64,000 nt of DNA from an uncultured Opitutaceae bacterium (GTDB taxonomy: Bacteria; Verrucomicrobiota; Verrucomicrobiia; Opitutales; Opitutaceae), in contig CALFNN010000070.1 in the NCBI GenBank assembly GCA_937902925.1, positions 310,001 to 374,000 on the forward strand, in the 5' to 3' direction. The translations under genes were made by a program, and so were the position numbers. This document shows positions 1 to 64,000 of this stretch, in pieces (position 1 is the first letter of the stretch; the number at the start of each line of letters is the position of its first letter). Under the pieces are notes generated by a model. It searched no databases. It was given only the letters and a program-made list of their open reading frames with translations, and had not been told where the DNA came from.

Positions 1-467
1 ACGGCGACGCGACGGCTCTCGCCGCCCTCGGCCAGGCACTCCTCGACGGCCGCGACCTGCCGGCGGATCCGGATCGCGCGGTTGCCACGCTCCAGCGCGC
101 GGCCCAAGCCGGCAGTGCCGACGCCGCCTACCATCTCGCCGAGCTTTACACGAAGGGCCTGCACGTCGCCCGCAACGAGACGAAGGCGTTTTCCTACACG
201 CTGCAGGCGGCCAACGGCGGTGTGTCGACCTCGATCTACAACCTTGGCGCGCTCTACGCCAACGGCAGCGGGACGAAGCGCGACTTCACCGAGGCGCTCG
301 CCTGGATGATCGTGGCGAAACACTACAATCTCGATTCCGGCAACCTGCAGCGCATCCGCGACTACGTTGCGAAGACCCAGCCGGATCAGGTTTCTGTCGC
401 CGAGCATCGCGCCGCCGAACGCATCCGCGCCATCGACACCGCGCGCGACGCCTGGGGGGAGCCGTAA
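1..467 (+). CDS. Sel1-repeat (TPR-like) protein, C-terminal part
   Basis: The gene enters from the left edge, so only about 155 C-terminal residues are visible, in the frame beginning at base 3. Sel1-type helical repeats are seen: ADAAYHLAELYTKG is followed by a second repeat with TSIYNLGALYANGSG, and AW after it marks the next helix. Sel1 repeats usually mediate protein-protein contacts. The protein ends with a charged helical tail and a TAA stop at 465-467. Its partner or process cannot be read from this fragment. Confidence 0.8.
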   Translation, partial: GDATALAALGQALLDGRDLPADPDRAVATLQRAAQAGSADAAYHLAELYTKGLHVARNETKAFSYTLQAANGGVSTSIYNLGALYANGSGTKRDFTEALAWMIVAKHYNLDSGNLQRIRDYVAKTQPDQVSVAEHRAAERIRAIDTARDAWGEP

Positions 468-635
468 GAGGATTCCCGGCTGGCCGATCGCGCAGACTTG
501 GCGCCGCACGATCGCGTCGAGTGCGCTCGTTCCGTGCGCACGGACATGCCGTCGTGCTCCGTTCCGGCACCACGCCCATCGCAGATTGCGCGTTGCCCGG
601 CGCCAGGGAGCCGTGTCTCCTGTCACTTGACCGCC

Positions 636-1394
636 ATGTCGCCCGCCGTTGTGTCCACCGTCTCGTCCGCCTCTCCGCCTCGCGATCCGCGGGAGCCGGT
701 CTTTCACGTTCACGGACTGGCGCGCATCTACGGCGAGGGCTCGGCCGCCGTCACCGCGTTGCGCGGCGTCGATTTCGACCTGTTCACGAGCGAACTGATC
801 GTGCTGCTCGGTGCGTCCGGCAGCGGAAAATCCACGCTGCTCAACCAGCTCGGCGGCCTCGACTCGCCGACTCATGGCACGCTGCTTTATCGTGGCACCG
901 ACCTCGCGAACTTCGACGAATCCGCCCTCACAAATTTCCGGCGCAACGCGGTGGGTTTCGTCTTTCAGGCCTACAATCTGATTCCGAGCCTTACGGCGCG
1001 CGAGAACGTCGCGCTCATCACCGAAATTTGTCGCGACCCGATGGCGCCGGAAGACGCGCTCGCGCTCGTCGGCCTCGCTGACCGTATGGATCATTTCCCG
1101 GCACAGCTCTCCGGCGGCGAACAACAACGCGTCGCCATCGCCCGCGCGATCGCCAAGCGCCCGGAAGTGTTGTTGTGCGACGAGCCGACCGGCGCGCTCG
1201 ACGTCCACACCGGCATCACGGTGCTCGAGGCCATCGAGCGCATCAACCGCGAGCTCGGCACTCTCGCGGTCATCATCACGCACAACGCCATCCTCGCCGA
1301 CATGGCCGATCGCGTCTTCACGCTATCCGACGGCCGCATCGTGAACGAACGCGTGAACGCCCAACGCGGTTCCGTCCGCAACCTCGCGTGGTGA
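636..1394 (+). CDS. ABC exporter ATPase (MacB/LolD/DevA type)
   Basis: A 252-residue nucleotide-binding subunit that powers the permease encoded next. It has Walker A ([11 protein letters not shown]), the ABC signature ([14 protein letters not shown]), Walker B ([11 protein letters not shown]) and an H-loop (IITHN). This arrangement is typical of the LolD/MacB/DevA subfamily that pairs with FtsX-like permeases. I chose the ATG at 636 because the upstream in-frame codons are low-complexity and not family-like. No Shine-Dalgarno is visible before it. With the permease and HlyD-like adaptor downstream it forms a tripartite exporter; the substrate is unknown. Confidence 0.9.
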
Positions 1395-1478
1395 GTCCTC
1401 CCGGCATCAAGGCGCAGCGGACCGTGCTGGGGCGGCTGTCCCGGTCGCCCTGGATTCCGGCGTGAATCCGCCGCACTC

Positions 1479-3845
1479 GTGAGCCTGCTCGATCGCAAAC
1501 TTTTCCGCGACCTGCGGGCGTTGAAATCCCAAGCGTTCGCGGTCGCGCTCGTGATGGCCTGCGGTCTCGCGATGATGATCATGACGCGCTCGCTCATCCT
1601 TTCGCTCGAGACGGCGCGCGACACCTATTACGAGGAAAATCGTTTCGCCCAGGTGTTCGCGCGGCTGAAGCGCGCGCCGAATTCCGTTCGCGACCAACTC
1701 GCGGCCATTCCCGGAGTCACCACGGTCGAGACGGGCATTGCCATGCAGGTGACGCTTGACGTCCCAGGCCTGGCGGAGCCGGCGGTCGGCCTGCTCAACT
1801 CGCTCCCCGAGCATCACGCGCCCGTCCTCGACCGGCTCTATTTTCGCGCGGGGCGCGCACCGCTCGGCGACACGACCCGCGGTGAACTCGCGGTCAGCGA
1901 GGCTTTCTCCGACGCCCACGGCTTGAAACCCGGCGACACGCTTTCGGCGATTCTCAACGGCGCGAAACAAACCTTCCGCCTCTCCGGCATTGCGCTTTCG
2001 CCCGAGTTTGTCTTCGAAGCGCCGCCCGGCGCCGCGCTGCCCGATAACAAAACCTACGGCGTCTTCTGGATGCCCTACAAGGAGCTCGCCACCGCGTTTC
2101 AACTCTACGGCGCGTTCAACAATGTCGCCCTTACGCTGGCGCCGGGAGCTTCGGAGGGCGCCGTCATCGCGGCGGTCGACCGGGTGCTTCTGCCCTACGG
2201 GGGTCGTGGCGCCTACGGTCGCCACGACCATCCGTCGAACCGCCGGGTCGACGACGAGATTCGTGTTCTCCAAGGTCTCGCGGTCGCCTTCCCGCTCGTC
2301 TTCCTGAGTGTCGCCGCGTTCATGACCAATTCCGTGATGAGCCGGCAAATCGCACTGCAGCGGGAACAGATCGCGATGCTCAAGGCTTGCGGATTCGGCA
2401 ATGCGCAGGTCGGGGCGCATTATTTCAAATTCTCCCTCGCGATCGTGGTCGTGGGCGTCGGCCTCGGCGGAGTCGGTGGGGTGTTGCTCGGTCAGCAGCT
2501 CGTCCAGATGTATCATTTGTTCTTCCGCTTTCCCCGGCTCGATTTCCTCCTCGACACGAACGTGCTCGTGGCCGCCGCGCTGGTCAGCGCGCTCGCCGCC
2601 TTCGCCGGCGTGGCCGGCGCCGTGCGGCGCGCCGTGCGACTGCCACCCGCCGAGGCGATGCGGCCGGAGTCGCCCGCGAGCTACCGGCCGGCCCTGCTCG
2701 AACGCGCGGGCGCCGCGCGCTGGTTTTCGGCGTCGCTGCGGATGGCGCTGCGCAACATCGAGCGCCGCCCGGTGCGCAGCGGGCTCACGTGCCTGGCGCT
2801 CGCCCTCGCCACGGGAATCCTGATCGTCCCCAACTCGTTTCGCGACGGCATCGCCTACGTGATCGATTTCCAATGGGACATCGTGCAGCGCGAGACGGTG
2901 ACGCTTTCGCTCGTCGAGCCGGGCCCGTCGCGCGCGATCGCGGATTTTCGTCATCTGCCCGGCGTCGTGGTCGCCGAGCCATTTCGATTTGTCCCGATCG
3001 AATTGCGCGCGGGTCCGATCACGCGCCGGCTCATGCTGCAGGGCCTCCCCGCCCACGGCACGCTGAGCCGGGTGATCGACGCTCATCCGCGGCAACTCAC
3101 GCTGCCGGCCCGCGGCATCATCATTTCGGCCAAGCTCGCCGAGGTGCTCAAGGTTCAGCCGGGCGATCAAGTGATCGCGAAAGTGCTCGAGGGCGAGGAG
3201 CGCGAGCTGGCCGTGCGAATCGCGGGTCTCGCGGAAGATTTCGCCGGGACCGCCGCCTACATGGAACTGCATGCGCTCAACCGTCTCCTGCTCGAGGGCG
3301 ACCAAATCAACGGCGCCCACGTCGTGGTGGCAGGCGGGCACTGGGACGAATTCCTGCGTGCGATCAAGGTCACCCCGCGCATCGCCGGCTGCACGATCAA
3401 GAATTCGATTCGCGACGGCTTTCGCCAGACCACCGGCGAGAGCATCGGTCTGTTACAGCGGATCTATTCGTTTTTCGCCACGGTCGTGGCTTTCGGCATC
3501 ATCTACAACAGCGCCCGGATTTCGCTTTCCGAGCGCGCGCGCGAGCTCGCCACCCTGCGGGTGCTCGGGTTCACCCGCGGCGAAGTCGGCGCCGTCCTCG
3601 TGGGCGAGCTGGTCCTGCTCACGGTGGTCGCACTGCCGCTCGGCTTGTTGCTCGGTTCGAGTTTCGCGCGTGGAATCATCGTCAGCGTTAACACGGAGAC
3701 CGTGCGATTGCCACTGGTTCTGACGGCTTCCAACTATACCTTTGCCGTGCTGGTCGTGGCCGCGGCTTCGACGTTGTCGGCGCTGTTCGCCGCCCGCAAG
3801 CTGGCTGACATCGATCTGGTCAGCGCGCTCAAGGCACTCGACTGA
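1479..3845 (+). CDS. ABC exporter permease with two FtsX-like cores
   Basis: A 788-residue inner-membrane protein starting at GTG. The N-terminal membrane helix (about residues 17-37) is followed by a large periplasmic domain, then a cluster of helices around residues 265-385. A second membrane segment near 430-450, another extracytoplasmic domain and three final helices around 655-780 follow. This duplicated architecture is that of long FtsX-family permeases, which use the ATPase to move periplasmic domains rather than form a classical channel. The gene lies 84 bases after the ATPase and 17 bases before the adaptor, so an operon is likely. Confidence 0.88.
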   Translation: MSLLDRKLFRDLRALKSQAFAVALVMACGLAMMIMTRSLILSLETARDTYYEENRFAQVFARLKRAPNSVRDQLAAIPGVTTVETGIAMQVTLDVPGLAEPAVGLLNSLPEHHAPVLDRLYFRAGRAPLGDTTRGELAVSEAFSDAHGLKPGDTLSAILNGAKQTFRLSGIALSPEFVFEAPPGAALPDNKTYGVFWMPYKELATAFQLYGAFNNVALTLAPGASEGAVIAAVDRVLLPYGGRGAYGRHDHPSNRRVDDEIRVLQGLAVAFPLVFLSVAAFMTNSVMSRQIALQREQIAMLKACGFGNAQVGAHYFKFSLAIVVVGVGLGGVGGVLLGQQLVQMYHLFFRFPRLDFLLDTNVLVAAALVSALAAFAGVAGAVRRAVRLPPAEAMRPESPASYRPALLERAGAARWFSASLRMALRNIERRPVRSGLTCLALALATGILIVPNSFRDGIAYVIDFQWDIVQRETVTLSLVEPGPSRAIADFRHLPGVVVAEPFRFVPIELRAGPITRRLMLQGLPAHGTLSRVIDAHPRQLTLPARGIIISAKLAEVLKVQPGDQVIAKVLEGEERELAVRIAGLAEDFAGTAAYMELHALNRLLLEGDQINGAHVVVAGGHWDEFLRAIKVTPRIAGCTIKNSIRDGFRQTTGESIGLLQRIYSFFATVVAFGIIYNSARISLSERARELATLRVLGFTRGEVGAVLVGELVLLTVVALPLGLLLGSSFARGIIVSVNTETVRLPLVLTASNYTFAVLVVAAASTLSALFAARKLADIDLVSALKALD

Positions 3846-3862
3846 ACCCGCCCCATCTTTTC

Positions 3863-5110
3863 ATGAACGCAGCACCCCCGCCCTCGCCCATCGCCCGGAA
3901 GAACGGCCCGCCCGCCTGGCGCCGCCGTGCACCGCTGCTCGGTGGCCTGCTGCTTGTGGCGCTTATCGTAGTCGGACTCTGGCCGCGGGCCGTGCCGGTC
4001 GAGGTCGGGACCGTCTCGCGCGGACCGCTGGTGGTCACCGTCGACGAGCAGGGCATGACGCGCGTGAAAAATCGCTATGTCGTCTCGGCGCCGGTCGCGG
4101 GACAGTTGAGGCGGATCGACTGGAAGGCCGGCGCCGTGGTCGAGGCGGGCCAGACCGTGCTGGCGACCCTGGAGACGAGTGGCGCGGATTTTCTCGACGC
4201 CCGCAGTCTCGCACAGGCCGGGGCGCGCGTGCATGCGGCCGAGGCTGGGCGCGAAGCGGCACTGGCACAACGTGAACGGGCCCGGGCTACGGCCAAGATG
4301 TTTGCCGACGACCTGGTGCGCTTGAAACAGCTCTACGCCGAGAAAGCCCTGTCGTCGCAGGAATACGACGCCGCGCAGATGCGCGCCACCACGACCGCCC
4401 AGGACGAACGCGCCGCCGCGTTCGCGTTGCAGGTGGCGGATTTCGAGTTGCAACAGGCCAGGGCGCTCCTCGTGCGAGGACAACCCGGCGGGGGCGCCGA
4501 GCCGCTGGTCGTCGTCTCACCGGTCAATGGTCGAATTCTCCGGGTTCTTCAAGAGAGCGCACGAGTGGTGCCGGCGGGGTTTCCGTTGATGGAGGTGGGT
4601 GATCCGGCCGACCTCGAGGTTCGAATCGAAGTGCTGTCGCGCGATGGGGTGGCGGTGAAACCCGGAGCCCGCGTGATTCTCGAACAGTGGGGCGGTCCGG
4701 ATCCGCTGGCGGCGCGTGTTCGCCTGGTCGAGCCGTCCGCCTTCACGAAGATTTCCGCCCTCGGCGTCGAAGAACAGCGGGTCTATGTCGTCGCCGACTT
4801 CACCGATCCGCTCGAACGGCGCCCCACCCTCGGCGACAACTATCGCGTCGAGGCCAGAATTGTGACTTGGGAGAGCACGAACGCACTGCGGGCGCCGGCG
4901 GGCGCGTTGTTTCAACACGACGGCGCCTGGCAGGCCTTTGTCGTCAATGGCGGCCGCGCCCGCCGGGTCTCGGTGAAAACCGGCCACAGCAACGGCATTG
5001 AAACTGAAGTGCTGGATGGTCTCGCCTCGGGCGACAAAATTGCAGTCTATCCTGGCGACAAAGTCGACGACGGCACGCGGGTCAGGCCGCTCGCCATCGG
5101 CGAGCGCTAG
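3863..5110 (+). CDS. HlyD/MacA-like periplasmic adaptor subunit
   Basis: A 415-residue adaptor expected to link the inner-membrane permease to an outer-membrane channel. A single membrane anchor lies at about residues 26-44. A biotinyl-lipoyl half ([17 protein letters not shown]), a long alpha hairpin rich in Ala, Glu and Arg (about 110-195) and the second lipoyl half ([13 protein letters not shown]) follow, then beta-barrel domains. This order is diagnostic for membrane fusion proteins. It is the third gene of the exporter operon. Its TAG stop overlaps the stop of the convergent pdxH-like gene inside a shared CTAG at 5107-5110. Confidence 0.9.
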
Positions 5111-5745
5111 GGAAACAGCCACTCCGGCCGCCATCCCGCCTCATTGCGCACGAAGCGCTGGCGATCGTGATGTCGAAAAGGGCGTTGCTGCCAGAACTCG
5201 ATTCGTTGCGGGACTACCCGCCAACCCGACCAATGCGTTGGGCGCGGAACGGCGCCAAATGGAAATCGCAGGGCCGTTGCCGCAACGGACTGCTCAAGGA
5301 CAAAGCGCCCCGCCATCGGCTGGGATTGCCGCGACGCCCACGCGCCGAGCTGGCTCAGGCGTGGACGGGTGGCAAAATACTCGTCGGCCTCCGCGCCATC
5401 GACCGGTTCGGCTTGACCGTCGATCCGCACCTGTCGCTCGAGTTTCGGCCAATGAAAACACAGGGCGGCATGCGGGTTGGCGCGGAGTTCCACACTCTTG
5501 GGGCTCGTGAGGTTCGTGTAGAAAACGAGCCCGCGTGCATCGGCCTGTTTCAACAATACGATGCGCACCGCCGGCCGTCCCGCGGCATCGACCGTGGCCA
5601 GGGACATGGCGGTCGCATCCGTGGCCTCGGCGACGCGCGCCGCCGCAAGCCACTCGAGGAATCGTGCGATCGGATTGACTTCGGACACCCCGAGACTGTG
5701 GCCGATCCGGCCCCGAGCCGCTGCCCATGGCTTGGCCAACGACAC
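5107..5745 (-). CDS. PdxH-like pyridoxamine 5'-phosphate oxidase, divergent paralogue
   Basis: About 212 residues from a GTG start. The family oxidises pyridoxamine or pyridoxine phosphate to pyridoxal phosphate with FMN. Recognisable blocks are [29 protein letters not shown] and the C-terminal [16 protein letters not shown]. The canonical ending RxSRLHDRxxY is changed to [11 protein letters not shown] here, so substrate range may differ. A second, more canonical PdxH is encoded at 36843-37481. The start is uncertain; a downstream GTG (VSEVNP) is an alternative. The gene is convergent with the exporter operon. Confidence 0.8.
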
Positions 5746-5807
5746 GCAGGGTTTGCCCGCGGTATTTGACTTGCAGCGGCCGACCGGGGAGCGTGGGCGC
5801 CCGAAAA

Positions 5808-7169
5808 ATGCCGCGCCTCAACGACACCATCGCCGCACTGGCGACCCCCGCGGGCACCGCCGCGATCGCCGTCGTGCGTGTAAGCGGACCGGATACCGCG
5901 CGGCTCGGCCGGGATCTTTTCGGCGAACTTCCCCCACCCCGCACCCTGCGGCGCGCCGATTACCGCACTGTCGGCGGCGCCGTGGTGGATGACATATTGT
6001 TCACCTATTTCCAGGCACCGCATTCCTATACGGGAGAAGACTCCCTCGAAGTGTCGTGTCATGGGAATCCATTCATCGCCCAGAAAATCCTCGAGGATTT
6101 TTTTGCACGCGGATGCCGCCCGGCGGACCCGGGTGAATTCACCCAACGCGCATTTCTCAACAGCCGGATGGACCTAAGTCAGGCCGAAGCCGTGATGGAC
6201 CTGATTCACGCCCGAAGCGACCGGGCGCTCGCCGCCGCGAATCAGCAATTGCGCGGCTCGCTCGGCCGGCGGATGGACGCATTGGTCCATGTCCTCCTCG
6301 GGGTCCTCGCCAGGGTCGAGGCGTATATCGATTTTCCGGACGAGGACCTTCCGTCGGAGGATCGAGCAATCGTCGCGCGTGAGCTGGAAAGTATTGCCAG
6401 CGAAACAGGCGGGCTTCTCGCCACCAGTCACTTTGGCGAAATGCTGCGCGACGGGATCAAGACGGTGATTCTTGGCGCGCCAAACGCCGGCAAGAGCAGC
6501 TTGCTGAATTGCTTGGTTGGGAAAAGCCGGGCCTTGGTCAGCCCGGAGCCTGGCACCACTCGAGATTTTATCGAAGAGCGGATCATTGTGGGTTCTCATT
6601 GCCTGCGTATCATCGACACCGCCGGCCTGAACCCCTCGCCCACTCCGCTTGAGCGGCTTGGTATGGAAAAGACCTTTGAACGCGCCACAGAGGCTGACCT
6701 TCTCCTGCTTGTTTTCGACTCCGCGGCCCCAGTGCAGAATTTGCCCGGCGAAATCATAAGAAAAGCTCGCTCATGCAAATCTCTCATAGTGTTTAATAAG
6801 AGCGATTTAAATTCAATACCGACTCCACCCGCCGGTCTCGGTCTCGATCAAATTCGATCGCTGCATGTATCCGCCCTCACTGGAGCAGGGATCGATGCCT
6901 TAACATTTGCCATCCAGGAGCTAGCCAACGAATTTCAAAGCTCGGTCGGAAGCGAGCTTATCGCAATCAATGCGAGGCATTCTCACGCCTTGGCTCAGGC
7001 TCGCGAGTGCCTAGCTGAAGCGCAGTCAAAACTTTCTCTCGACGCCCCCATAGAGTTGCTCGCGAGCGATCTTCGCGGCACCTTGGCCGCTTTTGAGGGA
7101 ATTTGCGGAAAGATTGATAACGAACGGATGCTTGATGCACTATTTGCAACATTTTGCATCGGAAAATAG
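5808..7169 (+). CDS. mnmE: tRNA modification GTPase MnmE
   Basis: 453 residues. Together with MnmG it installs the carboxymethylaminomethyl group on wobble uridine 34 of certain tRNAs. The N-terminal folate-binding domain ([16 protein letters not shown]), helical domain and inserted GTPase are complete: G1 GAPNAGKSS near residue 222, G3 DTAG, G4 NKSD, and the invariant C-terminal CIGK. The ATG at 5808 fits the family start [16 protein letters not shown]. From roughly base 6700 onward the DNA becomes visibly AT-richer, and this continues through mnmG. mnmG follows after 57 bases. Confidence 0.97.
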
Positions 7170-7226
7170 AATAAGCATTCAAGGACACGGACAAAATCGC
7201 AACACCGTCGGGGCTTGCTCAATATA

Positions 7227-9092
7227 ATGTTTCATAGCGGCTTAATCTACGACGTGATCGTGTGCGGAGGCGGCCATGCCGGTGTTGAAGCGGCATTGGC
7301 TTCATCTCGAATGGGCGCCTCTACGCTCCTTCTAACAGGCAATATTGATACGATCGCCCAAATGAGCTGCAATCCCGCGATCGGCGGCCAAGCCAAAGGT
7401 CAAATGGTTCGCGAAATCGATGCGCTCGGTGGCGAGATGGCAATCAACACAGACGTGACGGGAATTCAATTTCGACTACTCAATGAGTCCAAAGGCCCGG
7501 CAGTCCAATCCCCGAGAGCACAGTGCGACAAAAAAGCTTATCAATTCCGACTAAAGCACACTCTGGAACTTCAGCCGAATTTGGAGATTTTTCAGGCCAC
7601 TGTTGCGGGGTTGATTTTCGAAAAAGGTAAAGCGGTCGGCTGTCGGACCAATCTCGACATTGAATTTCGCGGGCGAACTGTTGTCGTAACCACAGGCACG
7701 TTTCTGCGAGGCCTGATGCACATTGGACAAAACAAGAATGAAGGCGGGCGTTTGGGCGATTTCAGCGCCAAAACATTGTCCTCAAGTTTTCTTGACGCCG
7801 GTATAGAGCTTCGCCGGTTCAAAACTGGGACACCGCCGCGACTGTTGGGGCGCAGCATCGATTTCGGCAAGATGCAGGAACAAAAGGGCGACCCCAATCC
7901 AGTTTTTTTCGCGTTCCATGACACCCGCACCGATTCGGATTTGTTCCACGTGGAACAAACCGGCGAGCGTCGCTCCGGGTGGTCTCCGGGTTGTGAACAA
8001 GTTTCATGTTGGATGACCTACACGACGGATGAGACCGCACGCGTGGTCCGCGACAACCTTAATAAGTCCGCGATGTATAGCGGCGACATAGAAGGCGTGG
8101 GGCCAAGGTATTGCCCAAGTATTGAAGATAAGTTTGTGCGTTTTTATGACAAGCCCCGACACCTGCTTTTCCTCGAACCAGAGGGCAGGGCAACGAACGA
8201 ATTCTATGTGAATGGCTTGTCAACAAGTCTGCCGTTTGACGTGCAGCTTCGAATGATCCATAGCATTCCCGGGTTGGAGAACGCCCAAATTCTTCGTCCT
8301 GCTTACGCTGTCGAATACGATTTCGCGCCACCAACCCAGTTATACGCATCGCTCGAGTCAAAAAGGGTCGAAAACCTCTTCTTTGCCGGGCAAATCAATG
8401 GCACATCAGGATATGAGGAAGCTGCGGCTCAAGGCCTCGTCGCCGGCGTCAATGCCGCCAACAAGGTTAGGGGAGAGCAGCCGCTCATTATACAACGGCA
8501 TGAGGGTTACACGGGGGTGCTGATCGACGACCTTGTAACGAAAGGGACCAACGAGCCCTACCGCATGTTCACCAGTCGGGCCGAGCATCGACTATTGTTT
8601 AACCACGGGAGCGCCGAGTTGCGGATGATCGAGCATTCGAAACGTCACAACATTTTGTCTCGCAATAGGGTTAAACTTATCGAGGCAAAAGCGGCGAAGA
8701 TCAAACAGTGGACGAGCTTCTTGGAGGAGAATAGGGTAAACGGCAGCACGTGGGGCGAATCAATCCGACGTGATCGGCATACGGCCGATTTACCGAACGA
8801 CTTTACTAAAGAGACGCCGGCAGTCCGCGATGAAGTGCTTTATCGTGTTATTTATCATGGTTATATAACGAGAGAGCAGCGCCATATCGAGAAGCTTTCT
8901 CAAGTCGATCGAGTCAAGCTTCCCCAAAACCTTGACTACCTTTCGATTCGCAGTTTGCGACGAGAAAGCGCTCTAAAGCTTGCCGAGGCCAAGCCAATGA
9001 CCCTTGGTCAAGCCAGTCGCATAAGTGGCGTGAACCCATCTGACATAAGCATCTTAATGGTAGTCGTCCAAGCCCTCAACAGCGGCGGTTAA
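7227..9092 (+). CDS. mnmG: tRNA U34 carboxymethylaminomethyl-modifying enzyme MnmG (GidA)
   Basis: About 621 residues from ATG 7227; a TTG at 7215 is less likely. It is the FAD-dependent partner of MnmE. Seen are the dinucleotide-binding [19 protein letters not shown], the [11 protein letters not shown] signature, [12 protein letters not shown] and the C-terminal FTSRAEHRL segment. Around residues 228-250 there is an extra stretch containing DLFHVEQ, absent from typical MnmG. Its DNA is a perfect parS palindrome at 7940-7959. The gene is less GC-rich than its neighbours, with many AT-ending codons. Confidence 0.96.
7940..7959. promoter_or_regulatory. parS centromere-like site inside mnmG
   Basis: A 20-bp perfect palindrome whose 16-bp core, TGTTCCACGTGGAACA at 7942-7957, matches the bacterial parS consensus TGTTNCACGTGNAACA at every defined position. 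ParB (Spo0J) binds parS and loads SMC to segregate the origin region. In the mnmG frame it encodes Leu-Phe-His-Val-Glu-Gln within an insertion not usual for the protein. No other match was seen in the window. This points to an origin-proximal location. Confidence 0.85.
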
Positions 9093-9102
9093 ATTCCAAT
9101 AC

Positions 9103-9708
9103 GTGGACAACGCCGCTCGCACCGCCGACTACCATGCCATCATGGCGGCCCGCCGCCGCGACCTTCGCGAACAGCTTGCGGGCGTCCTCGGGACGAAACA
9201 CGAATTCGTCTGGGAACTCGGCTGTGGCCACGGTCATTTTTTGACGGCCTACGCCCACGCGCATCCCAAGGATCTTTGTATCGGCATCGATTTGGCCTCT
9301 GACCGTGTCTCGCGCGCTATCCGCAAGCGCAATCGCGCGAGCCTCGGCAACCTTTACTTTCTGCAAGCTGAAGCCCGCCTGTTTCTGGAAAACTTGCCGA
9401 GTAAGTCTGCCTTCAACCGCCTCTTCATTCTGTTTCCCGATCCCTGGCCAAAGCTCCGCCACCACAAGAACCGGATAATAAACGCGGATTTCCTCGCCGC
9501 GGCCGCGCGGAACGCAACGGAGGGAGCTCGGCTCTATTTTCGCACCGACCACGAGTCCTACTTTTTGTCCGCCCTGACTGTGATTTCTACCCATCGCGAC
9601 TGGTCGCTCGTCGATGAGCCATGGGGCTTCGAACATCCGACTGTGTTTCAAAGCCGCGCGTCAAAATATCAGTCGTTGGTGGCAGCCGCGGCCGGTCCGC
9701 GACCATAA
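9103..9708 (+). CDS. trmB: tRNA (guanine-N7)-methyltransferase TrmB
   Basis: 201 residues from GTG 9103. It uses S-adenosylmethionine to methylate G46 in the tRNA variable loop. The SAM site WELGCGHGHFL and the family signature FILFPDPWPKLRHHKNRI are present, as is the terminal TVFQSRASKYQ segment. The gene starts 10 bases after mnmG, giving a three-gene tRNA-modification cluster. The ATG at 9142 is an alternative start but would shorten the N-terminus. GC content returns to the level of the rest of the window here. Confidence 0.93.
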   Translation: MDNAARTADYHAIMAARRRDLREQLAGVLGTKHEFVWELGCGHGHFLTAYAHAHPKDLCIGIDLASDRVSRAIRKRNRASLGNLYFLQAEARLFLENLPSKSAFNRLFILFPDPWPKLRHHKNRIINADFLAAAARNATEGARLYFRTDHESYFLSALTVISTHRDWSLVDEPWGFEHPTVFQSRASKYQSLVAAAAGPRP

Positions 9709-9843
9709 GCCCGCCGCGAATATTGGCGGCTCCGGCTTACTATCTTTAGGCCGCAGGATTCGGGCCATTTCAGGGGTTGACGGAGGGTAGGGCGTTGGCC
9801 TTCCTGTTGCCCTTTCATCCGCTTCCCGCCGCGCCAAGTAACC

Positions 9844-10737
9844 ATGTCACGAGTCACAAAACTCGCTTTTACGCTTCTATCTCTTGCTTTCGCCCTGCCG
9901 GCGTCTGCGGCGGAATCCACGAGCGTGGCCCCGGCCGCCGAGGCGCTCTTCCATGTCGGGTTCTTTCCGATCACGAATAGCATGGTCACAAGCTGGGTGG
10001 TCGCGGTGGTGCTCATTGTGGCCATCCGTCTCGCCATCAAGCGGCCCAAGCTGATTCCGTCGCGCGGTCAGGCCATCGTTGAAAACCTCGTCCAAGGCAT
10101 CTTGGACCTGACTTCGCCGATCGTCGGCAGCAAAGTCGCGAAGCCGACCTTCCCGCTGCTGATTGGTCTGTTCACCTTCATTCTCATCCAAAATTGGAGC
10201 GGCCTCTTCCCGGGCGTCGGGACCGTTTACATGACGAGCCACGAAACCGGTGAATGGATGGAGTTCGTCCGGCCCGGCAACGCCGACATGAACGGAACCC
10301 TCGCGCTCGCCGCCGTGGCGTTCATCGGCTGGTTCTACTTTATCATGCGCTATGCCGGCCCCGCCTTCGTGCTGAAGGATATTTTCGGCAACAAGGCCGA
10401 CAAAAAGGAAACTCCCGCGGTCATCTACTATCCGCTCTTCGTTATTTTCTTTGGCGCCGGCCTCATTGAGATCGTCTCGATTCTCTTCCGTCCGGTTTCG
10501 CTTTCCTTCCGGCTCTTCGGCAACATTTTTGGCGGCGAAAACCTGATGCACGCCATGAGCGGCATCCAGAAGTGGGGGCTGCCCGCGCCGTTTTACTTCC
10601 TCGAATTGCTCATCGGTTTTGTGCAGGCGTTTGTGTTCATGCTCCTCGTCAGCGTCTACATCGGACTCATCTGCAATCACGGCGACGACCATCACGAAGC
10701 CCACGGACACGGCGCCGCCAAGGACGCGTCGCACTGA
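9844..10737 (+). CDS. atpB: F1Fo ATP synthase subunit a
   Basis: 297 residues, first gene of the atp operon. Subunit a provides the two half-channels that carry ions to the c-ring. An N-terminal signal-like segment ([16 protein letters not shown]) precedes several membrane helices. The conserved arginine helix is seen in [20 protein letters not shown]. The C-terminus is His-rich ([19 protein letters not shown]). No atpI is seen upstream. The 135-base gap before it has a TTGACG at 9777 but no clear -10 partner. The start has no Shine-Dalgarno. Confidence 0.96.
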
Positions 10738-10809
10738 TCAACCCCTTTCCCGCCGGGACCGTGCCACAGGCGCGGACGGCAGGACTCCAACCAAAAAACA
10801 GATACCATC

Positions 10810-11022
10810 ATGCTCAACACTATCGCTGATATCACTGGCAGTATTCAGGGCGGCCTCGGCTGTCTCGGTGCCGCCATCGGCGTCGGTCTGGTCGGCTTCA
10901 AAGCCGCCGAAGCCGTCGGCCGCAACCCGGGCGCCTCCACGAAAATCCTCGTGCAGGGCATCATCGGCATGGCACTCGCCGAAGCCGTTGCGTTCTACGC
11001 GCTCTTCCTCGGCAAACCCTGA
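10810..11022 (+). CDS. atpE: F1Fo ATP synthase subunit c
   Basis: A 70-residue hairpin of two membrane helices forming the rotor ring. The first helix carries the glycine-packing motif ([16 protein letters not shown]), then the polar loop GRNPGA. The second carries the ion-binding glutamate in [14 protein letters not shown]. The residue after that glutamate is Ala, not Ser or Thr, and no Gln occupies the usual sodium-ligand position of helix one. By family rules this suggests proton coupling (inference). It lies 72 bases after atpB. Confidence 0.96.
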
Positions 11023-11089
11023 TTCCGTCCGTTTTTCCACCGCGTCGGCGCCCCGTGCGCCGGCGCGGTCACTTTCAACGCAAACCGCC

Positions 11090-11677
11090 ATGTTCTCTCC
11101 CGTGCTCGTCCTCGCCCAAGCCACCGGTGCCGCCGCTGAAGCTGCGGCCGCTCACGGCGAAGCCACCAGCGGTGTTTCCAAAATCATCGGCGATTTCGGC
11201 ATCAGCTGGCCGTTTTTCATCGCCCAGGTCATTAATTTCTCCGTCGTCGCGTTCATCCTCTGGAAGTTCGCCTTCAAGCCCGTCCTCGCGACCCTCGACG
11301 AGCGCCAGCAGAAGATCGCCGCCGGGCTGAAATACGCCGACGACATGAAGGCCAAGCTGGAGGCCACCCAGCAGGAGAGCGCCGCAATCCTCAAACAGGC
11401 CTCGCTCGATGCGTCCCGCCTCGTCGACGAGGCGCGCAAATCCGCCAAGGACTATCTCGACAAACAGACGCAGGAAACGGCCGCCAAGGTGAACGACATG
11501 CTCGCGAAAGCGCGCCAGGCTGTCGAGCTCGAGCACAAGAAGATGCTCGCCGATGCGCGCGTCGAAATCGCCCGCCTCGTCGTCGTCACGACCGAGCGGG
11601 TCCTCGCGAAGAAATTGTCCGACGCCGATCGCGCCGCTTACAACGACTCGGCGACGCGCGAGCTCACCAACGTCTGA
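11090..11677 (+). CDS. atpF: F1Fo ATP synthase subunit b
   Basis: 195 residues from ATG 11090. Subunit b is the peripheral stalk. After an Ala-rich N-terminus there is a membrane helix ([25 protein letters not shown], residues about 38-62). A long charged coiled-coil follows, rich in Lys, Glu and Ala ([20 protein letters not shown] and onward). A single b gene is present, so a homodimer is expected. The longer open frame upstream is chance reading through atpE in another frame and is not part of the gene. Confidence 0.94.
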
Positions 11678-11694
11678 TCGTCCTGCGCTTCGCC

Positions 11695-12090
11695 ATGGCC
11701 TCCGGCAAAAAACAAATTCGGCAGCTCGCCCGCCAGTTTTTCAAGCTGAGCGTGGTCGCTGGCACCGTATCATCCGACCGCGTTGCCGGCGTGCTCGAAT
11801 ATATCGAGAAACACAGTCCCGCCAACGCGATTGCGGTCCTCAAAGCCTATCATCGCCTCGTTGCGACGGAAGTCGCCCGCGGCCAGGCCATCGTCAGTCA
11901 CGCCGGCCCGGTCAGCGAAGCGACGCTCGCCACGATCGCGGCGGCCATGACGAAGAAATACCAGCGTCCCGTGACCGCTGTCGCCCGCCGGGACGAAATG
12001 CTGCTCGCTGGTCTCCGTGTCCGCGTCGGCGACGACACGTATGAGTCCTCCGTCGCTAGCCAGCTCGCCGCCCTGGCCGCCGCGGTCTGA
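11695..12090 (+). CDS. atpH: F1Fo ATP synthase subunit delta, short form
   Basis: 131 residues, where the family is usually about 175-180. It should cap the catalytic head and tie it to the b stalk. The C-terminal half is typical ([21 protein letters not shown], then [21 protein letters not shown]). The N-terminal six-helix domain is cut to roughly 65 residues, and no in-frame upstream start exists in the 17-base gap after atpF. The position between atpF and atpA supports the identity. Shortening of the head-binding domain is the odd feature. Confidence 0.88.
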
Positions 12091-12133
12091 AATTTCCCTC
12101 CACCTTTCCTGCTTCCAACCCCTCTGTTTTCCG

Positions 12134-13660
<1,527 letters not shown>

Positions 13661-13695
13661 GCGCCGTCAGCCCGTCTTAATTACTTTTTCCCACC

Positions 13696-14577
13696 GTGGC
13701 CTCCACCCGCGACATCCGCCGGCGCATCAAGTCGGTCAAGAACACCCGCCAGATCACGAAGGCGATGGAGCTGGTCGCCGCGTCGAAGATGAAGAAGGCG
13801 CAGCAATCCGCGCTCGCCGGCCGGCCCTACGCCGAGTTGATGGCCCGGATGCTCGCCGCCCTGGCCGATCACGTGGAAAGCTCCCTGCATCCGTTCCTGG
13901 CCACGCGCGCAGTAAAGACCCGCGGCATCATTCTCATCACGTCCGACAAAGGCCTGTGTGGCCCGCTCAACGCGAACGTCTTCAAGCTGGTGACCGACAT
14001 CAAGACGCCCGCGAAATACGCCGTCATCGGCCGCAAGGGGTCCCAATTCATCGCCCGCACCAAGCGTGACTTGCTGGCGGATTTCTCGGTCAGCGACCGC
14101 GTCGCCTTCAGTGAGGTCCGGGTCGTCGCGGAATTCATGATGAAGCAGTATCTCGACGGCGCGGTCGACACGGTCGAGGTCATCTGGCCGCGTTTTCGCA
14201 ACACCCTCATACAGGTCCCGACCGCCCTGCCGTTGCTGCCGCTCACGGATCTGAAAGCGGCCGTCGAGGGTTTGCATCACGATTCCGGCACCGTGCCGGT
14301 CCCCGCGAAGGCCGCCGACAGCCAGATGCTCTTCGAGCCGAATCCCGCCAGCGTGCTCGATGCCCTGCTCCCGCTTTATATCAACCGGCAGGTTTATCAC
14401 CAGGTCCTCGACTCGAAGGCCTCCGAGCACAGCGCCCGCATGGTCGCGATGAAAACCGCGAAGGACAACGCCACGAAACTGCTCGGCGATCTCACCCTCG
14501 AATACAACAAGGCCCGCCAGGCCGCGATCACCCAGGAAATTCTCGAGATCGCCGCCGCCCAGTTCGCCGCCGCCTGA
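13696..14577 (+). CDS. atpG: F1Fo ATP synthase subunit gamma
   Basis: 293 residues from a GTG start. This is the central rotor shaft. The N-terminal helix RDIRRRIKSVKNTRQITKAM and the segment ILITSDKGLCGPLNANVFK are diagnostic. The C-terminal helix (SARMVAMKTAKDNATKLLGD through LEIAAAQFAA) completes the coiled coil. The start is preceded by a pyrimidine-rich stretch instead of a Shine-Dalgarno. Gene order between atpA and atpD is standard. Confidence 0.96.
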   Translation: MASTRDIRRRIKSVKNTRQITKAMELVAASKMKKAQQSALAGRPYAELMARMLAALADHVESSLHPFLATRAVKTRGIILITSDKGLCGPLNANVFKLVTDIKTPAKYAVIGRKGSQFIARTKRDLLADFSVSDRVAFSEVRVVAEFMMKQYLDGAVDTVEVIWPRFRNTLIQVPTALPLLPLTDLKAAVEGLHHDSGTVPVPAKAADSQMLFEPNPASVLDALLPLYINRQVYHQVLDSKASEHSARMVAMKTAKDNATKLLGDLTLEYNKARQAAITQEILEIAAAQFAAA

Positions 14578-14598
14578 TATTTTCTCCCTCATCTTTAA

Positions 14599-16041
<1,443 letters not shown>

Positions 16042-16046
16042 TCGCC

Positions 16047-16454
16047 ATGTCGCTCACCCTCGAAATCGTCACGCCCGAGGCCCGGGTGTATTCTGACACG
16101 ATCGATTCCGTCGTCATCCCGACCGTCGAGGGCGAGGTCGGCATTCTGCCGGGCCATATTCCGTTGCTGACGCAGGTCGCGGACGGTGAACTGCGCGTGA
16201 CCAAGGGCGGGGCCACTCATTTTCTTGCCGTGGGCGGCGGGTTTGCCGAGGTCGCGGGCGATCGCGTTCAGGTTCTCGCCGAACACGCGATCACCGAGGA
16301 AAAGATCGATGAGCATGCGGTTGAAGACGCGCTCAAGCGCGCCGAGGCCCAACTCCGCGACGCCGCCGGCTCCGATCCGGCCGAGTTCGAACACCTGCAG
16401 GAAATGGTGCGCTTTGCCGGGGTTCAGCTCGCCCTCAAACGCCGTCGCCGCTGA
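16047..16454 (+). CDS. atpC: F1Fo ATP synthase subunit epsilon
   Basis: 135 residues. It regulates the rotor and connects gamma to the c-ring. The N-terminal beta sandwich shows LEIVTPEARVYSDTIDSVVIPTVEGEVGILPGHIPLL. A C-terminal two-helix tail (IDEHAVEDALKRAEAQLRDA) can act as the regulatory arm. It is the last gene of the atp operon. The 237 bases that follow hold no intrinsic terminator that I could see, only candidate operators for the feo genes. Confidence 0.95.
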   Translation: MSLTLEIVTPEARVYSDTIDSVVIPTVEGEVGILPGHIPLLTQVADGELRVTKGGATHFLAVGGGFAEVAGDRVQVLAEHAITEEKIDEHAVEDALKRAEAQLRDAAGSDPAEFEHLQEMVRFAGVQLALKRRRR

Positions 16455-16588
16455 TTCCTTGGTGGTCGTGCGCGAGGCCGTTGAAGCGGACTTCGCGCCG
16501 TTGCATTCAGTCGCTGGCCTGCGCCCATCCGCCGATTCGCTTCGGCTTGGGTGACCCTTGAGGCGCGCGGCAACCCGTCGCTTAAACC

Positions 16589-16609
16589 CGCTAAGGGATT
16601 CACTTAGCG
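16589..16609. promoter_or_regulatory. Candidate metalloregulator operator upstream of feoA
   Basis: A perfect 7-bp inverted repeat, CGCTAAG, 7 spacer bases, CTTAGCG. It sits about 80 bases before feoA in the only sizeable gap between atpC and the feo genes. A second related site, TTAG-N6-CTAA, lies at 16667-16680, just before feoA. The arms resemble half-sites of DtxR/IdeR/MntR-type repressors more than a Fur box. The role in iron-dependent control is inferred from position and symmetry. Confidence 0.45.
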
Positions 16610-16666
16610 TGATTCAGCCCCGTTTCCGGCCGTTTTACTTGCCCGCCGACTGAAACCGAGTCTCAA

Positions 16667-16680
16667 TTAGCGCGTCCTAA
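16667..16680. promoter_or_regulatory. Second TTAG/CTAA inverted repeat before feoA
   Basis: TTAG-CGCGTC-CTAA, ending 11 bases before the feoA start codon. It shares the TTAGCG word with the larger inverted repeat at 16589-16609. Binding here would overlap the expected ribosome or promoter region of feoA. The match is short, so it could be chance. Confidence 0.3.
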
Positions 16681-16691
16681 CTGCACCCGCC

Positions 16692-16949
16692 ATGAGTCGC
16701 TCACCTTTTGATCACCGCATGCCGCTCTGCCAGCTCGCCGCTGGCTCCACCGGGCGCATCTGCGAGATCAACGGCGACGAGAGTTTTGCTCAGCGGCTGC
16801 GCGAGATGGGTTTTGGCGAGGCCGCGCTTGTCACCAAGATTTCCGGCAGCACCACCAGCCTGTGCCACGTCAACGGCACCCGGATCGCCCTCAATCATGA
16901 CGCCGCGAGGTCCGTCCTCGTGGAGCTATTGCCTTCGGGCGCCCGCTGA
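16692..16949 (+). CDS. feoA: Ferrous iron transport protein FeoA
   Basis: 85 residues with an SH3-like fold. FeoA is a small cytoplasmic protein that supports FeoB. The pattern PLCQLAAGSTGRICEI, LREMGFGEAALVTKI and the terminal RIALNHDAARSVLVE strand are typical FeoA. It lies 12 bases before feoB and so is translated from the same message. The start ATG 16692 follows CACCCGCC, without a Shine-Dalgarno. Confidence 0.93.
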   Translation: MSRSPFDHRMPLCQLAAGSTGRICEINGDESFAQRLREMGFGEAALVTKISGSTTSLCHVNGTRIALNHDAARSVLVELLPSGAR

Positions 16950-16961
16950 CGCGAGGGCCGC

Positions 16962-19097
16962 GTGATCCTGCCGCCGCACATCGCTCTCCCGGCGAAGAAG
17001 CGCCCCGTCGCCGCCGATCGCACGCCTGTCTACGCGATGGTCGGCAATCCGAATTCCGGCAAGACCACGCTGTTCAACGCCCTTACCGGTCTCCGCCAGA
17101 AGGTCGGCAACTATCCCGGCGTCACCGTCGAAAAGAAGATCGGTGAGGCGTTTTCCCAGCACGGCCGGCCCATCAAGATCATCGATCTTCCCGGTGCTTA
17201 TTCGCTCGCGGCGCGCTCACCCGACGAAGCCGTCCTGCGCGACGTGCTGCTCGGCCGTCGCTCCGATACCCCGCAACCCGATCGCATCATCTGCGTCGTC
17301 GATGCCTCCAACCTCGAACGCAATCTCTACCTCGTCCACCAAATCCTCGATCTCGGCCGGCCGGTCATCGTTGTCCTGAACATGATGGACGTCGCCGCTG
17401 CCGCCGGCCATCGGATCGACGCCGCGAAACTCGAGGAGTCACTCGGCGTAACCGTGATTCCGTGCGAAGCCGTCCACGGCAAGGGCCTCGTCGAACTCCG
17501 CCTCGCCATGAGCCGCGCCGAGTTGCCGCTCGCGCGCCACCGCTGGGATATTCCCGCGCCGATCGCCGCCGCCGTGGCGGATCTCCAGGCTTCGCTCGCG
17601 CAGAACGACGGCCGCCTGCCGCTCGTCGCACGCGCCGAGGCTTTGCTCCTGCTCACCGATTTCGACACCGTGCGCGTCGCCGGCTCGAAACCGCTCTGCG
17701 CCCGCACGCACGAAATCCTCGCGCACTGGCGCGCACGTTGGGAAGGCGAGGGCACCGATTGGTCCGCCACTCTCATTCGCAGCCGCTACGACGCCATCAA
17801 CCAGCTCTGCACCGGCGTGCTCCGGCGCACCCGCGAGGAAGGCCCGTCGCTCTCCGATCGCATCGATGCCGTGCTCGTGCACTCGCTCTGGGGCTGGCTC
17901 TTTTTCGCCGCCATCATGGCCGCGCTGTTTTTCTCCATCTTCACGCTCGCCGAATATCCGATGGACTGGATCGACGCCCACATGGCCGCGCTCGGCGGCT
18001 GGGTGAAGGGCGTGATGGCCCCCGGCGACCTCCGCGATTTGCTGACCAACGGCGTCATCAAGGGCGTCGGCGGCATCGTGATTTTCCTCCCGCAGATTCT
18101 CATTCTCTTTTTCTTCGTCGGCCTGCTCGAAAGCACCGGCTACATGGCGCGCGCCGCCTTCCTCATGGACCGTCCGATGAGCAAGGTCGGCCTGCACGGC
18201 AAATCTTTCATCCCGCTCCTTGGCTCCTACGCCTGCGCGATCCCCGGCATCATGGCCACGCGCACCATCGAAAATGCGAAGGACCGGCTCGTCACCATCC
18301 TCGTCGCACCGTTGATGAGTTGCTCCGCACGGCTGCCCGTCTACCTGCTGATGATCGCGACGCTGCTCCCGAGCACCGCCGTGCCGGCGACGACCAAGGT
18401 CGGCATCATGCTGCTCATGTATGTCCTCGGCACCGTCGGTGCGTTCGCGTTCGCGTGGCTCTTCAAGCGCACGCTCTTCAAGAGCGCACCGCCGCTCATG
18501 ATCATGGAGCTGCCGCCCTACCAGCGGCCGCGCCTGAAGGAAATCCTCCGCCAGATGATCGAGCGCGCGTGGCTGTTTCTCAAAAACGCCGGCACCATCA
18601 TCCTCGGCATTTCCATCGTGCTGTGGTTCTTCACCACCTATCCGAAAAACCCCAATCCCGCCGCCACGCCCGACGCCCAGATCGCCTACAGCCTCGCCGG
18701 CCGCACCGGCCGGATCCTCGAACCCGTCATCAAGCCGCTCGGCTTCGACTGGCGCATCGGCGTCGGCCTCGTCTCGTCGTTCTACGCCCGCGAAGTCTTC
18801 GTCAGCTCGATGGGCGTCATCTTTGGGGTGGGGGACGGCGAGGACAACACCGCCGCCATCCGCGATGCGCTCCGCTCCGCCAAATGGCCCGATGGCGCCG
18901 CGCTCTTCACCCCGCTCGTTTGCTTCACGCTGATGGTCTACTACGTTTTTGCCATGCAATGCATGAGCACCGTCGCTGTGGTGAAACGCGAAACGAACTC
19001 CTGGCGCTGGCCGCTCTTCCAAATCGCCTACATGACCGGCACCGCCTGGCTCGTGTGTTTCCTCATTTACCAAACCGGCCGCGCCCTCGGTTTCTAG
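16962..19097 (+). CDS. feoB: Ferrous iron transporter FeoB
   Basis: 711 residues from GTG 16962. An N-terminal G domain shows G1 GNPNSGKTTLFNALTG, the VGNYPGVTVEKK switch, G3 DLPGAYSL and G4 VLNMMD. The membrane half has two gate regions, including LLGSYACAIPGIMATRTI and the SCSARLPVYLL segment with the conserved cysteine. It imports Fe(II) across the inner membrane. Spacing to feoA and the next small gene implies one operon. The candidate operators upstream of feoA fit iron control. Confidence 0.97.
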   Translation: MILPPHIALPAKKRPVAADRTPVYAMVGNPNSGKTTLFNALTGLRQKVGNYPGVTVEKKIGEAFSQHGRPIKIIDLPGAYSLAARSPDEAVLRDVLLGRRSDTPQPDRIICVVDASNLERNLYLVHQILDLGRPVIVVLNMMDVAAAAGHRIDAAKLEESLGVTVIPCEAVHGKGLVELRLAMSRAELPLARHRWDIPAPIAAAVADLQASLAQNDGRLPLVARAEALLLLTDFDTVRVAGSKPLCARTHEILAHWRARWEGEGTDWSATLIRSRYDAINQLCTGVLRRTREEGPSLSDRIDAVLVHSLWGWLFFAAIMAALFFSIFTLAEYPMDWIDAHMAALGGWVKGVMAPGDLRDLLTNGVIKGVGGIVIFLPQILILFFFVGLLESTGYMARAAFLMDRPMSKVGLHGKSFIPLLGSYACAIPGIMATRTIENAKDRLVTILVAPLMSCSARLPVYLLMIATLLPSTAVPATTKVGIMLLMYVLGTVGAFAFAWLFKRTLFKSAPPLMIMELPPYQRPRLKEILRQMIERAWLFLKNAGTIILGISIVLWFFTTYPKNPNPAATPDAQIAYSLAGRTGRILEPVIKPLGFDWRIGVGLVSSFYAREVFVSSMGVIFGVGDGEDNTAAIRDALRSAKWPDGAALFTPLVCFTLMVYYVFAMQCMSTVAVVKRETNSWRWPLFQIAYMTGTAWLVCFLIYQTGRALGF

Positions 19098-19098
19098 C

Positions 19099-19269
19099 AT
19101 GAGCTCGCAACTTCAGACCGTCGCCGCCCTCGCCATCGTCGCCATCACGGCGACGCTGCTGATCCTGCGCTCACTCGCGAAGCGCAAGAACCCCGGCTGC
19201 GGCGGCAACTGCGGCGCCGTCAGTCCCGAGGTCAGAAAACTGCAGGCGCAACTCAAGCGCCAGCCGTAG
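19099..19269 (+). CDS. FeoB-associated Cys-rich membrane protein (small)
   Basis: A 56-residue protein one base after the feoB stop. It has one membrane helix near the N-terminus (VAALAIVAITATLLILRSL), then a basic stretch and a short cysteine motif CGGNC, followed by a charged tail. Tiny single-helix proteins with CxxxC-type motifs commonly follow feoB and are thought to handle or stabilise iron during uptake; FeoC is absent here. The end overlaps the convergent MFS gene by 17 bases. Confidence 0.75.
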   Translation: MSSQLQTVAALAIVAITATLLILRSLAKRKNPGCGGNCGAVSPEVRKLQAQLKRQP

Positions 19270-20542
19270 CCGCGACGCCCCGCGCCCGCGCGATCGGCAG
19301 CACCGCCACCGCCGCGATCAGGCACAACGCTCCGGCCGCGATGAACGCCGGCGCATAGTTTCCAAAACTCGTGCGCAACGCGCCCGCGCCATACGCCGCG
19401 AACGCCGCCCCGACTTGGTGGCTCGCCACCACCCAGCCGAACACGATGCTCGCCTTCTCGCGACCGAACACCTCGCCCGTCAGCCGCACCGTTGGCGGCA
19501 CCGTCGCGATCCAGTCCAGTCCGTAGAACACCGCAAAAATCCCCAATCCCGCCGCCGGTCCCAGCAACGCCCGCGGCAGGAACAGCAGCGACAGCCCGCG
19601 CAGCCCGTAATACCCGAAGAGCAGATGGCGCGCATTGTAGCGGTCGCTCAGCCAGCCCGATGCCGTCGTGCCGACCAGGTCGAACATCCCCATCATCGCG
19701 AGCAGCCCCGCCGTCCGCACCTCGGGGATCCCGCAGTCGAACGCCGCCGGGATCAGGTGAGTGCCGATCAGCCCGTTCGTGCTCGCACCGCAAACGAAGA
19801 ACGAACCCGCGAGCAGCCAGAAGTCACGCGACCGCGCCGCGTCAGCCAGCACTGCCAGCGCCTGCCGCGCCGGATTGCCGGAATTCGCCGCTGGCCGGAC
19901 CGCGTCCGGCACGCCGTTTTCCCCATACGGTCGCAGCCCCACGTCGCGCGGGTCGTCGCGCATGAAAAACCAGATTACCGGAATCACCGCCGCCGTTGCC
20001 GCGGCCACGATCAGCGGTGCCGCCCGCCAGCCCTGCACTTTCACGGCTGAGGCCAGCGACGGTAAAAACACGAGTTGCCCCGTCGCCGTGCTCGCGGTCA
20101 GCACGCCCATCACGAGTCCCCGCCGCTCGGCGAACCACCGGTTCGCCACCGCCGCACCGAGCACCGTCGCCGCCATACCCGAGCCCACACCGACCACCGC
20201 GCCCCACAACAGCACGAATTGCCAATAATGCGTCGCGTGCGTCGACAGCCCGTAGCCCACGCTCAACAACGCCATCGCCGCCAGCATCGTTCGCCGCAGG
20301 CCGAACTGTTGGTAGAGCGCCGCCGCAAACGGTCCGATCAACCCGTAAAGAAAAATATTGATCGAGATGATCGACGAGACCTTTGCGCGGCTCCACTGAA
20401 ACTCGTTGCCAAACGGCAGGATGATCACGCCCGGCGTCGCCCGCGCGCCCGCCGCCGCCAGCAACGTGATGAAGGTCACGCCCGCCGCGATCCAGCCGTA
20501 GTGCAGCTTGCGTTTCTCGGTCGTTTTTTCCACCGGACTCAT
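19253..20542 (-). CDS. MFS transporter (oxalate/monocarboxylate-like family)
   Basis: About 429 residues with twelve predicted membrane helices. GWIAAGVTFITLLAAAGARATPGVIILPF opens the first helix, and FGLRRTMLAAMALLSVGYGLS and NRWFAERRGLVMGVLTAS are the cytoplasmic loop motifs of the OFA/monocarboxylate-porter branch. It probably moves a small organic acid; the substrate is unknown. The start at 20542 (MSPVEKTTEKRK) is preferred over 20563. It is convergent with the feo operon, overlapping its last gene. Confidence 0.82.
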   Translation of the reverse strand: MSPVEKTTEKRKLHYGWIAAGVTFITLLAAAGARATPGVIILPFGNEFQWSRAKVSSIISINIFLYGLIGPFAAALYQQFGLRRTMLAAMALLSVGYGLSTHATHYWQFVLLWGAVVGVGSGMAATVLGAAVANRWFAERRGLVMGVLTASTATGQLVFLPSLASAVKVQGWRAAPLIVAAATAAVIPVIWFFMRDDPRDVGLRPYGENGVPDAVRPAANSGNPARQALAVLADAARSRDFWLLAGSFFVCGASTNGLIGTHLIPAAFDCGIPEVRTAGLLAMMGMFDLVGTTASGWLSDRYNARHLLFGYYGLRGLSLLFLPRALLGPAAGLGIFAVFYGLDWIATVPPTVRLTGEVFGREKASIVFGWVVASHQVGAAFAAYGAGALRTSFGNYAPAFIAAGALCLIAAVAVLPIARARGVAATAGA

Positions 20543-20621
20543 CGGGCAGTCCGGAAGCTGCACACACCACCATCCCTCGCAAGCCGCCGTCCTTCTGTGC
20601 CGGCCGAATTATTCAACACTG

Positions 20622-21026
20622 TCACGTTCGCGGCGCCCGCACCTCGCCCATCAGCTCGACGATGTTATCCTCGGGGTCCCGGACGGCGGACAGCCACAGC
20701 TCGTGATCCGGCATCCGGGCGATCATCCGCGGCTCGCTCTCGTTTCTCGCTCCGCGCGCGACGATCGCGGCATGCGCCGACGCAATGTCGGCGACCTTGA
20801 AAAACAAAATCGAATTCTTTCCCACCTCGCCCGCACCCTGAGGCGTGCTCAGCATGATCCGCACACTCCCCGCCGCGAGAAACGCCAGATTCGGTCCAGC
20901 CGCGAAGAGAAACTTCAACCCCAGCACATCGCGGTAAAACACCGTCGCCTTGGCGACATCACCCACCGTGATGGCGATCTGCCCGATTTCCGAAACCCCG
21001 TTGAATGGCGCGGCCGGCGTGCTCAT
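20622..21026 (-). CDS. VOC-family (glyoxalase-like) protein
   Basis: 134 residues with the paired beta-alpha-beta-beta-beta modules of the vicinal-oxygen-chelate fold. GQIAITVGDVAKATVFYRDVLGLKFLF starts module one, FFKVADIASAHAAIVARGA module two, and FRDPEDN-like AVRDPEDNIVELMGEV ends it with a metal-ligand glutamate. The family includes lyases, dioxygenases and drug-binding proteins, so the reaction cannot be assigned. It lies on the minus strand between the exoD-like gene and the MFS gene. Confidence 0.85.
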   Translation of the reverse strand: MSTPAAPFNGVSEIGQIAITVGDVAKATVFYRDVLGLKFLFAAGPNLAFLAAGSVRIMLSTPQGAGEVGKNSILFFKVADIASAHAAIVARGARNESEPRMIARMPDHELWLSAVRDPEDNIVELMGEVRAPRT

Positions 21027-21068
21027 GCTTGGACGGTGTGCCGCGCCACCGCCCGTTTGTCGAGCCCG

Positions 21069-21719
21069 CTACCCCGCCAGCCAATGCCAGATTGCCGCCA
21101 GCGTCTGGTGCACCGCGGCGCCGAGAATCGTGAACCAGACCGCCGTCACGAGCGCCATCACGTAGCCCGCCAGCACAAACAATCCGTCGCGTTCGAGCAG
21201 CCCGAGCGCGAGAAACAGGATCGTCCACCCCGGAAAAGTGTTCGTCAGCGGAATCGGCAACGGGAGCGCCAGCACAAGGCCCGCGCCGGCGATCGCCAGA
21301 TAGTGCAGGGCCACCAGCCACCGCGCGCCCGTCACGACCGGCCACTGCGGCCGCAGGGTTTTCTCCACCAACCCCATCACCCGTCGCGTCACGGCAACGA
21401 TCTTCGCCAGAAATCCTGGACCGAGCGGCAGGTCGAGCAACCAGCCCGGCATCCAGGGCGACCGGCCGAACGCAAGTTGCAGCGCAATGATCGCCACCGC
21501 CAGTCCGCACGGCGGCGACGTTCCCGGAAGCGAGACCGGCAGGAGGAACGGCAGCGCCCCCAGCAGCAGCAGCAGTTGATAAGCGCGCGTTCCCAGGATC
21601 CCGATCATTTTGCGCAGCGTTGCCGGCTGGCCCTCCAGTGCGTCCCGCAAATGCGCGAGCTCGTCGACGAGGGAGCGGTGGACTGGGGCGGGGGAGGGCG
21701 GCGCGTCGGGAGCGTTCAC
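21069..21719 (-). CDS. ExoD-family membrane protein
   Basis: 216 residues from a GTG at 21719. After a Pro-rich start there is a helical segment (SLVDELAHLRDAL), then IGILGTRAYQLLLLLGALPFLLPVSLPG and several further membrane helices, matching the ExoD family linked to exopolysaccharide production in rhizobia. The actual biochemical role is not known. The start codon overlaps the queE stop as GTGA, so the gene is translationally coupled to queE. Confidence 0.8.
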   Translation of the reverse strand: MNAPDAPPSPAPVHRSLVDELAHLRDALEGQPATLRKMIGILGTRAYQLLLLLGALPFLLPVSLPGTSPPCGLAVAIIALQLAFGRSPWMPGWLLDLPLGPGFLAKIVAVTRRVMGLVEKTLRPQWPVVTGARWLVALHYLAIAGAGLVLALPLPIPLTNTFPGWTILFLALGLLERDGLFVLAGYVMALVTAVWFTILGAAVHQTLAAIWHWLAG

Positions 21720-22411
21720 GTGCCCCGCTTGTTGCCATACAGCTCGATGTGCAGCCGGTGCGCGTAGCGGTAGCCGCGCACCTTGCACAATTCACCGAGC
21801 CAGCCCGCCCGCGACCGCATTTTTTCGAGCGTGGTCGCCTCGGGCATCAACAACACCTTGTGCCGCGGAATCTCCCGGTGCAGCGCCGCCAGCATGTGCT
21901 CCAGCTCCTCCACATCCTCCGGCCGCGCGACGACGAACTTGAATTGATAGGGATAATTGTCGATCCACGCCCGCACCACGTCCGGCTGCCAGCGCGTGGC
22001 CTCGTGCTTCTTGCGCCACGCCCCGTGCTCCAGCGCATCGGGCGCCGAGTTGAGCAGCTTCGGCGACAGCGACGCCAAGTCGCACGCGATGCCCCCTGGC
22101 GCTACCGTCGCCGCCGTCTCGATCGTGATGTGATGGCCCAGCTTTTTCACCCCCGCGGCCAACGCGTGAATCTCCTTCGCAATCATCGGCTCGCCCCCCG
22201 TGAGCACGACATGCCGCGCCGTTGCGTGCGCCTGCACCTCGGCGACGATCGCCGCCACGCCGCGCGCCGCGCCCTCGGGATTCCACGACGCATACGGCGT
22301 GTCGCACCAGGCGCAACGCAGGTTGCAACCGCTCGTCCGGACGAACACCGACGGCACCCCCGTCAACTCGCCCTCGCCCTGGATCGAATAAAAGATTTCC
22401 GAGATCAGCAT
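21716..22411 (-). CDS. queE: 7-carboxy-7-deazaguanine synthase QueE
   Basis: 231 residues. This radical-SAM enzyme ring-contracts 6-carboxytetrahydropterin to 7-carboxy-7-deazaguanine on the queuosine pathway. The N-terminal SEIFYSIQGEGELTGVPSVF and the cluster motif CNLRCAWCDT are seen, followed by VVLTGGEPM for SAM binding. The ATG at 22411 lies 3 bases after the queC stop. Longer upstream reading frames overlap queC and are shadows. Confidence 0.95.
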   Translation of the reverse strand: MLISEIFYSIQGEGELTGVPSVFVRTSGCNLRCAWCDTPYASWNPEGAARGVAAIVAEVQAHATARHVVLTGGEPMIAKEIHALAAGVKKLGHHITIETAATVAPGGIACDLASLSPKLLNSAPDALEHGAWRKKHEATRWQPDVVRAWIDNYPYQFKFVVARPEDVEELEHMLAALHREIPRHKVLLMPEATTLEKMRSRAGWLGELCKVRGYRYAHRLHIELYGNKRGT

Positions 22412-22413
22412 GG

Positions 22414-23103
22414 TCAGCGCGCCAGCGGTTTCGGCGGTAACGGATCGTTGGACGCGTAAACGGTCGGATCGGAGATCCCCGCCCGCATGAATGCCTCGCG
22501 CCGCTCCACGCAGGTTCCACACGTCCCGCAGTGGATCGCACCGCCCTTGTAACACGACCACGTGCGCGCGAAATCGACCCCGAGCCGCGCGCCGGCCGCG
22601 GCGATCTGCCCTTTGTTCATCGCGATGAACGGCCGCAGCAACCGCACGCCCGCATACGTGCCGCGCCGCATCGCCTCGTCCATCGCCTGCATGAATTCCT
22701 TCCGGCAGTCCGGATAAATCGCGTGGTCGCCGCCGTGCGCCGCGATCACGAGGCCTGCCGCGCCCGCGCTCTCGGCAAGCCCGCACGCGATCGACAGCAT
22801 GATCGCGTTCCGGAACGGCACGACCGTCTGCTTCATGTTCTCCGCCTCGTAGTGCCCATCCGGCACCGTGCCGCCGCTCTTCAACAAATCCGACGCAAAC
22901 AGCCGCTCCACGAAATCCAAGCGGATGATTTCGTGCCGCACGCCGGTCGCCCGCGCGTGCTCCGCGGCGAACGGCAGTTCACGGCCGTTGTGCTTCGCCC
23001 CGTAGTCGAAACTCACCGCCGCCACCACGTCATGCTCCGCCCGCGCCCAATGGAGCGCGGTCACGGAATCCATCCCGCCGGAGCACAGCACGACAACCTT
23101 CAT
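22414..23103 (-). CDS. queC: 7-cyano-7-deazaguanine synthase QueC
   Basis: 229 residues. QueC converts 7-carboxy-7-deazaguanine to preQ0 with ATP and ammonia. The PP-loop motif SGGMDSVTALHWA and the C-terminal zinc site (CGTCGTCVERREAF with an upstream Cys) are present. queC and queE form a tight minus-strand unit; queD and folE are not in the window. Between its start and the divergent HDAC gene lies an 87-bp repeat element. Confidence 0.96.
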   Translation of the reverse strand: MKVVVLCSGGMDSVTALHWARAEHDVVAAVSFDYGAKHNGRELPFAAEHARATGVRHEIIRLDFVERLFASDLLKSGGTVPDGHYEAENMKQTVVPFRNAIMLSIACGLAESAGAAGLVIAAHGGDHAIYPDCRKEFMQAMDEAMRRGTYAGVRLLRPFIAMNKGQIAAAGARLGVDFARTWSCYKGGAIHCGTCGTCVERREAFMRAGISDPTVYASNDPLPPKPLAR

Positions 23104-23138
23104 CCCCGCAACCTAGGACCCGCCGGGCCGCGACGCAA

Positions 23139-23225
23139 AATCGTTCTCGTTCTCCTCCTTCTTCTTGTTCTCCTTCTTTTCCAGCCCGAAGAGCACGATT
23201 ACGCCAACGCGGAACGAGAACGATC
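23139..23225. repeat. 87-bp inverted-repeat element, gene-less relative of the 56.4-kb element
   Basis: The left end holds AATCGTTCTCGTTCTC at 23139-23154, identical to the 16-bp terminal unit of the element at 56397-56883. A degraded second unit lies at 23159-23172, with the same 18-base periodicity. The right end holds the inverse, GAACGAGAACGAT at 23212-23224, and a decayed inner copy at 23191-23200. The middle is a pyrimidine-rich run. It lies between divergent queC and the HDAC gene. It looks like an internally deleted, MITE-like copy (inference). Confidence 0.8.
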
Positions 23226-23232
23226 GTCACCC

Positions 23233-24123
23233 ATGCTCATCCTCCACGACCCGCAGTGCGCCGGCTACGGCTCCTCGATGCGTCCCGAACAACCCGCCCG
23301 AGTCACGCGCACCGCCCACCATCTCCGCGCCGCGCATCCCGACTGGACATGGCCGGCGCTTTCCACCGACGCCGCGGACGAAATCCTGCTTCTCGCCCAC
23401 GCGCCCGCTCACCTCAGGCGTCTCGCCCAGCCGCGCGACTTCGACGCTGACACTCCCTTTTTCCCCGGCATCGGCGATCACGCCCGCCGGTCCGTCGCCG
23501 CCGCGATCGACGCCGCAAGACACGCCCTCGCTCATCGCACCCCGGCGTTTGCGCTTATGCGCCCACCCGGCCATCACGCGACCGCCAGGCAGGCAATGGG
23601 CTTTTGTTATCTCAACCAGATCGCGGTCGCCGCGCTCTTCGCTCATCGCCATCTCGGCGCCGCGCGGATCGCCGTCTGGGACTTCGACGCCCACCACGGC
23701 AACGGCACCGAGTCCATCCTCCACGCCCACGCTTCCGCCGGCGCTTTCTTCTTCGCCTCCGTCCACCAGTCCCCCGGCTACCCCGGCACCGGCACGCACG
23801 ATCTTGGTCCGCGCACGCGCAACTGGCCTGTCGCCCCGCACACACCCCGCGCCGGACACCTGGACGCGTTGCGCGCCTCGCTCGATGCGGTCGTCGCCTT
23901 CGCGCCCGATCTCATCCTCGTCTCCGCCGGTTTCGACGCCTATGCGCGCGACCCAATCACCGAGCTGACGCTCGAGGGCGACGACTTCGCCACCCTCGGC
24001 CGCTGGCTCCGCGCCACCGGCCTCCCCGCCGCCGCGATCCTCGAGGGCGGCTACAGCGACGACCTGCCTTTGTTGGTTGATGCTTTCCTCTCCACGTGGG
24101 ATAACGCCCCGCGTCCCGCATGA
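23233..24123 (+). CDS. Histone deacetylase-family (class II HDAC-like) hydrolase
   Basis: 296 residues, zinc-dependent amidohydrolase fold. The active-site series is visible: RPPGHHATARQAMGFCYLNQIAVAA, then WDFDAHHGNG, FASVHQSPGYPGTG and SAGFDAYARDP, then ILEGGYS. Bacterial members deacetylate acetyl-lysine, acetylpolyamines or related amides; the substrate is open. ATG 23233 lies 8 bases past the end of the repeat element. Its TGA overlaps the RNase D start as ATGA. Confidence 0.9.
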   Translation: MLILHDPQCAGYGSSMRPEQPARVTRTAHHLRAAHPDWTWPALSTDAADEILLLAHAPAHLRRLAQPRDFDADTPFFPGIGDHARRSVAAAIDAARHALAHRTPAFALMRPPGHHATARQAMGFCYLNQIAVAALFAHRHLGAARIAVWDFDAHHGNGTESILHAHASAGAFFFASVHQSPGYPGTGTHDLGPRTRNWPVAPHTPRAGHLDALRASLDAVVAFAPDLILVSAGFDAYARDPITELTLEGDDFATLGRWLRATGLPAAAILEGGYSDDLPLLVDAFLSTWDNAPRPA

Positions 24124-25298
24124 TTTCGCGCTTCCTTCCGCACCGTCTCCGCCGTTTGCTCGGCGTGAAAGTGACCACGCGCACGCTCTCATTTCAGCTC
24201 CTCGACCAGCCCGGCTCGCTCGCGCCGCTGCTTGCCGCCCTCGACCGCGTCGACGAGGTCTTCCTCGATACCGAGGCGGACAACATGTATCACTACAAGA
24301 CGCGGGTCTGCCTCCTCCAGTTCCTGGTCGACGGCCAGGTCTACCTCGTCGACGTGCTCACACCCGGCCTCAAGCTCGAGCCGCTGTGGAAGAGCCTGGC
24401 GAAAAAACATCTCGTCATGCATGGCAGCGATTTCGATCTGCGCCTCCTGCACGACCTCTGCGGCTTCCGCCCGAAAAGCATCTTCGACACCATGCTGGCC
24501 GCCCAACTCCTCGGCCGCCAGCGCATCGGCCTCGGCGCGCTCCTCGAGGAACACTTCGGCGTCGCCGTCGACAAATCCGGCCAGAAAGCCAACTGGTCCC
24601 AGCGCCCCATCACCCCGAAGCTCCTGCACTACGCCGCGCTCGACGTGTGGCATCTGCCCGCCCTTCGCGACATCCTCACCGCCGAGCTCGCCAAGCTGCA
24701 CCGCCTCCCGTGGCTCGAGCAGCAGTGCCGCGCCCAGATCGAATCCGGCTCGACGGGCTTCGCCCCCGCCACGGAGAACGACTGGCGCATCGGCCGCAGC
24801 GAACGCCTCCGCGGCGCCGGTCTCGGCGTGCTCCACGCCGTCTGGCACTGGCGCGAACAGCAGGCCCAGCGCCTCGACACCCCGCCCTTCAAGGTCTGCG
24901 GCAACGCCCTTCTCATCAAGCTCGCCGAGGCCGCCGAACACGGCGAATCCGAGGCCGCCCTCCTCGCCGGCGTTCATCTTGGCCGCCGCCACGACCGCAT
25001 TTTCCCGTCGCTCGCGGCCGCGATTCGCGCCGGCCTCGCCCGCGACCCCAAGACCCTGCCGCGCCGGCCCGGCCGCGATCCCAACCACGTCTCCCTCACG
25101 CAATCCGAGATCGAGCTGCAGGACCGCATCAAGACCGACCGCGACCGTGTCGCGCAAAAACTCCAGATCGAGCCCACCTTGATCGCCAACCGCTCCCAAC
25201 TCGCCCAGATCGCCCGCTTCCCGGAAAAAATTGGCGAGACACTTCTGCCGTGGCAGGCCGACCTCCTGCGCCACGAGCCGGCGTTGAAAAACACCTGA
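24120..25298 (+). CDS. rnd: Ribonuclease D
   Basis: 392 residues. It is a 3'-to-5' exoribonuclease for tRNA and stable RNA maturation. The DEDDy catalytic residues are present: FLDTEAD (Exo I), MHGSDFDLRLLHDLCG (Exo II) and HYAALDVWHLPAL (Exo III). An HRDC-like helical region follows around residues 210-380. Its ATG overlaps the previous stop by four bases (ATGA), so translation is coupled to the HDAC gene. Confidence 0.92.
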   Translation: MISRFLPHRLRRLLGVKVTTRTLSFQLLDQPGSLAPLLAALDRVDEVFLDTEADNMYHYKTRVCLLQFLVDGQVYLVDVLTPGLKLEPLWKSLAKKHLVMHGSDFDLRLLHDLCGFRPKSIFDTMLAAQLLGRQRIGLGALLEEHFGVAVDKSGQKANWSQRPITPKLLHYAALDVWHLPALRDILTAELAKLHRLPWLEQQCRAQIESGSTGFAPATENDWRIGRSERLRGAGLGVLHAVWHWREQQAQRLDTPPFKVCGNALLIKLAEAAEHGESEAALLAGVHLGRRHDRIFPSLAAAIRAGLARDPKTLPRRPGRDPNHVSLTQSEIELQDRIKTDRDRVAQKLQIEPTLIANRSQLAQIARFPEKIGETLLPWQADLLRHEPALKNT

Positions 25299-25348
25299 GC
25301 GCCCGCGCTTGCACCCACCGCGTCCGTTGCCCAGCGTCTCCCGGCCCC

Positions 25349-25606
25349 ATGAAAAGATCGCTCTCCGTCGCCGCGCTCGCTGTCGGCGTTCTCGTGCTCG
25401 CGCCGGGCTGCGCCACGCGCACGACCGGCAGCGGTGGACACGAAACCACCGTCCTCGGCGGAGCCGTGACGGTCTCGACCAATTCGTTTCAACCCCCCAC
25501 GCCCGCGACGCTCGACGTCGACACCTCCAAGCTCCTCAGCAAGGGCAATCCGTCCGGGAAAGAGATCTCGCTCCTGTGGGGTTTGATCACGCTCCACGAT
25601 TACTGA
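25349..25606 (+). CDS. Small predicted lipoprotein
   Basis: 85 residues. The N-terminus MKRSLSVAALAVGVLVLAPGC is a basic signal with a lipobox-like LAPGC, so cleavage and lipidation at Cys21 are likely. The rest is Thr/Ser/Gly rich with the phrase LLSKGNPSGKEISLLWGLITLHDY. No known domain. A weak stem with a T-run follows at 25645-25669. Neighbouring genes do not suggest a role. Confidence 0.7.
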   Translation: MKRSLSVAALAVGVLVLAPGCATRTTGSGGHETTVLGGAVTVSTNSFQPPTPATLDVDTSKLLSKGNPSGKEISLLWGLITLHDY

Positions 25607-25644
25607 GTATCGCCCGCGTTGCCCGCCCGTTTTCTTCCGCCCTG

Positions 25645-25669
25645 CCCGGTCCGCCGCGGCGGGGTTTTT
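25645..25669 (+). terminator. Possible weak intrinsic terminator after the lipoprotein gene
   Basis: A GC-only short stem (CCGC/GCGG with a CGCG loop at 25651-25662, flanked by extra C/G pairing) runs straight into five T residues. The stem is short, so strength is doubtful. It would separate the lipoprotein gene from oleC. Confidence 0.35.
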
Positions 25670-25696
25670 CTTGGCGCCTTCGCGCCTTTGCGCGAG
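25668..25696. repeat. Word-like dispersed repeat, single arm
   Basis: A quasi-periodic string built from CTTGGCGCC, TTCGCGCC and TTTGCGCGAG, lying between the lipoprotein gene and oleC. Its texture matches the other border repeats in this window (at 29.4, 33.7 and 40.15 kb) but no inverted partner is nearby. It produces a false N-terminal extension of oleC. Confidence 0.45.
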
Positions 25697-25711
25697 CCTC
25701 GCACCTTGATC

Positions 25712-27364
25712 GTGCCCCCCGCACCTCCCGCTGCCAGCGCCAACATCGCCCGCCATCTCGCCCTCATGGCCGCCGCGTCGCCCGATCGCGCGGCGCTGAA
25801 GATTCCCCGTGGCCGCACCCGCACCGGCGGGATCGACTATCTCGCGCTGACGTTCGCCGAACTCGATGCCGAGGTCGCCGCGTGGAGCGAACGCCTCGCC
25901 ACCGCCGGCGTCCGTCGCGGTGACCGCACGCTCGTGATGGTCCGCCAGGGCCTGCCGCTCATCGCGTCCGCCTTCGCCCTCTTCGGCCTCGGCGCCGTGC
26001 CCGTCATCATCGATCCGGGGATGGGCCTGAAAAGCTTCCTGGCATGCGTCGCGCGCTCTCATCCGCGCGCCCTTGTCGGCATTCCGCTCGCCCGCGTGCT
26101 CAGCCGTCTTTTTCGCTCCGCCTTTGCTTCGGTCGAAGTCCGCGTCGCCGCCAGCAACTCGCTCACCGCCCGCCTTTCTTCCGGCCGGCAGCCTTCAGCC
26201 TTGGGCTTTCAGCCCGTGAACAGCGCCGCCGCCGACCTCGCCGCGGTGTTGTTCACCTCCGGCTCCACCGGCGCGCCCAAGGGGGTCTGTTACGAACACG
26301 GCATGTTCGACGCCCAGGTCCGCCTCATCCGCAACGCCTACGCCATTTCGCCCGGCGAAATCGACCTGCCGCTGCTTCCCATCTTCGCCCTGTTCAATCC
26401 CGCGCTCGGCATGACGACCATCGTGCCCGAGATCGATCCCCGCCGCCCGGCCGACGTCGATCCCGCGAAAATCGTCCAGGCCATCCTGCAGGAAAACGTC
26501 ACCAACTCCTTCGGTTCGCCCACGCTCTGGCGCAAGATCGGCGACCACTGCCGCGCCCAGAACCTCGCGCTCCCCTCGCTCCGCCGGGTCCTCTGCGCCG
26601 GCGCCGCCGTCCCCGCCGCGCTCTGGAAAAACTCCCGCGTCTTTCTGTCCGGCGGCAAACTCCACAGCCCCTACGGCGCCACCGAGGCACTTCCCGTTGC
26701 CTCCGTCTCGGCGGACGAGATCGACCTCGCTTCAATTCGCGGCGCCTGTGTCGGTCGGCCGCTTCCTGCAATCGACGTCAAGATCATCGCGATCACCGAC
26801 ACGCCGCTGGCCAGCCTCACCGCCGCCCACGAGCTTCCGGCCGGCGAAATCGGCGAGATCACCGTCCGTGGCCCCGTCGTCACAAAATCCTACGACGCCC
26901 TCCCCGAGGCCACCGCCACCGCAAAAATCTCCGACGGCACCACGATTTTCCATCGGATGGGCGACTGCGGCTATTTCGACGCCGACGGCCGGCTCTGGTT
27001 CTGCGGCCGCAAGGCCGAACGCGTCGAGACCGCCAATGGCACGCTGCACACCGAACCCTGCGAGCAGGTCTTTCGCACGCACGCGCGCGTCATCCGCTGC
27101 GCCCTCGTCGGCCTCGGCGAGCGCGGCCGGCAGCGCCCGGCCATCGTGGTGGAGGCCGCGCTGGAGGATTCCGCCCAATGCCGCGCATTCGCCCGCGAGC
27201 TCCGCGCCCTCGCGCTGGCCCATTCGCACACCGCGGAGATCAAGTTGTTTTATTTTCACCCCAAGTTCCCCGTCGACGTCCGTCACAACGCCAAGATCCA
27301 CCGCCTCACGCTCGCGAAGTGGGCCCTCACCGCCAAGGGCTACGAGTCCGATCCGAAACGGTGA
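25712..27364 (+). CDS. oleC: OleC-type AMP-binding enzyme (beta-lactone synthetase of olefin synthesis)
   Basis: 550 residues from GTG 25712; the open frame extends upstream but through a dispersed repeat. In the Ole pathway OleC adenylates a 2-alkyl-3-hydroxyacid and closes it to a beta-lactone, which OleB decarboxylates to a long internal alkene. Seen: FTSGSTGAPKGVCYEH (P-loop), SPYGATEALPV and the OleC hallmark HRMGDCGYFDADGRLWFCGRKAERV region (residues about 440-465). It precedes the oleD-like gene by 61 bases. No oleA or oleB is in the window. Confidence 0.85.
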   Translation: MPPAPPAASANIARHLALMAAASPDRAALKIPRGRTRTGGIDYLALTFAELDAEVAAWSERLATAGVRRGDRTLVMVRQGLPLIASAFALFGLGAVPVIIDPGMGLKSFLACVARSHPRALVGIPLARVLSRLFRSAFASVEVRVAASNSLTARLSSGRQPSALGFQPVNSAAADLAAVLFTSGSTGAPKGVCYEHGMFDAQVRLIRNAYAISPGEIDLPLLPIFALFNPALGMTTIVPEIDPRRPADVDPAKIVQAILQENVTNSFGSPTLWRKIGDHCRAQNLALPSLRRVLCAGAAVPAALWKNSRVFLSGGKLHSPYGATEALPVASVSADEIDLASIRGACVGRPLPAIDVKIIAITDTPLASLTAAHELPAGEIGEITVRGPVVTKSYDALPEATATAKISDGTTIFHRMGDCGYFDADGRLWFCGRKAERVETANGTLHTEPCEQVFRTHARVIRCALVGLGERGRQRPAIVVEAALEDSAQCRAFARELRALALAHSHTAEIKLFYFHPKFPVDVRHNAKIHRLTLAKWALTAKGYESDPKR

Positions 27365-27378
27365 CGAATCGCGTGCGC

Positions 27379-27396
27379 CATGTCACGAGTGACATG
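27379..27396. repeat. Short inverted repeat between oleC and oleD
   Basis: CATGTCAC-GA-GTGACATG, two perfect 8-bp arms with a 2-base centre, 15 bases after the oleC stop. Such a tight palindrome could be an operator; a two-base loop cannot fold as RNA unless the stem opens. No regulator for it is seen nearby. Confidence 0.35.
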
Positions 27397-27425
27397 CGCC
27401 GAAATTCGCTCTTAGCTCGACCTGC

Positions 27426-28589
27426 TTGTCCCACGCCACAAGTCACCCGTCACACGCCCCGGTCCTCGTCACCGGTGGCACCGGCTTCCTCGGCCGTCGT
27501 CTCGTCGAACGCCTCCTCGCGGACGGCCGCCCCGTCTCCGTGCTCGGCCGGACCCCATCACCCGATCTGGAAAAACGCGGTGTGCGCTTCATCCGTGCGC
27601 CCCTCGATGACGCCGCGGCGGTCCGTTCGGCCTGTGCCGGCATCGAAACCGTCTTTCACGCCGCCGCGAAGGTCGGCGTCTGGGGCCGCTACGCTGATTT
27701 CTTCCGCACCAACGTCCTCGGCACCCGCGCCCTGCTCGACGGCTGCCGCGCCCACGGCGTCCGGCGCCTCGTCTACACCAGCACGCCCAGCGTGGTCTAC
27801 AACGGCCGCGATCTCGCCGGCGCCGACGAATCCCTTCCGCTCACGACCGACTGCCCGAGCCCTTATCCGCTCACGAAGGCCCTCGCCGAGCGTGAAGTCC
27901 TCGCCGCGAATTCCACCGCGCTCCGCACCGTCGCCCTCCGCCCCCATCTCATCTGGGGCGTGGGCGACCCGCACCTCATCCCCCGCGTGCTGGCCCGTGC
28001 CCGCGCCGGCCGCCTCCGCATCGTGGGCACCGGCCGGAACCGCGTCGACATGGTCCATATCGAAAACGCCGTCGACGCCCACCTCCTCGCCGAGCGCGCC
28101 CTGGTCGACCCGCACCCATCCAGCACCCCCATCCCCAGCGCCCCCGCCACCCCTGCCGCTCCCGCGACTCCCGCGACTCCCGCGAAAGCCAAACCCGGTT
28201 GTCAACTAATAGTTGACAGCCCGCAGACGCCGCCCCGTGCCGCCGGCAAGGCCTACTTTATCACCAACGGCGAACCGGTCTTCCTTTGGGACTGGATCAA
28301 TGGCCTCCTCCACGCCCTCGGCGAGCCGCCCGTCACCAAAAAAATCTCCCTTCGCGCCGCCTCGGCGGTCGGCGCGTTCTGCGAGGCCGCCTGGCAGCTT
28401 CTCCCCGTGCCAACCGATCCACCGATGACGCGCTTCATCGCCGCCGAACTCGCCAAGGATCACTGGTTCGACCTCGCCGCCGCTCGCCGCGACCTCGGCT
28501 ACGCCCCACGCGTCAGCATGGCCGCCGGCACCGCCGAACTCGTTGACCACCTCAAGCGCTCCGCTGCCGCACCGCCTCGAACAGCGTGA
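27426..28589 (+). CDS. oleD: OleD-type NAD(P)-dependent 2-alkyl-3-oxoacid reductase
   Basis: About 387 residues from TTG 27426. It is an extended SDR (3-beta-HSD type) that would reduce the OleA product to the hydroxyacid used by OleC. VLVTGGTGFLGRRLVERLL binds the cofactor and SPYPLTKALAE holds the catalytic Tyr-x3-Lys. Around residues 230-275 there is a Pro/Ala-rich insertion (PSSTPIPSAPATPAAPATP) ending with CQLIVDS, which is encoded by an AT-rich palindrome at 28200-28218. The rest of the fold resumes with GKAYFITNGEPVFLWDW. The start codon is uncertain. Confidence 0.82.
   Translation: MSHATSHPSHAPVLVTGGTGFLGRRLVERLLADGRPVSVLGRTPSPDLEKRGVRFIRAPLDDAAAVRSACAGIETVFHAAAKVGVWGRYADFFRTNVLGTRALLDGCRAHGVRRLVYTSTPSVVYNGRDLAGADESLPLTTDCPSPYPLTKALAEREVLAANSTALRTVALRPHLIWGVGDPHLIPRVLARARAGRLRIVGTGRNRVDMVHIENAVDAHLLAERALVDPHPSSTPIPSAPATPAAPATPATPAKAKPGCQLIVDSPQTPPRAAGKAYFITNGEPVFLWDWINGLLHALGEPPVTKKISLRAASAVGAFCEAAWQLLPVPTDPPMTRFIAAELAKDHWFDLAAARRDLGYAPRVSMAAGTAELVDHLKRSAAAPPRTA
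28200..28218. repeat. AT-rich odd palindrome inserted in oleD
   Basis: TGTCAACTA-A-TAGTTGACA: two perfect 9-bp arms around one base, in otherwise GC-rich coding DNA. It belongs with the copies at 42071-42091 and 60519-60547. The gene reads it in the frame TGT CAA CTA ATA GTT GAC; the other two frames of the motif contain TAA or TGA. It sits at the end of a low-complexity insertion not expected in the enzyme family. Confidence 0.8.
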
Positions 28590-29361
28590 TGATCGTCGCC
28601 ATCGCGACGTTCAGCGAGTCCGCCTGTCCCGCCATCGGAATCCGCACCGGCCGGTCGGCATTCTTCAGCCAGAACTCGCTCAACCCGTATTGCTCGCTGC
28701 CCATCACGATCGCGAGCGGTCCCCGCAGGTCGGCGGCCGAGTAAATCTCCTCCGCCGCCGGCGTCGTCGCGACGGTGCGCACGCCTTTCTCCTGCAACCA
28801 TGCCAGCACCCGCGCGCTCTCCTCGACGACCACCGGCACCGAAAACAACACGCCGGTCGAGGCGCGCACCACATTCGGGTTGAAAATATCCGTCACCGGA
28901 TCGCACACGATCACCGCATCGCAACCCGCTGCATCCGCGCTCCGCAAGATCGTGCCGAGGTTCCCCGGTTTCTCGATCGCCTCGACGACCAGCAGAAACG
29001 GCTCCGCCGGCAATGCGAGGTCCGCCAGCGCCCGCCTCCATTGCGGCGCCACGGCGAGCAGCCCGTCGGGCCGCTCCCGGTAAGCCACCTTCGCAAACGC
29101 CTCTTTCGACAGCTCGAACGCCTGCGCGCCCGCCGCCTGCGCCTGCGCAATCAGCGCCGGCTCGTTTTCGCCCAAAAACCACTCCGGCGAAAAATACAGT
29201 TCCGTCAGCGCGACTTTTTTTTCGAGCGCGCGCCGGATTTCGCGATAACCCTCGACGAGAAACACCCCCGCCTCGTCGCGCGGCCGCCGGTCGCGCAGCT
29301 TCACGAGCTGCTTGATGCGGGGGTTCTGGAGACTGGAAATCTTTTCGGAAGGAGCGCCCAC
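28552..29361 (-). CDS. TrmH/SpoU-family RNA 2'-O-methyltransferase
   Basis: About 269 residues. It has an N-terminal substrate-binding domain (VFLVEGYREIRRALE) and a SPOUT knot. Motif 1 is IEKPGNLGTILRSADAAG, and the SAM-binding knot is AIVMGSEQYGLSEFW then IPMAGQADSLNVAMA. The target, 23S rRNA or tRNA ribose, is not resolved. The likely GTG start at 29361 falls inside the left arm of the inverted repeat at 29356-29450. The same arm codes SVCSVG if read further upstream. It overlaps oleD's end by 38 bases, convergently. Confidence 0.88.
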   Translation of the reverse strand: MGAPSEKISSLQNPRIKQLVKLRDRRPRDEAGVFLVEGYREIRRALEKKVALTELYFSPEWFLGENEPALIAQAQAAGAQAFELSKEAFAKVAYRERPDGLLAVAPQWRRALADLALPAEPFLLVVEAIEKPGNLGTILRSADAAGCDAVIVCDPVTDIFNPNVVRASTGVLFSVPVVVEESARVLAWLQEKGVRTVATTPAAEEIYSAADLRGPLAIVMGSEQYGLSEFWLKNADRPVRIPMAGQADSLNVAMATIITLFEAVRQRSA

Positions 29362-29450
29362 GGAACACACGGAACACACGGAATCGCCCAAAAGACAAAA
29401 TCCTTTTCCTCGCCGTGCCGGTTTCCGTGTGTTCGGTGTGTTCCGTGGGC
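29356..29450. repeat. Hairpin repeat shared by two divergent gene starts
   Basis: Two 28-base arms, 29356-29383 and 29423-29450, are inverted copies with one mismatch, separated by 39 bases. Each arm consists of iterated TTCCGTGTG words ending in TTCCGTGGGC (read outward). The GTG GGC of each arm is a plausible start codon of the gene leaving that side: the SpoU enzyme on the left and the RlmD-like enzyme on the right. A decayed relative is at 38016-38068. Confidence 0.8.
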
Positions 29451-30731
29451 AAAAATAAAAAAACCAACGACGTCCCATTCGCCTACCACGCCGAGTTCGA
29501 GCTGGAAATCGCCACGCTCACCAATCTCGGTTCCGGCCTCGGCCGCGTGGCGCTTTCGGCCTCCCAGCTTTCGGCTCTCGGCGCGGAGCCGGCCCAGTCA
29601 CCGGGCGGCTGGGTCGTGATGGTTCCCTTCACGCTTCCCGGCGAACGCGTCCGTGCCCGCGTCTTCCGCAACCACAAGAATTTCTCCGAAGCCGATCTTG
29701 TGGAAGTTCTCGTGCCCTCCCCGCATCGCACGACACCGCGTTGTCCGCTTTTCGGCCGCTGCGGCGGCTGCCAATACCAGCACCTCGCCTATGCGGAACA
29801 GCTCGCGTGGAAGCAGCGCCAGGTCGCCGAACTCCTCCAGCACATGGCCGGCATCGAGTTCCCGGTTGCGCCGGTCATCGCCTCGCCGCGCGAGTTCGGC
29901 TACCGCTCGAAAATCACGCCGCACTTCAATCCGCCACGCGACCCATCTGTTGCCCCGTCCATCGGATTCCTCCGGCAGGGCACCCGCTTCGACATCGTCG
30001 ACGTCCCGCGCTGTGACATCGCCACCGACGCCATCAACGAGAAACTCCCCGCGGTCCGTGCTCGGGTCCACGAGCGCGCCGCCGCCGGCGAATTCTCCCG
30101 CGCCGCCACGCTTCTCCTCCGCGACGCCGGCGGCACGGTCACAACCGATTACGACGCCGTCGTCACCGAGACGGTCGGTGACCTGAAACTCCATTTTCTC
30201 GCCCGCGATTTTTTCCAAAACAATCCGTTCATCCTTCCCGCCTTCACCAGCTACGTCCGCGACCAGGCCGCGGCCAGCGGCGCGCGTTTCCTCGTCGACG
30301 CTTACTGCGGCAGCGGCCTCTTCGCGCTCACGGCCGCGCGCGCGTTCGAACGCGTCGCCGGCGTCGAGATCAGCGAAAGCAGCGTCAAGTTCGCGCGCGA
30401 AAACGCCGCCGCGAACGCCATCGCCAACGCGAACTTCCTCGCCGGCGACGCCGCCGCGATCTTCGCCGGCCTCGATCCCGCCTTCGCGCCTGCCGACACG
30501 GCCGTGATCATCGACCCGCCGCGCAAAGGCTGCGACGAGTCCTTCCTGACGCAACTCTTCGCCTTTGGCCCGCGCGCCGTCGTCTACGTCTCGTGCGACC
30601 CCGCCACGCAGATGCGCGACCTCCGTCATTTCCTCGCCGCCGGCTACCGCCTCACCGCCGTCCAGCCCTTCGACCTCTTCCCCCAAACCCGCCACCTCGA
30701 GTGTGTGCTGACCTTGCAACGCCACATGTGA
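29445..30731 (+). CDS. RlmD/RumA-type 23S rRNA (uracil-C5)-methyltransferase
   Basis: About 428 residues. An N-terminal TRAM domain is followed by an iron-sulfur site (CPLFGRCGGCQYQHL), a Rossmann SAM domain (VDAYCGSGLFAL) and IIDPPRKGCDE. The catalytic cysteine lies in VYVSCDPATQMRDL, then FDLFPQTRHLECV. It methylates a specific uridine in 23S rRNA or tRNA; which one is uncertain. In-frame GTGs occur at 29415, 29427, 29436 and 29445. I chose 29445, the last, in the right arm of the hairpin repeat. Confidence 0.9.
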   Translation: MGKNKKTNDVPFAYHAEFELEIATLTNLGSGLGRVALSASQLSALGAEPAQSPGGWVVMVPFTLPGERVRARVFRNHKNFSEADLVEVLVPSPHRTTPRCPLFGRCGGCQYQHLAYAEQLAWKQRQVAELLQHMAGIEFPVAPVIASPREFGYRSKITPHFNPPRDPSVAPSIGFLRQGTRFDIVDVPRCDIATDAINEKLPAVRARVHERAAAGEFSRAATLLLRDAGGTVTTDYDAVVTETVGDLKLHFLARDFFQNNPFILPAFTSYVRDQAAASGARFLVDAYCGSGLFALTAARAFERVAGVEISESSVKFARENAAANAIANANFLAGDAAAIFAGLDPAFAPADTAVIIDPPRKGCDESFLTQLFAFGPRAVVYVSCDPATQMRDLRHFLAAGYRLTAVQPFDLFPQTRHLECVLTLQRHM

Positions 30732-30786
30732 AGCGTTGCTTCTAACCAGGATTGCAGCAGGCGGCGATTTCCCCAGTCTCCGCGCC

Positions 30787-33018
30787 ATGCCCAGTTCGAA
30801 CCACCCCTGGCACTTCTTCCGCACCGGCGGCCTCGACCAGGTGGCACTCACATCCAGCGCCGACCTGCTCGCGCTCGATCAGCTCGACCAGAAACTCTGG
30901 GTCGCGCTGAGCTGCCCCGTCACGGGCATCGAACTCGACGAAAAAACCCTCGCCCTCGTCGACGCCGATGCCGACGGCCACATCCGCGTCCCCGAAATCG
31001 TCGCCGCGGTCCAATGGGCCGCCGCCCGCCTCGCCGAACCGGCCGACCTCCTGCAGGGTGCCGACGCCCTCCCGCTCGCCGCGTTCAACTCCGCGACGCC
31101 CGAGGGCAAAATCCTCCTCGGCTCCACCAGGCAGATTCTCGCCAACCTCGGCAAAAAAGACGCCGCTGCCATTTCCGTCGCCGACGCCGCCGACACCGCG
31201 AAAATTTACTCCGCCAATCCGCTCAACGGCGACGGCGTCATTCCCCCCGAGGCGACCGAGGACCCCGCCGTCCAGGCGCTCATCAAGGACATCGTCGCCT
31301 GCGGCGGCGGCACCGCCGACCGCACCGGTTCGGCCGGCGTCACGGCCGCGCAGATCGAATCCTTCTTCACCGACCTCGCGGCTTATGTCGCCTGGGTCGG
31401 CCAGAGTGCCACGAAGGAAATCGCGATCCTCGACGATGGCACCGACGCCGCGTGCTCCGCGATCAAGGCGGTCCGCGCCAAGGTCGACGACTACTTCGCC
31501 CGCTGCCAGCTCGCCGCCTTCGACGCCCGCGCCCTCGCCGCGCTCAACCGCAGCGAAACCGAATATCTGGTCATCGCGGCGAAGGACATGCAACTCGCCG
31601 CCGCGGAAGTCAGCGCCCTGCCGCTCGCGCGCATCGAGGCCGCCAAGCCCCTGCCGCTCCTCGAACACGTCAACCCGTCCTGGGCCGCCGCCCTCGCGAT
31701 CCTCCACGCCAAGGCCGTCGCCCCGATCTTCGGCGCCGCCAAAACGACCCTCACCGCCGCGGAGTGGGCCGACCTCAATTCCCGGTTCGCCCCCTACGAA
31801 ACCTGGCTCGGCGGCAAGACCGGCGGCGCCGTCGAAAAACTCGGCCTCGCACGCATGAAGGAAATCCTCGCCGGCCCCGGCCGCGCCGCCCTCGCCGCGC
31901 TCGTCGCCCGCGACGCCGCCCTCGAGCCCGAATACAAGGCCATCACCGACGTCGAGCGTCTCGTCCGTTACCATCGCGACCTCCGCACGCTCCTCCACAA
32001 TTTCGTCAACTTCGCCGATTTCTACTCACCCGACCGCCCCGCCGTGTTCCAAGCCGGCACGCTCTACCTCGACAGCCGCTCGACCGAGCTCTGCCTCCGC
32101 GTCGCCGGGCCGAGTCCGCTGGCCGCGATGAGCAAAGCCTACATCGCCTACTGCACCTGCACCCGCGCCGGCTCGCCGCCGCTGGCCATCGCCGCGTGTT
32201 TCACGCAGGGCGACAGCGATTACCTTTTTGTCGGCCGCCACGGCGTGTTCTACGACCGCGCAGGTCACGACTGGGACGCCGTTGTCACCAGCCTCGTCGA
32301 CAATCCCATCAGCATCCGCCAGGCGTTCTGGGCGCCCTACAAGAAATTCGTCCGGATGATCGAGGAGCAGGTCGCCAAACGCGCCGCCGCCGCCGAGGCG
32401 GAATCGACCGGCAAGCTCGCCACGGTGGCGGAGAAAACCGCCAATGCCGATAAATCCGGTCCCGTCGTCGCGTCGAAGAAAATCGACGTCGGCACCGTCG
32501 CCGCCCTCGGTGTCGCCGTCGGCGCTATCAGCGGCGCGCTGGCCGCCATCGGCGCCGGTCTCGCCCACCTCGCCATCTGGAAACTCCCGCTCGTCCTCCT
32601 CGGGCTGGTCCTCGTGATTTCGCTGCCGTCCATGGCCATCGCCTGGCTCAAGCTCCGCCAGCGCACGCTCGGCCCGATCCTCGAGGCCAACGGTTGGGCC
32701 GTGAACGGCCGCGTCCGGATCAACATCCCGTTCGGTGCCGCGCTGACCGCTGTCGCCAAGCTTCCGCCCGGCGCGCATCGCTCGCTTGAGGATCCCTATG
32801 AGGACAAGGAGGCCGCGCGCCAGAAACGCCGCGCGGTGGCCCTGCTCGTCGTGCTCGTCCTCGCCGGCGTCGCGATCTGGATCCGGTGGGATGCCACGCA
32901 GCATCGCGCCGACGATGGCACCCCGCGCTACTTCTGGCAATCGCGTCCCGCCCCCGCCGCCCCCGTGGCGGCTCCCACCGCCGCCGCCGCTCCGGCACCG
33001 GCGGCACCGAAATCCTGA
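30787..33018 (+). CDS. Large EF-hand-containing membrane protein, uncharacterised
   Basis: 743 residues. A canonical EF-hand loop, DADADGHIRVPE, lies near residues 59-70, and a degenerate second one (NPLNGDGVIPPE) near 150. The long middle (about 180-560) is helical, Ala/Leu rich and has no recognised catalytic motif. Two hydrophobic segments appear near residues 585-640 and one near 688-705, followed by a Pro/Ala tail. Calcium binding at the first loop is likely; function is unknown. The ATG at 30787 is chosen over a TTG upstream. Confidence 0.75.
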   Translation: MPSSNHPWHFFRTGGLDQVALTSSADLLALDQLDQKLWVALSCPVTGIELDEKTLALVDADADGHIRVPEIVAAVQWAAARLAEPADLLQGADALPLAAFNSATPEGKILLGSTRQILANLGKKDAAAISVADAADTAKIYSANPLNGDGVIPPEATEDPAVQALIKDIVACGGGTADRTGSAGVTAAQIESFFTDLAAYVAWVGQSATKEIAILDDGTDAACSAIKAVRAKVDDYFARCQLAAFDARALAALNRSETEYLVIAAKDMQLAAAEVSALPLARIEAAKPLPLLEHVNPSWAAALAILHAKAVAPIFGAAKTTLTAAEWADLNSRFAPYETWLGGKTGGAVEKLGLARMKEILAGPGRAALAALVARDAALEPEYKAITDVERLVRYHRDLRTLLHNFVNFADFYSPDRPAVFQAGTLYLDSRSTELCLRVAGPSPLAAMSKAYIAYCTCTRAGSPPLAIAACFTQGDSDYLFVGRHGVFYDRAGHDWDAVVTSLVDNPISIRQAFWAPYKKFVRMIEEQVAKRAAAAEAESTGKLATVAEKTANADKSGPVVASKKIDVGTVAALGVAVGAISGALAAIGAGLAHLAIWKLPLVLLGLVLVISLPSMAIAWLKLRQRTLGPILEANGWAVNGRVRINIPFGAALTAVAKLPPGAHRSLEDPYEDKEAARQKRRAVALLVVLVLAGVAIWIRWDATQHRADDGTPRYFWQSRPAPAAPVAAPTAAAAPAPAAPKS

Positions 33019-33027
33019 CCCTCGGCT

Positions 33028-33732
33028 TCAGCGCGCCTCGTTCCACTCCGGCGAGGAGTATTGCTCCACGAGCCCGCCGACCTCCTCTTCATTGATATCA
33101 GGCCACGGCGTCACCGTGGGCTCGAGTTTCAGGGTCAGCGCAAGCTTCGTGGCAAACGCTTCGCCCAACGCCTCCCAATCCACCGTCGCACCCGCCGCCG
33201 GTCGCCAGATCGAACCCTGAAACAGCAGCCCGCGCTTGTTTCGCTTCTGCGCGGCGCCCGCGATCTTCTCGCCCGTCGTCTCGTGCACGACGTCGTAGAT
33301 CTCCGCGCGCTGAAAGCACACGCCCGCCGGCGCCTCGTCCGGATCTTTCGCCGGCTTCGTGACGGCCGGCACGCCGAGGCCGCGCAGCGCCGCCGCCAGG
33401 GCCTCGTGCACCTCGCGGTAGCTCTGCGTTGCCCGCAAATCCTCCAGCGGATGCCCGCGCGGAATCACCAGCGCATACGTCCAGTCGTCGCGATGATCGA
33501 CCACGCCGCCACCCGTCGGCCGCCGGCACAGGTCGAACGGCTGCCCGGGTGGCAGTTGCCCGCGCACGAACTCGATTTTCTGGCTGTAGCCAAACGTGAA
33601 CGCCGGCCGGTGCCATCCGTAATGCCGGAACCGCACCGCCTCCGCCCGCGGGTAGCGCTGGAGCAGCAGAAAATCGTTCGCCATGTTTTCGGCGGCGCCG
33701 GCGGTGCGGATGGGAAGAATTTCCAGATTCAT
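33028..33732 (-). CDS. Lipoate-protein ligase A-like protein
   Basis: 234 residues from ATG 33732. The fold is the biotin/lipoate ligase type, with the signature LCRRPTGGGVVDHRDDWTYALV and later KIAGAAQKRNKRGLLFQGSI, where the lysine region binds the acyl-adenylate. It may transfer lipoate or octanoate to lipoyl domains. The accessory C-terminal domain of E. coli LplA is missing, as in many bacterial homologues. The start codon directly abuts the inverted repeat at 33733-33821. Confidence 0.8.
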   Translation of the reverse strand: MNLEILPIRTAGAAENMANDFLLLQRYPRAEAVRFRHYGWHRPAFTFGYSQKIEFVRGQLPPGQPFDLCRRPTGGGVVDHRDDWTYALVIPRGHPLEDLRATQSYREVHEALAAALRGLGVPAVTKPAKDPDEAPAGVCFQRAEIYDVVHETTGEKIAGAAQKRNKRGLLFQGSIWRPAAGATVDWEALGEAFATKLALTLKLEPTVTPWPDINEEEVGGLVEQYSSPEWNEAR

Positions 33733-33821
33733 GTGAAACGCGGAGAGCGCAAAGGACGCGGAGCAGAAAGCCAAGATTCGTCCGCGGCGCCTCTGTGCTC
33801 TTCGCGTCCTCCGCGTTTCAC
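33733..33821. repeat. Inverted repeat between rmlD and the lipoate ligase gene
   Basis: Perfect 13-bp outer arms, GTGAAACGCGGAG at 33733-33745 and CTCCGCGTTTCAC at 33809-33821, with further partial pairing inward (GACGCGGAG words against CTTCGCGTC words). The left arm touches the start codon of the lipoate ligase gene. The TGA of rmlD (33818-33820) lies within the right arm. Confidence 0.75.
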
Positions 33822-34750
33822 GTTTGGGAAAAATACCACGCGCGCACCGGCGCCGGCACTGTCAGTTCGCCGAGTTGTTCTGCGATCGTCTGCGGCCGGG
33901 TCTTCAGTTTTCCCGCGAGCGGCGCGACGTCGAGCGCGAGGCACGCCTGCCGCCTTTGCGCCGCCGCGGGCGTTTCGCTCCGGGTCACCGCCATCATCGG
34001 CGCCTGGGCTTCCGTCAGCTTGAAATGGTCGCGCAACCGCCGGCCGAGCGCGTGGCGTGAAATCAATTCCGCGCCGGCCCAGTGCCACACGCCCGTCACG
34101 TCCCGCCGTTCGCACAACTCGACCATCGCCTCGGCGAGGTTTTCCGCGGTGCAGGGCTGGCGGAACTCGTCCGTGTAAAGCTTCGCCGTCTTGCCCGCCG
34201 CCCAGTCGCCGAGCAACCGCTCGTGCAGGCTGCGTTTGCCGCCCGCGCTGTTGCCCATGAGCAGCGGCGCCCGCAGGGTCACGGCAAATTCCCCCGCCGC
34301 CGCGTGGACGGCGCGCTCGCTCTCCACTTTTTGCCGGCCGTAAAGATTGATCGGCGATGTCGGGTCGCCCGCCGAGTAGGGCGTGCGGCGCGCGCCGTCG
34401 AAAACCTGCTCGGACGAGAGATGCACCAGCCGCGCGCTCAGGTGATGCGCAAGCCGGCCCAGCGCCGCCGGGAGCGCCACGTTCATCACCTGCGACCGCG
34501 CGGGATCGGCCTCGCAGGCCTCGGGTGTGGACACCGCCGCCGCGTTGACGATCGCGTCGGGAAACGCCTCGAGGACCGCCCCGCTCGTCGCGGCCTCGTC
34601 CGCGAGATCGAGCGCGATCTTTTTTGCCACGCCCTCGATTTTCCCCTCGAACCCGCCCACGACGCCGACGACCTTGTGCCCGCGTCGCGCCGCCACCCCG
34701 GCAAACGCCGACCCAACCAGGCCGGATGCCCCCGTGAGAAAAATCTTCAT
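33818..34750 (-). CDS. RmlD-like dTDP-4-dehydrorhamnose reductase (SDR)
   Basis: 310 residues. An extended SDR: MKIFLTGASGLVGSAFAGVAA binds the cofactor, STPEACEADP and LSSEQVFDGARRTPYSAGDPTSPINLYGRQKVESE match the RmlD family with Tyr-x3-Lys (YGRQK). RmlD makes dTDP-rhamnose, but no other rhamnose genes are here, so a different sugar or thio-nucleoside substrate is possible. ATG 34750 overlaps the sixA stop (ATGA). Its own stop lies in the inverted repeat. Confidence 0.8.
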   Translation of the reverse strand: MKIFLTGASGLVGSAFAGVAARRGHKVVGVVGGFEGKIEGVAKKIALDLADEAATSGAVLEAFPDAIVNAAAVSTPEACEADPARSQVMNVALPAALGRLAHHLSARLVHLSSEQVFDGARRTPYSAGDPTSPINLYGRQKVESERAVHAAAGEFAVTLRAPLLMGNSAGGKRSLHERLLGDWAAGKTAKLYTDEFRQPCTAENLAEAMVELCERRDVTGVWHWAGAELISRHALGRRLRDHFKLTEAQAPMMAVTRSETPAAAQRRQACLALDVAPLAGKLKTRPQTIAEQLGELTVPAPVRAWYFSQT

Positions 34751-35211
34751 CCCGACGACTCCGGCGACACCAGCCAGCGCACCACCCAGCGGGTGCCGTA
34801 GCGCTCCAGCGCGAGTGCGGCGCATTTTTTCAACACGAACACCGGCGGCTCCGCCTCACCGGTCACGAGCAGCGACGCGAGCGCGCTGAGGTGCGGCTCG
34901 TGTCCGACAATCGCCACATCCCGGCGCAGCCGGTTGAGCCGGCGGGCGATGACGCGCGGATCGTCGTCCGGCGTCAACCCGGACACCCGGTGCAACGGCA
35001 CCGGCAATTTTGCGCGTCGCGCCAGCAACCCGGCGGTCTGCCGCGCGCGCACCAACGGGCTGTGCCACAGCGCCGCCGGCTGGAAATTTTCCTGCCGCCG
35101 CACGACGCCCGCCAGCGCCCGCACCTGGGCACGACCGCGCTTGCTCAGCGGCCGCGCCGCATCGCTGCCGCCGTCGAGCGCGTGGGCGTGGCGAATCAGG
35201 TAAAGGAGCAT
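34747..35211 (-). CDS. SixA-like phosphohistidine phosphatase
   Basis: 154 residues of the histidine phosphatase superfamily. The catalytic LIRHAHALDGG, the second arginine in SPLVRARQTAGLL and VGHEPHLSALASLL are present. SixA removes phosphate from histidines of phosphorelay HPt domains; here hybrid kinases with a receiver and HPt occur nearby, which is suggestive only. Start at 35211 (MLLYLIRHAH) is preferred over an extension to 35247. Confidence 0.83.
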   Translation of the reverse strand: MLLYLIRHAHALDGGSDAARPLSKRGRAQVRALAGVVRRQENFQPAALWHSPLVRARQTAGLLARRAKLPVPLHRVSGLTPDDDPRVIARRLNRLRRDVAIVGHEPHLSALASLLVTGEAEPPVFVLKKCAALALERYGTRWVVRWLVSPESSG

Positions 35212-35271
35212 GTCCGTTCGATGAGGTTCGATTCGTTGTCCATCCACGCTCTCGCGTCTGCCGGGCCCTGC

Positions 35272-36846
35272 CTACGGCGTATCGAGCAGCGTGCGCGCCG
35301 CCTTGAGCAGTTCGCTCAGCGCATACGGCTTGTTCAGGCTGGCCTGGCGGGCGGGCGCGAGCCAGGCGACCGGCATCTTGAAATCGTGATTGCCGGTGCA
35401 GAGCACGCGCAGGCCGCGGTGGGTGCCGAGCAACTTGCGCGCAAGTTTCTCCCCCTCGCCGGCGAGCCCCCCGATGAGCAACTGCACCGGCCGGTCCTGC
35501 TCCTGCACTTCGCGCATCGCGGCCGCGGCCGACTTCGCCGCGAACACCCGATAGCCGTCGGTCGTGAGAATCCCCGCCACCATTTTCCGGACGAGGTCGT
35601 CGTCCTCGACCAGCAGCACGGCTTCCGTGCCGCGCGCGATCGGCAGCGCCGGCACGGTCGCGGGCACGGGCGCCACCGCCTCGCGCACCGCCGGCAGGAG
35701 GATTTCGAACGTCGAGCCGACCAGCAGCGAACTCCTCACCGCGATGAAGCCGCCGCTCTGCTGCACGACGCCATAGACGAGCGCGAGCCCGAGCCCGGTG
35801 CCCTTGCCCTCGGGCTTGGTCGTGAAAAACGGCTCGAACAGGTGCTTGAGCGTCTCCGCGTCCATCCCCGTGCCGTTGTCCGCCACGCTGATCGCGACGT
35901 AGCGCCCCGGCGGCGTGTCAGTCAGCCGGCGGTTGAGCCCGACCTTGATCTCGCGATTGGCCGTCGCGATGACGACGCGGCCGTGCTTGCGCAACGCGTC
36001 GCGCGCGTTGAGCACCAGGTTCAGCAGGACCTGCTGGAATTGCGCCGCATCGGTCCGCACATTCGCGAGATCGCCGGCGAGTTCGAGGTCGAGCCGGCCA
36101 CCGTCGCCGAGGAGCCGCCGCAGGATCTCGGCGTTGTCCTGCACGAGCAAATTCAGGTTGATCGTGCGGGCGTTGAATGGCTGCCGCCGGCTGAACGCCA
36201 GCAGTTGCTGCGTGAGCCCGGCGGCCTTGCGCCCCGCGTTGTGAATCTCCGACACCTGCCGCAGCGCCTGCGGGTTCGCCGTCACGTGCTGGGCGAGCAT
36301 CTCGCAGTAGCCGTTGATGACCGAGAGCAGGTTGTTGAAGTCGTGCGCCACGCCGCCCGCGAGCCGGCCCACCGCGTCAAGCCGCTGCGCGTGCACGAGC
36401 GCCTCCTGCAGCCGGCGTTTTTCCGTCTGGTCGCGGTAGGTCGCCACCACGTGCGTCACCCGGCCGCGCGCGTCGCACAACGGATCGAAGCTCCACGCCG
36501 CGCTGATCGCCGTGCCGTCGGCGCGGCGCAAAAATCCCTCGCCGACCAGCGGCTGGCCCGGCAGCGCCTTCGGCAGCCAGCGCCGCAACCGTTCGACATC
36601 CGTCCGCTCGTCGTGGAGCACGCCGTGGGCCCGGCCGACGAGCTCGCCGGCGCTGTGGCCCGTCATCGCGCAAAAGCTGTCGTTGGCGAACAGGATCTTC
36701 AGCCCATGCGGCCCCATCCGCCGGTCCGCGATGAATACGCCTTCGCTCTGCGCCCGCAGCGCCGCGGCCAGCAGGAACGCCGGCACGCCCCGGGCCGCGG
36801 CGCGTTTCACTTTGGCGCGACGGCGGGTCTTCGCCTTCGCACTCAC
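35272..36846 (-). CDS. PAS histidine kinase with degenerate receiver
   Basis: 524 residues from GTG 36846. A PAS domain (about 28-145, with ILFANDSFCAMTGHSAGELVG) is followed by HisKA with His168 (GGVAHDFNNLLSVING) and HATPase (NLVLNARDAL, VADNGTGM, GKGTGLGLALV). A C-terminal receiver-like domain starts VLLVEDDDLVRKM near 410. The expected phosphoacceptor Asp near residue 459 is Gly (QLLIGGLAG), though the KP motif at 506 remains. So it is probably a pseudoreceiver. No membrane segment. Its GTG overlaps the pdxH stop (GTGA). Confidence 0.88.
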   Translation of the reverse strand: MSAKAKTRRRAKVKRAAARGVPAFLLAAALRAQSEGVFIADRRMGPHGLKILFANDSFCAMTGHSAGELVGRAHGVLHDERTDVERLRRWLPKALPGQPLVGEGFLRRADGTAISAAWSFDPLCDARGRVTHVVATYRDQTEKRRLQEALVHAQRLDAVGRLAGGVAHDFNNLLSVINGYCEMLAQHVTANPQALRQVSEIHNAGRKAAGLTQQLLAFSRRQPFNARTINLNLLVQDNAEILRRLLGDGGRLDLELAGDLANVRTDAAQFQQVLLNLVLNARDALRKHGRVVIATANREIKVGLNRRLTDTPPGRYVAISVADNGTGMDAETLKHLFEPFFTTKPEGKGTGLGLALVYGVVQQSGGFIAVRSSLLVGSTFEILLPAVREAVAPVPATVPALPIARGTEAVLLVEDDDLVRKMVAGILTTDGYRVFAAKSAAAAMREVQEQDRPVQLLIGGLAGEGEKLARKLLGTHRGLRVLCTGNHDFKMPVAWLAPARQASLNKPYALSELLKAARTLLDTP

Positions 36847-37481
36847 GGCGCGAGACGCTCGACGGACCAGCCGCCGTCTTTCCCGCGGCGGTAACGCAAC
36901 CGGTCGTGCAACCGGCTGCGCCGGCCCTGCCAGAATTCGACGGTCTCGGGGTTCAGCCGCCAGCCGCCCCAGTGCGGCGGGCGCGGCACTTCCTGCCCGG
37001 CGTATTTTTTCTCCAGTTCCTTCATCGCGTCCTCCAGCACCTTCCGCCCGGCGACGATCGAGCTCTGCGCCGAGGCCCACGCCCCGAGCTGGCTCGCGTG
37101 CGGCCGCGAGTGGAAATACGCGTCGCTCTCCTCCGGCGCGACCTTCGCGACCGCGCCTTCGACGATCACCTGCCGCTCGAGCGCGATCCACGGAAACAGC
37201 AGCGTGGCGTGCGGGTTCGCCTCGAGCTCGCGGCCCTTGCGGCTGTCGTAGTTCGAGAAAAACACGAACCCGCGCCCATCGATGCCCTTGAGCAGCATCG
37301 TGCGCGCCGACGGCCGCCCGTCGCGCGCCGCCGTCGTCACCACCATCGCATTCGGCTCCACGATTTTTGCCGCCTCCGCCTCCTGAAACCATTTCTCGAA
37401 CTGGCGGAACGGATCGCGCGCGAGGTCTTTCTCCGCGAGTCCCGCGAGGGCGTAGTCTTTTCTCAGGTCGGCCAGTGGCAT
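36843..37481 (-). CDS. pdxH: Pyridoxamine 5'-phosphate oxidase PdxH (canonical copy)
   Basis: 212 residues. It makes pyridoxal phosphate, using FMN and oxygen. It has the standard blocks [50 protein letters not shown] and PHWGGWRLNPETVEFWQGR, and the canonical ending RRSRLHDRLRYRR. This is the better candidate for the housekeeping enzyme; the 5.1-kb paralogue is divergent at the C-terminus. The stop overlaps the kinase start as GTGA, an unusual but tight linkage. Confidence 0.93.
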   Translation of the reverse strand: MPLADLRKDYALAGLAEKDLARDPFRQFEKWFQEAEAAKIVEPNAMVVTTAARDGRPSARTMLLKGIDGRGFVFFSNYDSRKGRELEANPHATLLFPWIALERQVIVEGAVAKVAPEESDAYFHSRPHASQLGAWASAQSSIVAGRKVLEDAMKELEKKYAGQEVPRPPHWGGWRLNPETVEFWQGRRSRLHDRLRYRRGKDGGWSVERLAP

Positions 37482-37521
37482 CGGCGGCCACGCTGGGCCG
37501 GACGCGCGGCGCTGTCAAAAG

Positions 37522-37989
37522 TCATCTGGTCAGCGCCCGGATCGACGCGCGGGCGCCGGGAAACTCGCGCTCGAGCGCGCTCCGTTCGCCCGGTTCGAAA
37601 TCATTGTCGTCCCACGGCGGCGTCAGCGTGCAGCCGAGCAGCGCCCAGCCGCGCCCGCCCGAACCCGCCAGTCGCGCGCCCTGCCATGCTCCCGCCGGCA
37701 CGACCAATTGCGGGACTTCCGCGGCCAGCACGTCATTTCCGAGGATCGTCCGCCGCCCGGCTTCCCCGCCGGTCCCGAGCATCAAGTGTTCAACCCGGTC
37801 GCCCGCGTAAAAATGCCAGATTTCGGTCGCCCGCCTCATCCGGTGCAGTGCCGAGAAGTCCTCCGGCGTCAGCAGGAAATGGATCGCCGACCCCGCCGCG
37901 TCCCGCCACGTCTGGCGGAAAAAACCTCCCTCGCGCGGCAATGGGAAAAGCCCCAGCGTCTCGACGATCTTCCGGGCATCGACGTTCAC
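37522..37989 (-). CDS. DUF985 cupin-fold protein
   Basis: 155 residues from GTG 37989. Typical of the DUF985/cupin_5 family: LGLFPLPREGGFFRQTWRD, SAIHFLLTPEDFSALHRMRRATEIWHFYAGD, VPAGAWQGARL and the ending GCTLTPPWDDNDFEPGER. The family binds small sugars or metals; function in bacteria is not settled. Between it and the divergent M20 gene lies a decayed word-like repeat. Confidence 0.85.
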   Translation of the reverse strand: MNVDARKIVETLGLFPLPREGGFFRQTWRDAAGSAIHFLLTPEDFSALHRMRRATEIWHFYAGDRVEHLMLGTGGEAGRRTILGNDVLAAEVPQLVVPAGAWQGARLAGSGGRGWALLGCTLTPPWDDNDFEPGERSALEREFPGARASIRALTR

Positions 37990-38015
37990 GGAGCGGGTTT
38001 TGCACCATGAAGCCG

Positions 38016-38068
38016 CCGGAATACACCGAAAAACCAGTCCTCCGCCCGGAAATTTTCCGTGTGTTCGG
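38016..38068. repeat. Decayed copy of the TTCCGTGTG inverted repeat
   Basis: CCGGAATACACCGAAAA at 38016-38032 faces TTTTCCGTGTGTTCGG at 38053-38068 as an imperfect inverted repeat. The words match those of the arms at 29356-29450. Again it occupies a divergent intergenic space, here between the DUF985 and M20 genes. Confidence 0.55.
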
Positions 38069-38095
38069 ACCGCCCGTTTGTCACCTTCGACCCTT

Positions 38096-39337
38096 GTGAC
38101 ACCCGCCCAATTTATCGACCGCCACCCCGCCGATCTCCTCCGCCGGCTCCGGCACCTGGTCGGCATCTCGACCGTCAACCCGCCCGGCGAAAACTACGCG
38201 TCCATCACCGCGTGGCTGACGCGCGAGATGACCTCGCTCGGCCTGCAAACCCGGCGCTTCACGATTCCCCGCACGCTCCTGCGCCAGTCGCTGCCGCCCG
38301 AACAGCACGCGTTCCCGCGCTACAACGTCCTCGGCAAGCTGCCCGTCCGCGGCGCGAAGAAAACGATCCATTTCAACGCCCACTACGACGTCGTGCCGGT
38401 TTCCGGAAAATGGCGGCACGGCAGCCCGTTCGGCGGCACGGTCGAGGACGGCTGGATTTATGGCCGCGGCACCGCCGACATGAAGGGCTCGATCGCCAGC
38501 CTGCTCGCCGCCGTCGAGGCGTTGCGCGCCACGGGCGCCGTTCCGCGGATGAATCTGGAAATCTCCTTCACCGCCGACGAGGAAACCGACTCCGCGCTCG
38601 GCACCGGCTGGCTGGTGCAAAACGCCCCGATCCGGCCCGACTACGCCATCGTCATGGAAGGCGGCGAGGAGCACCGCGTCTGCTGCGGCCACAACGGCAC
38701 GCTCTGGCTCGAGGTCACCGTCCACGGTCGCGCCGCCCACGGCTCGAAGCCCGCGGCCGGCATCAACGCGCTCGAGAAAATGGCCGCGCTCGTCCTTGCC
38801 CTGCAGGACTACCAGCACCGCCTCGCCCGCCGCACCTTCGTCACGCCCGAAGGCGTCACGATGCGCCCGACCCTCAATGTCGGCGGCGTCTTCGCGGCCG
38901 GCCCTGGCGGCAAGATCAATACGGTGCCGTCGCTCGCCTCCTTCACCATCGACCGCCGCGTCCTCGCCGTCGAAACCCACGCGCACGCCGAGCGCGATCT
39001 GCGGGCGTTTCTCGCCGCCGCCGCGCGCAAGATCCCGCAGTGCCGGATCACGGTCGCCAAGGTTTCCGAAAACTTCTCGTGCTTCTCGCCGCCCAAGCAT
39101 CCGTTCTTCGCCGCGATGGCAGGGTGCGTGAGCCGCGTCCGCCGGCAGCCGGCCGTGTTCAACGTTTCGACCGGTTTCAACGACATGCATTTCTTCTCGC
39201 ACCACCTCAAGATCCCGACGCTCGGCTACGGCCCTGGCGGACGTTGCGAGCACGCCATCGACGAAAGCGCCAAGGTCAAGGAGTTGCTCGCCAGCGCGAA
39301 GATCTACGCCGAGTTGCTGACGAGCTTCGCCGGTTAG
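38096..39337 (+). CDS. M20 family peptidase (ArgE/DapE/ACY1-like)
   Basis: 413 residues from GTG 38096. A two-metal amidohydrolase. Metal and catalytic signatures are HFNAHYDVVPV, GWIYGRGTADMKGSIASLL, FTADEETDSALGTG and EGGEEHRVCCGH; a dimerisation lid (LEVTVHGRAAHGSKPAAGINALEKM) follows; the last metal histidine lies near the end (YGPGGRCEHAIDESAKV). It may deacylate amino acids, desuccinylate, or cleave dipeptides; the substrate is not readable. Confidence 0.9.
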   Translation: MTPAQFIDRHPADLLRRLRHLVGISTVNPPGENYASITAWLTREMTSLGLQTRRFTIPRTLLRQSLPPEQHAFPRYNVLGKLPVRGAKKTIHFNAHYDVVPVSGKWRHGSPFGGTVEDGWIYGRGTADMKGSIASLLAAVEALRATGAVPRMNLEISFTADEETDSALGTGWLVQNAPIRPDYAIVMEGGEEHRVCCGHNGTLWLEVTVHGRAAHGSKPAAGINALEKMAALVLALQDYQHRLARRTFVTPEGVTMRPTLNVGGVFAAGPGGKINTVPSLASFTIDRRVLAVETHAHAERDLRAFLAAAARKIPQCRITVAKVSENFSCFSPPKHPFFAAMAGCVSRVRRQPAVFNVSTGFNDMHFFSHHLKIPTLGYGPGGRCEHAIDESAKVKELLASAKIYAELLTSFAG

Positions 39338-39347
39338 GGCCCGAAGG

Positions 39348-39427
39348 AAGCTCCAAGCTCAACATCCACACCCCAAACGGAAAGCCGTGCCTCCGCGCGG
39401 CCGGCGTTTGGAGGTTGGAGCTTGGAA
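39348..39427. repeat. Imperfect inverted repeat between convergent genes
   Basis: AAGCTCCAAGCTC at 39348-39360, leading to CCAAACG at 39373-39379, faces CGTTTGG at 39405-39411, then AGGTTGGAGCTTGGAA to 39427. Reverse-complementing the right arm gives the same words with a six-base indel. It fills most of the gap between the M20 and marC stops, so it may also act as a bidirectional transcript end. Confidence 0.6.
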
Positions 39428-39435
39428 TTTGGCGC

Positions 39436-40026
39436 TTACCGCAATCCATGCCGGATCATGTTCACCGCGATCGCGGCGAGCAGCAGCGCGACGATCTTCG
39501 AGACCGCGCGCAGGCCCGTGACCCCGATCAGCCGGCCGAGTTGTTCGCTGCCGACAAACGCGAGCACCACGAGCACGAGGTTCGCCGCGAGCGCCACCAG
39601 CGCCCATTTCACGCCAACCGTCTGCGCGAGCAGGATGAGCGTCGTGATCGACGCCGGCCCCGCGATCAACGGCATGCCGAGCGGCACCACCCCGAAATCG
39701 TCGGCGAGTTTCGGCGGCTCCTCCGCCGCCGACTGCACCAACTCTCGCGCCGCCAGGATAAAAAGGATCAATCCGCCCGCGATCTGGAAGTCTCCCGTCG
39801 TGATTCCGAGCGCGGCGAAAATCGACTGTCCGAGAAACAGGAAGAGCAGCGCCACCGCGCCGCCCGTGATCGTCGCCTGACTGGCGATTTTTTTCTTCGT
39901 CGCCCGCGGCACGCCCTGGCCCAGCGCCAAAAACACTGCCGCCAGCCCGATCGGATCGATGGCGACAAACAGCGGGATGAACGCCCGGAGGAAGCGGTCG
40001 GCGAGGTCGAACATCCTCCGCAGCAT
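39436..40026 (-). CDS. MarC-family integral membrane protein
   Basis: 196 residues, about six membrane helices. FLRAFIPLFVAIDPIGLAAVFLALGQ opens the protein, and VVPLGMPLIAGPASITTLILLAQTVG is the family hallmark repeat. MarC (UPF0056) proteins have no proven transport substrate. ATG at 40026 (MLRRMFDLADRF) or 40014 could be the start; the longer open frame to 40401 runs into the divergent glycosidase gene. Confidence 0.85.
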   Translation of the reverse strand: MLRRMFDLADRFLRAFIPLFVAIDPIGLAAVFLALGQGVPRATKKKIASQATITGGAVALLFLFLGQSIFAALGITTGDFQIAGGLILFILAARELVQSAAEEPPKLADDFGVVPLGMPLIAGPASITTLILLAQTVGVKWALVALAANLVLVVLAFVGSEQLGRLIGVTGLRAVSKIVALLLAAIAVNMIRHGLR

Positions 40027-40148
40027 GATCGCCCGCCTGCCAAACGCAATCGCCGCCCGGCCGACGCCGTCCCGTGATGCCGGCGCCATTCCCATCTCCT
40101 TCCCGGTTACTTCGCGCGCCGCGGTCCCGTCGTCCCCGACGGAACTTC

Positions 40149-40178
40149 TTTCGTGTCTTTCGCGGGTTTCGTGGTTAC
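40149..40178. repeat. Word-like dispersed repeat before the GH88 gene
   Basis: TTTCGTGTC, TTTCGCGGG, TTTCGTGGTTAC in series, with a roughly 10-base period, ending 17 bases before the GH88 start. A second GGTTAC lies upstream at about 40108, as part of a possible imperfect opposite arm. It belongs to the same texture class as the other border repeats. Confidence 0.5.
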
Positions 40179-40194
40179 CTCCCGGCTTTCCCGC

Positions 40195-41607
40195 ATGAAA
40201 ATCGACGCCGCGCTCACTCCGCACCGACTGCGCAAAAAGACTTCCCGTGTCTTCGACCTCGCCGGCCGGAAAATCCGCGCGCTCGACGCCTCGTGGGACC
40301 CGGCGAACGGCACGCCCGTCTTCACCGTGCGCGGTCGCTACACGTCGCGCGGCTGGACAGAATGGACGCAGGGCTTCCAATTCGGGATGGCGTTCCTGCA
40401 TTTCGACGCCACCGGCGACACGGCCAGCCTGAAACTCGGCCGCGAGAAGACCGTGAAACTCATGGCCTCACATGTCTCGCACACCGGCGTGCACGACCAC
40501 GGCTTCAACAACATTTCCACCTACGGCAACCTGCGCCGGCTGATGCTCGAGGGCAAAATCCCCTTCAACCAGGACGAACTCAACTTCACCGAACTCGCGC
40601 TCAAGGTCTCCGGCGCCGTGCAGGCCGCCCGCCATGTCACCACGGCTTATCGCACCCCGTGGTCACCCCTCGCCGGCTCGCCGGGCGTCACCCCCGGCGG
40701 CTACGTCTACTCGTTCAATGGCCCGCAGTCGCTCTTCGCCGACACCATCCGCTCGATGCGCTCGCTCGTCGTCGCGCACCAGCTCGGCCACGCACTGATG
40801 GGCGAGGGCGACAAGCCGGTCAACCTCCTCCACCGCGCCATCGAACACGCCGCGACCACCGCCCGGTTCAACGTTTTCTTCGGCGCCGGCCGCGACAGTT
40901 ACGATGTCCGCGGCCGCGTCGCGCACGAATCGATCTTCAATCGCAACGACGGCCAGTTCCGTTGCCCGAGTTCGCAGCAAGGCTACTCGCCCTTCACGAC
41001 CTGGACGCGCGGCGCCGCCTGGATCATCTGCGGCTACGCCGAACAGCTCGAGTTTCTCGACACGGTCAAGGGCGCCGACCTCGACGCCGTCGGCGGCCGT
41101 CGCGCGGTGACGGATCTGTTTCTCGCCACCGCCCGCGCTGCGAGCGACTACTACATCGACGGCTACGCGGCGAAGGACGGCGTGCCCTACTGGGACAGTT
41201 CCGCGCTCAACACCCACCGCCTTGGCGATTTCACGAAGCGCCCCGCCGATCCGTTCAACGCCCACGAACCGGTCGACAGCTCCGCCGCGGCCATCGCCGC
41301 GCAGGGTTTCATCCGGCTCGGCACCTACCTCGCCGCGAAAGGCGAGCAAGCCGCCGGCAAAAAATATCTCCAGGCCGGCCTCACCATCGCCGACACGCTC
41401 TTCGACGAGCCCTACCTCTCGACCGCCTCGAGGCATCAGGGGCTCCTGTTGCACAGTGTCTACCACCGCCCGAACGGCTGGGACTACATCCCGCCCGGGC
41501 GCAAGGTCCCGTGCGGCGAATCCTCGATGTGGGGCGACTACCACGCGCTAGAACTCGCGCTCCTCGTTCAGCGCCTCGCCGACGGAAAATACTCCACGTT
41601 CTTCTGA
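40195..41607 (+). CDS. GH88-type unsaturated glucuronyl hydrolase
   Basis: 470 residues, an (alpha/alpha)6 barrel. Family members hydrate the unsaturated uronic acid left by polysaccharide lyases. Signatures: VHDHGFNNISTYGNLRRL near residue 100, QGYSPFTTWTRGAAWIICGYAEQLEFL near 265-290, GVPYWDSSALN and DSSAAAIAAQGFIRLGTYL near 360-380. No signal peptide, so it is cytoplasmic. It fits a polysaccharide-degrading lifestyle. Its TGA overlaps the proposed CTG start of rlmN. Confidence 0.85.
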   Translation: MKIDAALTPHRLRKKTSRVFDLAGRKIRALDASWDPANGTPVFTVRGRYTSRGWTEWTQGFQFGMAFLHFDATGDTASLKLGREKTVKLMASHVSHTGVHDHGFNNISTYGNLRRLMLEGKIPFNQDELNFTELALKVSGAVQAARHVTTAYRTPWSPLAGSPGVTPGGYVYSFNGPQSLFADTIRSMRSLVVAHQLGHALMGEGDKPVNLLHRAIEHAATTARFNVFFGAGRDSYDVRGRVAHESIFNRNDGQFRCPSSQQGYSPFTTWTRGAAWIICGYAEQLEFLDTVKGADLDAVGGRRAVTDLFLATARAASDYYIDGYAAKDGVPYWDSSALNTHRLGDFTKRPADPFNAHEPVDSSAAAIAAQGFIRLGTYLAAKGEQAAGKKYLQAGLTIADTLFDEPYLSTASRHQGLLLHSVYHRPNGWDYIPPGRKVPCGESSMWGDYHALELALLVQRLADGKYSTFF

Positions 41608-42698
41608 AGAGCGCCCGCATCAACCTCTACGATCTCACCCGCGAGGAGCTGCGCCTGTTGCTCGCACGGCGGGGCTTGAGCCCCGTGCATGCCGCGCGGC
41701 TCTGGAACTACCTCTATCTCGAACTCGCCGACTCGTTCGACGCGATGCCCGAACTCCCGCCGCGGGTCCGCGCCCTGCTCGCGGCGGAGGCCGGCCTCGG
41801 CGTCCTGCCCACGGCGCTCGAAACGGACTCGAGCGACGGCTTCACGTGCAAATACCTGCTGGCACTCGCGGATGACGCCCGGATCGAAACCGTGCTGATG
41901 CGTTTCACCGGCCGGGTGACCGCCTGCATCAGCTCGCAGGTCGGTTGCGCGATGGGCTGTGTTTTCTGCGCCACCGGCCAGATGGGTTACACCCGCCACC
42001 TCACCCCCGGCGAGATCGTCGCCCAGGCTGTCCACGTCGCCCGCGCCCTCCGCGAAACGCCACGGGGCAATTGTAAACTATTAGTTTACAAACAATCCAT
42101 GGCTTCGCCCCCGGCGCGGTTGCGCAACGTCGTCCTCATGGGCATGGGCGAGCCGTTGCACAACTACGACGCCGTGATGCACGCGATCGACATCCTGCGC
42201 GACGAGGCCGGCCTCGCCCTCGCCGGCGATCGCATCACGCTCAGCACCGTCGGCGTCGTGCCCGGCATCCTGCGGCTCGCCAGGGAAAAACGCTCGTTGC
42301 ATCTCGCCGTCTCGCTTCACGCCGCGACCCAAGAGGAGCGCGCCGCACTCGTGCCCGTCGCAAAAAAATGGCCGCTCGACGAACTCATGGCCGCATGCCG
42401 CACCTATAGCGGGGCGACCGGCCGGCGCATTTTCTACGAGTGGACGCTGATCGAGGGAAAGAACGATTCGCCCGCGCACGCCCGGGCCGTCGGCCGCCTG
42501 CTGCGCGGCTTGCCGGCGCAGGTAAACTTGATCCCGCTCAACCCGACCTCCGGCTACGCCGGCATGCCGACGCATACCGAGGCGGCGAAAAAATTCCAGC
42601 GCATCCTTGCCGGCGAGTTCGCGTTGCCCAGCACCGTCCGCCAGCGCCGCGGCATCGACATCGCCGCCGGCTGCGGTCAGTTGGCAACGGCGAGCTGA
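41604..42698 (+). CDS. rlmN: RlmN: dual-specificity 23S rRNA/tRNA adenine-C2 methyltransferase
   Basis: About 364 residues. This radical-SAM enzyme methylates A2503 of 23S rRNA and A37 of some tRNAs. The cluster motif CAMGCVFCATGQMGYTRHLTPGEIV, VVLMGMGEPLHNYDAV and STVGVVPGI are present. No ATG lies near the family start (INLYDLTREEL). CTG 41604 would overlap the GH88 stop as CTGA; GTG 41529 is the alternative. Residues about 154-164 (NCKLLVYKQ) come from an AT-rich palindrome and disrupt a normally shorter loop. Confidence 0.9.
   Translation: MKSARINLYDLTREELRLLLARRGLSPVHAARLWNYLYLELADSFDAMPELPPRVRALLAAEAGLGVLPTALETDSSDGFTCKYLLALADDARIETVLMRFTGRVTACISSQVGCAMGCVFCATGQMGYTRHLTPGEIVAQAVHVARALRETPRGNCKLLVYKQSMASPPARLRNVVLMGMGEPLHNYDAVMHAIDILRDEAGLALAGDRITLSTVGVVPGILRLAREKRSLHLAVSLHAATQEERAALVPVAKKWPLDELMAACRTYSGATGRRIFYEWTLIEGKNDSPAHARAVGRLLRGLPAQVNLIPLNPTSGYAGMPTHTEAAKKFQRILAGEFALPSTVRQRRGIDIAAGCGQLATAS
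42071..42091. repeat. AT-rich odd palindrome inserted in rlmN
   Basis: TTGTAAACTA-T-TAGTTTACAA: perfect 10-bp arms around one base. It has the same plan and centre (CTA-W-TAG) as the copies in oleD and between nadA and nadC. It is read in the frame TGT AAA CTA TTA GTT TAC, the same frame used in oleD and the one without stop codons. It lies in a loop before the conserved GMGEP motif. Confidence 0.8.
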
Positions 42699-42707
42699 CC
42701 AAGGGCA

Positions 42708-42730
42708 GGGGCGGCGGGCCCGGCCGCCCC
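42708..42730. terminator. GC-rich stem-loop between convergent rlmN and DAHP synthase genes
   Basis: GGGGCGGC, 7-base loop, GCCGCCCC: an 8-bp perfect stem in the 36-base gap between two facing stop codons. There is no T-run, so if it ends transcription it does so as a strong symmetrical hairpin. Confidence 0.45.
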
Positions 42731-42734
42731 AACC

Positions 42735-43796
42735 TCAATTTGATCGACTGCGCCGCGCTGTCACCGCCTCCGCCAGCGTCGCCAGGACCGGCAGCGTCTG
42801 CTCCCACGCGAGGCACGCATCGGTGATGCTCCGGCCGTAAATCAACGGGTTGGCCCGGTAGTCCTGCGCGCCACCGAGCAGGTTGCTCTCCAGCATGACC
42901 GCAACGATGCCCCGCTCGCCCCCGGCGATTTGCGCCGCGAGGTCCACGGCGACCGCCGGCTGTCGCCCGGCATCTTTCCCGCTGTTGGCGTGGCTGCAGT
43001 CGACCATCACATGCGGCGGAAGGCTGTGTTCCCGCAGCAGCCCGATCGCGGCGCGCACGTGCTCCGCGGAAAAATTCGGACCGCTCGTGCCACCGCGCAG
43101 CACGAGGTGCGCGTGCTCGTTGCCCGCCGTGCCCATGATGGCCGGCGCGCCCTCGCGCGTCAGCGAGGGAAACCAGTGCGGATGCCGCGCCGCGCGGATC
43201 GCGTCGACGGCCACCCGCACGTCGCCATCCGTGCGATTCTTGAAACCGACCGGCATCGACAGTCCCGACGCCAGCTCCCGGTGCACCTGACTCTCGACCG
43301 TGCGGGCGCCGATCGCTCCCCACGACACGAGGTCGGCGTAGTATTGGCCGAGCGTGGTATCGAGAAACTCCGTCGCCACCGGCAGCCCCCGTGCCAGCAC
43401 GTCGAGCATGAGCGTTCGCGCGAATCGCAGCCCGGCGTTGATCTGGAAACTGTCGTTGAGAAACGGATCGTTGATCAATCCCTTCCAGCCAAAGACCGTG
43501 CGCGGTTTTTCAAAATATACCCGCATCACGAGCAACAACTCGCCCGCATACATCGCCGCCACGTCCCGCAACCGCTCCGCATAATCCACCGCCGCGGCCG
43601 GGTCGTGAATCGAGCACGGCCCCACCACCACCACCAGCCTGTCGTCCATCCCCGTCACGACGCTGGCAAGCTCGCCACGCGTCCGCGCCACCAGCCCGGC
43701 ACCGGTATCCGGCAACGGCAACTCCTCCTCGAGCACGGCGGGCGCCACGAGCGGTTTCGTCGCGCGGATGCGCAGGTCGGAAGTCGGTTGATGCAT
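42735..43796 (-). CDS. 3-deoxy-7-phosphoheptulonate synthase, class I (AroF/G/H)
   Basis: 353 residues. First step of aromatic amino acid synthesis: phosphoenolpyruvate plus erythrose 4-phosphate give DAHP. Conserved segments: VVVGPCSIHDPAAAVDYAERL, MRVYFEKPRTVFGWKGLINDPFLNDSFQIN, GARTVESQVHRELASGLSMPVGFKN and MVDCSHANSGKDAGRQ. The family name is certain; which feedback type cannot be told, so no symbol is assigned. ATG at 43796. Confidence 0.94.
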   Translation of the reverse strand: MHQPTSDLRIRATKPLVAPAVLEEELPLPDTGAGLVARTRGELASVVTGMDDRLVVVVGPCSIHDPAAAVDYAERLRDVAAMYAGELLLVMRVYFEKPRTVFGWKGLINDPFLNDSFQINAGLRFARTLMLDVLARGLPVATEFLDTTLGQYYADLVSWGAIGARTVESQVHRELASGLSMPVGFKNRTDGDVRVAVDAIRAARHPHWFPSLTREGAPAIMGTAGNEHAHLVLRGGTSGPNFSAEHVRAAIGLLREHSLPPHVMVDCSHANSGKDAGRQPAVAVDLAAQIAGGERGIVAVMLESNLLGGAQDYRANPLIYGRSITDACLAWEQTLPVLATLAEAVTARRSRSN

Positions 43797-43834
43797 CGGG
43801 AAAAAGTCGCCGCGCGGGTTTCTCCCGCCTCCGC

Positions 43835-45184
43835 TCAAGCCAGCCGGCCCGCCGCCTCCGTGACGAGCGGTGAGGTCATCAGCGCCACCCCGGCCGGCGC
43901 CGCGGCCACGCCCAGCTTCGTCATGCGGGCGCGCAGGGTGAGAAACGCCAGCGCCTCCATCTCCCCCCCCGCCGCGCGCTCCGCCGCATGGGCCAGCGCC
44001 GCGGCCGGCGCGACGAGTTGCTCCTTCGGCAGGATCGATTTCTCGACGAGGAAAAGCCCGACCGAGGCGCCGAGCGTATCGAGCCACGCGCGCGGTTGCG
44101 CCGGCGGCCGGTAGGCGAGGGCGGCTCCGGCCGGCGACCATTCCATGAACGCCCGCACGTCGGCGTGCAGTTGCGCCAGCACCGTGTCCGCCGTGGCTGC
44201 CGTCCACCGGACGTTGAAGGTCTTGCGCTCGCGGAATTTCTTCACCTCCCACACGCGCAGCACGACTTCGTATTCGCCCGCCGCCGCGCTCAACGCCCCC
44301 GTGAGGATGTAGTCGAGCCCGCCGTCGGTCGAGTCGGCGAGCTGGCGGAGGTGCTCGACCGTCCATTCGGCACCGAACACCATGTGATGGCTCGGCGCCG
44401 CGGGCCGGTTCATCACCCCGAGCGCCGCGATCGGCGAGTAGGCCGTGGAAAAATAAAACGTCTCCGTGAACCACAGCGGCAGCGCCCGCGACAGGACCCC
44501 GAGTTCGTCCTCCGGCTTCGCCATGGCCTCGCCGACGTCGGGATAACCCAGCACTGCCAGCTGGCCGAACGCGATCCGCCGGAGCCGGCCCTCCTTCGGC
44601 GGCAGCAACTGTGCCGCCATCGCCTCGAGCCCGTAAAACCAGATCGGCTTGCTGATGCTGATCATCGCCACCTTCGGCACGGCCGCGACCGCACCCACCG
44701 CGCCGGGATCGAGCGGCGAGTGCCGTTCGTTGATCAGCTCGGCGATGGCGTTGGAAAACCCGTGCAGCCGGTCTTCCAGCTCGGGGCGGTTGAGGGCAAA
44801 CAGGATGTCGAGCACGTGCTGCGCGGCGTCGGGATTGCGCATCACGATGTAGGCCTGCAGGAGATTCAACCCGGTCGCGGGGCCGTGGCGGTCGGCATCG
44901 TAACGCGGCGCGATCAGCTCGGCGATCTCCGCCACGTGGCCGTTGGCGCCGAGGTCGCCCGAGATGGCCACGAGCACGTCGGCGCGATCGCCGGCAGCGG
45001 TCAGGACCTCCTCATAGATCGCGAGGGCGGCTGGCAGGTCCTTCGCCTCGAGCTTCTCGCGGGCGGCGGCGAGGCGCGGGATGACGCCACCCGCGGCGGC
45101 ACTGGCCGCCGCGGTCTCGGCCTCGGACGCCGCCGGCGGGGCTGCTTCCGGTTTCTTGCCGGCAAATCGATCGAAAAATCCCAT
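43835..45184 (-). CDS. TPR-like protein of unknown function
   Basis: 449 residues from ATG 45184 (MGFFDRFAGKKPEA). After an Ala/Glu-rich linker there is a helical repeat region (AREKLEAKDLPAALAIYEEVLTA; VAEIAELIAPRYDADRHGPATGLNLLQAYIVMRNPDAAQHVL). The second half has alternating strands with WTVEHLRQLADSTDGGLDYILTGALSA. No catalytic motif was recognised. An in-frame extension to 45244 is possible but has no good start. It may be an adaptor or part of a secretion system; this is speculative. Confidence 0.7.
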   Translation of the reverse strand: MGFFDRFAGKKPEAAPPAASEAETAAASAAAGGVIPRLAAAREKLEAKDLPAALAIYEEVLTAAGDRADVLVAISGDLGANGHVAEIAELIAPRYDADRHGPATGLNLLQAYIVMRNPDAAQHVLDILFALNRPELEDRLHGFSNAIAELINERHSPLDPGAVGAVAAVPKVAMISISKPIWFYGLEAMAAQLLPPKEGRLRRIAFGQLAVLGYPDVGEAMAKPEDELGVLSRALPLWFTETFYFSTAYSPIAALGVMNRPAAPSHHMVFGAEWTVEHLRQLADSTDGGLDYILTGALSAAAGEYEVVLRVWEVKKFRERKTFNVRWTAATADTVLAQLHADVRAFMEWSPAGAALAYRPPAQPRAWLDTLGASVGLFLVEKSILPKEQLVAPAAALAHAAERAAGGEMEALAFLTLRARMTKLGVAAAPAGVALMTSPLVTEAAGRLA

Positions 45185-45256
45185 CCCGCGAGCAAAGCGC
45201 CGCGACCGCCGCTGGCGAACACGTTTTGCGCCCACCCTGACCACGCCGCCACGCCC

Positions 45257-45811
45257 TCAGCCCGCCACGAAGTAGAAATCGCCGTCGGTCTTGTCGAGCG
45301 GACGGATCACGGGCCGGTCCGGCTTGTCGACGTTTTGCGGTTCGACCAGCGCAAACACCAGCTTGCCGCCGCCGCCCGTCGCGGCATCGCGGTCGCGGTA
45401 AACGATCCAGTTCATCGCGTGCTGGATGGGCTTGTTCTTCCAGACGATGCCGAAGCAGTAAGGCCATTTCCGGCGGCCGTTGTGAAAGGCATTGCGACAA
45501 AAATGTGCCTTCAGCACGAAGGCGAAGTCATCGCAGTCGAACACCTCGTCGGTCCACTTCAGGAACTCCCCGTGGCTGCTGTGGATGAGCGCCAGCGCTT
45601 CGTTGAGCGGCGGACAATAGTATTTGTCGTCGCCGAGATAGACACTGGTCGGCGAATCCTTCAGCCAGCGCGACCCCAGCCGGTTGCTGAGCAGCGTATT
45701 GAGCCGGCCGACGGTGATGAAACCCCAGCGCGGTTGTCTGGCGGACTTGCGGGGCGAGGGGGCGACCGGCCGGCCCGCGCGCGGTTTGGTCAGAGCCTTG
45801 GCTTTGCTCAT
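45257..45811 (-). CDS. Conserved protein with a Cys/Asp-rich motif
   Basis: 184 residues. A basic N-terminus (MSKAKALTKPRAGRPVAPSPRKSAR) precedes a compact domain. Notable residues are DDKYYCPPLNEAL, DEVFDCDDFAFVLKAHFCRNAF and HAMNWIVYRDRD. The Cys, Asp and His pattern recalls papain-like proteins of the MOA-lectin C-terminal type, but this is a weak resemblance. No signal peptide. Confidence 0.6.
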   Translation of the reverse strand: MSKAKALTKPRAGRPVAPSPRKSARQPRWGFITVGRLNTLLSNRLGSRWLKDSPTSVYLGDDKYYCPPLNEALALIHSSHGEFLKWTDEVFDCDDFAFVLKAHFCRNAFHNGRRKWPYCFGIVWKNKPIQHAMNWIVYRDRDAATGGGGKLVFALVEPQNVDKPDRPVIRPLDKTDGDFYFVAG

Positions 45812-45876
45812 GGGGAGAAAAAGGACGAAACCCGCGCGACCGCAGGCGCCGGCGGGTTTCGGGCGGGTTCGTGTTA

Positions 45877-46044
45877 GTTGGGCGGATTGTTCGAGTCGCC
45901 ATCCCCGCCGGGCCGTTTGCCGCCGCCGGCGCGTTTCAGTTTTACCTTGGCGGGTTTCTTCGGCGCCGGTTTCCGGGACTTCGCTTTGCTGGTTTTCGCT
46001 TTGCTGGAGCGGGCTTTGCTCCGGGTTGGTTTTTTGCTGGGCAT
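45877..46044 (-). CDS. Small Lys/Ala/Pro-rich basic protein (histone H1-like)
   Basis: About 56 residues from ATG 46044, nearly half Lys, Arg, Ser or Pro (MPSKKPTRSKARSSKAKTSK), then KPAKVKLKRAGGGKRPGG and a short acidic end DGDSNNPPN. Such composition resembles bacterial H1-like DNA-binding tails. It may start earlier at a TTG (46080). It is too short and simple to be sure, but the codon order is clean and the gap otherwise contains no gene. Confidence 0.5.
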
Positions 46045-46099
46045 GTCGTTTTGTTTTTTGGGTTGAGGTTGACTGGACAAAAAATCCGCGGTGGCGCGG

Positions 46100-48922
46100 C
46101 TAGTTGCGTCCGGGATCGCCCGGCGTGGCGAACGGCAGCGCCATCGGCGGGACGGCCGCCTCGACCGCCTCCAGCAGGTGGCGGGCCGCCGCCGGCTCCG
46201 GTCGATCCTCGAGCGCGGCGAGTCGCTGGCAGGCGTTTTGCAGCATGGTCGCGCCCAGCACGTCGGCGCTGTTTTTCATGTAGTGCGCCCGGCTGCGCAA
46301 CCGCGGCCAGTCGCCCGCCGCCAGCGCCGCGCGCATTTCGGCGAGCACCCGCGGGGTTTCGCAGGAAAACTGCTCGGCCAGGCGGGCGCGCAACCGGTCA
46401 TCGGAAATCTTCGCCGCGAACTCCTCCGCCGCGCCCGGCGCGGACGACCGGTCCATGATCGCCTGGGCAAGGCGGGCCAGGCTCACGGGTTTCGCCAGAA
46501 ACACATCCATGCCGGCGGCCCGGGCGCGTTTCTCGTCGGCCGCACTCGCGTGGGCGCTCAGGCCGATGATCCGGAGCGCGCGCGGGCCTTCGCGGCGCAA
46601 GGCTTCAGCCACTGCGATGCCATCGAGTCCCGGCAGGGCAATGTCGAGCAGCAGCACGCCCGGAGCGCGGTCGCAGGCCAGCTTGAGCGCGGTCGGGCCG
46701 TCGACGGCCACCGCGACCTCCGCGCCGTTTTCGACAAGGAAGGCGGTGAGGAGCTCGCGCACGAGCGTGTTATCCTCCGCCACGAGCACCCGCAATCCGG
46801 CGAAGTCGCGCCCGGCGTTCGGTTTGCCGGCCACCTCGCCGGCCGGCGGGCCGCACGGGGGCAGGGGCAGGCGCGCTAGAAAAGTGGCTCCCGGTTCTGC
46901 GGTGTCGAGCAGCTGCACGTCGCCACCCATCACGCTGCAGAGTCCCTGAACGAGCGCGAGCCCCAGGCCGGAACCCTCGGTCGCGGCGGGATCGAGCCGC
47001 GCAAACGGCTGGAAAAGCCGCGCCCGCAGCGCGACCGGGATGCCCGGCCCCGTGTCGGTCACCGCGAACTCGACCTGCCCGTCTTCTCCCCGCCGCACCT
47101 GCAGCGTCACGCGCCCCGCCGGCGTGAACTTGATCGCATTCGTGATCAGATTGAGCAGCACCTGCCGCACCCGCACGCCATCCGCCAGCACCCAGCCGGG
47201 CACGCCCGCGGCGATCTCCGAGCGAAACTCGAGCCCCTTCGCCGCCGCCGCGGGGCGCAGCGCCGTGGCGCACTCGTCGACCAGCGCGGGCAGCGCGACC
47301 GGCGCGGGCTCCAGCCGGAAGGCGCCGCTCTGCAAAGCGCCGAGGTCGATGAGGTCGTTGACCAGCCGCAGCATCACGCCGCCATGCGAACGCAGCGCCG
47401 CCAGCCAGGCGCGGTGCGGTTCCGCGAGCGGGGCGCCCGCCAGGAGCTCGCCGTAGCCGAGCACGCTCTGGATCGGCGTGCGCAACTCGTGGCTCACCTT
47501 CGCGAGAAACGCGCTCTTCATCCGGTCGGCCGCCGCGGACGTCGCCGCCCGCTGTTCGGCGGCATCGCGTGCCTCCCGCCGCAGCCGGTAGGCGACGGCG
47601 AGCACCCACAGCCCGACCCCAACGGCGACCAGCGCCATCGTTTGCAGTCGCGCTTGAGTGAAAGTCACCGCCCAGCGCGTGGCCTCCACATCCGCCGCCA
47701 GCCAGCCGAGCAACTGGCCGGTCGCGGGGTTGAACAGCGGCGCTCGCACCATGAGCAGTGCGCCCCACGACGTGCGCGCCGGCCCTTCGATAAAACTCCG
47801 GCGCGCGGCGAGCCGGTCCAAATCCTCGGGCCGGATGTCGTGGTGGATCACGTGCGTGATCGCCGCGTCGGTGCGCGGCTCGGAGTTGAGCTCGAGTAGA
47901 TGCCCCTGCCGCCAGGTGGCGAGGTAGAGCGAGTAGATATCCGGGTTGAGCTCCCGCAGCCGTCCCGTGGCCGCGCGCAGCCGGGCATAAACCGGCTGGC
48001 TGGTCACCGGCACGAGCGCCACGTCGACCGGCAGCCCCCGCGCCGTGTGCTTGTGGGTGACGGATTCGATCCGCAGTGCGGGGCTCAACGCCTCGACGAG
48101 ATCGTGCGGGTCGATGGCCAGCACCGTGGTTTCGACGCGGCGCAGCAGATTCTCCTCGAAGGCCCGCCGCGCCTGCCGGCCATACCAGACGGCGAGCAGC
48201 ACGCCGCAACCGAGCCACGCCACCAACGCGAACACCGCCCGGCGCAGATCGCGGCGCAAGCCCTCGCCGGTCCCCGCCTGTTCCAACCGGGCGCGCCAGA
48301 TCGCCATCGCGGTCGTCGCGCCGGCCGCGAGGCTCGCGCCGGCGGCAAACAGCGCGAAGTGCGAAAAATCGGTGGTCTTGCGGCCTTGGTTGATCGCGTA
48401 AGCCCAGGGCCCGTGCGTGGCGATGACTGGCAACACCGCGAGCAGGCCGCCTGCGACCGCCGGCAGCGGGATGGGCGTTTGCCGCAGCAACCCGAGCACC
48501 GCGAGCGTCTGCCCCAGCGTCAGCGCGAATCCACCCTCCACCGGCCACCACACGCGGGCCACCGCGAGTCCCGCGAGTCCCCCCACTGCCACCGCGCGCC
48601 ACGCGCCGCGCCACCGCCAGTCACGCGTTGCGCCCCACGCGAGCGCCGCCGCACCCGCCGCCTGGGCCGCGCCCATCGCGGCGTCGAGCCGCGTGTAGGG
48701 AATCCGGATGTCCTGCGCCAGGAGCACCAGTTCGAGCAGCGCCCCGCCGATCTGGCTCGCCGCGAGCACCCGCATCCAGCCGCCGGGGGCGTCCGCGCCC
48801 CCCGCGTGCTCCCGCTGCCGAAATTCCGCCCACAGCACGGCGCCCCACGCCAGCACCGCGAGGAACCAGAGATAGTCCTGGTAAGTGGTCCAGTCTTCCA
48901 GCGTCCGCAGGAGGGGATTCAT
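46100..48922 (-). CDS. Hybrid sensor histidine kinase with receiver and HPt domains
   Basis: 940 residues. The first 250 contain about eight membrane helices; an extracytoplasmic sensor (about 260-425) follows, with another helix near 428-445. HisKA has His478 (AFLAKVSHELRTPIQSVLG), HATPase spans about 575-690 (NLITNAIKF, DTGPGIP, GSGLGLALV). A receiver has Asp760 (GVLLLDIALPGLDG) and Lys811. HPt His880 lies in RAHYMKNSADVLGA. All phosphotransfer residues needed for a relay are present. A NarL-type regulator is at 50.5 kb and a SixA-like phosphatase at 35 kb; the pairing is only suggestive. Confidence 0.9.
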   Translation of the reverse strand: MNPLLRTLEDWTTYQDYLWFLAVLAWGAVLWAEFRQREHAGGADAPGGWMRVLAASQIGGALLELVLLAQDIRIPYTRLDAAMGAAQAAGAAALAWGATRDWRWRGAWRAVAVGGLAGLAVARVWWPVEGGFALTLGQTLAVLGLLRQTPIPLPAVAGGLLAVLPVIATHGPWAYAINQGRKTTDFSHFALFAAGASLAAGATTAMAIWRARLEQAGTGEGLRRDLRRAVFALVAWLGCGVLLAVWYGRQARRAFEENLLRRVETTVLAIDPHDLVEALSPALRIESVTHKHTARGLPVDVALVPVTSQPVYARLRAATGRLRELNPDIYSLYLATWRQGHLLELNSEPRTDAAITHVIHHDIRPEDLDRLAARRSFIEGPARTSWGALLMVRAPLFNPATGQLLGWLAADVEATRWAVTFTQARLQTMALVAVGVGLWVLAVAYRLRREARDAAEQRAATSAAADRMKSAFLAKVSHELRTPIQSVLGYGELLAGAPLAEPHRAWLAALRSHGGVMLRLVNDLIDLGALQSGAFRLEPAPVALPALVDECATALRPAAAAKGLEFRSEIAAGVPGWVLADGVRVRQVLLNLITNAIKFTPAGRVTLQVRRGEDGQVEFAVTDTGPGIPVALRARLFQPFARLDPAATEGSGLGLALVQGLCSVMGGDVQLLDTAEPGATFLARLPLPPCGPPAGEVAGKPNAGRDFAGLRVLVAEDNTLVRELLTAFLVENGAEVAVAVDGPTALKLACDRAPGVLLLDIALPGLDGIAVAEALRREGPRALRIIGLSAHASAADEKRARAAGMDVFLAKPVSLARLAQAIMDRSSAPGAAEEFAAKISDDRLRARLAEQFSCETPRVLAEMRAALAAGDWPRLRSRAHYMKNSADVLGATMLQNACQRLAALEDRPEPAAARHLLEAVEAAVPPMALPFATPGDPGRN

Positions 48923-48999
48923 GCGCGGGGATCACGTCCGTGATGCCCGCGCCGCGCCGGCGGGCCAAGGCCGAAATTGCGGCGACGGCCGGGCGCACC

Positions 49000-49485
49000 T
49001 CATGGCAGCAGCCGCGGCAGCCGTTCGATCACGCGCACGCGGCCGTCGGGTTGGACGACGAGCCGCGTGCGGTGCCCCTGATTGGCCGACCCGTCGTCAT
49101 GGAAACGCATTTCCAACTCGAACGGTTCGGCCAGAATCCGAAATTCGTAACTGGGCCACAACCGGCCCGGATCGTTCGCCCGGCCGAAATACGGCCGCAG
49201 CCGATCCGCGTGGGCGCCCTCGCGTTCCTCGATGATGCCGTCATCGAGCAGCCACCACGCGCGGACCGCCCGGCCCTCGCGGCCGTCAGGCCCGCCGCCC
49301 TTGCGCTCGAGCACCGGAGCGGGGGCGCGGGAAAAATACGGCGGACAGCAGCAGTCCCGCCAGAACTCCGTCAGCACCCGGCGCGTCAGCTCGCCCGCCG
49401 GGAACACCGCGCCGGGTTCGAGCAATTGCCCGGGCGGCAGCGGCGTCATGAAGGAACAGCAACTCACGGCTTGGCTGGCAGTCAT
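49000..49485 (-). CDS. Hypothetical protein
   Basis: 161 residues from ATG 49485. It has a Cys cluster (SCCSFM, WRDCCCPPYF) and a later part rich in charged and aromatic residues (YEFRILAEPFELEMRFHDDGS, TRLVVQPDGRVRVIERLPRLLP). No domain recognised. MTPLPPGQ at 49449 is an alternative start. It sits between two other minus-strand genes with the same direction. Confidence 0.55.
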   Translation of the reverse strand: MTASQAVSCCSFMTPLPPGQLLEPGAVFPAGELTRRVLTEFWRDCCCPPYFSRAPAPVLERKGGGPDGREGRAVRAWWLLDDGIIEEREGAHADRLRPYFGRANDPGRLWPSYEFRILAEPFELEMRFHDDGSANQGHRTRLVVQPDGRVRVIERLPRLLP

Positions 49486-49520
49486 CCTCGTTTCATGGCT
49501 GGCGTTTTCCGGGTCGTGGC

Positions 49521-50360
49521 CTACGCGGCGCTGAAGATCGGGCAGTGGGTGCGAAGCCGGGCGAGATCGGCGATCGCCGCCGCCCGGAGCCGGCCGCGAA
49601 ACGCCTCGGCGTCGATCAGCATCAGCCGGAACCACGCGCCGCTGGGGTGGTGCGGAAACGGCGGCAGGGAGAATTTTCCCGCGCGCCCCAACGGCACGCC
49701 GCCCAGCCGCAACAACCGGCCGACCTCGCGGCGCCGGTGATTGGCCGCCACCACGCCGACGGGCGCGTCGAACGCCGCCGAGAGCGCTTCCATCGCGCGC
49801 CCCAGGGTGGCAGCCACCAGCACCGCGTGCCGCCCGTCCGCCACCGTCCAGTGCGAAATCTCGGCGGCCGTGCGGTTCTCCCGCACCGCCCCGGCAAACG
49901 TCTCGGCGATCGCCAGCTCGCACTCGTCGCGAAACACCGGTCCGCTGCCCTCGAGCAGCGAATAGGCGTGAACGTAGCTGCGCACGACCTCCCCGCAAAA
50001 AAAACGCGCCGTGATCGCGCCCGCGACCCCGCCCTCGGGGTCCACGGCCAGGATCCGCCAGCTTCCCCGGTCGAGCGGCAGGTCGCCGCCGCCGCGAAAC
50101 TGACGATAGGCCTCGTCCCACGACGCAGGCGCCACCGGATCGACGCGCCGTTCCGGGAAACGCCGCAAGCCGCGCGCAAACGTCCGGGATTCCGCCGGGG
50201 CGGTGATCACCAGCCGGAACCCGAGGGCCGCGATCCGGCCCAGCCCGACGGAAAACATCGAGGCCGGTCCGGCTGGCGCAACTGCAGCAAAGTGCTGGTC
50301 CGAAGTTTCCGTTTCATGGGCCGCAGGTGGGAGCAGAGCGGAGGAAGCGGGAGAATTCAT
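49521..50360 (-). CDS. Hypothetical protein, possible acyltransferase fold
   Basis: 279 residues from ATG 50360. Seen: WRILAVDPEGGVAGAITARFF and VHAYSLLEGSGPVFRDECELAIAETFAGAVRENRTAAEISHW, which have the strand-helix feel of a GNAT fold, and ALSAAFDAPVGVVAANHRRREVGRLLRLGG. No clear acetyl-CoA loop. The gene is divergent from the NarL-type regulator with a 130-base intergenic region rich in GGGAA palindromes. Confidence 0.55.
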   Translation of the reverse strand: MNSPASSALLPPAAHETETSDQHFAAVAPAGPASMFSVGLGRIAALGFRLVITAPAESRTFARGLRRFPERRVDPVAPASWDEAYRQFRGGGDLPLDRGSWRILAVDPEGGVAGAITARFFCGEVVRSYVHAYSLLEGSGPVFRDECELAIAETFAGAVRENRTAAEISHWTVADGRHAVLVAATLGRAMEALSAAFDAPVGVVAANHRRREVGRLLRLGGVPLGRAGKFSLPPFPHHPSGAWFRLMLIDAEAFRGRLRAAAIADLARLRTHCPIFSAA

Positions 50361-50394
50361 CGCCCCAGCATCGTGCCAGACCGGGGCTCGCTTT

Positions 50395-50452
50395 TTCCCG
50401 GGAATGTGGGAAATTCGATCGGGAAGAATTCCCAGTTGATTTTCCCTATTTC
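50395..50452. promoter_or_regulatory. Cluster of GGGAA/TTCCC palindromes in a divergent promoter region
   Basis: TTCCCGGGAA at 50395-50404 is a perfect palindrome. GGGAA-N3-TTCCC follows at 50421-50433, and further TTTCCC words at 50442-50454. All lie between the start codons of the hypothetical gene (50360, leftward) and the response regulator (50491, rightward). A TAGAAT at 50479 could be a -10 element of the regulator. The repeated half-site suggests an operator array. Confidence 0.45.
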
Positions 50453-50490
50453 CCGCGCACAACGCCGCTCGATTGCGCTAGAATCGGCCC

Positions 50491-51141
50491 ATGCCTGACA
50501 AACCCTCCGCCCGTGTCGTCCTCGTGGAAGACCACACCATGGTCCGCCAGCTCTTCGCCCATCTCGTCCGCGAGGAGCTCGGGCTGAAACTCGCCGCCGA
50601 CTGCACCACCGCCACCGAGGGCATCGCCGCCCTCCTGCGCGAAAAACCCGATCTCGCCATCGTCGACTGGATGCTGCCCGACGGCCGCGGCTTCGACATC
50701 GTGCGCGCCGCCGGTCCCAAACTCCCGCGCACGCGCTGGCTCTTCGTTTCGTCCAACGAGCAGGGCCATCTCGTCCGCGAGGCCGTCTCGCTCGGCGTGC
50801 ACGGCTTCGTCATGAAGCGCTCCGACCTCGCGACGCTCCGCACCGCCATCACGCGCGTGCTGGCGGGGGAGAAATATTACTGCCCGGCAAGTTCGCGCCT
50901 GCTGGTCGAAAAGATGGTGGACGAAGGCCAGGCCGTCGGCGCCAACCTGACCGAGCGCGAGCGCGCGGTATTGCGCGGCTTCGCGCGCGGCGAAAACCCC
51001 AAGCTCCTCGCCGGCCGGCTCGGCCTGACGAAGAAGACCGTCTACAACCACCTTTCGATGCTGAAGGACAAGCTCGGCCTGCATGAACCCGCCGACCTCG
51101 TCCATTACGCGATCAAGCACGGCTACGTCGAGGCGCCCTAG
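50491..51141 (+). CDS. NarL/FixJ-family response regulator
   Basis: 216 residues. Receiver: acidic pair in VVLVEDHTMVRQL, phosphoacceptor Asp in LAIVDWMLPDGRGFD, Thr/Ser in LFVSSNEQ, Lys in GFVMKRSD. C-terminal LuxR-type helix-turn-helix: LTERERAVLRGFARGENPKLLAGRLGLTKKTVYNHLSMLKDKLG. So it is a phosphorylation-controlled DNA-binding activator. It may serve the hybrid kinase at 46.1 kb or bind its own palindrome-rich promoter. Its stop is 3 bases from that of the convergent rhombosortase gene. Confidence 0.92.
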   Translation: MPDKPSARVVLVEDHTMVRQLFAHLVREELGLKLAADCTTATEGIAALLREKPDLAIVDWMLPDGRGFDIVRAAGPKLPRTRWLFVSSNEQGHLVREAVSLGVHGFVMKRSDLATLRTAITRVLAGEKYYCPASSRLLVEKMVDEGQAVGANLTERERAVLRGFARGENPKLLAGRLGLTKKTVYNHLSMLKDKLGLHEPADLVHYAIKHGYVEAP

Positions 51142-51144
51142 CGT

Positions 51145-51762
51145 TCAGCCCCGCGCCCGCCATCGCCGCAGCAGCTGTCGCGTGAAATGCACGGCCGCCG
51201 CGCATGCCACGCCCGCGAGGTGCGCGAGCGGCACCGGCCGGATCGACGAATCCGCAAAGTGCGCGAGCGCCGGCCGGCCGAGCCAGAGTTCGGCGGCGAT
51301 CTTCACCGCCAGCAGGCCCAGCACCGTGCGCCAGAACCACCGGTCGGCGTGGCCCGCGGACAATTGGGTGAACGCAAGGAGCGCGAGCACCGCGGCGGCG
51401 ATCCCCGACAGCCCGGCGTAGCGCAGCAGCGTCGGGTCGGCAGCGAGCAGCGATCCGCCGATGACCGCCGGCGCCACGACAAACAGCACCCGCGTGCGGC
51501 GCGGCGAAAGTCGTTCCACCCAGGCGCCCGCCGGCACCAGCACCGCGAGATTCCACAGCAGGTGACTCACGCTGAAGTGAACCCAATGCCCGGTCAGCAT
51601 CCGCCACCACTGGCCGTCGAGCACCTGCAAGCGATCATACGCCAGCACGTCGACGGCTCGCGGCCAGGCGGCGAGCGCGATCGCCGGGATGGCGACGAGC
51701 AGCGTCGCCCACGGCACACCCGCGCCCCTGGCGGGACCGGCGGTTTTCAACTCCGCCGCCAC
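51145..51762 (-). CDS. rrtA: Rhombosortase (rhomboid-like intramembrane serine protease)
   Basis: 205 residues from GTG 51762, about six membrane helices. The family motif GQWWRMLTGHWVHFSVSHLLWNL, the serine helix YAGLSGIAAAVLALLAF and HLAGVACAAAVHF (catalytic His) are seen. Rhombosortases cleave C-terminal GlyGly-CTERM tails of exported proteins. The preceding lipoprotein gene ends with such a tail and overlaps this gene by 16 bases, so the two are a dedicated enzyme/target pair. Confidence 0.9.
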   Translation of the reverse strand: MAAELKTAGPARGAGVPWATLLVAIPAIALAAWPRAVDVLAYDRLQVLDGQWWRMLTGHWVHFSVSHLLWNLAVLVPAGAWVERLSPRRTRVLFVVAPAVIGGSLLAADPTLLRYAGLSGIAAAVLALLAFTQLSAGHADRWFWRTVLGLLAVKIAAELWLGRPALAHFADSSIRPVPLAHLAGVACAAAVHFTRQLLRRWRARG

Positions 51763-52619
51763 AACCAGCGCACCAGTCCGAGCGCGGCGAGCGCGATGAC
51801 AAACAACCCGCCGAGCGCGCCGCCGCCCGTATAGCCGGCCTTGTGTTCGATCTTCACCTCACCCGGCGAGTTTTTCACGCGCTCCCGGAAATCCTCGAGC
51901 TGGGTTTTGAGATTCGTGATGAGCTCCGTCGTGGCGAGATCGAAGCCGCGCCCGCTGTCCGCCCGCAGATTCTGGTCGACGTAAACCGCCGCCGCGCCCG
52001 CCTGCACGCGGCTCGCACCCGGCGCCCGGAACAACAGGTGACGGCTCGGGATGTCGTAAACCACCGCCTCCATCAGCGTCTGGGTGTCGTTCTTGTTGCC
52101 GTGAAAAACGTAAGCCCCGACGATCGTCCAGTAGGCAAGCGACAGCACGTTCTGGTCGGTGAACTGCACCTGGTCGTAGGCGACGAGCGCGACGACATCG
52201 ATGTTGAGGAGACTGCGCACCTGGTCGAGGTTGCCGAATCCACCGGCGGGCCGCAGGTAGGTGGAGGGGATGACCTCGATCGACTGGATATAGTCCCGGC
52301 CCTTGAACTGGTCGGCGACGCGCTGCAGAAGTGCGCTCTTCTGCGCCTCGGAAATGCCGGAAAACGCCGCCACACGGCTGTCAGCGCCGCCCGACGGCAC
52401 GAACGCGATACCAACCCGCAACGGCAGCCGCAGCACGGGGATCGTCACCGGCGGCAGCGGATCGTTCTGGCCGGGATAAAGGAACGTGACCACGCTGCTC
52501 GACCGCTCGGTCTTGCGCCGGCCGCCATCCCACGAGAAACACCCGCTGCCGATCAGCAGCGCCGCAGCTACCAACAGCAAACCGCCGGCCAGCCAGCGGG
52601 ACGAACGGGATCGGTTCAT
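51747..52619 (-). CDS. Rhombotarget lipoprotein with GlyGly-CTERM tail
   Basis: 290 residues from ATG 52619. The signal LAGGLLLVAAALLIGSGC has a lipobox with Cys, so it is a lipoprotein. The middle includes PLRVGIAFVP, FKGRDYIQSIEVIPSTYLRPAGGF and VALVAYDQVQF. The C-terminus GYTGGGALGGLFVIALAALGLVRWLWRRS is a GlyGly motif, a hydrophobic helix and an Arg cluster, exactly the tail type cut by rhombosortase. So both ends are processed. Confidence 0.88.
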   Translation of the reverse strand: MNRSRSSRWLAGGLLLVAAALLIGSGCFSWDGGRRKTERSSSVVTFLYPGQNDPLPPVTIPVLRLPLRVGIAFVPSGGADSRVAAFSGISEAQKSALLQRVADQFKGRDYIQSIEVIPSTYLRPAGGFGNLDQVRSLLNIDVVALVAYDQVQFTDQNVLSLAYWTIVGAYVFHGNKNDTQTLMEAVVYDIPSRHLLFRAPGASRVQAGAAAVYVDQNLRADSGRGFDLATTELITNLKTQLEDFRERVKNSPGEVKIEHKAGYTGGGALGGLFVIALAALGLVRWLWRRS

Positions 52620-52653
52620 GGAAGCGGCAGCATCTTCGCGGCTTGGGCCGGAC

Positions 52654-53589
52654 TCAATGTCCAATTGCCTCGCCCGGCGCGCCGATTTTCTCCGGCGGCA
52701 CCCCGGCGCGCACCGCGACAAGCGCACAGACCTTCGGGACATACATCCGCGTCTCCGACGGAAGCGAACTCGCGATGCCGGCGAAATCGCGCGCCTGCCG
52801 GGCTGCCAGCGCGCGGCTCACGCGGCCCTCGCCGGCGTTGTAGGCCGCAAGCGCGAGCGGCCAGCTGCCGAATTTTCCATGGAGCGTGCGGAGGTAACGG
52901 GCGGCGGCGTGCGCGGATTTTTCCGGATCGGTGCGTTCGTCGGGAATGAACGTCCCGAGCCCGAGCGAGTGCGCGGTGTCGGGCATGAGTTGAAACAAGC
53001 CCTTCGCCCCGGCCGGGCTGCGCGCCGCGGGATTCAACGACGACTCCGCCTCGGCCAGCCACGCGAGCTCCGGCGGCACGCCTTCGGCGGTAAACGCCGC
53101 GCGCAGCCGCGGCATCAACGTCGCCGCCCGCGCCGGGACCGGACGGCCGCGCACGCGCGCGAGCCAGAGATCGTAGTAGGGCAGGGTGGGCGGGCGGACG
53201 ACACCGGGCGTGGGCAACGGACGGGGCGACGCCGCAGCCTCCTTGGCGCCGTCGATTTCGTCGATTCGCTGCTCGAGCCAGTCCGCGTAATCCTCGTAAC
53301 CGGGAATCGTCCGCAACGCCGTCAGCGCCGCGCGGGCCTCCGGCTCGTAGGTGGCGAGTTCCTCGAGCGAGTTGTTATCGAACGCATGCTGGAGCCGCGT
53401 GGCGAATTCGTCCCACTGCTCCTTCGAGGGAAATTCGAACTGCGCCTTGATTTCCGGCGGTGCGAGCTGGTCGAAGAGCTGCTGGCCGAGCTTGTAGAGA
53501 TCGTCGGTGCCCGGCGGCGGCGCGGGCGTCTGCGCGGCCAGCGACAGGACGCCCAGGACCAGGAGAACGCTGTGACGGCGGAACTTCAC
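52654..53589 (-). CDS. Lytic transglycosylase (Slt-type, GH23 domain)
   Basis: 311 residues from GTG 53589 with a signal peptide (FRRHSVLLVLGVLSLAAQ). The C-terminal GH23 domain shows PPELAWLAEAESSLNPAARSPAGAKGLFQLMPDTAHSLGL with the catalytic Glu in AEAESS, then AARYLRTLHGKFGSWPLALAAYNAGEGRV. It cleaves peptidoglycan glycan strands with 1,6-anhydro product. The N-terminal half is helical and alanine-poor, perhaps a regulatory arm. It follows the metallophosphatase by one base. Confidence 0.9.
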   Translation of the reverse strand: MKFRRHSVLLVLGVLSLAAQTPAPPPGTDDLYKLGQQLFDQLAPPEIKAQFEFPSKEQWDEFATRLQHAFDNNSLEELATYEPEARAALTALRTIPGYEDYADWLEQRIDEIDGAKEAAASPRPLPTPGVVRPPTLPYYDLWLARVRGRPVPARAATLMPRLRAAFTAEGVPPELAWLAEAESSLNPAARSPAGAKGLFQLMPDTAHSLGLGTFIPDERTDPEKSAHAAARYLRTLHGKFGSWPLALAAYNAGEGRVSRALAARQARDFAGIASSLPSETRMYVPKVCALVAVRAGVPPEKIGAPGEAIGH

Positions 53590-53590
53590 G

Positions 53591-54931
53591 TCACTTGTCG
53601 GGCGCGAGCGCGGCGATGACGGCCGCCTTGAGTTTGAGGTCCGGCCGCTCCTGCAACACCGGCGGATCTTCCCCGAGGTAGTTGCGGGGGTTGCGCGCGA
53701 TCCAGTCGCTCGTCGCGAGCCGATACCGCCGGCCGGGCACGATTTCCGCCGGCGCATCGGCCACGAGGTTTTCGCCCTCGCGCGCCGCGAAGGGCGTGTC
53801 GGGGCCCTGGTTGGTGCGGCGAAGCATCTCACGCAGCTGCCCGCCCTCCACCTCGCCGACGAACAGCGTCCCGTCGAACCGCACGCAGGCGTCGAGCGCA
53901 AACCGCGTCACGTCGCCCGCCGGCAATCCCGCGCCAAACGTCGTGCCCCCGATGATCGCGACATCCGCCCCGGCCGCGACGCGCGCCGCGTGCACGGCGA
54001 ACCGGGCCGCTTCCTCGGGCGTCATCGTGCGCGGCGCCTGGCCCACGATGGCGCGTTCCGCGGCCGTGAGAAACTTCGCCATGGTCTCGCGCACGACGGC
54101 GGTAATTTTCGGATCGGCTGGATCGTCGGGACCGATCGGCACCTGTTCCACGTCCCATTGCGGTCCATCAGTCGCGCGTTCCAGTCGCGCCACCGACAGC
54201 CACGCCGTCCAACTGCCGGAATGGAAATACACTGTCCGACCTTCGCGATGCACGAACCGCAAATGGTCGTGCGCGCCGGCAAACAGCGTGCCATCGGGCA
54301 CGAGCGGCAGCATCGTGCGGTCGGCACGCAGCCCGGCATGGCTGAGGATGATCGGGAGCGGCGCGTCTTTCAGCAGCGAGGCGAGATTCGCTTTCGCCCA
54401 CACCACGGGATCCGCCAGATCGAGCGTCGGCCGCACCACGACGCGATAAGTGGCCAGTTGGTCCGTGCAAATCCCCACCACCGTCGCCTCGCGCGCCCCG
54501 AGCTGCAGGCGGAGCGACGCCGGCGCGAAAGGTTTTCCCGTGGTGCGATCGACGGCGTTGCTCACGACCTTCACCCCCGTCGCCTCGATCCGCGCCACGG
54601 TTTCCGCCATGTCGAAGAACTCCGGTTCGTGGTTGCCGAGGTTCAGCACCGTCGGGCCGCGCTTCGCGAGCGCGGCGAACAACGCGAACTCCACCGCGCC
54701 CTCGCTGCGGCGGGCGACGGCGTTGCCGAACTCGAAGGTATCGCCGTCGAGCAACACGACCGCCGGCACGCCCGGGTTGTCGGCGCGAATGCGATCGATC
54801 CGGGCGACGAGTTGCGCGGTGCGCTCGTAGGCCGAGTGCAGGTCGCCGGCCACGAACGCGATCGCTTCCACGTCGGCGGCACGGGCGGCGCCCGCGAGCG
54901 CGAGAAGGACGAAGGCAACAAGAGCGCGCAT
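53591..54931 (-). CDS. Exported metallophosphatase / 5'-nucleotidase-like protein
   Basis: 446 residues with a signal peptide (MRALVAFVLLALAGAARAA). The calcineurin-type metal site is complete: FVAGDLHS, LLDGDTFEFGN, LNLGNHEPEF, LSHAGL and AGAHDHLRF. The second half resembles the 5'-nucleotidase C-terminal domain (VAIIGGTTFGAGLPAGDVT, GGQLREML). It probably dephosphorylates nucleotides or similar esters in the periplasm. Start ATG 54931. It is divergent from miaB. Confidence 0.85.
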   Translation of the reverse strand: MRALVAFVLLALAGAARAADVEAIAFVAGDLHSAYERTAQLVARIDRIRADNPGVPAVVLLDGDTFEFGNAVARRSEGAVEFALFAALAKRGPTVLNLGNHEPEFFDMAETVARIEATGVKVVSNAVDRTTGKPFAPASLRLQLGAREATVVGICTDQLATYRVVVRPTLDLADPVVWAKANLASLLKDAPLPIILSHAGLRADRTMLPLVPDGTLFAGAHDHLRFVHREGRTVYFHSGSWTAWLSVARLERATDGPQWDVEQVPIGPDDPADPKITAVVRETMAKFLTAAERAIVGQAPRTMTPEEAARFAVHAARVAAGADVAIIGGTTFGAGLPAGDVTRFALDACVRFDGTLFVGEVEGGQLREMLRRTNQGPDTPFAAREGENLVADAPAEIVPGRRYRLATSDWIARNPRNYLGEDPPVLQERPDLKLKAAVIAALAPDK

Positions 54932-55035
54932 GGTTTCAGCGGGGAGCGTGGCTCACCCGGGCGGCGCCGCAAGCCCGGCGCGGTTTCCCGCGTTGACCCA
55001 CGCGCGGCGCGCGGTAGCAAAGACCCTTCCGCAAG

Positions 55036-56394
55036 GTGAATCGCGTCCACATCAAGACCTATGGGTGTCAGATGAACGAGCGCGACAGCGAGGCTGTCGC
55101 GGCGATGCTGCGCGCCCGCGGCTACCGGATCGTGGCGGACGAGGACGATTGCGACATCCTGCTGCTCAACACCTGCAGCGTGCGCGACGCCGCGGAGCAA
55201 AAGGCGATTGGCAAGGCCGGCTATCTCCAGCAACGCAAGAAGAAGCAGCCCGACTTCGTCCTCGGCATCCTCGGCTGCATGGCGCAGAACCGCGGCGCCG
55301 CGCTGCTCGACCAGTTGCCCGACGTCGACCTCATCGTCGGCACGCAGAAATTCCACCAAGTGCCCGGCTACCTCGACAACCTCCGGGCCGCTCGCGAGGC
55401 CGGGACGCCCGTCGGCGCGACGATTGTCGACATCGGCGAGGAAGCCGGCTCGCAGAACACGATCCGCGACCACGACCTCGCCGAGAAACAGGTCAGCGCC
55501 TTCGTCTCGATCCAGCAGGGCTGCAACATGGATTGCTCCTTCTGCATCGTGCCGAAGACGCGCGGCGACGAGCGCTCGCGGCCGATGGATGAAGTCGTCG
55601 CCGAGTGCGGGGCGCTCGCGGAGCGCGGCGTCCGCGAGATCACGCTCCTCGGCCAGATCGTCACGAGCTATGGCCGCCGCGACTACGCGCACACGGGCGG
55701 CATCACGCCGTTCGTGCAGTTGCTCGAGCGCGTGCACGCGATCGACGGCATCGAGCGGATCCGGTTCACCTCGCCGCACCCACGCGGGTTCAAGGACGAC
55801 CTCGTCGCCGCCTACGGCCGCCTCGAGAAACTCTGCGGCTACGCGCACCTGCCGATGCAGTCGGGCAGCAACCGGATCCTGCGCGCGATGAACCGCCCCT
55901 ACACGCGCGAGCGCTACCGCGAGATCGTCGACTCGCTCCGCGCCGTCCGGCCGGATATGTATTTCTCCACGGACGTGATCGTCGGATTCCCCGGCGAGAC
56001 GGAGGAGGACTTCGCCCAGACGCGCGACCTGTTCGAGGCGTGCAACTACGACATGGCCTATGTCTTCAAATATTCCATCCGCACCGGCACGCCGGCCGCG
56101 ACGATGGCGGGGCAGGTTCCCGAGGAAGTGAAGGAGGAGCGGAACCAGATCCTGCTCGACCTCCTCCAGAAAAACTCCGTCCGCCGGAACGCCGCGTTGC
56201 TTGGCACGGTGGAACAGGTGCTCATTGACGGCCCGGACAAGACCGGCCGCCGTTTCACCGGCCGCACGCGGGGGAACCGCGTCTGCGTGTTCGATGCGGA
56301 GCCGAGGCTCGTCGGCGAACTCGTGCCCTTGCGGATCGAACGCGCCAGCGTCAGCACGCTTTACGGCCAGTTGGTGCTGGCCGGCGTGGGGTAA
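55036..56394 (+). CDS. miaB: tRNA-2-methylthio-N6-dimethylallyladenosine synthase MiaB
   Basis: 452 residues from GTG 55036. It is a radical-SAM methylthiotransferase acting at A37 of tRNAs. Cluster ligands: TYGCQMNERDSE, LNTCSVRD and GCMAQNRG in the N-terminal UPF0004 domain; CNMDCSFCIVPKTRG for the radical-SAM cluster; and a TRAM domain at the end (VLIDGPDKTGRRFTGRTRGN). All three N-terminal cysteines are present. The four-helix-bundle element starts 3 bases after its stop. Confidence 0.96.
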   Translation: MNRVHIKTYGCQMNERDSEAVAAMLRARGYRIVADEDDCDILLLNTCSVRDAAEQKAIGKAGYLQQRKKKQPDFVLGILGCMAQNRGAALLDQLPDVDLIVGTQKFHQVPGYLDNLRAAREAGTPVGATIVDIGEEAGSQNTIRDHDLAEKQVSAFVSIQQGCNMDCSFCIVPKTRGDERSRPMDEVVAECGALAERGVREITLLGQIVTSYGRRDYAHTGGITPFVQLLERVHAIDGIERIRFTSPHPRGFKDDLVAAYGRLEKLCGYAHLPMQSGSNRILRAMNRPYTRERYREIVDSLRAVRPDMYFSTDVIVGFPGETEEDFAQTRDLFEACNYDMAYVFKYSIRTGTPAATMAGQVPEEVKEERNQILLDLLQKNSVRRNAALLGTVEQVLIDGPDKTGRRFTGRTRGNRVCVFDAEPRLVGELVPLRIERASVSTLYGQLVLAGVG

Positions 56395-56396
56395 CA

Positions 56397-56883
56397 AATC
56401 GTTCTCGTTCTCTTAATCGTTCTCGTTCTCTCTTTCTGCCTTTGACGATGCCCGCTCCATTCGACCACGAGAAGCTCCGCGCCTATCAAGAGGCTCTTCG
56501 CTTTGTGGCTTGGGTCGCACCCGTGATCGAAGAGCTTCCCGCCAAGCTGTCGGCAAAAGACCAACTCGACCGTGCGTCGACCAGCATCGTGCTTAATATC
56601 GCGGAAGGAAATGGCAAACGATCGCACCCAGACCGACGCCGCCACTTCGACACCGCGCGCGGCTCGGCATTGGAATGTGCGGCGTGCCTGGATGTATTGG
56701 TGGTGCGCGGCAAACTTAGCTCTGAAACCACGCCTGTCGGCAAAGAAATCCTTCTCGGCGCGGTTTCGCCGCTTGCGGGGTTGATTGCGCGTTTCCCGAA
56801 TCAGGTTCACGAGGAGCAAGCGCCCTATGGCGCGACCATTCAAGCCGGAGAGAACGAGAACGATTAGGAGAACGAGAACGATT
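56397..56883. mobile_element. 487-bp element: four-helix-bundle gene between doubled inverted repeats
   Basis: Each end holds two copies of a 16-bp unit, 18 bases apart: AATCGTTCTCGTTCTC at 56397-56412 and 56415-56430 on the left, and the exact reverse complement at 56850-56865 and 56868-56883 on the right. The two 34-base ends differ at one position. The interior encodes a single four-helix-bundle protein whose last codons and stop are in the right repeat. It fills the gap between miaB and the next gene almost completely. No transposase is present. A gene-less derivative sits at 23139-23225. Mobility is inferred. Confidence 0.8.
56448..56867 (+). CDS. Four-helix-bundle protein (S23/bAvd-like family)
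   Basis: 139 residues from ATG 56448. The family pattern is visible: HEKLRAYQEALRFVAWV opens helix one, SAKDQLDRASTSIVLNIAEGNGKRSHPDRRRHFDTARGSALECAACLDVL spans helices two and three, and KEILLGAVSPLAGLIARF helix four. Related proteins occur in rRNA intervening sequences and as accessory proteins of diversity-generating retroelements, where a pentameric bundle binds nucleic acid. The C-terminal GENEND is encoded by the terminal repeat, and its TAG stop ends within the repeat spacing. Confidence 0.88.
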   Translation: MPAPFDHEKLRAYQEALRFVAWVAPVIEELPAKLSAKDQLDRASTSIVLNIAEGNGKRSHPDRRRHFDTARGSALECAACLDVLVVRGKLSSETTPVGKEILLGAVSPLAGLIARFPNQVHEEQAPYGATIQAGENEND

Positions 56884-56889
56884 CAAATC

Positions 56890-57429
56890 ATGTCCCTCAC
56901 CGTCGCCACGCTCATCCCCGGATTGCTGCTCCTCGCGCTCGGCGTGCCGCTGCTGGCCGGCCATTCGGGCTATACGGTGCTGTTGAAGGCCTTCCCGCGC
57001 TCGACGGCCGCCGCGTATGTTTTCTTTGGCGGCGGCGCGGCCTGGTTTCTCTACGCCATCTGGAATCTGTCGCCGGCCGATTTCGGCGACTATCGCAAGC
57101 TGCTCTTCGGTGCGTTTGCGCTCATCGTCGTGCTGTCGTTCAAGTGCGTGCCCGATTTCCTCGCCGTCCGCGGACTGTGCGTGCTCGCCCTGATGGGCGC
57201 CATGCCGCTGCTCGATGCCGCCTACATGGAATACGACCACCCGCAGCGGCTTTTCATGGTGACGCTGGTCTATCTCGTCATCTCCGCCGCCATCTGGCTC
57301 GGCGCCCAGCCCTGGCGGCTGCGCGATTTTCTGGACTGGATGTTTGCGCGGCCCGGTCGCGCCCGCGGCGTCGGTGCGGCGCTCGCCGCCTACGGGCTAC
57401 TGCTGGCCGGCGTGGCGTTCACCTACTGA
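56890..57429 (+). CDS. Uncharacterised integral membrane protein
   Basis: 179 residues with about five hydrophobic helices: LIPGLLLLALGVPLLAG, AAAYVFFGGGAAWFLYAIW, LLFGAFALIVVLSF, LFMVTLVYLVISAAIWLG and ALAAYGLLLAGVAFTY. Its ATG is 6 bases past the right end of the four-helix-bundle element, with no Shine-Dalgarno except the repeat's own purines. gmk follows 5 bases later, so the two are probably co-transcribed. Function unknown. Confidence 0.7.
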   Translation: MSLTVATLIPGLLLLALGVPLLAGHSGYTVLLKAFPRSTAAAYVFFGGGAAWFLYAIWNLSPADFGDYRKLLFGAFALIVVLSFKCVPDFLAVRGLCVLALMGAMPLLDAAYMEYDHPQRLFMVTLVYLVISAAIWLGAQPWRLRDFLDWMFARPGRARGVGAALAAYGLLLAGVAFTY

Positions 57430-57434
57430 CGCCG

Positions 57435-58067
57435 ATGTCCGCGCCCGCCACGCCGCCGCCACCGGCCGGGATGACCTCCGCCCCGGTTTTTCTCGTGCTC
57501 GCGGGGCCGGCCGGCTCCGGCAAGAGCACGCTCTGCGACCGGCTGGTGGACGAGTTGCCCGGCTTCGAACGGGTCATTACGACCACCACCCGCGCGCCGC
57601 GCGACGGCGAGGTCGACGGCGTGCATTATCATTTTCTCACGCCCGAGCAGTTCGACCGGAAGATCGCCGCGGGCGAGTTTCTCGAATGGGCCTGGGTGCA
57701 CGGCCGGCGCCGCTACGGCACGCTGGCCTCGAGCGTCCTCGATCCGATGGCGGCCGGGCGGAGCCTTGTCATCAGCATCGACGTGCAGGGCGTGGAAAGT
57801 CTCCGGCGCGCCGCCGCCGCGGATCCGTTGCTCGCGCGGCGGATGACGACCGTGTTCATCGTGGTCGACCGCGACCGCCTCGTGGCGCGAATGCGCGCGC
57901 GGGCGAAGGACGACGAGGCCGAAATCGCCGGCCGGATGAAGACCGCCGAACGCGAGTTGCAGGAGGCGCACAAGTTCGACTTTCGCATCGAGAGCCGCAC
58001 GCGGGACGAGGATTTCGCCGCGCTCCTGCACATCCTCGAGCGCGCCCGGGCGAAGAGCCGGGCGTAG
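57435..58067 (+). CDS. gmk: Guanylate kinase
   Basis: 210 residues. It phosphorylates GMP to GDP. P-loop LAGPAGSGKSTLCDRL and the GMP-binding ITTTTRAPRDGEVDGVHYHFLTPEQF are seen, along with VISIDVQGVESLR. Later RMKTAERELQEAHKFDFRI matches the lid region. Short Pro/Ala N-terminal extension. Convergent with nadB, with a stem-loop between. Confidence 0.95.
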   Translation: MSAPATPPPPAGMTSAPVFLVLAGPAGSGKSTLCDRLVDELPGFERVITTTTRAPRDGEVDGVHYHFLTPEQFDRKIAAGEFLEWAWVHGRRRYGTLASSVLDPMAAGRSLVISIDVQGVESLRRAAAADPLLARRMTTVFIVVDRDRLVARMRARAKDDEAEIAGRMKTAERELQEAHKFDFRIESRTRDEDFAALLHILERARAKSRA

Positions 58068-58075
58068 ACCCGGCG

Positions 58076-58091
58076 CCGCGGGTTCCCGCGG
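58076..58091. terminator. Stem-loop between convergent gmk and nadB
   Basis: CCGCGGG-TT-CCCGCGG: 7-bp perfect arms around two bases, in the 25-base gap between the two stop codons. A two-base loop is tight but the arms could melt at the tip. No T-run. Bidirectional termination is possible. Confidence 0.35.
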
Positions 58092-58092
58092 G

Positions 58093-59649
58093 TCAGGCTT
58101 CCTCGACGACGTAGTGGCAGCCCTTGCTGCGGGGATTCAGCGAGGCCGCGTGCACGACCAGCAGCGCCGTCTGGATCGCATTGCGCAACTCGACGAGTTC
58201 GCGCGTCACCCGGCAGCCGCGGTAAAAGCTGCCGATCTCCTCGCGCAATTCGAGCAGGATGCGTCGCGCGCGTGTGAGCCGCTTCGGCGAGCGCACGATG
58301 CCGGAGTAGTTCCACATCGTGCTCTGCAGGAGCTGCAAATCCTGGCGGATCAGCGTCGGGTCGGCATCGCGCGTCTGCCCAATCCACGTGCGCGGCGCGG
58401 GCGCCTGAAATGGGTCGCGGGCGATTTCCCCGGCGTCGGCGCGCGCGGTGAATTTTGCGCTGACGAGACACTCGAGCAGCGACGTGCTCGCCAGCCGGTT
58501 CGCGCCGTGCAGCCCGGTGCAGCCGGTTTCCCCGACGGCGTTGAGGTGCTGGACGTTGGTGCGTCCCGCCAGGTCGGTGTGCACGCCACCGCAGGAGAAA
58601 TGGGCGGCGGGCACGATCGGAACCGGCTCGCGCGTCACGTCCACGCCGTGCTCGGAACAGCGGGCGACGACGGTGGGAAAATGATCGCGGATGAATTCGG
58701 GCTTCATCGCCGAGAGATCCAGATAAGCGCACGCCTCGCCGCTCGCCGCGAGTTCCTGGTGAACGGCCCGCGCCACGATGTCGCGCGGCGCCAGCGAGCC
58801 GCGCGGGTGCAGCGCGTCCATGAAACGCTGGCCGCGGGCGTTGACAATCACGCCGCCTTCGCCGCGCAGCGCCTCGGTCACGAGGAAGCGCGGCGTGTTT
58901 TTCTTGAAGAAGACCGTGGGATGAAACTGCACGTATTCGAGGTCGATGAGCCGCGCGCCCACCCGATACGCCATCGCCACGCCGTGGCCGACACTGCCGG
59001 GCTGGTTGGTGCTGTGCAGGAAAATCTGCCCAAGCCCCCCGGTCGCGAGCACGGTCTTCTTCGCCACCACCGCGTGCACCTCCCCGCTGGCCGTATCGAG
59101 CACGTAGGCCCCGAAGCAGGTCAGCGGCGCATAATGATCGGCGAGGTGGTCGGTGCTGTGCGAGAGCGTGAGCAGATCGACCGCGACCCAGCCGGTGCGG
59201 CGCGCGATCCGCGGCGTGGCGTCGACCTGCGCGGCGACCGCGGAGAGAATCGCATGGCCGGTCAAATCCTTCGCGTGGATGATGCGGCGTGCGCTGTGCC
59301 CGCCCTCGCGGGTGAAATCGAGCCGGCCGGCCGCATCGCGGTCGAATACGACCCCGACCTCGTCCAGCAGCAGCTCCTTCACCGCCGCCGGACCCTCGCG
59401 GACGAGATTCTCGACGGCGGCGGGATTGGAGGTGCCATCGCTCGCCTCGACGATGTCCCGCGCCAGTTGCGCCGGGTCGGGCGCGGTATCGTAGATGATG
59501 CCGCCCTGCGCCCAGTCGCTGTTCGCAACGAGCGGCCCCTCGAGCGAAAGCAGCTCGACCGAGAGGCCCGCCTTCGCCGCATGGAGTGCATACGCCGAAC
59601 CGGCGAGACCCGCACCGATCACGAGGCAGTCGGTGTGGAGCGTTTTCAC
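58093..59649 (-). CDS. nadB: L-aspartate oxidase NadB
   Basis: 518 residues from GTG 59649. It oxidises L-aspartate to iminoaspartate, using FAD, in NAD synthesis. VIGAGLAGSAYALHAAKAG binds FAD; NSDWAQGGIIYD, the REGGHSARRIIHAKDLTG segment, CGGVHTDLAGRT and LASTSLLECLV are family signatures. Its GTG overlaps the nadC stop (GTGA), giving translation coupling. Last gene of the nadA-nadC-nadB unit. Confidence 0.94.
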   Translation of the reverse strand: MKTLHTDCLVIGAGLAGSAYALHAAKAGLSVELLSLEGPLVANSDWAQGGIIYDTAPDPAQLARDIVEASDGTSNPAAVENLVREGPAAVKELLLDEVGVVFDRDAAGRLDFTREGGHSARRIIHAKDLTGHAILSAVAAQVDATPRIARRTGWVAVDLLTLSHSTDHLADHYAPLTCFGAYVLDTASGEVHAVVAKKTVLATGGLGQIFLHSTNQPGSVGHGVAMAYRVGARLIDLEYVQFHPTVFFKKNTPRFLVTEALRGEGGVIVNARGQRFMDALHPRGSLAPRDIVARAVHQELAASGEACAYLDLSAMKPEFIRDHFPTVVARCSEHGVDVTREPVPIVPAAHFSCGGVHTDLAGRTNVQHLNAVGETGCTGLHGANRLASTSLLECLVSAKFTARADAGEIARDPFQAPAPRTWIGQTRDADPTLIRQDLQLLQSTMWNYSGIVRSPKRLTRARRILLELREEIGSFYRGCRVTRELVELRNAIQTALLVVHAASLNPRSKGCHYVVEEA

Positions 59650-60494
59650 TTCGCGCGGCGGGCCGGCAGCATCGTCAGGCTCAAATCCGCGGCGGGCGCG
59701 GAGTGGGTGAGGGCGCCCACGCTGATCACGTCGACGCCCGGCAGCGCGTAGTCCCGCAGCGTCTCGTAGCGCACGCCGCCGGAGACCTCGATCACGGCGC
59801 GGCGGTCGATCAGTTTCACCGCCGCGCGGACCTGCGCCGGAGTCATGTTGTCGAGCAGGATGACCTCCGCCCCGGCCCGCAGTGCCTCGCGCACCTCGGC
59901 CGGCGTCTTCGCCTCGACCTCGATCTTCGCGAGATGCGGCGCGGCGGCGCGGGCGAGCTTGACCGCCCTCGCGAGCGAGCCGGCGGCGGCGATGTGGTTG
60001 TCCTTGATGAGCACGTGCTCGCCGAGCGACGAGCGGTGGTTGCAACAGCCGCCGCAGCGCACGGCGTATTTTTCGAGCGCGCGCCAGCCGGGCGTCGTCT
60101 TGCGCGTGTCGACGATGCGCACGCCGCTGCCGGCAACCGCGTCGGCAAACCGGCGCGAGAGCGTGGCCACGCCCGAGAGCCGCTGCAGGAAATTGAGCGC
60201 CGTCCGCTCCGCCGTGAGCAACGCCGCCGTCGGGCCGGCGACGCTCAGGACGCGCGCACCTTTTTTGACGCGGTCCCCATCCCTCGCCGTCGGGACTACT
60301 TTCAGCGCCGGATCGACGCGGGTGAAGACGCGCCCCGCCACGTCGAGCCCGCACACGACGAGCTCCTGTCCCGCCTCGATGAACGCCCGCGAGCGATGTC
60401 GTGGCGAAAAAATCGTCCGACTCGTGACGTCACCCAGCCCGGCATCCTCGTCGAGGGCGAGATCGATCAGGTGGTCGGTGCGGGGAGTCATCAT
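59646..60494 (-). CDS. nadC: Nicotinate-nucleotide pyrophosphorylase NadC
   Basis: 282 residues, quinolinate phosphoribosyltransferase. TAERTALNFLQRLSGVATLSRRF, DTRKTTPGWRALEKYAVRCGGCCNHR, IKDNHIA, KIEVEAKT, EVILLDNMTP and IEVSGGV make a full set of family motifs. It turns quinolinate into nicotinate mononucleotide. It follows nadA with a 63-base gap that contains an AT-rich palindrome. ATG 60494 or 60491. Confidence 0.96.
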   Translation of the reverse strand: MMTPRTDHLIDLALDEDAGLGDVTSRTIFSPRHRSRAFIEAGQELVVCGLDVAGRVFTRVDPALKVVPTARDGDRVKKGARVLSVAGPTAALLTAERTALNFLQRLSGVATLSRRFADAVAGSGVRIVDTRKTTPGWRALEKYAVRCGGCCNHRSSLGEHVLIKDNHIAAAGSLARAVKLARAAAPHLAKIEVEAKTPAEVREALRAGAEVILLDNMTPAQVRAAVKLIDRRAVIEVSGGVRYETLRDYALPGVDVISVGALTHSAPAADLSLTMLPARRAK

Positions 60495-60518
60495 GGCGGG
60501 TGGGCGGGCGAGCGCGAG

Positions 60519-60547
60519 GAGGTTGTCAACTATTAGTTGACAACCTC
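60519..60547. repeat. AT-rich odd palindrome between nadA and nadC
   Basis: Two perfect 14-bp arms around a single T, including GTTGTCAACTA and its complement TAGTTGACAAC. This is the longest of the three copies and the only one outside a gene. In the transcript (leftward) it lies 25 bases before the nadC start. A one-base loop is not a normal RNA hairpin, so it could be a protein-binding site or a mobile palindrome. Confidence 0.8.
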
Positions 60548-60557
60548 TTGGGGTGGA

Positions 60558-61601
60558 TCAGGTGGCGGGGGTGAGTTCGAACATCCGGTCGATGCAGCGC
60601 GCGGCCCGGCGGCGCAGGTCTTCGTCGAGCGTCACGATCTGGTCGGGACGCGGCGCGAGCAGCGCGTCGCGCACCTTCTCGAGCGAGTTGAGCTTCATGT
60701 AAGGGCACAGCCGGCAGCCACCGATGAAGGTTTTCTCCGGCGCCTCGACCTCGAGCCGGTCGACGAGGCCGCACTCGGTCAGCATGAGAAAATAGGGCGC
60801 CACCGTCTGCTTGACGTATTTCATCATCGCCCCGGTGCTGCCCACAAAGTCCGCGAGCGCCGCGACCTCCGGCGTGCACTCGGGATGCGCGACCACCTTG
60901 AGCCCGGGAAACTGCGCGCGTGCGGCAGCGATCTGCCCGGCCGTGAATTCGTCGTGGACGAGGCAGGTCCCGTCGGAGGAAATGATTTCCTTGGCGACGC
61001 CGCGCCGCTTCAGCTCGCTGCGGACGTTTTCCGCCATGAGCCGGTCCGGCACGAACAGGATCCGCCGCGCCGGCAGATTCGCCACGATGTCGTAGACATT
61101 GCCCGAGGTGACGCACACGTCGGATTCCGCCTTCACGTCGGCGGTGCTGTTGATGTAGCAGACGACCGTCGCATCGGGATAAAGCGCCTTGAGCCGGCGC
61201 ACGCCGTCGCCGTCGATCGAGTCGGCGAGCGAGCAACCGGAGCCGCGGTCGGGCACGACCACCGTGGCGTCGGGCGACAGGATTTTCGCGGTCTCCGCCA
61301 TGAAGACCACGCCGGCGAACACGATCACCTTCGCCCGCGCCTGCTTCGCCATCAGGCTGAGGTAATACGAGTCGCCCTTGTAATCGCCAACGCCGTAGAT
61401 GATCTCCGGTTCCACATAGGAATGCGTGAGGATGACCGCATCCTTCTCGCGCTTGAGCCGGTTGATCTCGAGGGTCAGCGGCGCGATCTCGCGGCAGGTC
61501 TCGAGGTTCCATTTCCGGCCGTGCGGATCGCAGTCGACGTGCAGCAGCGCCCGCAGCAGGCGCTCGGCCTCGGCTTCGATGATATCGGCGGTGGCGATCA
61601 T
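60558..61601 (-). CDS. nadA: Quinolinate synthase NadA
   Basis: 347 residues from ATG 61601. It condenses iminoaspartate with dihydroxyacetone phosphate to quinolinate, using a 4Fe-4S cluster. Conserved: ILTHSYVEPEIIYGVGDYKGDS, VVPDRGSGCSLADSI, CYINSTADVKAESDVCVTSGN, HPECTPEVAALADFVGSTG and GGCRLCPYMKLNSLEKV. The three cluster cysteines are in these segments. First gene of the NAD operon; the plus-strand gene starts 135 bases away. Confidence 0.96.
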   Translation of the reverse strand: MIATADIIEAEAERLLRALLHVDCDPHGRKWNLETCREIAPLTLEINRLKREKDAVILTHSYVEPEIIYGVGDYKGDSYYLSLMAKQARAKVIVFAGVVFMAETAKILSPDATVVVPDRGSGCSLADSIDGDGVRRLKALYPDATVVCYINSTADVKAESDVCVTSGNVYDIVANLPARRILFVPDRLMAENVRSELKRRGVAKEIISSDGTCLVHDEFTAGQIAAARAQFPGLKVVAHPECTPEVAALADFVGSTGAMMKYVKQTVAPYFLMLTECGLVDRLEVEAPEKTFIGGCRLCPYMKLNSLEKVRDALLAPRPDQIVTLDEDLRRRAARCIDRMFELTPAT

Positions 61602-61736
61602 GGGCGGCGGGACAATCAACGTCGCCGGTTGCCGGGCGTTTTTCAAGCCGGCGTGGTGTCATTCCCACGCAGCGCCCGTCGCCGTTGACCACAATCTGCT
61701 TGCGACCGGCCGCGGGGTTTTTGAATAAACCGTCCC

Positions 61737-62078
61737 GTGCAACCCGGACCCACCCCGTTGTTACTGGCCACCCCGCCCACCACGCTGGAAAAGCTCAAGC
61801 ACATCCCATCCGGGACCTGGCTCAACCTCGGCGGGTGCATCCTGACCGTGGCGATCGTCGTCGGGGCGTGGCGCACGCTGCGCAAGATCAACGAACTCGT
61901 GCCGTGGATCGTCTCGGTGCTGGCCGCCGCGATGATCTTCTCCTACTGGACCTACAATCGCACCGAGCCGAAGTTTCTCACGCCGGTGGTCGACCAGCTC
62001 ACGCAAATCCTGCCGACGAAATCGAAACACGAGCAGGACTTGGAAAAGCTGCGCAAGAGCCGGGAAGATCATCCCTGA
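61737..62078 (+). CDS. Small membrane protein, unknown
   Basis: 113 residues from GTG 61737. Two hydrophobic segments (NLGGCILTVAIVVGAW and VPWIVSVLAAAMIFSYW) and a charged C-terminus (TKSKHEQDLEKLRKSREDHP). No domain recognised. It is followed by about 196 bases without a gene in which I saw nothing else of note. Confidence 0.6.
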   Translation: MQPGPTPLLLATPPTTLEKLKHIPSGTWLNLGGCILTVAIVVGAWRTLRKINELVPWIVSVLAAAMIFSYWTYNRTEPKFLTPVVDQLTQILPTKSKHEQDLEKLRKSREDHP

Positions 62079-62261
62079 CCGGGCGGCCGGCAAGTCGGTT
62101 TTGACTTGGGCGATCCATTGCCGCACGCTGGCCGCGAGCTTTGGCTGCCGAACGAAGAACTCATGCCGCGGCCCGCGGTCTCATGGCAGGCGCCGAGCTG
62201 AAGTTCTTTCCATCCCCGACGCGGCGGTCGGGGGCGCCGTTCAAAATCCCGCCGCCCAACC

Positions 62262-62267
62262 CAGGAG
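62262..62267 (+). promoter_or_regulatory. Strong Shine-Dalgarno (AGGAGA), an exception in this window
   Basis: CCAGGAGAATCCTC ATG: AGGAGA lies 7 bases before the start at 62275. Nearly all other genes here start without such a site, so this one decides the start and may mean high or regulated translation. Confidence 0.6.
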
Positions 62268-62274
62268 AATCCTC

Positions 62275-62589
62275 ATGAAACTACGTGATGCCTATCGCCA
62301 GAAATTCGAGGCCCAGATCGAGGAGTTGAACGCCCGGCTTGCGGTCATGCGTGCCCAGGCGAAACGCCTCGCCGCCGACGCGAAGATCGCCGCGCACGAG
62401 GAACTGGCCGACACCGACCGGAAACTCGCCGCGCTGAAAACCCGCCTCGCGGAACTCCGCGTCTCGGGCGACGACGCGTGGCAGGACATGAAGGGCGGCG
62501 TCGAATCCGCCTGGACCGATTTGCACAAGGCCGCGAAGCAGGCCATGAAACGCTTCGGCGCCAAACCGACGAGCACCCGCGCCCGTTGA
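62275..62589 (+). CDS. Small coiled-coil protein
   Basis: 104 residues from ATG 62275, backed by a strong Shine-Dalgarno. It is almost wholly helical and charged: QKFEAQIEELNARLAVMRAQ, then AHEELADTDRKLAALKTRLAEL, then AWTDLHKAAKQAMKRFG. Heptad spacing of Leu and Ala indicates a coiled coil. Similar small proteins occur beside UbiB-type genes, but I do not assign a function. Its stop overlaps the next ATG by one base. Confidence 0.7.
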   Translation: MKLRDAYRQKFEAQIEELNARLAVMRAQAKRLAADAKIAAHEELADTDRKLAALKTRLAELRVSGDDAWQDMKGGVESAWTDLHKAAKQAMKRFGAKPTSTRAR

Positions 62590-64000
62590 TGCTCTTTTCC
62601 CGTTTCCGGCAGATCGGCCGCGCCGTCGGCCAGGCGCAGCGCTTCCGCGTCATCGTCGGCGTATTTTTGAAATACGGCTACGACGACCTTGCCGGCAAAC
62701 TGCCGCTGCCCGGCATGTGGCGCTGGCTGCCCACGCGCCGCTTCCGGCGCGAGCAGGCGGCCCTCGCGGCGCTGCCGCGGCCGGAGCGGCTGCGCCGCGC
62801 GTTCGAGGAGCTCGGCCCGGCCTTCGTCAAGTTCGGCCAGTTGCTCGCGGGCCGCACCCGCCTGCTGCCGCGCGCCTACACCGACGAACTCGCCAGGCTC
62901 CAGGACCACGTGCCACCCGTGCCGTTCGCCGAGGTGCAGGCGGTGGTGGCCGTGGAATTGCGCCGCCCGATCGCCGGGTGTTTCAGCCGGCTCGACGAGA
63001 CGCCGCTCGGCTCCGCGTCGATCGCGCAAGTGCACCGCGCCCGGCTGACCGACGGCACCGATGTCGTCGTGAAGGTCCAGCGCCCCAATATCGCGCGCAC
63101 GGTCCGCACCGATCTCGAGATCATGGCGCGGCTCGCCGAGTTGCTGGAGAACCATGTCGAGGGCTGGGCGGCGCACCAGCCGACGGCCGTGGTGGCCGAG
63201 TTCGCGCGGCGGATGGAGCAGGAACTCGATTTTTCCGCCGAGGTCGCGGGCATGGAGCGTTTCGCCCGGCAGTTCGAGGGCGATCCCACCACGCGCGTGC
63301 CCCGCGTCGATCGCGCGTTTTCCACGCCGCGGCTGCTCACGATGGAGTGCATCGAGGGCATCCCGGCCAGCCAGACCGCCGCGCTCGACGCCGCGGGACT
63401 CGACCGCCGCGAAATCGCCCGGCGGTTGGCCGACCTCACGCTGCGGCAGATTTTCGTCCACGGCTTCTTCCACGCCGATCCCCACCCGGGCAACGTCCAC
63501 ATCCTGCCCGGCAACGTGGTCTGCTTCCTCGATTTCGGCATGACGGGGTTTCTCATCCGCGACCGGCGCGAGGCGCTCGCCGCGCTGCTGGTCGCGATCG
63601 CGCAACGCGACGAGCGCGCCGGCACCGCCGCCCTCCTCCGGCTGGCCGACGCCGAACTCGAGGAGCCGAAGCCCGGCCTCGAGGCGGACGTCGCCGAATT
63701 CATCCACCGGCATTTCACCGGGCCGGTGCGCGAGCTGATGTTCGCGCGGCTGCTCCAGCACCTGTTCACAATCACCACGCGCCACGCCCTCACCCTGCCG
63801 CCGGAGATTTTCACGGTCGTCAAGATGCTCGGCCAGATCGAGCACCTCGTGCTCGTGCTCGCGCCGGACTACGACTTGCTCGAGCAGGCGAAGCCCTTCG
63901 TGCGCGAACTGCACACGGGCCGCCTGCGACCGCGCCAGGTGATGCGCCAGCTCGTGACCTTCGGCGGCGACGCGCTCGTGCTGCTGCGCGGGCTTCCGCT
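62589..64000 (+). CDS. UbiB/ABC1-family atypical kinase (partial, runs off the window)
   Basis: About 470 residues are visible. Family motifs are present: the KxGQ loop (GPAFVKFGQLLAGRTRLLP), GSASIAQVHRARLTDG, VVVKVQRPN with the catalytic lysine, MEQELDFSAEV (ExD), HGFFHADPHPGNVHIL and CFLDFGMTG. UbiB-type proteins are needed for quinone or lipid handling at membranes and have ATPase activity. It overlaps the previous gene by one base (TGATG). The C-terminus, where membrane anchors are usual, is outside the window. Confidence 0.9.
   Translation, partial: MLFSRFRQIGRAVGQAQRFRVIVGVFLKYGYDDLAGKLPLPGMWRWLPTRRFRREQAALAALPRPERLRRAFEELGPAFVKFGQLLAGRTRLLPRAYTDELARLQDHVPPVPFAEVQAVVAVELRRPIAGCFSRLDETPLGSASIAQVHRARLTDGTDVVVKVQRPNIARTVRTDLEIMARLAELLENHVEGWAAHQPTAVVAEFARRMEQELDFSAEVAGMERFARQFEGDPTTRVPRVDRAFSTPRLLTMECIEGIPASQTAALDAAGLDRREIARRLADLTLRQIFVHGFFHADPHPGNVHILPGNVVCFLDFGMTGFLIRDRREALAALLVAIAQRDERAGTAALLRLADAELEEPKPGLEADVAEFIHRHFTGPVRELMFARLLQHLFTITTRHALTLPPEIFTVVKMLGQIEHLVLVLAPDYDLLEQAKPFVRELHTGRLRPRQVMRQLVTFGGDALVLLRGLP

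Follow-up and report, generated by a model that had tools for sequence, protein, structure and literature searches.

A four-helix-bundle gene between short-repeat arms and a population of gene-less hairpins in Opitutaceae: a candidate IVS-like mobile system

Introduction

To our knowledge, genes of the PF05635 family, which encode four-helix-bundle (4HB) proteins, have no established job. One such gene, in an uncultured Opitutaceae bacterium, lies between miaB and the next gene and is enclosed at both ends by doubled inverted repeats. Is this arrangement a mobile unit, and what would the protein and the repeats do for each other? An earlier note on this locus had suggested a possible new class of mobile unit, in which the two move or are maintained together without a transposase or reverse transcriptase.

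Relatives of the gene are found in the intervening sequences (IVSs) of rRNA genes. In Coxiella, the IVS carries tandem heptamers ahead of an S23p/IVP open reading frame, and its stems are cut by RNase III (PMC4990558); in the available part of that paper, IVS mobility is offered only as hypotheses (PMC4990558). Full-text searches of open-licence PubMed Central papers listed no title or abstract that connects PF05635 genes with inverted arms of short repeats or with hairpins lacking the gene; a prior description may exist in subscription papers or preprints. Here, we follow the element from its window (the whole 64-kb stretch of DNA analysed) through its own genome and family to other phyla.

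Results

The 16-mer AATCGTTCTCGTTCTC occurs twice on the plus strand at the left end of the element, as an outer (56397-56412) and an identical inner unit (56415-56430) whose starts are 18 bases apart. Its exact reverse complement occurs twice at the right end, likewise 18 apart, as an inner (56850-56865, minus strand) and an outer unit (56868-56883, minus strand), and the two 16-bp units per end described in the earlier note thus hold to the base. Over 36 nt, the arms (56397-56432 and 56848-56883) are 97% complementary, and in the predicted RNA they pair with each other (z -5.1). The 4HB gene (PF05635/TIGR02436) reads on the plus strand from 56442 to 56867 when its open reading frame is taken from TTG 56442, ATG 56448 being the more likely start. 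It overlaps the inner right unit: its end, GAG AAC GAG AAC GAT TAG (E N E N D stop; 56850-56867), falls within the right arm, and the claim that this repeat encodes the last residues and the stop codon is therefore correct. Upstream, miaB (55036-56394, plus strand; TIGR01574 miaB-methiolase, E 1.3e-137) has its stop codon at 56392-56394, and the left arm begins 2 bases later, rather than 3 as had been noted. The 6 bases given between the end of the right arm and the next ATG (56890) were confirmed. This downstream gene (MSLTVATL..., 56890-57429, plus strand) matched none of the Pfam and NCBIfam profiles at E 0.001; a homologue is present in 144 of 150 family genomes.

The arrangement stands out within the window, as 16 of its 28 inverted 14-mer seeds spaced at most 700 bp apart fall at the PF05635 locus, more than expected by chance. 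We are thus dealing with an IVP-type gene between complementary terminal arms, located between miaB and the next gene and not within a 23S rRNA gene. An Rfam search of the 64-kb window returned no match at the gathering score, which rules out a known RNA family as a candidate.

The encoded protein matched PF05635 (E 3.1e-19; 69.6 bits, cut-off 33.8) and TIGR02436 (E 1e-15; 57.9 bits, cut-off 24). The Pfam/NCBIfam profile search detected no catalytic domain, which argues against the protein as a driver, and a search of a phage collection with the window-type protein gave no match. An AlphaFold model of the monomer (mean pLDDT 86.8) predicts helices at 5-29, 35-56, 60-86 and 95-114, with a C-terminal tail of low confidence. 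The best Foldseek match of this model was 2gsc_B (E 4.1e-5; TM 0.71 by query and 0.84 by target), and phmmer with the protein also reached 2gsc (E 1e-7). Xcc0516 (2gsc) and BT_0352 (2rld) ranked as the best solved relatives, with Avd (4dwl, 8ub7) scoring weaker. By homology, the protein probably assembles into a pentameric ring like Xcc0516.

We then asked whether the repeat is found apart from the gene. The 6.0-Mb source genome contains 15 exact copies of the 16-mer, four of which are the element's own arms, against none for the reversed control; a 14-mer allowing at most one mismatch is found at 44 sites (control: 3). The earlier note had called for a genome-wide search and would have given up its proposal had the unit been confined to this locus; the unit extends well beyond miaB, mostly in gene-less hairpins. 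The other 16-mer sites that we examined were mostly gene-less inverted arm pairs of 61-121 bp, some decayed, lying between genes and commonly right after one gene or right before the next. On RNA folding, seven of eight such hairpins had z below -3 and the eighth -2.0. The window itself contains a decayed copy of the same arm type a little upstream of an ATG (23139-23224, plus strand; the exact 16-mer at C70:333139 is window position 23139), as well as a gene-less hairpin of another repeat type with the 9-nt unit CACGGAACA (29356-29450, no strand assigned; RNA fold z -7.1). The genome thus has dispersed gene-less inverted doublets that share their repeats with the flanks of a single-copy 4HB gene, the configuration that characterises REPINs.

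PF05635 had five matches in this genome, four of them above the cut-off. Three other loci, which we examined, have heptamer arms, each of its own type: GTGACGT on contig C34, TTGAAGG on C38 and TGATTCA on C104. The C38-type repeat TTCAACNTTCAAC is likewise dispersed, at 11 sites (control: 1). As a separate observation, the C-terminal part of the genome's ribonucleotide reductase (L240:2919-3572, contig C104) holds two in-frame tracts of a GTCAC-type heptamer, a unit resembling the arm repeat of the 4HB gene at C34; both tracts run in the same direction, and a gene-less hairpin is therefore ruled out for them.

Across the family, the 16-mer is present in 63 of 150 genomes, and its distribution tends to follow the gene. 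Where the orthologue is at least 60% identical (29 genomes), 26 contain the 16-mer, compared with 37 of the 121 others (Fisher 5e-9), at a mean of 12.9 versus 1.8 copies. The 60% cut is our own choice; with all orthologue genomes included, the figures are 26 of 36 versus 37 of 114 (Fisher 3.5e-5). Within the 14 genera that have members both with and without the gene, the gene-bearing members had more copies in 11, fewer in one and equal numbers in two. Other observations speak against the gene as driver: ten genera lacking an orthologue hold the 16-mer (in genus g39 with 3, 7, 10, 16 and 13 copies), and in genus g18 the relation is reversed, two genomes without the gene having 18 and 12 copies versus 1 in the gene-bearing genome.

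The repeat type that is common in a genome also tends to be the one found in the arms around its 4HB gene. G115, whose gene has T-type arms, contains 39 T-type and 2 G-type copies, and its congener G073, with G-type arms, 4 and 16 (in all such counts, as many as 4 copies are the arms of the gene itself). The share of T-type copies differed between genomes with T-type arms (8) and those with G-type arms (14), with p = 0.0013 (22 genomes in total; arms were labelled by eye, the mixed G036 was counted as G, and G045, which has no intact gene, was excluded). Exceptions count against such coupling. G066 has T-type arms, yet 3 T and 17 G copies; 16 T-type copies occur in the G-arm genome G133 and 19 in G045, which has only a left arm at the junction; and two of seven genomes without an orthologue contain T-type copies (G020, 4; G004, 1).

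Comparison with close relatives indicated that the gene-less hairpins are mobile. We retrieved ten hairpin elements of G115 and compared the flanks of four with five congeners. At L244, 119 bp in G115 correspond to 21-38 bp in four congeners and to a different 152-bp stretch in the fifth (G095). At L243, a T-type hairpin is shared with G073 and G039 and missing in G132, G148 (36 bp) and G095. The gene-less elements are thus polymorphic for presence, L244 being missing in all five congeners and L243 in three of five. At the other two sites, it is the unit type that varies: L248 is T-type in G115 and G-type in G073, with four other sequences, mostly hairpin-like by eye, elsewhere, and the window genome has G-type arms at what by eye is the same site (L008); L250 is T-type in G115 and G039, G-type in G073 and another sequence in the rest. 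That gene-less hairpins come and go, and that the unit type at one site differs by genome, is therefore well supported. Inspection by eye of the four G115 sites compared with congeners revealed no evident target-site duplication. Across the ten G115 hairpins, the right arms had a median identity of 0.81 and the loops one of 0.46, against 0.43 for shuffled loops. Arms are shared and loops unrelated, which favours copying or conversion of the arms over recent transposition of whole elements.

The gene-bearing unit behaves differently. Orthologues at E < 1e-25 were found in 36 of 150 family genomes, one each and two in G056, and 31 of these 37 loci occupy this one junction of miaB and the downstream gene; the remaining six (46-52% identity) are at neither junction gene. 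Inverted-arm scores at the 37 loci ranged from 9 to 39 (median 21), compared with 6 to 12 (median 7) for 36 outward control pairs. Accordingly, 35 loci outscored every control (14 or more versus at most 12), the exceptions being L033 (9) and L056 (11), whose arms do not exceed the control maximum. The repeats themselves vary by genome (CGTTCT, CTTTCT, TTATC, TCTTCT, CCTAAT and others), and the two arms mostly still match. In only 11 of the 37 loci is a gene's own right arm the strict best partner of its left arm, a low rate that reflects the sharing of one repeat type by many genomes. Acidic C-terminal tails (for example ENEND, EKE, DKDKD and EEDEEVEAEED) were counted by eye in 31 of the 37 orthologues and are encoded largely by the right arm; this coding role of the right arm is probably why the window clade uses units of 3 or 6 nt rather than 7 nt.

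The miaB junction itself exists in several states. Of 51 junction loci considered, miaB was found in 50, for which the gap to the next gene was compared. It ranges from an 18-bp linker alone (G149, G018, G142) to a 4HB element of ~500 bp, with remnants in between: both arms with only the ends of the gene left in G049 (L110), a left arm alone in G045 (L103) and a truncated gene in G001 (L064). Genomes without the gene have, by eye, hairpin-like repeats of other unit types at the junction (for example G065, G064, G112 and G096). The state in G049 is the expected product of an internal deletion and could be one way in which a gene-less hairpin forms. With 31 of 37 loci at one junction, transposition of the gene as a whole unit in this clade is weakened: the gene-bearing unit hardly moves here, and it is mainly the gene-less arm pair that spreads. 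The earlier note had called for a comparison of insertion presence at miaB between strains; the outcome that it named as refuting its proposal, the same arrangement at the same place in all relatives with no gene-less or shifted copies, does not apply, given the gene-less copies elsewhere.

We next looked beyond the family. PF05635 genes occur in 71 of 115 genomes of a set covering the phylum. Among 32 phylum loci (the best match per genome plus the three own-genome loci), 22 had an inverted repeat spanning the gene with a score of 13 or more; 150 cross-locus pairs had a median near 8 and a maximum of 18. In a further sample of named loci from many phyla, 58 of 79 reached 13; of 300 cross pairs 7 did so, and not one of the 70 outward controls. 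These loci are the best 80 of at least 577 confirmed ones, picked by similarity to a heptamer-type query (one, L167, was dropped because of its short flank), and the selection is biased accordingly, such that the rate may not hold family-wide. The 21 loci below the threshold argue against arms as a general plan. The best repeat period in the 58 loci was 7 nt in 52, 8 nt in five and 10 nt in one. Repeat arms with scores of 15-31 were also present at all eight plasmid loci examined, from 23 records and without a control of their own.

Some of these elements interrupt other genes. Among the plasmid loci, L159 of Azospirillum lipoferum has 7-nt repeat arms and is spanned by a 23S rRNA match, which makes it a classical IVS. 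On plasmids of Anabaena sp. 90 (L153) and Pseudanabaena galeata (L154), a 4HB gene framed by heptamer arms separates cas6 from cas4, a neighbourhood that has already been published (PMC3936711); insertion, rather than function, may explain why IVP genes have been reported with cas loci. Seven elements lie within protein genes; in each, the host frame continues through the element without a stop, and the 4HB gene uses another frame. Three are BREX PglX genes (L123, L124, L126; NF033452 in two stretches each), one is mfd (L142; TIGR00580 in two stretches) and three are DNA methylase genes (L162, L175, L186), in which N6_N4_Mtase matches on one side of the element only. The read-through host open reading frames measure 429-897 aa. 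A second frame open over the gene plus 45 nt on each side was found at 4 of 79 and 5 of 31 loci, versus 0.1 and 0.5 expected from codon shuffling, and in all nine it was the same +2 frame; for one such locus, L169, no host gene was identified. By eye, several read-through host genes also seem to hold shorter in-frame repeat inserts. At L145 (G238), another of the nine, the 4HB gene splits an MmeI-type methyltransferase out of frame, the MmeI_Mtase profile covering 6-85 before the element and 137-252 after it, the latter barely below the cut-off. The arms of L145 are of the GGGAATC type, a heptamer reported to be enriched in Xanthomonas.

Discussion

Gene and arms are associated, and the arms have changed in sequence between genomes without losing most of their complementarity. 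We consider it probable that the miaB-junction element belongs, as a member that carries the gene, to a broad class of IVS-like hairpins, with a REPIN-like gene-less population that is maintained in trans by the 4HB protein. The part played by the protein in hairpin upkeep would begin with its ring recognising the arms in their hairpin form, be it DNA or RNA; acting in trans, it may then promote both the copying of arms into new sites and the homogenisation of the repeat unit. Host polymerases would do the copying or conversion, by template switching at the hairpin with the help of the ring, a route that we favour over cut-and-paste of an entire element. The gene of this clade would be a settled, single-copy driver, as RAYT is for REPINs, and at the RNA level the arms should give a stem cleavable by RNase III, as in rRNA IVSs. 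Of the idea that protein and repeats move or are maintained together, the association stands (arms at 35 of 37 loci), while joint movement fits poorly with a gene-bearing unit that is mostly static.

Each half of this reading has a known counterpart. Like the window element, a 23S rRNA IVS has a PF05635-type gene between complementary ends that form a long stem (PMC4990558), and the Azospirillum lipoferum element, with its 7-nt repeat arms in a 23S rRNA match, is a case within our own data. The window element differs in being intergenic, in its 3- or 6-nt units, in its coding right arm and in its dispersed gene-less population. The latter resembles the REPIN/RAYT system, in which a single-copy, largely vertically inherited gene is flanked by repeats, gene-less hairpins occur as doublets and the repeat type tracks the gene (PMC3116915); here, however, we found no Y1 transposase, the protein is a four-helix bundle and the arms are short tandem repeats. 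Our insertions in protein genes are whole gene-bearing elements in host open reading frames, with the 4HB gene in another frame. Rickettsia palindromic elements, by comparison, are in-frame palindromic insertions within protein genes.

The most serious alternative, though in our view unlikely, makes the arms independent SSR- or MITE-like hairpins that arise by slippage and template switching, with the 4HB genes as passengers. This would account for the different unit types at the same sites in congeners and for the persistence of the 16-mer in genera without an orthologue, and heptamer repeats have indeed been published with no 4HB link named in the available text (PMC4692102, PMC4679880). Against it, the repeat type tends to follow the arms of the resident 4HB gene, copy numbers are higher in gene-bearing members in 11 of the 12 genera that differ, and arms frame the gene at 58 of 79 named loci (from the best 80 of at least 577) versus none of 70 control windows. 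The published repeats may themselves belong here. They share with 4HB arms the 7-nt tandem units and largely intergenic positions (PMC4692102, PMC4679880): GGGAATC tandem repeats in Xanthomonas are largely intergenic, with 70 and 75 inverted pairs in two genomes (PMC4692102), and TAACTGA repeats occur in Beggiatoaceae and cyanobacteria (PMC4679880). The available text of both papers contains neither 'S23' nor 'helix bundle', and Xanthomonas campestris encodes a relative of the window protein, Xcc0516 (phmmer). We propose that the heptamer repeats of both papers are linked to 4HB genes.

Alternatively, the hairpins could be host signals for RNA processing or mRNA stability, spread by another agent, with the 4HB protein a domesticated RNA-binding regulator that came to lie in one of them by chance. 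The common position directly after stop or before start codons, the strong predicted RNA stems, the concentration of 31 of 37 orthologues at one junction and the acidic tail in 31 of 37 (by eye) are all in keeping with this. Such a signal would have to be dispensable, however, given the 18-bp linker in G149, G018 and G142 and the sites that are empty in congeners, and the same kind of arm surrounds PF05635 genes of other lineages, including those in rRNA and protein genes. We judge this explanation improbable.

It is very unlikely that the hairpins are an ordinary family of REPINs with a RAYT, or of MITEs derived from an IS, that a transposase encoded at another place in the genome sets in motion. 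Intergenic inverted doublets with variable spacers do resemble REPINs (PMC3116915), but the arms are short tandem repeats and the neighbours are miaB and an unmatched gene. A search of the 95%-complete genome for Y1 transposases (PF01797, E 1e-5), the one transposase family covered, gave no match where the same search was positive in 5 of 14 control genomes, and a REPIN driven by a Y1 transposase is rejected accordingly. The homology of Avd and PF05635 has been stated (PMC10053308), and the fold similarity to Avd (4dwl, 8ub7) might suggest part of a diversity-generating retroelement (DGR), but Xcc0516 and BT_0352, of the S23/IVP family, score better, and with no DGR reverse transcriptase found beside the 4HB gene or elsewhere in the genome, whose sole reverse transcriptase found is retron-like and on contig C104, that reading can be dismissed. 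This retron-like enzyme (L240:1375-2190) is the genome's sole RVT_1 match and scored 138 bits against NF038233, below the cut-off of 235. The earlier statement that the element has no transposase or reverse transcriptase therefore holds for its neighbourhood; the genome search found no Y1 transposase and, on another contig, this one retron-like enzyme.

An IVS-like, 4HB-maintained hairpin class thus remains our preferred reading. The 'new class of mobile unit' of the earlier note survives in part: gene-less hairpins are mobile between congeners, but the gene-bearing unit is largely fixed at the miaB junction. More tentatively, and with the balance of our judgement slightly against it, we put forward an unrecognised mobile class in which a non-catalytic 4HB protein, kin to Avd, rewrites and spreads short-tandem-repeat arms in trans, at sites between genes, in 23S rRNA and in protein genes. 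If so, the hairpins of each genome would come to share the repeat type of the resident 4HB gene, and the open +2 frame would let a host protein read through the whole element. Such a class would also bring together rRNA IVSs, many heptamer repeats that lack an explanation, and the 4HB genes of cas and BREX loci.

Similar gene-plus-arms units in many bacteria point to a widespread, little-recognised kind of mobile DNA. If 4HB proteins do drive short-repeat hairpins, both IVS mobility and many heptamer repeats would have a testable agent behind them, spread would have a route that needs no transposase, and there would be a form of mobile DNA that crosses host genes by way of a second open reading frame.
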